In this document: piece by piece, positions 1 through 33,408 of the stretch
Position numbering within the stretch: the first letter of the stretch is position 1
How the letters are laid out: every line of letters starts with the position of its first letter
The notes under the pieces: generated by a model
What the model was told of the DNA's origin: nothing
What the model saw: the letters and a program-made list of their open reading frames with translations, nothing else
The model's database searches: none
Assembly: GCA_027619975.1 (NCBI GenBank)
Contig: JAQCGX010000035.1
Span: forward strand, 1 to 33,408
Reading direction: 5' to 3'
DNA from: Nitrospinota bacterium
GTDB lineage: Bacteria; Nitrospinota; Nitrospinia; Nitrospinales; VA-1
Length of the DNA stretch: 33,408 nt
Made by a program: the position numbers and the translations under genes

Positions 1-82
1 GCATAAACTTTAAGGACAGGTCGCCTGTGCTACTGGTTTTCTTAAATTAACAGTAAACTTGAAATTAACATTTTAAGGTCCC
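1..82 (-). repeat. Partial copy of the MITE-like element, cut by the window edge
   Basis: Positions 2-35 match the reverse complement of 6577-6610, inside the 221-bp element at 6517-6737, at 29 of 34 positions by eye. The outer end at about 66-82 (ending AAGGTCCC) resembles the degenerate terminal repeat seen in the other copies. This copy is therefore inverted relative to 6517-6737 and more diverged. It carries no coding sequence. Confidence 0.6.
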
Positions 83-378
83 AAAAATAGTTTTTCAGCA
101 ACCTGCTAACCTCACATTCCAAAAGACGGGCTTATAATCCAGATTAAGTTTTTCATTTTGGTTAAGAGCTTTTATCTTATTAAACCCACTCCTTTTTTCT
201 GATTATTCTCCCTTTATCCTAGTAAAATAGTAGTCAGTAAACATTCTGCCTCAAGTGACCATCATTTAAGAAATGATTCCTTCAAGGCTACTGATTGTCT
301 TTTTTAAGAAAGATTTTACCAATAAAAAGTACCCTTTTAACTCAAGAAGCGAATGACTCCCTTCGCGCAAAGGAAAAC

Positions 379-744
379 ATGAGAATTTTACTCCTGGGCA
401 TCCTTGCAGCAATGACCTTTTTTCCCGGAGTTTCCTGGGGATTGGATTGTGTCAAATTTGAAAACATGGCGGTTAAAATTCTTAATCAAAAAGAAGACAA
501 AGTGAATTTGGAATGGAAAGCCCGGGTGGTTAACAAGTGCAATAAAATGGTTTCTATTAAAGTTGAAATGCAGTTTACAGATAGTAAAGAAAAACATCTG
601 GACAGTAGCTTCGAGCGCCTCAATCTGATAGATCTCAATGAGGTCAGGGAAGTCCAGAGCGAAAAAAGTCTACCATCAGAGACTTATTACAAAATCGGGA
701 CATATTATTTTAAAGCTCTTGAGCTACCTAACATGGCGCAATAA
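379..744 (+). CDS. Secreted hypothetical protein, FxLYD-like
   Basis: I do not recognise the family. The frame is open from a TTG at 295, but the ATG at 379 is preferred because AAAGGA sits 5 bases upstream and translation from there gives a clean signal peptide (MRILLLG to about residue 21, cleavage near SWG-LD). The mature part is about 100 residues with two cysteines and a beta-rich pattern: a conserved-looking 'KARVVNKCNKMVSIKVEMQF' stretch followed by an acidic and basic region. This resembles FxLYD-type extracellular domains, but that is a loose impression. It stands alone with no operon partner and probably acts in the periplasm. Confidence 0.6.
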   Translation: MRILLLGILAAMTFFPGVSWGLDCVKFENMAVKILNQKEDKVNLEWKARVVNKCNKMVSIKVEMQFTDSKEKHLDSSFERLNLIDLNEVREVQSEKSLPSETYYKIGTYYFKALELPNMAQ

Positions 745-1009
745 TTTTCAACAACTTCTTTGAAACCCGACCCCTTTTTGCAAGATATTTTTCCAACTTG
801 TATCCCCTTCCTGTTGTATTTCCGATCAATAATGTCTTCTCCCCGTCACTCGAGTGAAATCATATTCGCGCAGGGGTCTAATTAACACTTTTGTAAAATG
901 TCCTTGATCGCGTCGTAATACAGATCTTCTAATCTGGATTCCAGGGTCGGTTCGGAATATTTATTGACCGGCAAACACAAAATATTCACTGGAAGAAGGA
1001 TCAACGACT

Positions 1010-1471
1010 ATGCCCCCAAGGGAGATCAAGACCCGCCATAACGGGCAAAAACAAGAAGCCCTGGAAAATTTGTGGATAGAAATTGAGAAGGCTCTTCTTC
1101 AGTCTGCGTCAGTGCGCGTGTCCCTGACAAATTATCAGGCACTTGAACAATTGACCGGATCCCTTCAGGACAATATAGTTCTCAATATTGAAAAACTGAC
1201 GGCAATGGTGGATCAGAATGAGGAAAGTGATTCGCCCTCTTCCGAATTGGAGCCATCTTCGGAAGAAATATTTCGAACAATGGTGAAAGAATTGCGCGGC
1301 CACCTGATAAAATCAATTCAAACCAACCTTAATTTAATTGAATCTTCTACAAAATTAAGTATGGAAAATGAAAGACTTAAAAAAGATTATGCTATTTTAG
1401 ACACCAAACATAAAAAGGCTCTTGAAAATATTGAGAAAATTCTCATGAATATCACCAGAAATCCGAACTGA
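1010..1471 (+). CDS. Hypothetical coiled-coil protein
   Basis: A 153-residue protein of unknown family. AAGGA lies about 9 bases before the ATG. There is no signal peptide or membrane segment, so it is probably cytoplasmic. Residues about 15-65 form one predicted helix, a Ser/Glu-rich linker follows at about 70-85, and residues 90-150 form a long heptad-like helix with many Lys, Glu and Leu (ENERLKKDYAILDTKHKKAL). The two-helix layout with an acidic linker suggests an oligomeric or adaptor protein. It is flanked by non-coding stretches on both sides, so context gives no function. Confidence 0.6.
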   Translation: MPPREIKTRHNGQKQEALENLWIEIEKALLQSASVRVSLTNYQALEQLTGSLQDNIVLNIEKLTAMVDQNEESDSPSSELEPSSEEIFRTMVKELRGHLIKSIQTNLNLIESSTKLSMENERLKKDYAILDTKHKKALENIEKILMNITRNPN

Positions 1472-1647
1472 CCAACGCCGCCACCCTTTCCCATTGGGAC
1501 CCATGGAAGTTTTAGCCAATCCTATCAAACAAAATATTCGGCAAAAATTTAATTTAAAAGTCTAATCGAGTACTTGGATGGAATTAAACAGCAGGATTTT
1601 GTGGACGATTCCTTCTGGTTAATCAGGTGGAGGAATGGCAAGCACGT

Positions 1648-2865
1648 TCAAGATTTTTTGCTGCTTGAACGCGATTTAGCCACCGGCTTAAGGATCATTT
1701 CAGCTTCTTCATCACCGTCCGGATCTGGAATTTTCCGCATCTTTTCCCAAGGCTCGTTAATAAACGCCTCAGTCATATTATAGGCTTCATCATCTGTATA
1801 TTGCTCGGGCGGATGTTTGCAGAAATAAGCCGATGGCGCGATGAGAACACCGCCCTGGCCCCGGTCGAGGGCCAATTTAACACAGCGGATGGTATCAATA
1901 GCTACTCCCGCAGAGTTGGGGGAATCTTCTACGGAAAGCCGCATTTCCAAATTTATGGGAACGTCTCCAAAGATTTTTCCCTCCATCCGGATGAAGCAGA
2001 CTTTATTGTCTTTTTGCCAAGGCACGTAATCGCTGGGACCAATATGGATATTTTCCGGATCCAGCCGCTGAGCTGCAACCGACTGGACGGCTTCGGTTTT
2101 GGATATCTTTTTCGACGCCAGGCGATGGCGGTTGATCATATTCAAAAAATCGGTGTTGCCTCCGGTATTCAGCTGGTAGGTTTTTTCCAGCTTGACGCCG
2201 CGTTTTTTAAATAAATCGGTCAAGGTCCGATGCGTGATTGTGGCTCCAAATTGTGATTTGATATCGTCGCCAATCAGAGGAAGATTTTTAGCTTTGAAAC
2301 GATCGGCCCATTCGAGACCACTGGCAATAAATACAGGGATGTTATTGATAAAACCCAGCCCTGCCTCTAAAGCACATTCTGCATAAAAACGGGTGGCCTG
2401 TTCGGAACCCACCGGCAGATAGTTTACAAGAACTTGCGCTCCGGCTTCGCGTAGCACCTTGACGACTGCTTCCTGGTCGGGTTCTGCCGCATCGGACAGG
2501 ACGAAGGAATGCTTTTCAGGATACTCTTTCATATGCTCGGAGAATCCATCCAGAATTCTACCCATCTGAACCGGGACTCCCAAAGGAGGAATATCCGCGC
2601 AAAATATTTTAGTGCAATTGGGTTCTGAAAACATCGCTTCACTGACATCCTTCCCGACTTTTCGGACATCGACATCGAACGCTGCGACGACTTCAATATC
2701 CTCAGGCTTGTACCCCCCAATCTCCCAATGCATCAGGCCGATTGACTGGTCAGGGTCTCTGCCTTTATAGTAATGGATGCCTTGAATCAACGAACTGGCA
2801 CAATTGCCAATGCCTATTATTGCAATCTTAACTTTCTTTGCCAATGGCCTCACTATTTGATTCAC
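1648..2865 (-). CDS. ino1: Myo-inositol-1-phosphate synthase (inositol-3-phosphate synthase)
   Basis: Converts glucose-6-phosphate to 1L-myo-inositol-1-phosphate using NAD. Visible family motifs include the N-terminal Rossmann glycine motif [24 protein letters not shown], the region [45 protein letters not shown] and the C-terminal [14 protein letters not shown]. The form resembles the short actinobacterial and archaeal type. The frame is open to an ATG at 2958, but I choose the GTG at 2865: CGGAGG lies 9 bases upstream and the glycine motif then falls at the usual place, giving 405 aa; a TTG at 2844 is the alternative. The tail after about residue 385 is Ser/Lys-rich. No inositol-lipid or dialkyl-phosphate gene is adjacent, so the end product is unknown. 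Confidence 0.93.
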
Positions 2866-3097
2866 TAATCCCAGCCTCCGCAGAAAACATAAAATTGTTT
2901 TATTGAAAGGATCCTCTCGTCCAAAACACCAACCGCTTTCCCAATCAGGGGAAAACAAAGGAACATGGTATTACAGGTCCCCGTTTATTTAAAACTTATT
3001 TATTTCCATCCAATTTGTAATGCACCTCACGATGAGACGATAAAAATGCTACATACAAACTGCAGTATTTAAATCTCACCTGAAAACAGGTTGTTTC

Positions 3098-3117
3098 GAT
3101 CACATAAATTTGTGATC
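3098..3117. promoter_or_regulatory. Perfect palindrome, possible operator
   Basis: GATCACA-TAAATT-TGTGATC, a 7-bp perfect inverted repeat with a 6-bp centre, in the gap between ino1 and the 88-aa gene. A short hairpin, ACCTG-AAAA-CAGGT (3079-3092), lies just before it. The half-sites are those of CRP-type sites but in the reversed order (TCACA-N6-TGTGA), so it is not a standard CRP site. The target gene is uncertain. Confidence 0.35.
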
Positions 3118-3177
3118 CAATTCCTTTAATAGAATTCATAAATTCAAGATAATTATCACTAATTATTACGAAGCAGG

Positions 3178-3202
3178 TCTTGTCAGGTGGGCTGAGACAA
3201 GA
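3178..3202. other. Hairpin in the leader of the 88-aa gene
   Basis: TCTTGTC pairs perfectly with GACAAGA across an 11-base loop, ending 53 bases before the ATG at 3256. There is no T-tract, so it is not an intrinsic terminator. It may be an mRNA leader structure. Confidence 0.3.
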
Positions 3203-3255
3203 CAGGGCATTGAGATTAAAAAATAATTTCCATTTGAAATAGATCGGGGGCGGGA

Positions 3256-3522
3256 ATGAGCGACTCTACAGTTAAGGAAAAGTTAAACTACATATTAATA
3301 AACGGAGATGATTTTCAAAAAAACGTTATCAACAAGTGTATTTCAGTGGTTCATTACGAAGTAAGTAAGAAAAATGCACTTGAAGACCGAAAAAATTTCG
3401 CGGATTATAGAAACCGGCTTGAGCGTCTTTTCACTTATGGCACTAATGAACAAGTCAGTAGTTTGGTAGGCAGTTTACTTGTTCAAGAGTACCATATTGA
3501 AAAAGACACAACGAGTCCTTAA
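3256..3522 (+). CDS. Small hypothetical protein (88 aa)
   Basis: Unknown family. The start is supported by a purine-rich GGGGGCGGG a few bases before the ATG. The protein is helical and charged (EVSKKNALEDRKNFADYRNRLERLF) with no signal peptide or membrane segment, so a soluble cytoplasmic protein is likely. It has a long leader (over 250 bases from the divergent ino1 start) holding a palindrome and hairpin, which suggests independent regulation. Function cannot be inferred. Confidence 0.55.
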   Translation: MSDSTVKEKLNYILINGDDFQKNVINKCISVVHYEVSKKNALEDRKNFADYRNRLERLFTYGTNEQVSSLVGSLLVQEYHIEKDTTSP

Positions 3523-3608
3523 AGATTCTCAGAGTCCTCTTAAGAGAAACCGACAAAGCTTTTCATAGCTAAGATCGAATTACTTTAAAGTCCCTTTCAT
3601 GTGGGAAC

Positions 3609-4973
3609 TTATCGAGGGCTTCGCGCCTTTCGACGAAACTCACCTTTCGGCTTCCCTGCTCCAGCGGCAGCCACGCGTTTCCAAGGCTTGGAGGATGCGT
3701 TTCTTTTTACGGGAGCTTGATCCTTTGAACTTCGAGATCCGGTTCTGCTTCTGCCCATCGTCTTACTGGTTTTGTGTCTTCTATTTAGAGCCGATGAAGC
3801 AACTGCCTCTGAGTGAAAAGGATGGTCTTTCACCACCGTAATAATGCGGTCGGTTGCCTTTTCAATATCACGCAAATAGCCGGTCTCACCTGCATCACAA
3901 AGCGACATTGCGATACCAAGAGCACCCGCACGCGCCGTCCGCCCTATCCGATGCACATAGCTTTCAGCTTCGCTGGGTAGCTCGTAGTTGATAACATGAG
4001 TGATGCCATCTACGTCAAGCCCCCGAGAAGCGATATCCGTTGCAACCAAAACCCGTACTGCTCCCGAACGAAACTGTTTCAAGGCATCCAACCGCGCGGA
4101 TTGAGATTTGTTGCCATGAAGAGCTACGGATTTAATTCGATTTTTGGTTAAATTCTTAACAATCCGGTTGGACCCATGTTTTGTCCGAGCGAACACAAGA
4201 ACCCGATAGTAGCTTTCGTCTTCCAGAAGAGAATCGAGCAAAGCGTTTTTATTTTCCCGATCCACAAATAAAACCCGTTGTTCAATTTTCTCAACGGTGC
4301 TGGACGGAGGAGAAACACTGATCTGAACAGGATCTTTGAGAAATCTTTTAGTGATTTTGACAATTTCATCAGGCAGAGTGGCGGAAAAAAGCATCGTCTG
4401 ACGCTGTTCAGGAATCGCGGCAAAGATTTTTTGGATATCTGGCAAAAAGCCCATATCCAGCATTCGATCCGCCTCATCCAAAACCAAAATATCAATATTA
4501 TCCAGTTTCACATATCCCTGACCAAAAAGATCGAGCAACCGCCCTGGAGTGGCAACAACGATATCAACCCCTCGAGACAAAGCACGAATTTGAGTCCTGT
4601 AATTGACGCCGCCATAAACAACCGCCTGGGAAAGCTTCAGATAGCGACCGTATACGCGAAAACTGTCACTGATCTGCACAGCCAGTTCCCGTGTGGGGCT
4701 AAGCACCAATGCGCGGACACCTTTTGCCCCAGGAGATTTTCGCGTTTCCGCCAATCGTTGCAAAATCGGCAACGCAAATGCCGCTGTTTTCCCTGTTCCC
4801 GTTTGGGCACACCCTAAAAGGTCACGGCCCAGCAAAAGATGCGGAATGGCCTGCATTTGAATTGGGGTGGGAGTGGAGTAATTTTCTTCACGGACAGCAC
4901 GGCAAATGGGACCGATCAGATTTAAGTTATCGAATCCCCCGGGAGTGGGAGAAATGGACGAATGCATTTGCAT
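3609..4973 (-). CDS. rhlE: DEAD-box RNA helicase, RhlE-like
   Basis: ATP-dependent RNA helicase, likely in ribosome assembly or RNA turnover. In order it shows the Q motif (FDNLNLIGPICRAV...TPTPIQ), Walker A AQTGTGKT, PTRELA, TPGRLLD, DEAD (VLDEADRMLDMGF), SAT (LFSATLP), and the helicase C motifs VATDIASRGLDVDG and HRIGRTAR. After the core, about 70 residues are Arg/Lys/Ser-rich, typical of the RNA-binding tail of RhlE-type enzymes. The start is the ATG at 4973, preceded by AAAGGA with 4-base spacing; an upstream in-frame ATG at 5006 lacks such a site. It lies downstream of a cold-shock gene on the same strand, a common functional pairing, although a terminator separates them. Confidence 0.92.
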   Translation of the reverse strand: MQMHSSISPTPGGFDNLNLIGPICRAVREENYSTPTPIQMQAIPHLLLGRDLLGCAQTGTGKTAAFALPILQRLAETRKSPGAKGVRALVLSPTRELAVQISDSFRVYGRYLKLSQAVVYGGVNYRTQIRALSRGVDIVVATPGRLLDLFGQGYVKLDNIDILVLDEADRMLDMGFLPDIQKIFAAIPEQRQTMLFSATLPDEIVKITKRFLKDPVQISVSPPSSTVEKIEQRVLFVDRENKNALLDSLLEDESYYRVLVFARTKHGSNRIVKNLTKNRIKSVALHGNKSQSARLDALKQFRSGAVRVLVATDIASRGLDVDGITHVINYELPSEAESYVHRIGRTARAGALGIAMSLCDAGETGYLRDIEKATDRIITVVKDHPFHSEAVASSALNRRHKTSKTMGRSRTGSRSSKDQAPVKRNASSKPWKRVAAAGAGKPKGEFRRKARSPR

Positions 4974-4997
4974 ATTTTCCTTTAATATTAATTGTGA

Positions 4998-5003
4998 ATT
5001 ATA
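4998..5003 (-). promoter_or_regulatory. Possible -10 box of the helicase gene
   Basis: TATAAT on the minus strand, 24 bases before the ATG at 4973, leaving a short leader that holds AAAGGA. No convincing -35 hexamer is visible at the usual distance, so this is tentative. Confidence 0.35.
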
Positions 5004-5160
5004 CAACCGGCCTGTTGAGACTGGATAAAGCGAAGAATTCGCCCTTTTTCAACTCTGCCCAGTCAAACTACCTGGGTGGGGGGGGGCGTAACCATCTAAA
5101 ATCGTGGCTCTCACATAAGAAGAGTTTGACCGTACAATCTGTAACCAGAAATTATGGTTC

Positions 5161-5340
5161 TCAGAGGGCTTTATTTTTGGCGTGGATGTCTGTGGTTTGG
5201 TCTGCAGGTTTGATTTTTTTCAAACCTTTTTGATAGAGAGACGGCGTTTGAAATAACAGATCCGATCTTTCATTTAATTTTTTTACTGAAATCACCTCTT
5301 TTAATTTTCCTGCACTATCGTAAACCTTAACTTCATGCAT
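5161..5340 (-). CDS. Small hypothetical protein (59 aa)
   Basis: A 59-residue frame starting at an ATG at 5340 and ending in TGA at 5161. The translation looks like real protein: it opens MHEVKVYDSAGKLKEVISVK and continues with a basic tail rich in Lys and Gln. The ribosome site is weak (AGGAA about 12 bases upstream). It lies between the terminator of the cold-shock gene and the helicase gene, all on the minus strand, so it probably has its own promoter. No known domain is recognised; it could be a small regulatory or RNA-associated protein, but that is guesswork from context. Confidence 0.45.
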   Translation of the reverse strand: MHEVKVYDSAGKLKEVISVKKLNERSDLLFQTPSLYQKGLKKIKPADQTTDIHAKNKAL

Positions 5341-5387
5341 GTTTTAACTCATTTCCTGAATTATATTACGCCAATCGAGCTTTGGCT

Positions 5388-5420
5388 AAAAAAAACCGGC
5401 AGAGGTGACCCTCTGCCGGT
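5388..5420 (-). terminator. Intrinsic terminator of the cold-shock gene
   Basis: On the minus strand ACCGGCAGAGG pairs perfectly with CCTCTGCCGGT (11 bp) around a 4-base loop and runs into seven T residues. It begins 20 bases after the csp stop codon. It is one of the strongest terminators in the window. Confidence 0.92.
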
Positions 5421-5439
5421 CAATGCTAAAAATTATTTT

Positions 5440-5640
5440 TTACTTAGGCACAACTTTAGTGGCTTGAGGCCCTTTCTGGCCCATGCCTTCCTCAAATTCA
5501 ACGGCCTGCCCTTCTCTAAGGGTCTTGAACCCGTCAGTTTGGATTTCCGAGAAATGAACAAAAAGATCTTTTCCGCTCTCGGACTCGATAAAACCATAAC
5601 CCTTACTCTCATTAAACCACTTTACTGTACCTTTTGACAT
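5440..5640 (-). CDS. Cold-shock domain protein (CspA family)
   Basis: A 66-residue single OB-fold nucleic-acid chaperone of normal family length. Both RNA-binding motifs are present: RNP1 as KGYGFIE (residues about 13-19) and RNP2 as DLFVHFSEI (about 25-33). AGGAGA lies about 10 bases before the ATG. It binds single-stranded RNA and melts structure, in line with the RNA helicase gene downstream. Its leader between 5640 and the upstream terminator at 5762 is about 120 bases, shorter than the classic cspA leader. Which paralogue it is cannot be told from one window. Confidence 0.94.
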
Positions 5641-5761
5641 GATCTATCTTCTCCTGCAATTTGGCGGGAACCACTTTTTAGTAACTAAAACGTAGCGCTC
5701 CCAATTTTTATTTTGGATTGGGTGGTAACTCAATGGCCATTAAAACGGACAGTTTGAGAAC

Positions 5762-5786
5762 AAAAAAAAACCATCCTGATGGATGG
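5762..5786 (-). terminator. Intrinsic terminator upstream of the cold-shock gene
   Basis: On the minus strand CCATCC, loop ATCA, GGATGG, then nine T residues. No protein gene precedes it on this strand, so it should end a short non-coding transcript coming from the 5.8-5.95 kb region. Confidence 0.7.
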
Positions 5787-5900
5787 CCGGGAAAATAAAA
5801 CCTTTAATTGTTTTACTCTATCTTGCCCTTGGGTACGTTTCCCTAAGGAAACAGCAACCTATTGACTTCCCTCAACCCACCTTAGTTCACTGATGATACC
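5762..5900 (-). ncRNA. Candidate small RNA of unknown family
   Basis: The 5641-6198 stretch has no protein gene I can support, yet it holds a minus-strand intrinsic terminator (5762-5786). Upstream on that strand is a hairpin, GTTTCC-TTAG-GGAAAC (about 5842-5857), and a G-rich segment. A loose -10-like TATCAT lies near 5898. I looked for 6S, SRP, RNase P, tmRNA and cyclic-di-GMP riboswitch signatures and saw none. The ends of the RNA are guesses; a terminator without an upstream gene is the main evidence. Confidence 0.3.
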
Positions 5901-6198
5901 ACATATATTCTGGGATGGGGAATTAAAATGAAAGAAAAATAAAGTTCATCATGGCAATGGATGCCCCAATGGAAATGAACCCTAAAAACGCACATAACTA
6001 ATTGAAAAATATAGCAATTTAAAATCCTTAGAATCTCCCGCCAACACATTCGGGATTGGCTTCAACATGATCGGAGTAATGAGTGTAAGTTATGAAGACC
6101 CCTCCTATAGACTTTAGAGTCAACCTGGGTGATATAATTCCGTCCACTAATCCCTTTTGTCCCAAATAAGGTGGTTCATAGTTGATCCCTTATTTTCC

Positions 6199-6511
6199 AT
6201 GGTTTACCTCAAACCAAAGTCGACAGTTTCTCAGCTGTTCCCAATTGTGAAACGTACAGAAATAGCTTCTGATATATATGAACATTTTAGACGCTCAAAG
6301 GAGCCTGTCGTGAACAGCTTACCCGGATTGACATTAGATGGTTCTCGAAAAGGCCTGATAAAGAGAAAACCGGGAGAATACGAATTCTATGAGGCTGTTA
6401 TGGAATTCGCCGAATTCGTTATCCCTTACATCTTGAGCATCCCAGGGAGTCAACAGCGGTGGGTTTGTCAAAGTCGCAGATGCGATGATGGCCTATGGAG
6501 TAGTGATGTAA
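6199..6511 (+). pseudogene. Frameshifted hypothetical gene
   Basis: The first frame reads from ATG 6199 (or an upstream TTG at 6157) through a well-behaved stretch (GLTLDGSRKGLIKRKPGEYE, then YEAVMEFAEFVIPYIL) and then degrades into Arg/Trp/Cys-rich residues before a stop at 6528. In the +1 frame the downstream bases encode a plausible C-terminus, VNSGGFVKVADAMMAYGVVM, ending in TAA at 6509-6511. A single-base insertion around 6435-6450 would join the two. I do not recognise the family. The 221-bp element begins only a few bases after the stop. Alternatives are a sequencing error or a chance frame. Confidence 0.4.
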
Positions 6512-6516
6512 ATTAT

Positions 6517-6737
6517 GGGCATCTCTAAAAATTAGTTTTCACAGAAAATAGAATCGTGTGCAAAATTTACTTAAATCAGTGGCACGGGCGACCTATCCTT
6601 AAATTTCATGCGGAAGTGCGGAATTTAATTCCGCCTTTCCAGCCCGTGCGGACAGGCTGGAAAGCCTGTCCTACTAAAACAAAAGACGCTTCTTTAAATT
6701 GGCGATTCGGTGCCGTTGTCAATTTTTAGAAGTGCCC
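6517..6737. mobile_element. MITE-like element with 17-bp inverted ends
   Basis: The left end GGGCATCTCTAAAAATT (6517-6533) and the right end AATTTTTAGAAGTGCCC (6721-6737) are inverted repeats matching at 15 of 17 positions. The element is flanked by a 4-bp direct repeat TTAT (6513-6516 and 6738-6741). It has no coding capacity. Inside are two hairpins, including GGACAGGCT-GGAA-AGCCTGTCC at about 6652-6673. Related sequence lies at 1-82 (inverted) and 33345-33408 (same orientation). It is likely moved in trans by a transposase with similar ends, not present here. Confidence 0.72.
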
Positions 6738-6780
6738 TTATATGATTCGAAGTGCAGGAATAGTTAGAGGCCGATCAGAA

Positions 6781-7017
6781 TCATTTTGCATCCCTACAAC
6801 TCCCCTCTAGGTCGCGTTTCAGGAATCCGCGATATATTCCACTTTGATTTTGACTACTCATAAGAAAATGCTTTTCCCCTGCCAAGTTGCATTCACCTGC
6901 GGTCTGTTGGAGGGAAAAATCAGATACGGATTTGGCAGAATTCGGGGTGCTTGTGGAAACGCACCCAAGCATAAATACAAATGGAACCCAATAAAAAAAA
7001 CTTTTTAAACGTCTCAT
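6781..7017 (-). CDS. Small lipoprotein of unknown function
   Basis: A 78-residue protein with a lipoprotein signal peptide: MRRLKSF, a hydrophobic core, and lipobox MLGC with Cys19 as the lipidated residue, followed by VSTSTPNS. The mature part is about 60 residues with two more cysteines and a basic tail. The ribosome site is weak. It lies 195 bases downstream of the SUMF1-like gene on the same strand and may belong to the end of that transcript. Family unknown; outer-membrane or periplasmic anchoring is inferred from the lipobox. Confidence 0.55.
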   Translation of the reverse strand: MRRLKSFFYWVPFVFMLGCVSTSTPNSAKSVSDFSLQQTAGECNLAGEKHFLMSSQNQSGIYRGFLKRDLEGSCRDAK

Positions 7018-7211
7018 AATATTCTCATAATTTACACGCCAAAGGTTTTTTCATAAACCACCCGTTTTTTTTAAAGGCGATTTTGACTTCGTTCAAATAT
7101 TAGTCCTTCTGTGAGGAAATGCAAGAATTTATCATTGGATGAGGCACAAATAGTTGACAAACTGGGCACTACTTTAATCGCAAAAGCAGGGTTCCTATTC
7201 CAAGGGAGTTC

Positions 7212-8042
7212 TTATAAGGCGCATCGGAACCCAACAAAATTCAATCGGGCCGCAGGCTTTGCCTCGGTTCTTTCGGCGGGTCGGACTCCTGTAGAGTAGT
7301 TTATCCAGGAACCGCCCCGGATCACTTTTCGTTTTCCGGTTTCCGGACCTTTCGGATTGTCGCGGGGAGATTTCTCATAATAGTCCTCCGCATACCAATC
7401 CGTGACCCATTCATAGACATTGCCGGCCATGTCAAACGCTCCATAACCATTGGCCGGAAAACTACCCACCGGAGCGGTGTAACGATAGTCATCATCAAAC
7501 TGGCTTTCCTTCCAGCGCTTGTCGCATTGCTTGTCACAAAAATTAGCTTTTCGGGATTCAGCCTTATCGCCCCAGGGAAACACCGAACGCTGGCCTCCCC
7601 TGGCCGCCCATTCCCATTCGGCTTCGGTGGGAAGCCTTTTCCCCACCCTTTCGCAAAACTCCGTTGCCTCAGACCAGGTCACTCTCTCCACCGGAAAGTT
7701 CGATCCTTTATAGACGGAGGGGTTGTCCCCCATGACCCTTTGGAATTCTTTTTGGGTCACTTCATGACTATCGATATAAAAACCATTTAATCTGACTGTA
7801 TTGGCGGGTTCCTCATCCTGGAACCAGGATTTTTTGCAGTCCCGGTTGTTCATTAGACAAATCTGATAGCCTTGATTGGAGTCTGAACCTCGAAAAAGTT
7901 CACCGGAAGGAATCCCTACCATTCCCTGAGGAGGCCGAGGATTTTTCTTTACCTCCTCGGAACCGGCAGTTTCCAGCGATGAAAAACCAAAAACCAACGC
8001 AATGGTAAAAATCGCTTTTATTAAATATATTGCCTTCTCCAC
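7212..8042 (-). CDS. SUMF1/formylglycine-generating-enzyme-like exported protein
   Basis: A SUMF1-fold domain fills about residues 40-276: GMVGIPSGELFRGSD, the RLPTEAEWEWAARGG block, GNVYEWVTDWY, and the closing RGGSW...VGFRCAL. True formylglycine-generating enzymes carry a Cys pair just after RGGS; here it reads RGGSWINYSTGVRPAERTE with no cysteine, so this is unlikely to modify sulfatases and is better called a SUMF1-superfamily protein. I choose the GTG at 8042: GGGGGAGAGGG lies about 7 bases upstream and translation starts with a signal peptide. It overlaps the end of the upstream oxidoreductase by 22 bases, indicating translational coupling. Periplasmic location is likely. Confidence 0.85.
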   Translation of the reverse strand: MEKAIYLIKAIFTIALVFGFSSLETAGSEEVKKNPRPPQGMVGIPSGELFRGSDSNQGYQICLMNNRDCKKSWFQDEEPANTVRLNGFYIDSHEVTQKEFQRVMGDNPSVYKGSNFPVERVTWSEATEFCERVGKRLPTEAEWEWAARGGQRSVFPWGDKAESRKANFCDKQCDKRWKESQFDDDYRYTAPVGSFPANGYGAFDMAGNVYEWVTDWYAEDYYEKSPRDNPKGPETGKRKVIRGGSWINYSTGVRPAERTEAKPAARLNFVGFRCAL

Positions 8043-10165
8043 CGGTTGACCCTCTCCCCCCAAGCCAGCGTTTTTTCCGTCACATGGTTCCGCTTCCAAT
8101 TTCCTGCGGCATATTTGTTTGACTCGGCCAGAGTCGGGTAAATATGGATCGTGCCCAGAATTTTATTCATGCCAAATCCGTGTTTCATGGCCGCTACATA
8201 TTCAGCGATAATATCTCCTGCGTGAAGCCCGGCTATAGTCACCCCGATAATTTTGTCCTTGCCCGGAACGGTCAGGACTTTAACAAGTCCATAAGCCGCT
8301 TCATCGGTAATCGCCCGGTCCAGGTCATCAATGCCGTAGGTGGTGACTTCATAGGCAATGCCCTTCTCCTTGGCCTCGCATTCATTCAGGCCGCATCGGG
8401 CCACTTCGGGGTCGGTGTATGTGCACCAGGGCACCGTATTGTAATCCACTTTAAATCCATAAAACGGACTGAGCATTGAATTCACCGCGCAGTACCATGC
8501 CTGATGCGCGGCTATATGGGTGAACTGATAAGGCCCGGCGACATCTCCACAGGCATAAATATTGGGGAAATTAGTTTGCATGTATTCATTCACTTTGATG
8601 GTGCCATTCTGGTTCAACTCAACACCAAGCTCTTCCAGCCCGAAACCTTTGACATTTGCCTGCCGACCCAAGGCTATCAAAACCCGATCAAATTCGACGA
8701 CAACCGTGCGGTCCTGATACTCGCACTCCAGAAAGTTTTTTCCATCCCGTTTAAAGAATTTTTCCGCCGAATGCTCCAGGAGAACCTCGATGCCGTCCTT
8801 CTGAAAACTCTCCAAAACCATTTGAGAAATTTCAGGATCTTCCCTGCTAATGAGTTTGTTGTACCGCTCCACTTGCGTCACCTCACATCCCAGCCGGGCA
8901 AACGCCTGAGTGAGTTCCGAACCAATGGGACCGCCGCCTAGCACCAATAATTTTTCAGGTTTTTCGCGGATGCTCCAGACCGTGTCGGACGTCAGGTAAT
9001 CCACTTCATCAACCCCTTCAATCGGTGGAACCAAAGGACGGGCGCCTGTCGCAATAACAATATTCCGGGTAGTGAGAACTTCCCCGTTGACCACCACTTC
9101 ATAGGGAGATTTTATTTTTGCTTCGCCCGTGTGGCACTCCACTCCCAGCTTTGTATAACGCTCAATCGAATCGTGCGGCTCGACAGTCTTGATCACCCGT
9201 TGTACCCGCTCCATGACATCGGCAAACTCAAAATCAACTTTGACATTTTTGAAACCCAGGCTCTGGCATTTATTCACATCGGCCATGAATTTTGCAGAAC
9301 GAATAAGCGCCTTGCTGGGAACGCATCCGGTGTTTAAGCAATCGCCGCCCATTTTATGTTTTTCTATCAAGGCCACTTTCCCCTTGGTGGCGGCCCCTAT
9401 ATAACTGGTCACCAGCCCCGCCGATCCGGCTCCAATCACCACCATGTTGTAATCAAACGTTTTTGGCTTTTTAAATTTTTTCAATACTTTTCTTCCTTTA
9501 TAAAAGCCCAACAGTTTTTTGGCCAACAGCGGGAATAGTCCCAGCAGGACAAATGAAAAGATTAGATTGGGCGAAAGAATTCCTTTCAGGGATTCGATTT
9601 GCGCTAACTGGGTTCCCGCATTTACATAGACGATGGTACCCGCCAGCATTCCTACCTGACTCACCAGAAAGTACGGAAGGGTCTTCATGGGAGTCAGTCC
9701 CATCACCAGATTGATGACAAAGAAGGGAAACGCGGGAATCAAACGCAAAGTAAAAAGGTAAAAAGCGCCGTCCTTTTTGATGCCCTCATTAAATGACTTG
9801 AGAAAACTCCCGAACCTGTTTTGCACCCAGTCACGCAGCAAGGACCGTGAGACCAAAAAGGCCAGCGTCGCGCCAATGGTACTGGCAAAGGAAACCAGGA
9901 TAGTACCTGTGACGATTCCAAACAACGCCCCGGCCAACAAAGTAAGAAGAGCCGCCCCCGGAAGGGAAAGGGCTGTGGATACGATATAGACCAAGGTGTA
10001 AGCGCCGATTGCCAGTAAAGTATTTTCCTTATAAAATCCGGAAAAATTGGCTTGTTGTCCCTTTATATATTCTAGGCTCAGGTATTGACCGAGGTTATAG
10101 TGGGAAAAAGCTAACAAGCAACCGGCAAGCACCGCAAGAATAATTATTTTTTTTAGGTTATTCAC
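8021..10165 (-). CDS. TVP38/DedA-like membrane domain fused to a pyridine-nucleotide-disulfide oxidoreductase
   Basis: Residues 1-220 form a TVP38/TMEM64 (SNARE-associated, DedA-like) membrane domain with about six hydrophobic segments and the typical LSLPGAALLTLLAGALFG and RLIPAFPFFVINLVMGL motifs. Residues 238-714 form a flavoprotein of the dihydrolipoamide-dehydrogenase/mercuric-reductase family: FAD motif VVIGAGSAG (242-250), redox pair Cys276 and Cys281 in GGDCLNTGCVPSK, NAD motif LVLGGGPIGSEL and a second FAD site ACGDVAG. At the C-terminus the family HPT..E motif reads IYPTLAE, so the usual catalytic His is Tyr. The flavoprotein part would be anchored to the inner membrane, probably with its active site in the cytoplasm. 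It lies 51 bases downstream of msrAB, suggesting membrane electron delivery to disulfides, but the substrate is unknown. Confidence 0.9.
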   Translation of the reverse strand: MNNLKKIIILAVLAGCLLAFSHYNLGQYLSLEYIKGQQANFSGFYKENTLLAIGAYTLVYIVSTALSLPGAALLTLLAGALFGIVTGTILVSFASTIGATLAFLVSRSLLRDWVQNRFGSFLKSFNEGIKKDGAFYLFTLRLIPAFPFFVINLVMGLTPMKTLPYFLVSQVGMLAGTIVYVNAGTQLAQIESLKGILSPNLIFSFVLLGLFPLLAKKLLGFYKGRKVLKKFKKPKTFDYNMVVIGAGSAGLVTSYIGAATKGKVALIEKHKMGGDCLNTGCVPSKALIRSAKFMADVNKCQSLGFKNVKVDFEFADVMERVQRVIKTVEPHDSIERYTKLGVECHTGEAKIKSPYEVVVNGEVLTTRNIVIATGARPLVPPIEGVDEVDYLTSDTVWSIREKPEKLLVLGGGPIGSELTQAFARLGCEVTQVERYNKLISREDPEISQMVLESFQKDGIEVLLEHSAEKFFKRDGKNFLECEYQDRTVVVEFDRVLIALGRQANVKGFGLEELGVELNQNGTIKVNEYMQTNFPNIYACGDVAGPYQFTHIAAHQAWYCAVNSMLSPFYGFKVDYNTVPWCTYTDPEVARCGLNECEAKEKGIAYEVTTYGIDDLDRAITDEAAYGLVKVLTVPGKDKIIGVTIAGLHAGDIIAEYVAAMKHGFGMNKILGTIHIYPTLAESNKYAAGNWKRNHVTEKTLAWGERVNRWRRQYI

Positions 10166-10216
10166 AATTTTTCTTGGCGTTTATTTTTAAAGGAAATGTT
10201 CCATTAAGATGTTTCA

Positions 10217-11350
10217 TTATAAATTTGAAAACAAGGAGACATAATCCCCATAGCCTTTTTCCTTAAGCTCCTCTAAAGGAATAAACCCTAAGGACGCCGA
10301 GTTGATACAATATCTCAATCCCGTAGGTTGAGGGCCGTCCTCAAACAAATGACCCAGATGCGAGTCCGCATTGGCCGACCTCACTTCCGTTCGTTTCATA
10401 AAGAACTTGGTATCGGTTTTGGTGACGATATTTTTTTCGACCAGAGGCCGAGTGAATGACGGCCACCCGGTACCAGACTTGAATTTATCCAAGGAACTAA
10501 AAAGCGGTTCTCCGGAAACAATATCCACATAAATTCCTTGCTTCTTGTTATCCCAGAAGGCGTTATCAAAGGGAGACTCCGTCCCCTCTTCCTGAGTGAC
10601 TTTATATTGAAGCGGAGTCAACTTCTTTTGCAACTCGCCTTGTGTGGGCTTGGAAAATTTTTCTCCATCACTTTCCATAGATATTTTCATAGGCTTATAG
10701 TTCCTTTCCGTTCCCCAAACTTTTTCGATGAACTGATCCCGTCCGGATCGAAAGCGATAATATTTATAACGAACGGGGTTTTTCTTGTAATAATCCTGAT
10801 GATAATCTTCGGCGGCGTAAAATTCCTTAGCCTCGATGATCGGGGTCACAATTTTTAGAGCATAACGCTTACTTGCTTCAAGACGCTTTTTTGATTCCTG
10901 CGCCTGTTTTTTCTGCTCTGCACCATGATAATAAATAGCCGTCAAATAAGAATCTCCCCGATCCACAAACTGCCCGCCATTATCGGTAGGATCGACATTC
11001 CTCCAAAAAACTTCCAGCAGATCCTCATAAGAAACCTGGGTCGCATCGTAGTGAATTTGAACCGCTTCGACATGCCCCGTGGAACCGTAAGACACGTCCT
11101 TATAGGTAGGGTTTTGCGTGGTTCCGCCGGTGTAACCTGGAATCACCTGTTTCACGCCCTGCAATTTTTCAAAAGGGGGTTCCATACACCAAAAACATCC
11201 CCCGGCAAAGGTAGCGACCTTCATTACCGCCGACGATTCTTTTTGAAGGTCCGGGTTCAGCCTTTTTTCTATAGGCGACGCGCCAAGGCCTGTAAGTGAA
11301 AATACCAAAAGACCGATTGCAGTTAAAAAAACATAAATATTTTTATTCAT
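10217..11350 (-). CDS. msrAB: Exported bifunctional methionine sulfoxide reductase MsrA-MsrB
   Basis: Repairs oxidised methionine in proteins; MsrA reduces S-sulfoxides and MsrB R-sulfoxides. The MsrA domain covers about residues 43-200 with the catalytic GGCFWC (Cys52) and the [21 protein letters not shown]-type region. The MsrB domain covers about 235-375 with [21 protein letters not shown] and the catalytic Cys348 in RYCINSAS. The start ATG has AGGAG about 8 bases upstream. The N-terminus ([21 protein letters not shown]) is a signal peptide, so it acts in the periplasm, where reductant must come across the membrane. It is first in a likely operon with the TVP38-flavoprotein and SUMF1-like genes. 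Confidence 0.95.
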
Positions 11351-11751
11351 TTCGAATCTCCTATAGAGAACAATCTCGTATTCATTTTACCGGATGATTA
11401 CAAAGGTAACACTATAAGCATGCTAATCAGTCGCGGATAAACGGCATTGCTTACAAATGAATTTGATGAGGATGGACGGTTGGGAAAGAAACAATATACT
11501 GCGCTTGAAAGGAGAGCATTCGCTGAAACACTTATCTCTCGCTTCAGGGTTGAACATGCGAAAAATCAGGCTGACAGACACTTTTACCCCATAGCGGAGC
11601 CCTCAGCTTTCTAGATTCAACAAATAAGCCCCTCCTGCCGGGTTTGGACTCAAAAACAATGCAACAGAAATTACATCCTGGAAGCCCCAACCGAGCAGGG
11701 TGAGTTCAACATTATATGTGCTAATTATGTCATTTTAGTCAAACATAAAAA
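11351..11751. other. Intergenic gap with no supported gene
   Basis: About 400 bases between msrAB and the thioredoxin-fold gene. Apart from the ribosome site of msrAB at the left edge I see no gene, terminator or RNA here. A 45-codon plus-strand frame starting near 11457 looks random. Confidence 0.5.
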
Positions 11752-12414
11752 TCACATCATGGGTCCGGGCATATAAATGGTTCCTTCTGGGGATTCATGC
11801 GTATGAATTTCGCCCCCAAAGCCCAGCATCTCCGATGCGCGTTTCGCTTCCTCAGGGGTTTTGTACATGTGGTCCATAATATCCCGGCTCATTTCGGACC
11901 CTCCCCCGGGCTGTTCCCCATCGGAACCTTCCTGCCGTTGATCGCCGCCAGAACCTTCCTCGCGCTCATCATGCCCCCCTGAACCTTCTTCGCGTTCATG
12001 ACCGCCGGATCCTTCCCGGCGCCCAGGATGCTCGCCCCTGTCAACCATCATCATGGCTTCACTCAGTTGAGAGTAAAATTTCAGTTTTTGAGTGTATCCT
12101 TCCACCCGGCCAACCTCTTTTTTGTTACCGTCATCCCAGATGATAAAAGTGGGGGTGCCGATTATCTCGCCAACGCGGCCCACTTCCATAGCCTTCGCCA
12201 ACCACTCGGGAAAATTTTCACCTTGAACAGCAACGATTTTTGCCGGCAGATTTTTGCCAGCTTCGCTATTGGGGTATTCAGGAAGGACTTCTTCCTTCCA
12301 CCTCTTGGAAGTTTGCGATGTTTCACCACTGACAACCAGAAGTTCTTTAGCCACAACTTGAGAAACAAACAAAATCAAAAAATTTATGGCAACCAAGCAG
12401 ATTATTTTTTTCAT
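11752..12414 (-). CDS. Secreted thioredoxin-fold protein with a Gly/Glu/His repeat region
   Basis: A signal peptide (about residues 1-22, ending VVAKE) leads into a thioredoxin-like domain (about 23-125) with the cis-Pro region IIGTPTFIIWDDG. No CxxC pair is present; the protein has no cysteine after the signal peptide, so it cannot be a classic disulfide reductase. Residues about 130-170 carry four imperfect 10-residue repeats of the type EREEGSGGHD, then an acidic helix and a C-terminal HTHESPEGTIYMPGPMM. The His/Asp/Glu-rich repeat could bind metal, which is inference. AAGGA lies 8 bases before the ATG. It is 400 bases upstream of msrAB on the same strand and may be transcribed separately. 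Confidence 0.7.
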   Translation of the reverse strand: MKKIICLVAINFLILFVSQVVAKELLVVSGETSQTSKRWKEEVLPEYPNSEAGKNLPAKIVAVQGENFPEWLAKAMEVGRVGEIIGTPTFIIWDDGNKKEVGRVEGYTQKLKFYSQLSEAMMMVDRGEHPGRREGSGGHEREEGSGGHDEREEGSGGDQRQEGSDGEQPGGGSEMSRDIMDHMYKTPEEAKRASEMLGFGGEIHTHESPEGTIYMPGPMM

Positions 12415-12577
12415 GGATTACGTCCTTAAAAAGAATCAAACCATTTTTATTTGCTATGGTTTAAGCATACAAAAACCGGAGCCATCTTTAAAGGGTATAA
12501 AGTGTCAGTTAATATGGAATAAGAGGGAGAATTCCTGAAAAACTTGGGACTCTAGTGGGACTGGAGAGACCAAAAAG

Positions 12578-12611
12578 AAAAAAGCACTTACAGGAAGAAT
12601 CCCATAAGTGC
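12578..12611 (-). terminator. Terminator after the tRNA-Ala remnant
   Basis: On the minus strand GCACTTA (12611-12605) and TAAGTGC (12590-12584) form a 7-bp stem with a 14-base loop, followed by six T residues and a further T-run. It lies where a terminator would follow a tRNA gene and so supports the view that 12625-12672 was the 3' end of a real tRNA gene. Confidence 0.6.
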
Positions 12612-12624
12612 CTTTAAAATAAAG

Positions 12625-12672
12625 TGGAGGTTCGGCGAAAAAGTTCGAACCCCCGACCTCTTGAATGCCATT
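12625..12672 (-). pseudogene. Decayed 3' half of tRNA-Ala (left attachment site)
   Basis: Read on the minus strand it carries the end of an anticodon loop with GGC, then TCAAGAGGTC, GGGGGTTCGAAC in the place of the T arm, and CCTCCA at the acceptor end. The T stem no longer pairs properly (GGGGG opposite TTTTT) and no 5' half is present: the sequence departs from the tRNA right after the 18-bp core. This is what remains of a tRNA 3' end displaced by integration. Confidence 0.65.
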
Positions 12673-12833
12673 TTAGTGGGCTAAATTCACCCTGTGTAGC
12701 CGAGCAATTTTTGGACGTTTTATAAACCATTACAAACAAAACGGTTAGGCGTCTTTTGAGCCACTATCAACTGTAGCCAATCAAAATCCACTTTCCCTTA
12801 TTTTCCGGTATTTTCCCCTATTTTCTGAGAATT

Positions 12834-12853
12834 TTGGCTACAGTTTGGCTACA
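12834..12853 (+). repeat. Paired 9-bp motif TTGGCTACA, 11 bp apart (left copy)
   Basis: TTGGCTACA at 12834-12842 and 12845-12853, on the same face of the helix. A single inverted copy, TGTAGCCAA, lies at 12772-12780. The same pair recurs at 17316-17335 and 24701-24720. Within the left island end this could be an arm-type integrase site. Confidence 0.6.
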
Positions 12854-13045
12854 ATTCCGATTTCTTAACCTCGCAAATCCTGCCTTCAAGCGTTCGAAAT
12901 TCTGGTCATTCCTGACTTCTTAACATAACCTTAAGAAGTCACCCTGACCGCCTTATTGGCTATTAAGGGTTCATGAAAGAAATCCTGATAAATAAAAAGA
13001 ACCCCTCTTCCTGATGAAGATCTTTGGAAATTCCAAAATGCGAGT

Positions 13046-14572
13046 TCATAATAGAGGCTGAATTGTATAACCCAGACTTTTATAACCCACCAAACGCTTT
13101 TCGTTCATTCGTTCCAGCATGGGAACCAGGTGGTCTACGTAATCGTATATTTGCACTTCCGTTTTGTTATGGTGCGTGCGATGGAGACGTCCTGAATATT
13201 GAGCCAATGTTCCCTTCCATGAAACTGGCATAGCAAGAAATAAAGTGTCAAGCCGTGCATCATCGAAGCCTTCCCCAATATAACTCCCTGTGGCAATCAA
13301 TATACGCTCTTCGTCGTCGCTGATATTGCCAAGTTTTTCCATTACAGTTTTGCGCTCCTTTGAACTCATGCCACCTTGTAGCACTATGATATTTTTTACA
13401 AATGCCCTCAGGTGTTTAGCAAAAAAAGCCACATGTTCCTTGCGTTCCGTTAGAATGACCGGCGAACGTTTAGCTTCAAGTGCATGTAGTACATCATCCA
13501 AGATAAGTTGATTGCGTGCTTCATCACTGGTTAGCTCAGCGTAAACCGTTTGAATGGGAGGTCGCTCATATTGCTCAGTAATCGCAGTTGAGATACAGAA
13601 TTTTGTATAACGAGGAATAACATAATGATCGAAAGGCCGTTTTTCCGCCTGCAATTTTGCATCTACATGATAGCGAATCGGTCCGCACTGCATAAAAATA
13701 ATAGGATGCTGACCATCTTTGCGATTGGGTGTTGCTGTCAGGCCCAGAACATATTTGGCTTTGCATTGTCGGGCTACTGCCTCGAAACTTACGGCTGAAA
13801 GGTGGTGGCATTCATCAACGATCAACTGTCCATAATCTGCTACACAATCATCTACCTCGCCCTTCCGCACTAGACTTTGAAGAAGCGCTACGTCGATCCG
13901 ACCTGAAGGCTTACGTTTGCCTCCACCGATTTTCCCTATAGTAATACTTTCTAAACTCAGAAACGCTTGTAATTGTGCTATCCACTGATCCATTAGTTGT
14001 TTGCGGTGAACCAGAATCAGGGTGTTTCGTCTGCGTTTGGCTATTATGTGCGCTGCCAGCACTGTTTTTCCAAAACCAGTAGCAGCAGAAAGAACCCCTG
14101 TATCATATTTGAGCAAGGCTTTTACAGCGGACTTCTGCTCTTTGCTCAGAGTGCCAAGGAATTTGGTGCGAATTGGTTTACCAATATTCCGCTCATCAAT
14201 AAGATCAACGGTTATTTTCAGACCACTCAATAACTCTAACAGCTCATCGAGGCACCCTCTCGGCAATCCGATGTGATTGGGAAAATTCTCGGCGCAAGCA
14301 ATGATACGTGGCTTATCAAAAGTTGATAACCTCATGGCTTGCGCCCTGTAAAACTCCGGGTTTTGGAAAGCAGCGATACGGATGAGTTTGTTGATCAGTT
14401 TTGGTGGCAACTCCTCTTTGGAAATATAAAGTTGGTTTCCCTGAATAACGGTGACAGAAGCAGGTAATGGTTCTGTAATAACAGCTGGTTTCTGTTTACG
14501 CGAAGGTGATAATTTCCATGGTTCTTCTGCGTCTTCATCATCCAAAGACATCCGGACTCCGGTAATACCCAC
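13046..14572 (-). CDS. TOTE-type superfamily II helicase (3' part of a split primase-helicase gene)
   Basis: An XPB/SSL2-like DNA helicase module. Residues 60-115 carry the family's lead-in (AAFQNPEFYRAQAMRLSTF, NHIGLPRGCLDEL). Helicase motifs follow: Walker A ATGFGKT (164-170), DECHH (253-257), GLTATPNRKDG, and motifs V-VI in IATGSYIGEGFDDARLD and QYSGRLHRTH. The C-terminus is the normal family end. It starts with GTG 14572, which overlaps the primase frame by 35 bases. In relatives known to me, primase and helicase are one polypeptide, and the first residues here (GITGVR...DEDAEEPW) continue exactly where the primase frame goes wrong. I therefore read both as one gene broken by a +1 shift; separate translation from the GTG is the alternative. 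Confidence 0.85.
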   Translation of the reverse strand: MGITGVRMSLDDEDAEEPWKLSPSRKQKPAVITEPLPASVTVIQGNQLYISKEELPPKLINKLIRIAAFQNPEFYRAQAMRLSTFDKPRIIACAENFPNHIGLPRGCLDELLELLSGLKITVDLIDERNIGKPIRTKFLGTLSKEQKSAVKALLKYDTGVLSAATGFGKTVLAAHIIAKRRRNTLILVHRKQLMDQWIAQLQAFLSLESITIGKIGGGKRKPSGRIDVALLQSLVRKGEVDDCVADYGQLIVDECHHLSAVSFEAVARQCKAKYVLGLTATPNRKDGQHPIIFMQCGPIRYHVDAKLQAEKRPFDHYVIPRYTKFCISTAITEQYERPPIQTVYAELTSDEARNQLILDDVLHALEAKRSPVILTERKEHVAFFAKHLRAFVKNIIVLQGGMSSKERKTVMEKLGNISDDEERILIATGSYIGEGFDDARLDTLFLAMPVSWKGTLAQYSGRLHRTHHNKTEVQIYDYVDHLVPMLERMNEKRLVGYKSLGYTIQPLL

Positions 14573-15476
14573 GGTTTATTGCCTCGCAGACGATATTTGA
14601 AACCTCTTCAGGAGCCATGCGTCTGACAGAAGCGAGAAATCTCCATTGATCTGCATAAGGTTCAAATTGTTCATTCAGAAAAACACTGTTATTTCCCTGG
14701 CGAGGATGGTGTTGTAGCGGTAATGCAATCAAATTGCCAAACCCTCCAGATGGCATGGTGTCCTGATTGGGAAAAAAACGATCATAAGATGCAAAGCCTA
14801 AGTCGGGGTAGTTCTCCATCGTTTCTGTAAGAAGATAAGAGCCAAGTTTTCTTGCATCGGATGCAGGAATAGGTTGACTGTAAAAAATCCATACATGTGC
14901 TCCGTTTCCAGAACGCGAGCGTTCAACATAAGCGGGTATTTTCTTTTCTCTACAAGTTTCAAGAAATGCGGAAACATCTTTCTTCCAGTGTTCTTTGTCA
15001 AAGTCTGCGGCAAGAAACCAACAGGCTTCATCTTGTAACAAAGGATAAACGCCTATGGTGAAATCTTGCTCTCTAGGATTGTCTGGGTTACAGCCCATAA
15101 GGTGATTACGTATGACTTCATCGGTGACCGGAAGGAAGGCCTGGTGCTTGCATTCGCTACACTTGACTTTTGGCTTGTCACAAACACCGTGCACCCATTC
15201 ATTACCGCAGGCCAAACTGTATCCCGAACGACCAGTCTTCCGGTTATCCCAACGTAGAGGGTAAACATCTTCCCGGCCACGAAAGAGACTGCGAAAAATG
15301 GCAATTTTTTCAGACGGGGAAAGCGGTTTTGACTTGTCAGTTTTCGTCGAGGGAAGCGTTACATGATTTTCCTCAAGGTTCTTTAGACGTGCCAGCAGTT
15401 GTGCGCGTTCTTCATCAAGAATATGAAGGCGCTTTTGAATCTGGGTAATTTCACTTTTATTTCGATTCCAATCCAT
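14538..15476 (-). CDS. TOTE-type archaeo-eukaryotic primase (5' part of a split primase-helicase gene)
   Basis: An N-terminal coiled coil (about residues 8-40) leads into a domain with a Cys cluster (Cys90, 99, 106, 109; GVCDKPKVKCSECK) and an archaeo-eukaryotic primase (AEP) core: the metal-binding DFD (Asp158, Asp160 in LAADFD), the SGNGAHVW motif (His194) and GFGNLIALPLQ. This matches the AEP domain named for TOTE conflict systems, which is normally followed by a helicase in the same chain. The reading frame is normal to EAINRG (residue 303) and then gives nine foreign residues before the stop at 14538; dropping one base near 14567-14570 joins it to the helicase as an 809-residue protein. 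It lies 60 bases downstream of AbiEii on the same strand, possibly in one transcript. No clear ribosome site is seen. Confidence 0.85.
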   Translation of the reverse strand: MDWNRNKSEITQIQKRLHILDEERAQLLARLKNLEENHVTLPSTKTDKSKPLSPSEKIAIFRSLFRGREDVYPLRWDNRKTGRSGYSLACGNEWVHGVCDKPKVKCSECKHQAFLPVTDEVIRNHLMGCNPDNPREQDFTIGVYPLLQDEACWFLAADFDKEHWKKDVSAFLETCREKKIPAYVERSRSGNGAHVWIFYSQPIPASDARKLGSYLLTETMENYPDLGFASYDRFFPNQDTMPSGGFGNLIALPLQHHPRQGNNSVFLNEQFEPYADQWRFLASVRRMAPEEVSNIVCEAINRGYYRSPDVFG

Positions 15477-15536
15477 TACACTGTGTAAAAACCAAGATGT
15501 TTTGCAACATACAACGATTATTTATGCCTGATTTTG

Positions 15537-16460
15537 CTAATCAGAAAGCGCTTCTTTTAATTCATCAATTTGTTCCGCATGCTTGTCGAGGTTACCCTTG
15601 CTCAGTTTTTGGATATTCATAAGCTTCCATTTAACGGCTGGCATACTGGGCAATTCCTCAATTGGAAATAAATTCCATTCGGGCTCGCCTTTTTTGAAAC
15701 TCAAGAGGAACCTTTTATCATCATCAGTCAAATGCCTATGAATTTCTTGAACGAGTTGCTTTCTTGTGGATTCATAATCATCGTAGCTGAATGACGAAAA
15801 TATCATGCCGGAAAATTGTTTTTCGAACACTTCCTCTTGATCCAAAAAGTTTGGCCGGATCATCTCGTGAATAGGCCGATTATGACTCAATAAAGATACC
15901 AGAAATCCTAGCCGTATCTCTTCCGTGAATCCTTCATTCTTGAAAAGATGATAAACATCAAATAAATCTCGTGGATGTTGTCGATCAAGTGCGGCACAAA
16001 TTTTTCCCCCAAATAACTCTGCATGCGACACAATATTTATAGAAGCAAACTTTCCAAATTCATTTTGAACAGCATCGGTTAGTTGCATCAAGCGTGGAGA
16101 ATGAATATGGCCGCGCATCGTGGTGTTTACTTCAACTTTGATTAATGTTCCCTTTAATTGACAGAAAAGTTTGGCTTCATGCCCATCAGATTGAGGATTG
16201 ATCCTTACTGTTATCCCTGGAAGAGTATTTTCCAAGCTACCCTTTATCCTGCCAAGCGCTTTAAATATGTTCTCCAAGGCTGTATTCCGATTATCAAAAG
16301 GCAAGTAGGTGAGATCAATGTCCACCGACAATCTCGGCATATTGCGGACAAACAGGTTAATGGCTGTTCCTCCCTTGAGAGCAAATATTTCCTCTTTTGC
16401 CACATGGGGAAGAACAAGAAGCAATAGGTCAACCTGTTCACGGTAAATTGGTGAAATCAT
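15537..16460 (-). CDS. abiEii: AbiEii-family nucleotidyltransferase toxin
   Basis: Toxin of a type IV toxin-antitoxin and abortive-infection system; family members transfer nucleotides to tRNA or other targets. Nucleotidyltransferase motifs are complete: GGTAIN (residues 30-35) and the metal-binding SVDIDL (Asp47, Asp49), then the family region HAELFGGKICAALDRQHPRDLFDVYHL. I start it at ATG 16460, which overlaps the antitoxin stop as ATGA, the standard arrangement; the frame is open further upstream (to 16706) only because it shadows the antitoxin gene. From 16460 it is 307 aa, normal for the family. Transcription comes from the antitoxin promoter. Confidence 0.92.
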   Translation of the reverse strand: MISPIYREQVDLLLLVLPHVAKEEIFALKGGTAINLFVRNMPRLSVDIDLTYLPFDNRNTALENIFKALGRIKGSLENTLPGITVRINPQSDGHEAKLFCQLKGTLIKVEVNTTMRGHIHSPRLMQLTDAVQNEFGKFASINIVSHAELFGGKICAALDRQHPRDLFDVYHLFKNEGFTEEIRLGFLVSLLSHNRPIHEMIRPNFLDQEEVFEKQFSGMIFSSFSYDDYESTRKQLVQEIHRHLTDDDKRFLLSFKKGEPEWNLFPIEELPSMPAVKWKLMNIQKLSKGNLDKHAEQIDELKEALSD

Positions 16461-17224
16461 GAGTTCGCCAGTTCCTTTGGTATGCTTATGTGATATTTGG
16501 AAATATATACGCCATTCTCCACTATAGCGCGATCTCCTTTCCCAAGATTTAACTTCGAGACATTCAGGAATTGCATCCATTGGTGACCTGTTTTCTCGGC
16601 CATGTAAAGGAAAAGTCGTTTCACCTTTATTGAAGAACATTTTTCCAATAATTCTTGCAGCTTCTTGGGCCGCAAATTTGTCAGTCCTTCCATAACCTGA
16701 TAGCACTCTACTAAATCTAATTCACGCGGTGCCAATTGCAGGCACTCAAGCATGGCACGTTCCGGTGAGGATATTTTGATACTGAAAGTTTTTTCTTCAT
16801 AATCCGTTAGCCCCAATCCCTCCGGCAGTACAGATGTTTTTATGTGCTTAACAGGCTGTTGCCAATCATGATTTCTAAACCAGGATGGTAAAGTTGTTCT
16901 GGGTGGAGAAAGTAAAAATATTCGTTCCTTGCCAAGGCGTATGTAGTGGGCCATTCCCTGCATGGATAGAGCTGTCAACGCGCCAACATGTACCAGTATA
17001 CTTGCCTGCATTTGTAATGCGTACAGGCCACCTTGCCAGCTTACATTATCGCCCGTTTTTTTGTATGCGCCCCTTGCCAGGCTTTTGATCCACTGGCTTT
17101 CAACGTATTTTTTCTGGAGCTGTCGGGATATGCCTAAACTTTCCAGCCAGGAGGTCATAGCTACCGTTCCCTGCGGCCACTTTTGCAAGAGTTTCTGTAT
17201 TTTTATCTCATTTTGTATACCCAT
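16457..17224 (-). CDS. abiEi: AbiEi-family antitoxin and autorepressor
   Basis: A 255-residue protein with an N-terminal winged-helix part (about 1-60, with the LARGAYKKTGD wing) and the AbiEi C-terminal domain (ILVHVGALTALSMQGMAHYI, then SPERAMLECL and LVECYQVMEGL). In known systems AbiEi represses its own operon and neutralises AbiEii. It is first in the operon; its stop codon overlaps the AbiEii start by four bases, coupling their translation. A near-consensus promoter lies just upstream. It is complete, so the pair is probably functional. Confidence 0.9.
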   Translation of the reverse strand: MGIQNEIKIQKLLQKWPQGTVAMTSWLESLGISRQLQKKYVESQWIKSLARGAYKKTGDNVSWQGGLYALQMQASILVHVGALTALSMQGMAHYIRLGKERIFLLSPPRTTLPSWFRNHDWQQPVKHIKTSVLPEGLGLTDYEEKTFSIKISSPERAMLECLQLAPRELDLVECYQVMEGLTNLRPKKLQELLEKCSSIKVKRLFLYMAEKTGHQWMQFLNVSKLNLGKGDRAIVENGVYISKYHISIPKELANS

Positions 17225-17230
17225 AGTTTA

Positions 17231-17259
17231 CTTATATTGCCATTTTTAATGAAAATCAA
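17231..17259 (-). promoter_or_regulatory. Promoter of the abiE operon
   Basis: On the minus strand TTGATT (17259-17254), 17-base spacer, TATAAG (17236-17231), ending just 6 bases before the abiEi ATG (17224). The expected transcription start falls on or next to the start codon, so the message is very short-leadered or leaderless. Confidence 0.6.
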
Positions 17260-17315
17260 GTTATATTCTCGGCCATGTCGTATTATTCTGGTTTGAGTGC
17301 CAGAAAAGTTTTGCA

Positions 17316-17335
17316 TTGGCTACAGTTTGACTACA
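17316..17335 (+). repeat. Paired 9-bp motif TTGGCTACA/TTGACTACA, 11 bp apart (internal copy)
   Basis: TTGGCTACA at 17316-17324 and TTGACTACA at 17327-17335, in the same spacing and orientation as the copies near both island ends. It sits between the abiE operon and the first fic gene and may mark an old junction between two islands. Confidence 0.55.
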
Positions 17336-17425
17336 GTGGGAATTTTTCCATGGGAATGGGCGCCATAACTTATGGTATTTAAAGCGCTTGAAGCGATGAC
17401 CGGAAAGTGATCACTTAACATGCCA

Positions 17426-18532
17426 TCAAGCATTCAGCCTTAGATAATAGCGCGTACTTTTTAACTCGCCGGTTTTGGTCAAAGCGCCTTTTTGAAACAA
17501 GTCCTGCAAATCCCGAGTTGCAGTCGCGCGGGACGTTTCAGAAATAGTAATATAGTTTTCTGCACTCAAACCGCCTTTAAATCCTTTCGGGCCTTCCTGG
17601 AACATTCTCAAAATTACTTTCTCCTGACGCTTATTCAAGTGGCTCCTGAATTTGCCAAAGAAGTGGGCCTTTTTAATCACAAAATCTATAAGTGTCTGTG
17701 TCTCATCCTGTGCATTGAGGATGGTCTCGGCAAAATATAAAAGCCAGTCTGTGATTTCGTTCTCTTTGTTGCTCTCTTCCAGCATGGAATAATAATTCTT
17801 TTTATTATTCTGGATGGTTTGGGAAAGGGCAATGAGTACGGGCTGACCAAGACATTCAGACAAAGCTTTTTCTGCAATGGCCCGTCCAATCCGTCCATTC
17901 CCGTCTTCAAAAGGGTGGATACAGACAAACCAAAAATGCGCTATCCCGGCACGGGTTAAAGCGGGAAGGGGTTCTTTTCCTTTAGGCCCGGTTTTTTTAA
18001 ACCAGTCCATAAACATTTTCATTTCCGCCTTCATCGCAGAAGAAGGCGGCGCTTCAAAATGCACTTTTGGTTTGTGGATGGAACCGGAAACAACCTGCAT
18101 AGGATCTGCATGAGTCCGGTAGCGTCCGATATCTTTCAGGTCTCGCCGACCGGTGGTCAACATCTCATGCCAGCTATAGAGGGTCTTGTGCGTGATAGGT
18201 TTTGCAAAATTCCGGTGGAGATCAACCATCATCTCGGCGATTCCGCGCTCCGCCGGTGGTATTTTCCGGTTATCGGTTTCCAGACCCAAGTTGCGGCGAA
18301 TGGATGACTGAATACTGTCACGGTTGAGGAATTCCCCTTCAATCTCTGAAGTTTTCAAAGCCTCGTTACAGATCAGGTCTACCGTCAAGGTCTCCTTTTC
18401 TTCATCGGAGACATGCTTATAGGCTCCAAATAAAAGGCCGGAACGGTGAAGAAACTGCTCTTCCAAACCCTTAAGAGCCTTGGTCTCATACCTAAAGTAC
18501 GGCCAGTCCTTTTGTTGCCAGTTCCATTTCAT
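17426..18532 (-). CDS. Fic-family AMP-transferase with DUF4172-type N-terminus
   Basis: Fic proteins transfer AMP from ATP to target hydroxyls. The catalytic motif is intact: HPFEDGNGRIGR with His206. The autoinhibitory motif (S/T)xxxE(G/N) is present upstream as TSEIEG (61-66), placing it in class II, inhibited in cis by Glu65. Residues about 1-75 match the DUF4172 type and the last 60 residues look like a winged helix (SETSRATATRDLQDLFQKGAL), as in DNA-linked Fic proteins. The start has a strong GGAGGAGG about 9 bases upstream, and a promoter with an operator-like dyad precedes it. Complete at 368 aa; targets unknown. Confidence 0.92.
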   Translation of the reverse strand: MKWNWQQKDWPYFRYETKALKGLEEQFLHRSGLLFGAYKHVSDEEKETLTVDLICNEALKTSEIEGEFLNRDSIQSSIRRNLGLETDNRKIPPAERGIAEMMVDLHRNFAKPITHKTLYSWHEMLTTGRRDLKDIGRYRTHADPMQVVSGSIHKPKVHFEAPPSSAMKAEMKMFMDWFKKTGPKGKEPLPALTRAGIAHFWFVCIHPFEDGNGRIGRAIAEKALSECLGQPVLIALSQTIQNNKKNYYSMLEESNKENEITDWLLYFAETILNAQDETQTLIDFVIKKAHFFGKFRSHLNKRQEKVILRMFQEGPKGFKGGLSAENYITISETSRATATRDLQDLFQKGALTKTGELKSTRYYLRLNA

Positions 18533-18556
18533 GAGCCAAATAGCCTCCTCCTATAA

Positions 18557-18591
18557 CTCAAATTATAAACTATTTTGAGGTATAAATCCAA
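18557..18591 (-). promoter_or_regulatory. Promoter and operator-like dyad of the first fic gene
   Basis: On the minus strand TTGGAT (18591-18586), 18-base spacer, TATAAT (18567-18562). The inverted repeat CTCAAA-N11-TTTGAG (18579-18557) covers the -10 box. This layout suggests repression, perhaps by the gene's own winged-helix domain. Confidence 0.55.
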
Positions 18592-18693
18592 CATTTATTG
18601 CTCATCATCACCGACGATCTTTCCCGCCAGAAAGCGAAAGCCCGCCGTGAAAAACAAAAAACGCGCTCCAAGCTGAACACTCAACCCAAGTAG
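18586..18693 (+). pseudogene. Possible gene-tail fragment
   Basis: A short open stretch with no start codon encodes a plausible basic C-terminus (DDLSRQKAKARREKQKTRSK) ending in TAG at 18691-18693. It overlaps the promoter of the fic gene on the other strand. It could be a leftover of a displaced gene or chance. Confidence 0.2.
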
Positions 18694-18723
18694 CTTCCAA
18701 CCGGCGGACCTCAATTACTTTAG

Positions 18724-18746
18724 AAAAGGGGGTTTTCCCCCTTTTT
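18724..18746. terminator. Bidirectional terminator
   Basis: AAAAGGGGG-TTTT-CCCCCTTTTT, a 9-bp perfect stem with A- and T-tracts on the two sides. It separates the fic unit from the hipBA unit and shields hipBA from read-through. Confidence 0.8.
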
Positions 18747-18795
18747 CACTCGGAATATATGGTTTATTATATATTCTTATTTTTTTATATGTTTT

Positions 18796-18835
18796 AGCAT
18801 ATTACTTTGACTCAACAATTAATATGCTTTATTAT
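18796..18835 (+). promoter_or_regulatory. hipBA promoter with auto-operator
   Basis: TTGACT (18807-18812), 17-base spacer, TATTAT (18830-18835). The inverted repeat AGCATATTA-N15-TAATATGCT (18796-18804 and 18820-18828) straddles the -35 and the spacer, the expected place for a HipB operator. Transcription should begin at about 18842, directly at the ATG of hipB (18843), with no ribosome site: a leaderless message. Confidence 0.72.
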
Positions 18836-18842
18836 ATAAGTA

Positions 18843-19220
18843 ATGGGAAAAAATATAAAATCACATATCAAACCCTCTCGTTTAGACCAATTGCCTGAAG
18901 AAATGCAACTGGAACTAAAAAAGGCTAGAACCAAGCGGGGTTGGAGCCAGGCCGAATTGGGCCGCCGAATTGGCTTACCACAGACTCATATTTCCGGCAT
19001 CGAAACAGGAAGAATTGTCCCTCGTTTTGACACCTTATTGGACCTCGCCCGTGTACTGAGTCAGGACTTATTGATGATTCCCAGAGAATTGGTGCCGGTC
19101 GTCCAAGGCATCATTCGTGATCACCGTCGTCAAGAAAAGGAATCTCATCAGGAGGAAGGAGAACGCCCTCTCTATACCCTTGATCACAACGACGATGAAG
19201 GTGATGAAAAAGAGCGCTAA
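18843..19220 (+). CDS. hipB: HipB-type helix-turn-helix antitoxin
   Basis: Antitoxin and repressor of the HipBA module. An XRE-type helix-turn-helix fills about residues 22-75 (LKKARTKRGWSQAELGRRIGLPQTHISGIETG, split by the turn at Leu-Gly); this is the family's DNA-reading unit. The C-terminal 40 residues are charged and probably disordered. Translation starts at the first base after the promoter, without a Shine-Dalgarno site. The stop codon is separated from the hipA ATG by one base, a normal coupled arrangement. Confidence 0.88.
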   Translation: MGKNIKSHIKPSRLDQLPEEMQLELKKARTKRGWSQAELGRRIGLPQTHISGIETGRIVPRFDTLLDLARVLSQDLLMIPRELVPVVQGIIRDHRRQEKESHQEEGERPLYTLDHNDDEGDEKER

Positions 19221-19221
19221 A

Positions 19222-20451
19222 ATGAAATTTGATCTAAAAAATATTAATGCTTTAGGGGTTTATCTTGGCAACCGAAGGATAGGAATTATTAACCGCCTTA
19301 CCGGTGATCGGCATATTTTCTCATTTGAGCAAGATTATATTGATGATCCCAACCGTCCCACTTTAAGTTTGTCCTTTAAAGGACAAACAGGGGATCTGGT
19401 GACATCCATACGCCCTGTGACAAAACGACTTCCGCCATTTTTCTCGAATCTCCTGCCAGAGGGTCATCTAAGAACTTATCTGGCAAAACATGCGGGCGTA
19501 AATGAAGAGCGAGAGTTTTTATTGCTTGCCGCTTTAGGCTCTGATCTTCCTGGGGCCATTACCGTCAAACCGCTGGAGATAGAATTACCAAAAAACACAG
19601 GAGAGAAGGCCGATTCTCCCGACCAAGAAAACGAACCCTTTCTAAGGTTTTCCCTGGCAGGGGTTCAATTAAAGTTTTCTGCCATCATGGAATCTTCGGG
19701 CGGTTTGACAATACCAGCCGGAGGAAGTGGCGGGTCATGGATTGTCAAGCTTCCATCAATGCGCTTCCCCTCCGTTCCCGAAAATGAATATGCCATGATG
19801 CGCCTGGCCAGATTGATCGGAATCAACGTCCCTGAAGTCCGTTTGGTTTCAGCAAAGGATATCCAAGGATTACCAAAAGATGCAAACAGCCTGGAAGGAA
19901 ACGCCCTAGGCGTTAAACGCTTTGATCGCGGACAAGAGGATTCAAAAACACATATGGAAGACTTTGCCCAGGTTTTTGGTGTATTTCCCGACGCCAAATA
20001 CAAAAACGCTAGCTATGCAAATATTGCATCTGTTCTCCAAGCTGAGGCAGGAGAGGATTCAATTAATGAATTTATACGCCGCCTGGTTTTTTCAATTATG
20101 ATCGGTAACGCAGATATGCATTTAAAAAACTGGTCCTTGCTTTACCCAGATAGCCGAGCGCCCATCCTTTCTCCTGCATATGATCTTGTTTCTACAATTC
20201 CTTACCTTCCGGATGATGGCCTTGCTTTAACCTTCGGAAGGAGTCGGAGCCTAAAGAAAATCACCAAAGATCAGGTGCGCCGTTTTGCTGACAAAGCTGG
20301 ACTTGCCATGAGCACAACCTGGGCCCTCGTAAACGAAACAGCCGCAAAGACAGTGGATAGCTGGGCTTTATTAGAGGAAAAGGATTTACTTCCAAACCCA
20401 ATCAAAAAAGCGATAGAAGAGCAAATACATTCGGTGGTTATTAATAACTAA
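19222..20451 (+). CDS. hipA: HipA-type Ser/Thr kinase toxin
   Basis: A PI3/4-kinase-like protein kinase; the known E. coli relative phosphorylates glutamyl-tRNA synthetase and causes persistence. Motifs in order: N-terminal subdomain (VYLGNRRIGIINRLTGD, LPPFFSNLLPEGHLR), SDLPGAITV, the nucleotide region SLAGVQLKFSA, WIVKLPS...NEYAMMRLA, VKRFDR, the catalytic loop GNADMHLKNW and the metal site SPAYDLVST. All catalytic residues are present, and at 409 aa it is of family length. I start at ATG 19222, one base after hipB; in-frame ATGs at 19204 and 19195 are alternatives. Two terminators follow downstream. Confidence 0.92.
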   Translation: MKFDLKNINALGVYLGNRRIGIINRLTGDRHIFSFEQDYIDDPNRPTLSLSFKGQTGDLVTSIRPVTKRLPPFFSNLLPEGHLRTYLAKHAGVNEEREFLLLAALGSDLPGAITVKPLEIELPKNTGEKADSPDQENEPFLRFSLAGVQLKFSAIMESSGGLTIPAGGSGGSWIVKLPSMRFPSVPENEYAMMRLARLIGINVPEVRLVSAKDIQGLPKDANSLEGNALGVKRFDRGQEDSKTHMEDFAQVFGVFPDAKYKNASYANIASVLQAEAGEDSINEFIRRLVFSIMIGNADMHLKNWSLLYPDSRAPILSPAYDLVSTIPYLPDDGLALTFGRSRSLKKITKDQVRRFADKAGLAMSTTWALVNETAAKTVDSWALLEEKDLLPNPIKKAIEEQIHSVVINN

Positions 20452-20567
20452 TAGCAAGCTAAATTTCTTGTAAGTCTGAAAAATCAGGGGTCATGCAGAA
20501 TATAGTCTCTCAGGCATAATTTAAATGCCTTCAACTCACCGGCCCTAAAATATTTTAGAAATTTAAT

Positions 20568-20602
20568 TAAGGCTCCACCTCTTTGTGGGGTCTTAATTTT
20601 TC
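20568..20602 (+). terminator. Terminator downstream of hipA
   Basis: AAGGCTCCAC pairs imperfectly with GTGGGGTCTT around CTCTTT and is followed by AATTTTTC. It lies 117 bases after the hipA stop. Confidence 0.55.
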
Positions 20603-20625
20603 TATTTTTCAATTGTACTGAAAAG

Positions 20626-20668
20626 AAAAATCGCCGCCCGGCAAAACACCGGGTGGCGATTTTTTTTT
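20626..20668. terminator. Strong bidirectional terminator (first of two similar copies)
   Basis: AATCGCCGCCCGG, loop CAAAACA, CCGGGTGGCGATT, flanked by A- and T-tracts, so active in both directions. A near-copy lies at 24277-24318, and each is followed by the same minus-strand gene tail. Confidence 0.85.
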
Positions 20669-20729
20669 CGAACAAATCAACTATTTTGGAAGGGTAAAAT
20701 TTTAATCCTGCCCTTTCTGCATTAATTTC

Positions 20730-20777
20730 CTACTCGGCGGCTACGGCGGCTAGAGAGTGGTTTTGTAAGTGCGATGA
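20730..20777 (-). pseudogene. Gene tail ending NHSLAAVAAE (copy 1)
   Basis: On the minus strand the last codons read LQNHSLAAVAAE and a TAG stop; an in-frame stop lies just upstream, so only about 15 codons survive. The same ending (NQSLAAVAAE) occurs at 24376-24459 with 17 more intact codons. It is convergent with hipA across the terminator at 20626-20668. The parent gene is not recognised. Confidence 0.45.
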
Positions 20778-20948
20778 TCACCACGATTGACTGGTGCAGA
20801 CTGTCCCTTCCTAATAATCATGGTAATTTGGCTTATTGCCCAATGTTTTCAACAAGGTACATTAGCACTCTGAGACAACTGGCCAACAATGTGCACATTA
20901 CCGGACTAGTATGCCCAAATTTTTATCTTTAAAAAATATTAACCATAT

Positions 20949-20966
20949 GTTATAAAAGGATATAAC
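20949..20966. promoter_or_regulatory. Palindrome upstream of the second fic gene
   Basis: GTTATA-AAAGGA-TATAAC, a 6-bp perfect inverted repeat 28 bases before the ATG at 20995. It contains -10-like TATAAA/TATAAC and may be an operator. The rest of the 20778-20948 gap shows nothing I can support. Confidence 0.4.
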
Positions 20967-20994
20967 TTATTTTAAAACGGACACAGAACCGGAC

Positions 20995-22209
20995 ATGGAA
21001 GCGGACGTAAAACAGCAAGAAGACAGAGGAGAAGCCATAGGATTGATGGAGCCTCTACTGATTTCCCAAGGCTCACGGCATCGGCCTGAATTAATGGATA
21101 TTGCCATGGATTTAGCCGCAAAATCTTCCGGGCTCCGGCGTAGCCTGTCTCCAGGTGTTTACAAAGCTCTGGCAAAATTAGTCAGGACTATGAACTGCTA
21201 TTACAGCAACCTTATCGAAGACCATAATACACATCCCATCGATATTGAACGATCGATGGAAGGTGATTATAGCGATGACACCAAAAAAAGAGACCTTCAA
21301 CTGGAAGCAAAGGCCCATATTATTTGCCAGCAATGGATTGATGAGGGCGGCCTAAAGGGGCGCGCTTATACCGTTGAAGGTTTGCTGGAAACACATCGCC
21401 GTTTTTGTGAACTGCTACCGGATGATCTTCTTTGGGTAAAAAATCAAACCACAGAGGAAAGGGTCACGGTTATTCCCGGCCAATTACGAACACGGGATGT
21501 AAAAGTCGGTGATCACCTGGCTGTCAGCGCAGGGTCTCTGCCGCGCTTCATGGAACGATTTGAGGAAGTCTATTGCGGACTAGGAAAATCAGAATCTATT
21601 CTGGCCGCAGCAGCAGCTCATCACCGTTTTGCGTGGATTCATCCCTTTATTGATGGAAATGGTCGTGTGGCACGATTGATGTCTCATGCCGCAATGCTTG
21701 AAACTTTGGACACGGGGGGCGTGTGGTCTGTTGCTCGTGGTTTAGCGCGTAGTGTAAAAAGTTACAAAGGTCATTTAAAAGAATCTGATCTGCCGCGCCG
21801 CAATGATTTAGACGGTCGCGGCAATTTGAGCGAAGAAGCTCTGGCAGAATTTACGCGGTATTTTCTGGAGGTCTGCCGTGACCAGGTTAATTTTATGGAA
21901 GGCCTGGTCCAGCCAGATCGCCTACGCACTCGAATTTTACTTTGGGCTGAAGAAGAAGTCCGCATGAAAAACTTGCCCGAAAAAGCCGGGACAGTTTTAG
22001 AGGCTCTGCTCTATAGAGGTGAACTCCCACGCGGAGAAATTCCTGAGATCATTGGTGCCGGTGACCGGCAAGCACGCAGAGTTACATCTGCTCTGCTAAA
22101 AGAAGGTGTTCTATTCTCCGAAAGTTCCCGCGCGCCATTGCATTTGGTGTTTCCTGCAAAGCTAGCCGATAGATGGATGCCCAACCTATTCCCGGAGAAA
22201 ACAGATTAG
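20995..22209 (+). CDS. Fic-family AMP-transferase (mobile proteobacterial type)
   Basis: A 404-residue Fic protein with the intact motif HPFIDGNGRVAR (His216-Arg227) and the family's conserved blocks: MNCYYSNLIEDHNTHPIDIE, KRDLQLEAKAHI, HRRFCELLPDDLLWV, SHAAMLETLDTGGVWSVARGLAR, LPRRNDLDGRGNLSEE. The inhibitory-helix glutamate is present (Ser71-xxx-Glu75) but the usual Gly/Asn after it is Asp76. A C-terminal winged-helix (about 325-400) suggests DNA-linked autoregulation. The start at 20995 lacks a good ribosome site; ATG 21046, with AGGA upstream, is a real alternative. It is convergent with the DUF6088-like gene, 38 bases away. It is unlike the first Fic protein in its N-terminal half, so the two are not a recent duplication. 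Confidence 0.9.
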   Translation: MEADVKQQEDRGEAIGLMEPLLISQGSRHRPELMDIAMDLAAKSSGLRRSLSPGVYKALAKLVRTMNCYYSNLIEDHNTHPIDIERSMEGDYSDDTKKRDLQLEAKAHIICQQWIDEGGLKGRAYTVEGLLETHRRFCELLPDDLLWVKNQTTEERVTVIPGQLRTRDVKVGDHLAVSAGSLPRFMERFEEVYCGLGKSESILAAAAAHHRFAWIHPFIDGNGRVARLMSHAAMLETLDTGGVWSVARGLARSVKSYKGHLKESDLPRRNDLDGRGNLSEEALAEFTRYFLEVCRDQVNFMEGLVQPDRLRTRILLWAEEEVRMKNLPEKAGTVLEALLYRGELPRGEIPEIIGAGDRQARRVTSALLKEGVLFSESSRAPLHLVFPAKLADRWMPNLFPEKTD

Positions 22210-22247
22210 AGTTTTTTTAGGCCATTGCTTATAAATGGAGGTCTATA

Positions 22248-22844
22248 TTACGCGGCATAGCTGGCATTAGAATTATTGAGCAATTCCTCAAAGAAATTTT
22301 TTGTTCTTACGCCTCCAAATTCGTGAGCAGCTTTTATGAGCTTTGACTTATTCATGGACAAAGCTTTTTCTGCAACATTTTTTCGAACTTCCTTCTTATC
22401 CTCTGCAAGAAATTCCAGGTTGTTCATAAGATCAACCAAAAGGAATTCCTGCGAACTTTTTTTAGGGAAACGGGGTCTTTTCAAGAAATAGTAATTACGC
22501 CCGTTAAGCTCGTGCCTTCCATCCCGTTTATGGTTATAAACCAGCTTTTCATTGTAAAGCTGGGTTGTTCCAACGCCCAGAGAGTTATAGGCATTGAGAG
22601 AAGTAACATAGAAATTATCATCCTTTAAAAAGGCGCTGACCAGTTTTTCATCTTCTGGCGGGGCATTTCCAAAAGACGTTTTCTTAGGGCAATAATAGAC
22701 GCCACCGAAAACCTTCTGGAGCACACCTTCCTTCACAAGTTGCTGTAAATGCCGATCAACGGACTTTGATTTTCTGGCAAGCTGAGCCCGCCTGTAAACC
22801 CGGCCTGGCCTGAGATGTTTTTTTAATTCTTTCAATTTAGACAC
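22248..22844 (-). CDS. DUF6088/AbiEi-like antitoxin without a toxin partner
   Basis: An N-terminal winged helix (LRPGRVYRRAQLARKSKSVDRHLQQLVKEGVLQKVFGGVYY in two halves) and a C-terminal part with NLEFLAEDKKEVRKNV match my memory of DUF6088 proteins, type IV-like antitoxins normally followed by a nucleotidyltransferase. Here the gene ends 38 bases from the convergent fic gene and no toxin follows. The frame is open to ATG 22865, but that ATG overlaps the -10 box; GTG 22844, with AAGGAG 6 bases upstream, fits both promoter and ribosome site and gives 198 aa. Orphan state suggests deletion of a partner. Confidence 0.75.
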   Translation of the reverse strand: MSKLKELKKHLRPGRVYRRAQLARKSKSVDRHLQQLVKEGVLQKVFGGVYYCPKKTSFGNAPPEDEKLVSAFLKDDNFYVTSLNAYNSLGVGTTQLYNEKLVYNHKRDGRHELNGRNYYFLKRPRFPKKSSQEFLLVDLMNNLEFLAEDKKEVRKNVAEKALSMNKSKLIKAAHEFGGVRTKNFFEELLNNSNASYAA

Positions 22845-22863
22845 AGCTTTCTCCTTGTCTAAC

Positions 22864-22892
22864 ATTATAGAGAAAAACGGAATATTTGTAAA
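22864..22892 (-). promoter_or_regulatory. Promoter of the DUF6088-like gene
   Basis: On the minus strand TTTACA (22892-22887), 17-base spacer, TATAAT (22869-22864). The expected start near 22857 falls after the ATG at 22865, which is why the GTG at 22844 is the preferred start codon. Confidence 0.7.
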
Positions 22893-23065
22893 TTTTTTAG
22901 TCTAAATTTCATGCATAAAACAATCAATAATACGATATAAATTGCCGCATTTAAGGGGGTAGGTATCCGGCCATTCCTTGCCTTTTTTCATCGGTAATAA
23001 TCCAGAAATTGACCCAGCCCTCGCAAATCGGCCATTTCCTAAATGCAAAAACCCTTAAATCATCC

Positions 23066-23094
23066 TTGCAAATTAAAAATAACACTTTTAATAT
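23066..23094 (+). promoter_or_regulatory. Promoter of the AAA ATPase gene
   Basis: TTGCAA (23066-23071), 17-base spacer, TAATAT (23089-23094). Transcription is expected to start within a base or two of the ATG at 23101, so the message would be leaderless; AAGG directly abuts the ATG and is too close to serve as a ribosome site. Confidence 0.6.
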
Positions 23095-23100
23095 ACAAGG

Positions 23101-24279
23101 ATGATAAAAAGAGCCATATATCAAAAAGTTTTGCGTGCGCTTGATCGTCAAGCCGCCGCCGTGTTAATCGGTCCCCGCCAAGTCGGCAAAACCACACTGG
23201 CTCTTGAAATTTCGACCAGCCGGGAGGCTGTCTATCTGGATCTTGAATCCCTTGAAGACCGGGAAAAACTCAAAAACCCTGCCCTGTTTCTTGGCAAGAA
23301 CGAAAATAAGCTCGTTATCCTCGATGAAATTCACCGCATGCCAGAGCTGTTTCAGGCTTTACGTGGCCTGATTGACCAAGGGCGACGCAAGGGATTGCGA
23401 ACGGGCCGCTTTTTAATTTTGGGATCAGCTTCGATTGATCTACTGCGTCAATCAGGCGAAACACTGGCTGGGCGGATCGAATATATCGACATGGAACCAC
23501 TAAACATCTTGGAAACAAGTAATGCAGATAATAATGCCGACCCGGCAAAGCTTTGGGTGCGTGGCGGGTTCCCTGATAGCTACCTTGCCACAAGTGACGA
23601 AGACAGCTATGCATACCGGCGTAACTTCATTCGTACTTATCTAAAAAGAGATGTGCCGCAATTCGGCCCGCGCATCCCTGCCGAAACGCTTGAGCGCCTA
23701 TGGATCATGCTAGCCCACAGCCAGGGGCAACTTCTAAATGCTTCTCGCTTGGCCGCAAGCCTATCAGTTACCGCACCGACTATAAGCAGTTATATCGACC
23801 TGTTAACCGACCTCTTACTGGTGCGGCGATTGCGGCCTCTTCACGCCAACACCAAAAAGCGTCTAGTCAAAGCCCCGCGCGTTTATGTGCGCGATAGCGG
23901 TATTACTCATGCCTTGCTTGGCATAGCTGATTATAATCAGCTTTCCGGTCATCCTGTCTTTGGTACAAGTTGGGAAGGTTTTGTAATAGAAAATCTGCTT
24001 TCCGTAGCGCCTGCCAGAACAGCGGCCAGTTTCTACCGCACCTCGGCGGGCGCAGAAATTGACTTGGTGCTGGACTTGCCCGGAGGAAAAAAATGGGCCA
24101 TAGAGATTAAAAGCGGTCTGGCACCCAAGCTGGGAAAGGGTTTTTACAATGCTCTTGAGGATGTAATCCCGGATCGTAGTTTTGTTGTTTATGCTGGATC
24201 AGACCGTTACCCGGTGTCGAAAGAAACAGATGCGATAAGCTTAACGGAGCTGGTGCAGAAATTGAAAGAAGTAAAATAA
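23101..24279 (+). CDS. AAA_14 ATPase with DUF4143 nuclease-like domain
   Basis: A 392-residue protein of the common AAA_14/DUF4143 family. Walker A is GPRQVGKTT (24-32), Walker B VILDEIH (Asp75, Glu76), and sensor LILGSASIDLLR follows. A winged-helix section (about 200-245) leads to DUF4143, whose C-terminal part has the PD-(D/E)XK-like pattern AGAEIDLVLDL...WAIEIKSG. The family is frequent in mobile and host-interaction contexts, but its substrate is not settled. It is complete with normal length. It follows a divergent DUF6088-like gene and is closed by a strong terminator. Confidence 0.9.
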   Translation: MIKRAIYQKVLRALDRQAAAVLIGPRQVGKTTLALEISTSREAVYLDLESLEDREKLKNPALFLGKNENKLVILDEIHRMPELFQALRGLIDQGRRKGLRTGRFLILGSASIDLLRQSGETLAGRIEYIDMEPLNILETSNADNNADPAKLWVRGGFPDSYLATSDEDSYAYRRNFIRTYLKRDVPQFGPRIPAETLERLWIMLAHSQGQLLNASRLAASLSVTAPTISSYIDLLTDLLLVRRLRPLHANTKKRLVKAPRVYVRDSGITHALLGIADYNQLSGHPVFGTSWEGFVIENLLSVAPARTAASFYRTSAGAEIDLVLDLPGGKKWAIEIKSGLAPKLGKGFYNALEDVIPDRSFVVYAGSDRYPVSKETDAISLTELVQKLKEVK

Positions 24280-24318
24280 AAATCGTCGCGCGGTGAAACA
24301 CCGGGCGGCGATTTTTTT
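24277..24318. terminator. Strong bidirectional terminator (second similar copy)
   Basis: AATCGTCGCGCGGTG, loop AAA, CACCGGGCGGCGATT with one mismatch, flanked by A- and T-tracts. It immediately follows the AAA ATPase stop and closely resembles 20626-20668. Confidence 0.85.
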
Positions 24319-24334
24319 TGCCGTTAATGAACAA

Positions 24335-24354
24335 CCCCGCCCAAGCGGGCGGGG
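24335..24354 (-). terminator. GC-rich hairpin after the gene tail
   Basis: CCCCGCCC-AAGC-GGGCGGGG, a perfect 8-bp stem. On the minus strand it follows the tail gene at 24376 and runs into TTGTTCATT, a weak T-tract. Confidence 0.5.
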
Positions 24355-24375
24355 TATCAGTCAATATTTTTTCTC

Positions 24376-24459
24376 CTACTCCGCGGCTACGGCGGCTAGA
24401 GATTGGTTTGCCTGCGCAGCACTCTCAAGCGCGTAGTCTGCTGCTTTCTGCGCCTTGCT
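24376..24459 (-). pseudogene. Gene tail ending NQSLAAVAAE (copy 2), cut by a MITE
   Basis: On the minus strand the frame reads KAQKAADYALESAAQA, then NQSLAAVAAE and TAG. It is an amphipathic Ala-rich helix; the frame runs directly into the inverted-repeat element at 24461-24622, which removes the rest of the gene. Parent gene unknown. Confidence 0.5.
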
Positions 24460-24460
24460 G

Positions 24461-24622
24461 GCTATAACCGCGCATTTAATTTGGGAAAAAGTTGCAGTTA
24501 GTTTGGGATGAAAAGCGTGGGGGGGATTTTACCGGGCACGAGAATTGCTTCAGGAAGAATTTAGCTAGTAAATTTCTCGGATTAAATGCGATTTTTTCCC
24601 GAACTAAATGAGCGGTTATAGC
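24461..24622. mobile_element. MITE-like element with 30-bp inverted ends
   Basis: The left end 24461-24490 (starting GCTATAACCGC) and the right end 24593-24622 are inverted repeats matching at 27 of 30 positions. The element is 162 bp and non-coding. The ends can also be read as TA-flanked (TA|TAACCGC...GCGGTTA|TA), as in mariner/IS630-type insertions. It separates the gene tail at 24376-24459 from the integrase stub at 24623. It is unrelated in sequence to the 221-bp element. Confidence 0.68.
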
Positions 24623-24700
24623 TATGCTCACTTAAGTCCTGAGGTCAAACGCCGGGCCATTGATGCGCTTTCTGGCTTCAACAAAAGGGAAGCAAAATGA
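24623..24700 (+). pseudogene. C-terminal stub of a tyrosine recombinase (integrase)
   Basis: The frame reads YAHLSPEVKRRAIDALSGF, then NKREAK and TGA (24698-24700). YAHLSPE is the signature around the catalytic tyrosine of phage-type integrases, so the nucleophile and about 25 terminal residues survive. Everything upstream is lost where the 162-bp element begins. The stop codon is followed directly by the TTGGCTACA pair and, 72 bases on, by tRNA-Ala, the normal place of an island integrase. Confidence 0.75.
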
Positions 24701-24720
24701 TTGGCTACAATTTGGCTACA
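24701..24720 (+). repeat. Paired 9-bp motif TTGGCTACA, 11 bp apart (right copy)
   Basis: TTGGCTACA at 24701-24709 and 24712-24720, starting one base after the integrase stop codon and about 50 bases from the tRNA 3' end. It is a candidate arm-type site of the lost integrase. Confidence 0.6.
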
Positions 24721-24731
24721 GTCCACGAATA

Positions 24732-24760
24732 AAGGGCTACAGGAAAACCTGTAACCCCTT
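24732..24760 (-). terminator. Terminator of tRNA-Ala
   Basis: On the minus strand a GGGG-TTACAGG / CCTGTAG-CCC stem with a TTTT loop and one mismatch is followed by TTTATT. It begins 12 bases after the tRNA 3' end. Confidence 0.55.
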
Positions 24761-24771
24761 ATAAAATAAAG

Positions 24772-24844
24772 TGGAGCTGACCGGGATCGAACCGGTGACC
24801 TCTTGAATGCCATTCAAGCGCGCTCCCAGCTGCGCCACAGCCCC
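24772..24844 (-). tRNA. tRNA-Ala, anticodon GGC
   Basis: On the minus strand it folds as a complete cloverleaf: acceptor GGGGCTG/CAGCTCC, D arm GCGC...GCGC, anticodon stem CTTGA/TCAAG with loop ATGGCAT (GGC), T arm CCGGTTCGATCCCGG and discriminator A. The CCA end is not encoded. Its 3' part is the right attachment site of the island and was probably supplied by the incoming element. Confidence 0.95.
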
Positions 24845-24947
24845 ATTATGTCTATGTCAGATTAATCTTTTGATAACGCCTGTGATATTAATGCTTTTCT
24901 AAATTCTGTCAAGTCAAAATCTTCCTTTAATTTATATTTCTCACCCC

Positions 24948-24975
24948 TTGCCTTAACCCTAAATGGTTATATAAT
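24948..24975 (+). promoter_or_regulatory. Promoter of the DUF502-rluA operon
   Basis: TTGCCT (24948-24953), 16-base spacer, TATAAT (24970-24975). It lies about 50-80 bases before the possible start codons of the DUF502 gene. Confidence 0.55.
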
Positions 24976-25024
24976 AAAGAAATACTTTTTTCTTCTTTCC
25001 GGGCTCATAGGCACCGCCTTTGTT

Positions 25025-25723
25025 TTGGGCCGGTCCATTTTACCGAGACATACCCTCGTGCTCAGCAAAATAAAACGCCGCATCCGCAATGTCTTTATCA
25101 CCGGGCTCTTGATCACTCTGCCTGTGGCAATCACTTTCTTTATCCTCAAGTTCCTGTTCTTGAACCTCGACGCCCTCTCCCCCGTTTTCACGAAACTCCT
25201 GATCACAGTCGGCGCTCCGATACCCGAAGGCTACCGCATTCCCTTCCTTGGCTTTGCCATGACCTTTCTGATTATTCTGCTGGCAGGAATGTTGACCACA
25301 AATATCTTCGGGAAAAAACTACTGTACCTGGGGGAAGCTATCGTGGCAAAGATTCCCTTTGTCCGCAGTATTTACCGCGGCACCAAACAGGTCGTGGTTT
25401 CTTTCGCCAATGCGGACACCGATTCGTTTAAAAAGGTCGTTCTCATTGAATTTCCACGAAAAGGATTGCATGCCATCGGGTTTGTCACCGGCGAAACGAG
25501 GGGTGAAGTGCAGGATCACACCGCCGATCAGGTAATAAACGTTTTTGTTCCAACGACCCCCAATCCCACTTCGGGTTTCCTGATATTTGCTCCCAAGGAC
25601 GAAGTTCAGGAAATAGCCATGAGCATTGAAGACGGCATCAAATACGTAGTCTCCGGGGGCATCGTGGACAACCAGATACAAGACCTTCTTCCTGCTATCG
25701 ATATCAAGGAAACCAAGGTTTGA
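25025..25723 (+). CDS. DUF502 family membrane protein
   Basis: Two membrane segments (about residues 24-48 and 70-90) flank a short outer loop, followed by a soluble C-terminal domain with the family signature IPFVRSIYRGTKQVV and VFVPTTPNPTSGFL. DUF502 proteins are conserved membrane proteins of unsettled role. The start is uncertain: TTG 25025 is given here, GTG 25058 (just before LSKIKRRIRN) fits the family N-terminus, and neither has a good ribosome site. The stop overlaps the TTG start of the next gene by four bases, so the two are translationally coupled. Confidence 0.85.
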   Translation: MGRSILPRHTLVLSKIKRRIRNVFITGLLITLPVAITFFILKFLFLNLDALSPVFTKLLITVGAPIPEGYRIPFLGFAMTFLIILLAGMLTTNIFGKKLLYLGEAIVAKIPFVRSIYRGTKQVVVSFANADTDSFKKVVLIEFPRKGLHAIGFVTGETRGEVQDHTADQVINVFVPTTPNPTSGFLIFAPKDEVQEIAMSIEDGIKYVVSGGIVDNQIQDLLPAIDIKETKV

Positions 25724-26397
25724 CCGATTCCGCATTCCCCTTAACAGTTCTTTACGAGGACAATCATCTGATCGCCGTGTGCAAACCCAACGGCCTGGCC
25801 ACGCAATCGGATAGAGCCTGCGGCCCTTCCCTGCTCGACCAGACCAAAAAATGGCTCAAGGCTGAATACAACAAACCCGGCAATGTGTTTTTAGGACTGG
25901 TCCATCGGCTCGACCAGCCGGTTTCCGGCGTGGTTTTATTTGCCAAAACATCCAAAGCGGCATCCCGGCTTTCCAAACAATTCAGGGAACGGACCACACA
26001 CAAGATTTACCGGGCCATTGTGAATGGAACGCCCGATCAGGCGTCAGACGAACTCATCCACTATCTTCGCAAGGAAAATTCTTTAAAGGCAACTGTATTC
26101 CCGCGCCCCACACCAGACACGAAAAAGGCGGAATTATCCTACACCGTCACCGAAGTATTGCCACATGGAAGTCTTCTGGATGTGACACTCAAAACCGGTC
26201 GGTTTCACCAGATACGGGCTCAATTGGCATTCATAGGCCACCCGATTTTAGGCGATGTGAAATACGGCGCCCCCTATCCCCTGCCCGGCCAGCAGATTGC
26301 CCTGTATGCCTGGAAACTCGTTATCCAGCACCCCATTTCCAAAGAAGAGATCATTCTAGAGTCGCCGCCGCCGCCCGACTGGCCTTTTTATGGATGA
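25720..26397 (+). CDS. RluA-family RNA pseudouridine synthase
   Basis: Converts uridine to pseudouridine in rRNA or tRNA. The catalytic motif HRLDQPVSGVVLFAKT is complete, with the aspartate of HRLD as nucleophile, and the family's KTGRFHQIRAQLAFIGHPILGDVKYG follows. At 225 aa there is no N-terminal S4 domain, so it resembles the short RluA/TruC-like group; the exact target cannot be assigned. TTG start at 25720 overlaps the DUF502 stop (TTGA), and no other start is closer to the VLYEDNHLIAVCKPNG beginning. Confidence 0.92.
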   Translation: MTDSAFPLTVLYEDNHLIAVCKPNGLATQSDRACGPSLLDQTKKWLKAEYNKPGNVFLGLVHRLDQPVSGVVLFAKTSKAASRLSKQFRERTTHKIYRAIVNGTPDQASDELIHYLRKENSLKATVFPRPTPDTKKAELSYTVTEVLPHGSLLDVTLKTGRFHQIRAQLAFIGHPILGDVKYGAPYPLPGQQIALYAWKLVIQHPISKEEIILESPPPPDWPFYG

Positions 26398-26431
26398 ACC
26401 CCTATCACGGGGGAAACACATCAAGCCCCAG

Positions 26432-27565
26432 TTAACCCAGTGAACTTTTACAAGTAAACGCCTCCTCGCTGGTCCAGGAAAGGGTTATGTAGTCAGGGAA
26501 TTCTGTAGTTTTTCTATCAAGGATGGCGGCTTCTATTTGTTCGCAGGAAAGATTTTCCACCTCATTGATTTTTGCATTATACAAAGTCGTGCCGTTCAAA
26601 TCGGCGCCACTGAAGTTGGCGCCAGTGAGATTGCTTCCAGACAAGTCCGCACCACTCAGGTTTGCTTTATAAAGATCCGCTTCGCTCAAATCCGCTCCGG
26701 CTAATTTGGCGCCGCGAAGGTCGCCCTCATCAAGATTAACCTCGACAAGACGGGATTGTTCCAAATTGGCGGCAAACAGATTGATCTTCCGCAAATCGGA
26801 CTGACTGAGATCGCTTTTTTGAAGATTGACACGGCTAAAGTCCGCCCCCCGAAGATTGGTTTCCATCATAATGACATTATTCAAGTCCATCTGGTTGAAA
26901 TCGGACCCACTCAAATCCACTTTACTGAAGTTGGTATTGCTAAAAGTTGCCTGGGCAAATTTGGTATCTTTAATGGTTGCCCCGCTGAAATCAGTCTGGC
27001 TCAGGTTCGTCCCGCTGAGGTCGGCGCCGATGAGCCTGGAGTTACGAAAATTTGCTCCACTCAGATCCGCACGGGCCAGATCCGCATTTTTTAAATTTGT
27101 TTTGCTCAGGTTTGCTCCATTGAGGTTCGCCTGGCTCAGAACAGCATCCTGAAAATTCGCGTGATTGAGATCCGCGCTCTTGAAGTTGGCATTTTCCAGA
27201 GCGGAACCTTGCAGGTCAATTTGATGCAGGTCATAGTTTTCCAATGTATTTTTATAGACCACGATGATTGTTTTGAGTTGATCGACAATTTCAGGAAAGG
27301 AAGCTTGTTTCCCTGACAATGAATCCAGTAAGCTTGCATACGACCAAAAATCAGGACGAACCGGACCCTCCATACTCTGAATTTTTGGAATTTGTTCGAT
27401 GCCCTGCTTTACGCCAGGGGTATTGAGGAAATAAAATACCCGGCTGGCATGGTATTCCACCACATTCTGTCGGGCCTCAAAATCCTGAGTGACCACCAGG
27501 TAAATTGCGGTATGAATACCCATCAATATTAACAGCCCATGAAACATTATTTTTACTGCGGACAT
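26432..27565 (-). CDS. Membrane-anchored pentapeptide-repeat protein
   Basis: A 377-residue protein. One N-terminal hydrophobic segment (about 7-26) anchors it; residues 27-105 are helical and of unknown fold. From about 108 to 345 there is a continuous run of A(D/N)LXX pentapeptides (for example LSGADLSEADLYKANLSGAD), which should form a right-handed square beta-helix of about 11 turns. The last 35 residues contain two cysteines. AAGGA lies about 8 bases before the ATG. Some pentapeptide proteins mimic DNA and protect gyrase, but the membrane anchor makes an envelope role more likely here. Confidence 0.9.
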   Translation of the reverse strand: MSAVKIMFHGLLILMGIHTAIYLVVTQDFEARQNVVEYHASRVFYFLNTPGVKQGIEQIPKIQSMEGPVRPDFWSYASLLDSLSGKQASFPEIVDQLKTIIVVYKNTLENYDLHQIDLQGSALENANFKSADLNHANFQDAVLSQANLNGANLSKTNLKNADLARADLSGANFRNSRLIGADLSGTNLSQTDFSGATIKDTKFAQATFSNTNFSKVDLSGSDFNQMDLNNVIMMETNLRGADFSRVNLQKSDLSQSDLRKINLFAANLEQSRLVEVNLDEGDLRGAKLAGADLSEADLYKANLSGADLSGSNLTGANFSGADLNGTTLYNAKINEVENLSCEQIEAAILDRKTTEFPDYITLSWTSEEAFTCKSSLG

Positions 27566-27734
27566 GCGTTATTCCTTGACGTAATCAGTTGCAAATTTTA
27601 ATGGAATTTTCAGATGCGAGAAATGGGTATCGTAGAATCGGGAGTTATTCTTCAAAACCCGAACCAAAATTTCGTCTGATTATAATACACGCCCTAAAAG
27701 GGATCAATAGATCGACCCCCAAAAGGATCTATGA

Positions 27735-30700
27735 CTACTCTGCGGGAATATTGGTGGGCGACTCTCCATGCGTCGGAGTTTGGTCCAGGGATTCTTTCAC
27801 CAGATCTTCTTTGGTGGTGTGGAATCCCATGTCCATCATCAGGGAGATCAACACGGGCACGAGAAAAAGCGTGAATACTGCCGAAACGCTCAGCCCGCCG
27901 ATAAGCGCCGTTCCCATCCCCCGATAAAGCTCTGTCCCCGAGCCTTCGCCAAAAGCCAGGGGAACCATTCCGAACACACTGGAGATCACGGTCATCATAA
28001 TGGGGCGCAGTCGCGTTTCGCAGGAGACTTCCAGAGCTTTGCGTTCGTCCATCCCGGCACGGATATTATTGAGCATCTGATGAATGATGAGTATGGCGTT
28101 GTTCACCACGATCCCGGCCAGAATGATGATGCCCAACTGCGTCAGGATATCAAAGGTGATCCAGTTCCAGCCAGCCGCCATGTCCTCAGCATTGGGGACA
28201 TTCCATTCCTCCAGAATGGAGCGGATAAAACCTCTTTGCAGTAAGTTGTTGCCGACAATTCCAAGAAATGCGCCTGAAATCGCAAAGGTCACCGTCAGCA
28301 TGACGATGATGGGTCGCAGGAAAGAGGCGAACAGAGCCACCAGTAAAAGGTAGATGAACCCGACCGCATAGATAAAACTGTTCTGCAGGGATTTCTGTGT
28401 GGAGGTCAGTTCATCCGCCGAACCTCCGGTGCGCAGGCCAAACTCTTCGGTCAGAGTTTGCCGGACAGGGGCCAGAGTTTTCTTTTCCACCGCATTTATC
28501 ACCTGTTGCATGGCAACATCCTTCTTGACCTGAATCTGCAGGTTGATGGCCCGCTCCTTTTCAATGTGGTCGATACGTGCAGGCCCGGCATCGACCTCAA
28601 GATCCGCCAGGTTCCCCAAGTTCGTCATCATTCCTTCATCCGTCCAGATGGGCAAATCTTTGTAATCCTGAAGACTGAGTTTGCGTCGATCCTTTTTCTG
28701 CACGAAAACAAAATCAATGGGTTCACCACGGTCATTGAACTCGCCCAGATATTTTCCGGCATTCAGCGACTCGACGATATTGCCGATCTCATTCATGCCC
28801 ATATCGAGCCTAGCCGCCTGCTCCCGTTTGGGAATAAAGCGAAGCTCTGGATTGCCGAATTTGAACTGCGGGCGAACGGAATGAACTCCGGGAATACTTG
28901 ATATGTCGCCGATCAATTGCTGGGCAATGCTCTTGAGCTTGAGCATGTCGGGTCCCGTGATCTCGACCTGAAACGTCTTGTCCGCAGACCGGAAAATCGG
29001 TCGTTGCACCGCAAACGCAAAACGGTAACCGGGGATCTTGAATATTTCCTTACCCATCTCCTGGGATTTCACCGCCATCTTCACTTCCCCGCGCTGGCCG
29101 TGAGCCAGTTCAGGATCGATGATCGCGCCGCCGCCATTGAAGCGCTGGGAGAACACCAGGAAATTGCGGGTGACATCCTCCATATTGACGATCTTTTTTT
29201 CATAGTCTGCAAAATATTCCATATTCCGTTGAGAAGGAACACCCGCCACCGGTTCGATCATCATGAACACCATGTTAGTATTTCCATACGGCAGATAATC
29301 AGGCTCGGGAAGAATTTTTGTGCTCCACCAGAGGAGAAACGCCACTCCGGCAACAATCCCTACTTTACTGACAATGCTCGTAAGTGACCGGGAAAGCAGT
29401 TTTCGTATTAGAACCGTGTAACCTCTTTTGATTCCTTCTCCCAAAAAAATGACCGGTCCCAACAATTTCTGGTGCAATGCCCCGACGCGATAGGGCTCTC
29501 CCGGTTTCAACCGAATCAACAGGGTGACCAGGGTGGGAATCACCGTAATGGAGACGAGAAGCGACAGGGCGATGCTGGCGCTGATGGTGATGGCGATGTC
29601 CTTGAACATCTGCCCCGCTTCTTCCTCGATGAATACGATCGGCACGAATACCGCCAGGGTGGTCAGGGTGGAAGCCAATACCGCCCCCCACACCTCTGAC
29701 GCGCCATCGTAGGCGGCCTTCATCACCCCTTTTCTCATCGTCAGGTGACGGTAGATGTTTTCCAGAACCACGATGGAGTTGTCCACCACCATGCCGACGG
29801 CAAAGGCCATGCCCGCCAGCGATATGATATTGATACTGCGTCCTAAAAGCTTCAGAACAATAAAAACCGCGACCAGACTGGCTGGAATGCTGATGGCAAC
29901 GATGAGAACCGACCGGATGGAACCCAGAAACACTAACAGCACAATGACGGCCAGGACCGCCCCCAGTCCTAAATTGGACTTGACCAGCCGCATCGACTCA
30001 TCAATGTAATCGACATCCTTGTAAACGATATTCAGTCGCAGGGGAATTCCCCGGCTGAGGAGTTCCTTATTCAAAGTTGTCACTGCTTCCGCCGTCAGGT
30101 TACAGGTTTCCACCACGTTGGCCCCCGGCTTTCTGATAATGCCAAAGACATTTGACAACATGCCGCTGATACGAACCAGGGAAGCGGTGCGCTGGTAACC
30201 ATCGACCACCGTTGCAAAATCGCGGACGGTGAGGGTCCGCTCTCCATCGCGTTTAACCACGGTATTTAATATTTCTTCCGCACTGGTAAATTCGCCCAGG
30301 GTTCTGACTGTGTACTCGCGGTTGGCTTCATCATGGAAGCCGGCTCGGGTGTTCTGGTTTTCCTTTGACAGCCGGTCGATGACGTCCTTATAAGTCAGAT
30401 GCAGACGGGCCAAACTGTAGGGATCAAACTCGACGCGCATTTCCCGTTCTTCACCACCAAAGTGCCAGACGTCAGCGACTCCCGTGACCCTTAAAAGGGT
30501 GGGAATGACGATATCCTCCCCCACCTTGTACATATAGTTCTGGTCGAGGTCCGGCATTTTGGGATTGGGTTTATCGAAGACAATCCACATGATCGGGCTC
30601 GAGTTGTCACTGGAGACGGATTTTAAAGTCGGCTTGTCTGACAGGACAGGCAGGTCCTTCACCTGTTGCAGTTTGTTGTTCACATCGATGGTGGCGATGT

Positions 30701-31004
30701 TTTTGTCTGTCCCCCAATCAAACTCCAGCGTGATGGTGCTCAACCCCTGCTGACTGCGGGAGGTCATTTTCTTCAAACCTTCCACCGATTCCAACTGCTC
30801 TTCCAGACGGCGGGTGATGTTGCGCTCGACTTCGTTGGGGGAAAGTCCCCGGTACTCGGTTCTCACTTCGATGATGGGTTTGTCGACCGTCGGGGTGAGC
30901 TGTCTTGGCAGGATCTGGAAACAAAAAATGCCCACAGCGGCGGCGAGCACAACCATGACCGTGACGGTGTGGTAATTGCGGATGGATTGATCGATCAGCT
31001 TCAT
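27735..31004 (-). CDS. RND efflux permease (AcrB/HAE1-like)
   Basis: A 1089-residue inner-membrane proton antiporter with the twelve-segment RND layout: one N-terminal segment, a large periplasmic loop (LPRQLTPTVDKPIIEVRTEY onward), a five-segment block, and the same again in the second half. In the fourth segment the family's proton-relay pair reads GMVVDNSIVVLENIY, keeping the first Asp and replacing the second with Asn. Substrate cannot be told. Its ATG overlaps the stop of the adaptor gene by one base (TGATG), so the pair is one operon; no outer-membrane TolC-like gene is in the window. Confidence 0.95.
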   Translation of the reverse strand: MKLIDQSIRNYHTVTVMVVLAAAVGIFCFQILPRQLTPTVDKPIIEVRTEYRGLSPNEVERNITRRLEEQLESVEGLKKMTSRSQQGLSTITLEFDWGTDKNIATIDVNNKLQQVKDLPVLSDKPTLKSVSSDNSSPIMWIVFDKPNPKMPDLDQNYMYKVGEDIVIPTLLRVTGVADVWHFGGEEREMRVEFDPYSLARLHLTYKDVIDRLSKENQNTRAGFHDEANREYTVRTLGEFTSAEEILNTVVKRDGERTLTVRDFATVVDGYQRTASLVRISGMLSNVFGIIRKPGANVVETCNLTAEAVTTLNKELLSRGIPLRLNIVYKDVDYIDESMRLVKSNLGLGAVLAVIVLLVFLGSIRSVLIVAISIPASLVAVFIVLKLLGRSINIISLAGMAFAVGMVVDNSIVVLENIYRHLTMRKGVMKAAYDGASEVWGAVLASTLTTLAVFVPIVFIEEEAGQMFKDIAITISASIALSLLVSITVIPTLVTLLIRLKPGEPYRVGALHQKLLGPVIFLGEGIKRGYTVLIRKLLSRSLTSIVSKVGIVAGVAFLLWWSTKILPEPDYLPYGNTNMVFMMIEPVAGVPSQRNMEYFADYEKKIVNMEDVTRNFLVFSQRFNGGGAIIDPELAHGQRGEVKMAVKSQEMGKEIFKIPGYRFAFAVQRPIFRSADKTFQVEITGPDMLKLKSIAQQLIGDISSIPGVHSVRPQFKFGNPELRFIPKREQAARLDMGMNEIGNIVESLNAGKYLGEFNDRGEPIDFVFVQKKDRRKLSLQDYKDLPIWTDEGMMTNLGNLADLEVDAGPARIDHIEKERAINLQIQVKKDVAMQQVINAVEKKTLAPVRQTLTEEFGLRTGGSADELTSTQKSLQNSFIYAVGFIYLLLVALFASFLRPIIVMLTVTFAISGAFLGIVGNNLLQRGFIRSILEEWNVPNAEDMAAGWNWITFDILTQLGIIILAGIVVNNAILIIHQMLNNIRAGMDERKALEVSCETRLRPIMMTVISSVFGMVPLAFGEGSGTELYRGMGTALIGGLSVSAVFTLFLVPVLISLMMDMGFHTTKEDLVKESLDQTPTHGESPTNIPAE

Positions 31005-32362
31005 CAGGTTTCAGGCGATTTGGCTGGTTTCGTATCCGCATCCGAGTTCGAAGATGCAGCATTGAAAGGGGTTTCCGCCTCTGGAGACAGGTTCGTCGGA
31101 AATACGTTGGCTCCGGGAAACACCGCCCCGGACCCACGCAGAATCAAATCCACATCGGCTCCCAGTTGTTTGGTGAAATCCTCAATCTCCACATATTCGT
31201 CCCGCTCCTTGTAGGCTTTAACCGGAACCAGGTGGGCTTTTTTATTTTTCATGATGTACACCACCGTTCCCTGATCGCCAATCACCAAAGCTATAGAGGG
31301 CACATGCATCACATTTTTTCGGACGCCAAAATTCATGATCGCTTCCAGGTTCACACCGGGAAACAACGATGCGTCTGGATTCGACAGATCGATTTGAACT
31401 TTTATATTGCCCGAATAAATATTGGCGTCTGGAATGACCCGGATGCTCTTGGCCAGGTTTTTTCCATACTTGAACCGCTGGTTGAGTTCCTTGGCGAGGA
31501 ATTCGGCTCCTTCCAATTGCTTCAATTTGCCCCGGTAACCCTGCGGCATTTCAAGGACGGCTTTCAAACGCGAGGCGCCGATCATTTCCACAATCGGCGT
31601 TCCTGCACTGGCGAAAGCGCCCTGTTCTATTTTTTTTGAAATCACCACACCGTCAAAAGGAGCCTTCACAGACGCTTTGGTCAGGTCGAGCTTGGCCATG
31701 TCGATGCGTTTTTTGATGCCTTCTACTGAGGATTTTTTCTGTTCGATGTCTTCCCCACGGGAGCTCATTCCCGCATTAAGAGCGGCCTTGCTGATTTGCA
31801 GGACATCTCCGGCCCGGCGGGCACGGTCCACGGCCTGATCCAACTCCGACTGCGAAACAAACCCCTGAGCCATCAACTTTTCAAATCGCTCTTTCTCTTT
31901 AACCGCCAACTGCAACGCGCTTTCATCGGCATTGACCTGAGCTTTCAGTTTCTCCTTATCCTCCAGACGAAGACCTTCCTCGGACTTTTCATATTCAATT
32001 TGCGCCACCGACAGGTCGGTTTGCAGTCGTTCCAGTTCCAATTTGTATTCGCGGGGATCAATGAGTGCCAGCAACTCGCCCTTCCTGACCCGCATTCCCT
32101 CGTCCACCAAAATTCGGGAAACCTGTCCCTTCACTTCCGTATTAATCACCACCCGCTGTTCCGCTTGAATGTTGCCGACGGTACGGACCTGATCCATCAC
32201 ATCCAGATAGACCACCTTGCCAATATGAACCGGAAGGGAAAACTCTCTCTTTTTGCCAGTGGCCTCCGGTTTTTCATCGGCACAGCCAAACGGGAAGAGC
32301 AATAAAAGAACTGAAAGCCACAACAGAATATTTTTGTTGCGACCAATTTTGTTATAATTCAC
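31004..32362 (-). CDS. RND periplasmic adaptor lipoprotein (AcrA/HlyD-like)
   Basis: The membrane-fusion subunit of the pump. A lipoprotein signal peptide ends at FPFGC (Cys near residue 28). A lipoyl/barrel-sandwich part (VINTEVKGQVSRILVDEGMRVRKGELLALID) is followed by a long coiled-coil hairpin (about 110-235), the second lipoyl half (VKAPFDGVVISKKIEQGAF) and the beta-barrel and membrane-proximal domains. The start is GTG 32362. First gene of the two-gene operon. The last 25 residues are Ser/Asp/Pro-rich. Confidence 0.93.
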   Translation of the reverse strand: MNYNKIGRNKNILLWLSVLLLLFPFGCADEKPEATGKKREFSLPVHIGKVVYLDVMDQVRTVGNIQAEQRVVINTEVKGQVSRILVDEGMRVRKGELLALIDPREYKLELERLQTDLSVAQIEYEKSEEGLRLEDKEKLKAQVNADESALQLAVKEKERFEKLMAQGFVSQSELDQAVDRARRAGDVLQISKAALNAGMSSRGEDIEQKKSSVEGIKKRIDMAKLDLTKASVKAPFDGVVISKKIEQGAFASAGTPIVEMIGASRLKAVLEMPQGYRGKLKQLEGAEFLAKELNQRFKYGKNLAKSIRVIPDANIYSGNIKVQIDLSNPDASLFPGVNLEAIMNFGVRKNVMHVPSIALVIGDQGTVVYIMKNKKAHLVPVKAYKERDEYVEIEDFTKQLGADVDLILRGSGAVFPGANVFPTNLSPEAETPFNAASSNSDADTKPAKSPET

Positions 32363-32433
32363 GGCACGCCAGGCAATTTATATTTATAATTGCATGCATT
32401 ATCCACCACAAAATATTTTTATTCAAATAATTC

Positions 32434-33339
32434 ATGAACTTATCTTCATTTCAATCTTACCCCTTGGATGACTTTGACTATCGCCTGCTGGATTCGGGCG
32501 AGTTTCAAAAACTGGAACGGTTTGGGCCGCACACGTTCATTCGCCCCGCGCCACAGGCGATTTGGCCGAAAAACCTTCCTAAAACCGAGTGGGACAAAGC
32601 CGAAGGAGAATACAAATATTTCAAAGGCAAGGAGACGGGCGGCGAATGGAAATTTTCTTCCAAGCTTCCCAAAGACGGCTGGACCATCAAATTCAGAGAA
32701 CTCTCCTTTAGAGTGCAACCCACGGGATTTGGCCATATTGGCATGTTTCCCGAGCAGGCCCCCAACTGGAACTGGATCGAAGAACAAATCAAATCGAGCG
32801 ATCGCAAGGAAATCAATCTCATCAATATCTTCGGCTATACCGGGGCCAGCACCTTGGCAGCCGCCAGTGCGGGCGCCGCCGTCACCCATGTGGATGCGTC
32901 CAAGGCTTCGGTCACCTGGGCGCGGAAAAACATGGAGCTTTCAGGTTTAGGCGACAAGCCGGTCCGCTGGATCGTGGACGACGCATTGATATTTTTGAAA
33001 AGAGAACACAAAAGGGGACGGCGATATGATGGAATCATTATGGACCCGCCAACGTTTGGACGCGGCCCCAAAGGAGAGGTCTGGAAAATCGAAGACCAAC
33101 TATCCGACCTGATGACCCATTGCCGGCAAGTGTTGAGCGATCAACCTTTATTGATCCTGCTCACCACGCATTCTCCTGGCTTCTCGGCTTTAACTCTGAA
33201 AAACATGGTGATCAAGTTTCTCGTGGAACCCGGATCAGGAACTTTTGAAACCGATGAAATGTATATCCACGATACAGGATCTGGACTGCACCTGCCCAAT
33301 GGGTTTTATTCGCGGTGGAGCAATGGGACTGGAAAGTAA
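32434..33339 (+). CDS. Class I SAM-dependent methyltransferase (RlmI-like core)
   Basis: A Rossmann methyltransferase. The SAM site is seen as NIFGYTGASTLAAASAGA (about residues 131-148) with VDASKASVTWARKN as motif II, and the catalytic-type motif IMDPPTFGRGPKG as in the RlmI/RlmK rRNA-methyltransferase group. The N-terminal 120 residues replace the usual PUA domain. It probably methylates rRNA, but the target base is not known. Divergent from the pump operon across 71 bases; no good ribosome site precedes the ATG. Confidence 0.88.
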   Translation: MNLSSFQSYPLDDFDYRLLDSGEFQKLERFGPHTFIRPAPQAIWPKNLPKTEWDKAEGEYKYFKGKETGGEWKFSSKLPKDGWTIKFRELSFRVQPTGFGHIGMFPEQAPNWNWIEEQIKSSDRKEINLINIFGYTGASTLAAASAGAAVTHVDASKASVTWARKNMELSGLGDKPVRWIVDDALIFLKREHKRGRRYDGIIMDPPTFGRGPKGEVWKIEDQLSDLMTHCRQVLSDQPLLILLTTHSPGFSALTLKNMVIKFLVEPGSGTFETDEMYIHDTGSGLHLPNGFYSRWSNGTGK

Positions 33340-33344
33340 ATAAA

Positions 33345-33408
33345 GGACACCTCTAAAAATTAGTTTATTACGGGAAATCGAACATTGCACAAGATTTCTT
33401 ATATCGGT
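33345..33408 (+). mobile_element. Left end of another copy of the 221-bp element, cut by the window edge
   Basis: GGACACCTCTAAAAATTAGT (33345-33364) aligns with GGGCATCTCTAAAAATTAGT (6517-6536), and the following 44 bases also align with 6537-6580 with scattered changes. It starts 6 bases after the methyltransferase stop codon. It could be another MITE or the end of the full insertion sequence that moves them. Confidence 0.65.

Follow-up and report, generated by a model that had tools for sequence, protein, structure and literature searches.

A phage-end mini-element between truncated ardC and integrase genes at tRNA-Ala(GGC) in a Nitrospinota bacterium

The window analysed here is a stretch of 33,408 nt from a Nitrospinota bacterium. 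It contains an island at tRNA-Ala(GGC) whose tyrosine integrase is reduced to a C-terminal tail directly beside a short inverted repeat. What is this repeat, and how was the body of the integrase lost? The initial annotation proposed a 162-bp inverted-repeat element, whose insertion was followed or accompanied by a deletion. The features of the locus are listed in Table 1.

Table 1. Features of the tRNA-Ala(GGC) locus in the window
Feature	Position	Strand	Basis and remarks
Distal att core, in tRNA 3' remnant	12655..12672		Repeats D6/D8; outer limit of the island
3' tail of ardC-type antirestriction gene	24376..24462	-	From homologues; 28 codons + stop, cut at the element
Phage-end mini-element (type A)	24463..24620		158 bp, ORF-free; limits from element-free relatives
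End a, phage right end	24463..24512	+	TATAAC + R1 (24469-24490) + R2 (24491-24512)
End b, second, inverted end	24571..24620	-	TATAAC + R1-like (24614-24593) + R2-like (24592-24571)
Tyrosine integrase C-terminus	24623..24700	+	YAHLSPEVKRRAIDALSGFNKREAK*; 25 codons + stop, catalytic Tyr first
tRNA-Ala(GGC)	24771..24844	-	ARAGORN; 3' end toward the element, 150 bp away
att core within tRNA	24797..24814		GACCTCTTGAATGCCATT; exact 18-bp repeat of 12655-12672

Boundaries of the element and its truncated neighbours

The arms of the inverted repeat (24461-24500 and 24583-24622) show 85% complementarity across 40 nt. The terminal pairing of 33/40 compares with a maximum of 24 among 100,000 composition shuffles, and the inverted repeat is not explicable by chance. 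The limits were set at 24463 and 24620 by comparison with element-free relatives. The ardC relatives read TTGCTGGC followed directly by GGC across the left junction, and the alignment with an intact integrase locus (G004:C191) picks up again at 24621. The outermost GC on both sides is native ardC or integrase sequence, which by chance lengthens the palindrome. Thus, the element itself stands as first annotated, and its length is corrected from 162 to 158 bp. Its termini are TATAAC...GTTATA, and each end carries two abutting 22-bp repeats. End b was defined by its sequence and by alignment with three copies (C67, G001:C22 and G001:C68). According to the sequence comparison, its R2-like site and end b as a whole are weaker than end a, and end b is decayed in the G001 copies.

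The truncated gene on the left, annotated before as an unrelated tail, was identified as the end of ardC. In the homologues G001:C17 (ArdcN + MPTase-PolyVal) and G025:C191, the intact ardC is continuous across the start point of the element. On the right, comparison with an intact relative, which had been suggested as a check, showed that the surviving part of the integrase indeed begins at the catalytic Tyr at the edge of the element. The relative, G004:C191 of the same genus, has an intact 344-aa Phage_integrase protein at the same tRNA-Ala(GGC) and no element; its DNA is 88% identical to the tail, and its sequence across the break point (slash) is ...TTTQR/YAHLSPEVK.... Both genes have lost their N-terminal part, which amounts to at least 319 codons in the integrase and about 284 in ardC. 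A second ardC 3' remnant, in which the terminator of 24273-24409 recurs, is present at 20621-20667 and 20728-20763; therefore the island has two ardC tails.

A Mu-like parent lineage and other copies

The end motif was scanned as an exact pattern across 84,980 species genomes, and the matches were confined to Nitrospinaceae MAG contigs, a host range given by this single scan. A scan of IMG/VR gave one virus, IMGVR_UViG_3300022697_000367 (38,835 bp), with 25 bp between the motif terminus and the right edge of the contig. The array of end a terminates this virus and Nitrospinaceae prophages as well. The virus encodes a MuA-type DDE transposase (Mu-transpos_C, rve, phrog_310), a MuB-like ATPase (AAA_22/TniB, phrog_296), regulatory and early proteins (S24 repressor, Mor, Mu Gam, GemA), structural proteins (terminase, Mu portal, Mu F, head protease, major head protein) and a D12 methyltransferase. 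It is a complete Mu-like transposable phage. The predicted 22-bp transposase sites are L1, inverted L2 and L3 at the left, and abutting R1-R2 at the right. Prophages of the same MuA clade are found in G001 (several), G052 and G046, and the MuA proteins of named phages are at most about 30% identical to those of this clade. On these results, the Mu-like phages of these marine nitrite-oxidising bacteria (Nitrospinaceae) seem to form a clade not described before.

The prophage in the closed genome G046 is flanked on either side by TTCTT. In G052, the two ends of one prophage (C119/C70) both carry CCAAC, and the prophage ends in G001 (C43/C69) both carry GTCAC; these two pairings are based on the common 5-mer, which may agree by chance, and G046 is unambiguous. 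Thus, the parent prophages have TATA... termini and a 5-bp target duplication, as Mu does. The parent further resembles Mu and the other transposable phages (saltoviruses) in its MuA/MuB/Mor/Gam/GemA/Mu portal gene set, its size of 37-41 kb, its three left sites and its abutting 22-bp right sites. It differs from them in its termini, TATA(A/G)N in the lineage of the window instead of the terminal TG...CA, and in a strong bias toward tRNA 3' flanks.

About 135 bp of the element is collinear with the DNA of phage right ends, and a second right-type end, in inverted orientation, completes it. It is short and gene-less, and its inverted ends are in common with an autonomous parent. Since these ends are shared with a complete Mu-like phage, the element is best described as a natural "two-right-end mini-Mu", probably derived from the phage and not from an IS. 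A synthetic transposon of the mini-Mu type, with two R-ends of 50 bp, is transposed in vivo and in vitro, and MuA alone suffices (PMC3003695). The element likewise has two inverted right ends with two abutting transposase sites each and no gene, but it is natural and 158 bp long, with a degenerate end b, and its mobility is presumptive. It also resembles the TIMEs and bacterial MITEs derived from Tn3 (PMC4133298), which are short and gene-less, have inverted ends and several copies and are presumably mobilised in trans, whereas its parent is a transposable phage and not a Tn3-family transposon or an IS. Thus, MITE-like miniatures can apparently arise from transposable phages, and not from IS elements only.

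The size, the inverted ends, the several copies and the TA in both termini would also fit an ordinary IS-derived MITE of a TA-target type (Tc1/IS630 or similar) with no relation to phages. This origin is very improbable, as the ends match those of a complete Mu-like phage and of the three prophages in which a 5-bp duplication is seen, the abutting 22-bp sites are Mu-type, and the exact-pattern scan gave only Nitrospinaceae contigs. The 5-bp duplications of the parent rule out a MITE with the TA duplication of IS630/Tc1. Two other candidates were rejected: an attC/integron site, because the ends are incompatible with the GTTRRRY core, and a Tn7/CAST end, as the TGT terminus is absent and no TnsA/TniQ/Cas genes were seen in the phage.

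A search for copies elsewhere in the genome, also suggested with the first reading, located two further places, C67:1593-1742 (89%) and C10:3525-3657 (88%). Genomes of the same genus carry relatives too, one sister genome in at least two places, and the copies lie at unrelated sites with collinear interiors. The C67 copy (about 156 bp) has the architecture of the window element, unrelated flanks and the flanking 5-mers TGAAT/GCGAG, and thus no target duplication. A second kind of mini-element, in which a right end is fused directly to a left end, is present in G002 (103025-103179), together with a truncated mini-element copy. No clean insertion was caught, as the 5-bp duplication is absent from the mini-elements examined (window, C67 and the intact one in G002). 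The assembly of the window contains no MuA homologue or matching transposase. Movement of the mini-elements in trans by phage MuA is therefore only inferred.

The target duplication and the transposase are missing, and the interior consists mostly of phage right-end sequence that is collinear with the right ends of prophages. In view of this, the element might be a static scar, left when a prophage right end decayed to a stump, and never mobile as a unit. We consider this unlikely. The window and C67 copies agree in architecture and nearly in length at different sites with unrelated flanks, TATAAC is present at both ends of the window element, and the second kind in G002 is independent. A miniature that moved as a unit is the preferred reading.

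Several other loci were recorded. The C67 copy (G000:C67, L021) has a tyrosine-recombinase fragment on one side and part of an IS3-type transposase on the other. In G002, a 25.5-kb segment of metabolic genes (MarC, TonB/ExbBD, Mrp antiporter, Usp; C22:103025-128564, L017/L018) is edged by an inverted pair of mini-elements; a tRNA-Lys 3' fragment precedes the one, and a tRNA-Ala follows the other. No integrase or transposase was found within this segment. It was rejected as a transposon, because its ends are separate mini-elements (right+left ends), and the 5-mers beside the two copies are inconsistent with a replicative inversion. At G001:C22:45628-45636 (L026), a phage left end faces a phage right end with 7 bp between, possibly as remnants of tandem prophages.

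Association of the insertions with tRNA genes

Mu is the textbook random transposer. Insertions of the present family were found by similarity to the phage ends, blind to tRNAs, and number 22 by our own tally of one event per contig end, in which the events are possibly not all independent. Nine of them have an intact tRNA gene nearby, whose 3' end lies 40-150 bp away, and the insertion is invariably on the 3' side. The tRNAs are Ala-GGC (G000, G002, G018), Ala-CGC (G052), Thr-CGT and Arg-TCT (G001), Lys-CTT (G046), Pro-TGG (G014) and Pro-CGG (G018). Three additional insertions follow tRNA 3' fragments (G002, G008, G049). With 27-44 tRNA genes per genome, 0.04 insertions are expected within 150 bp (Poisson tail about 5e-19), and the enrichment is about 200-fold. 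All three duplication-verified prophages belong to the tRNA group, at 70-125 bp from the tRNAs. No integrase was seen at these sites in G046 and G001. An integrase gene as the target in G052 is not claimed, as only an integrase-like frame of about 40 codons is present there. Several insertions lie away from tRNAs (G001:C1, C18 and C68; G000:C67; G018:C93), and a related phage (L117) is located in an IS91-like gene. Thus, tRNA flanks are strongly preferred, though not exclusively used.

We tentatively suggest that this lineage has acquired targeted transposition, in which its target-capture machinery, the MuB-like ATPase or another early protein, steers the insertion to 40-150 bp downstream of tRNA genes. 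Somewhat more doubtfully, the association may reflect survival and not targeting, if the phages insert anywhere and persist only next to tRNAs, in island DNA that is dispensable. Mu shows almost no site discrimination, with the consensus CYSRG; it avoids mature tRNA sequence, and its activity is higher in tRNA leaders and trailers (PMC7350765). The crowding of tRNA 3' ends with islands and the several insertions away from tRNAs are also in line with survival. Against it, the enrichment of about 200-fold within 150 bp far exceeds what the share of dispensable DNA could yield, and the three verified prophages lie close to tRNAs, two of them with no integrase seen. The Mu-like phage Ab30 also has a landmark-linked insertion bias, with >300-fold hotspots fixed 55-61 bp from palindromic BIMEs (PMC5977238), whereas the landmark here lies 40-150 bp off and is a tRNA gene or the terminator of one.

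This tRNA-flank preference of the parent phages is the wider result of the analysis. The literature search, which covered few subscription journals, yielded no account of Mu-like phages that direct their insertion to tRNAs. If targeting is true, a Mu-family phage would share the use of tRNA genes as safe harbours with integrase phages and some Tn7-like elements, and the integrases of resident islands would be broken by its gene-less miniatures. If a natural relative of Mu strongly prefers one landmark, target choice in the Mu family becomes open to comparative tests.

The junction and the island

The 5-mers that flank the window element, CTGGC on the ardC side and GCTAT on the integrase side, are unlike at every position. 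Therefore, there was no simple insertion of the element into a pre-existing ardC-int fusion. With a family that duplicates 5 bp, these unlike 5-mers and the intact relatives lend support to insertion plus deletion as first proposed, and the element is probably the joint of a deletion that linked ardC to the integrase gene. None of the genomes shows the divergent ardC...int arrangement that would have preceded the deletion.

Probably, a miniature of the phage lineage was inserted into the island at tRNA-Ala(GGC), and a rearrangement then deleted parts of both genes and left the element as the joint. The entry site would most likely reflect the preference of the phage family for the immediate 3' flank of tRNA genes, a position also taken by the 3' end of an island integrase. 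With right-type ends on both sides, in inverted orientation, the element could be handled as a mini-Mu by MuA supplied in trans. The rearrangement may have been replicative transposition into nearby DNA, resulting in an adjacent deletion, or recombination between two copies, which would yield the same product. Mu-family elements are known to produce deletions linked to an element copy (PMC3562280). An anonymous repeat thus becomes interpretable as a phage-derived miniature left where an island integrase was deleted.

The att-like repeats of the island (12655-12672 and 24797-24814) are still present. From these repeats and the loss of the integrase, it is plausible that the island was frozen and no longer excises by itself, and it may be mobilised in trans. 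Three copies of the TTGGCTACAGTTTGGCTACA-type repeat (12834-12853, 17316-17335 and 24701-24720) are likely arm-type sites of the integrase. The middle copy is inside the island, which suggests two islands, nested or in tandem. The cargo at 13046-24279 is defence-like and includes a TOTE-type primase and helicase, an AbiEi/AbiEii pair, two Fic proteins, HipB/HipA, an AbiEi-like protein and AAA_14/DUF4143.
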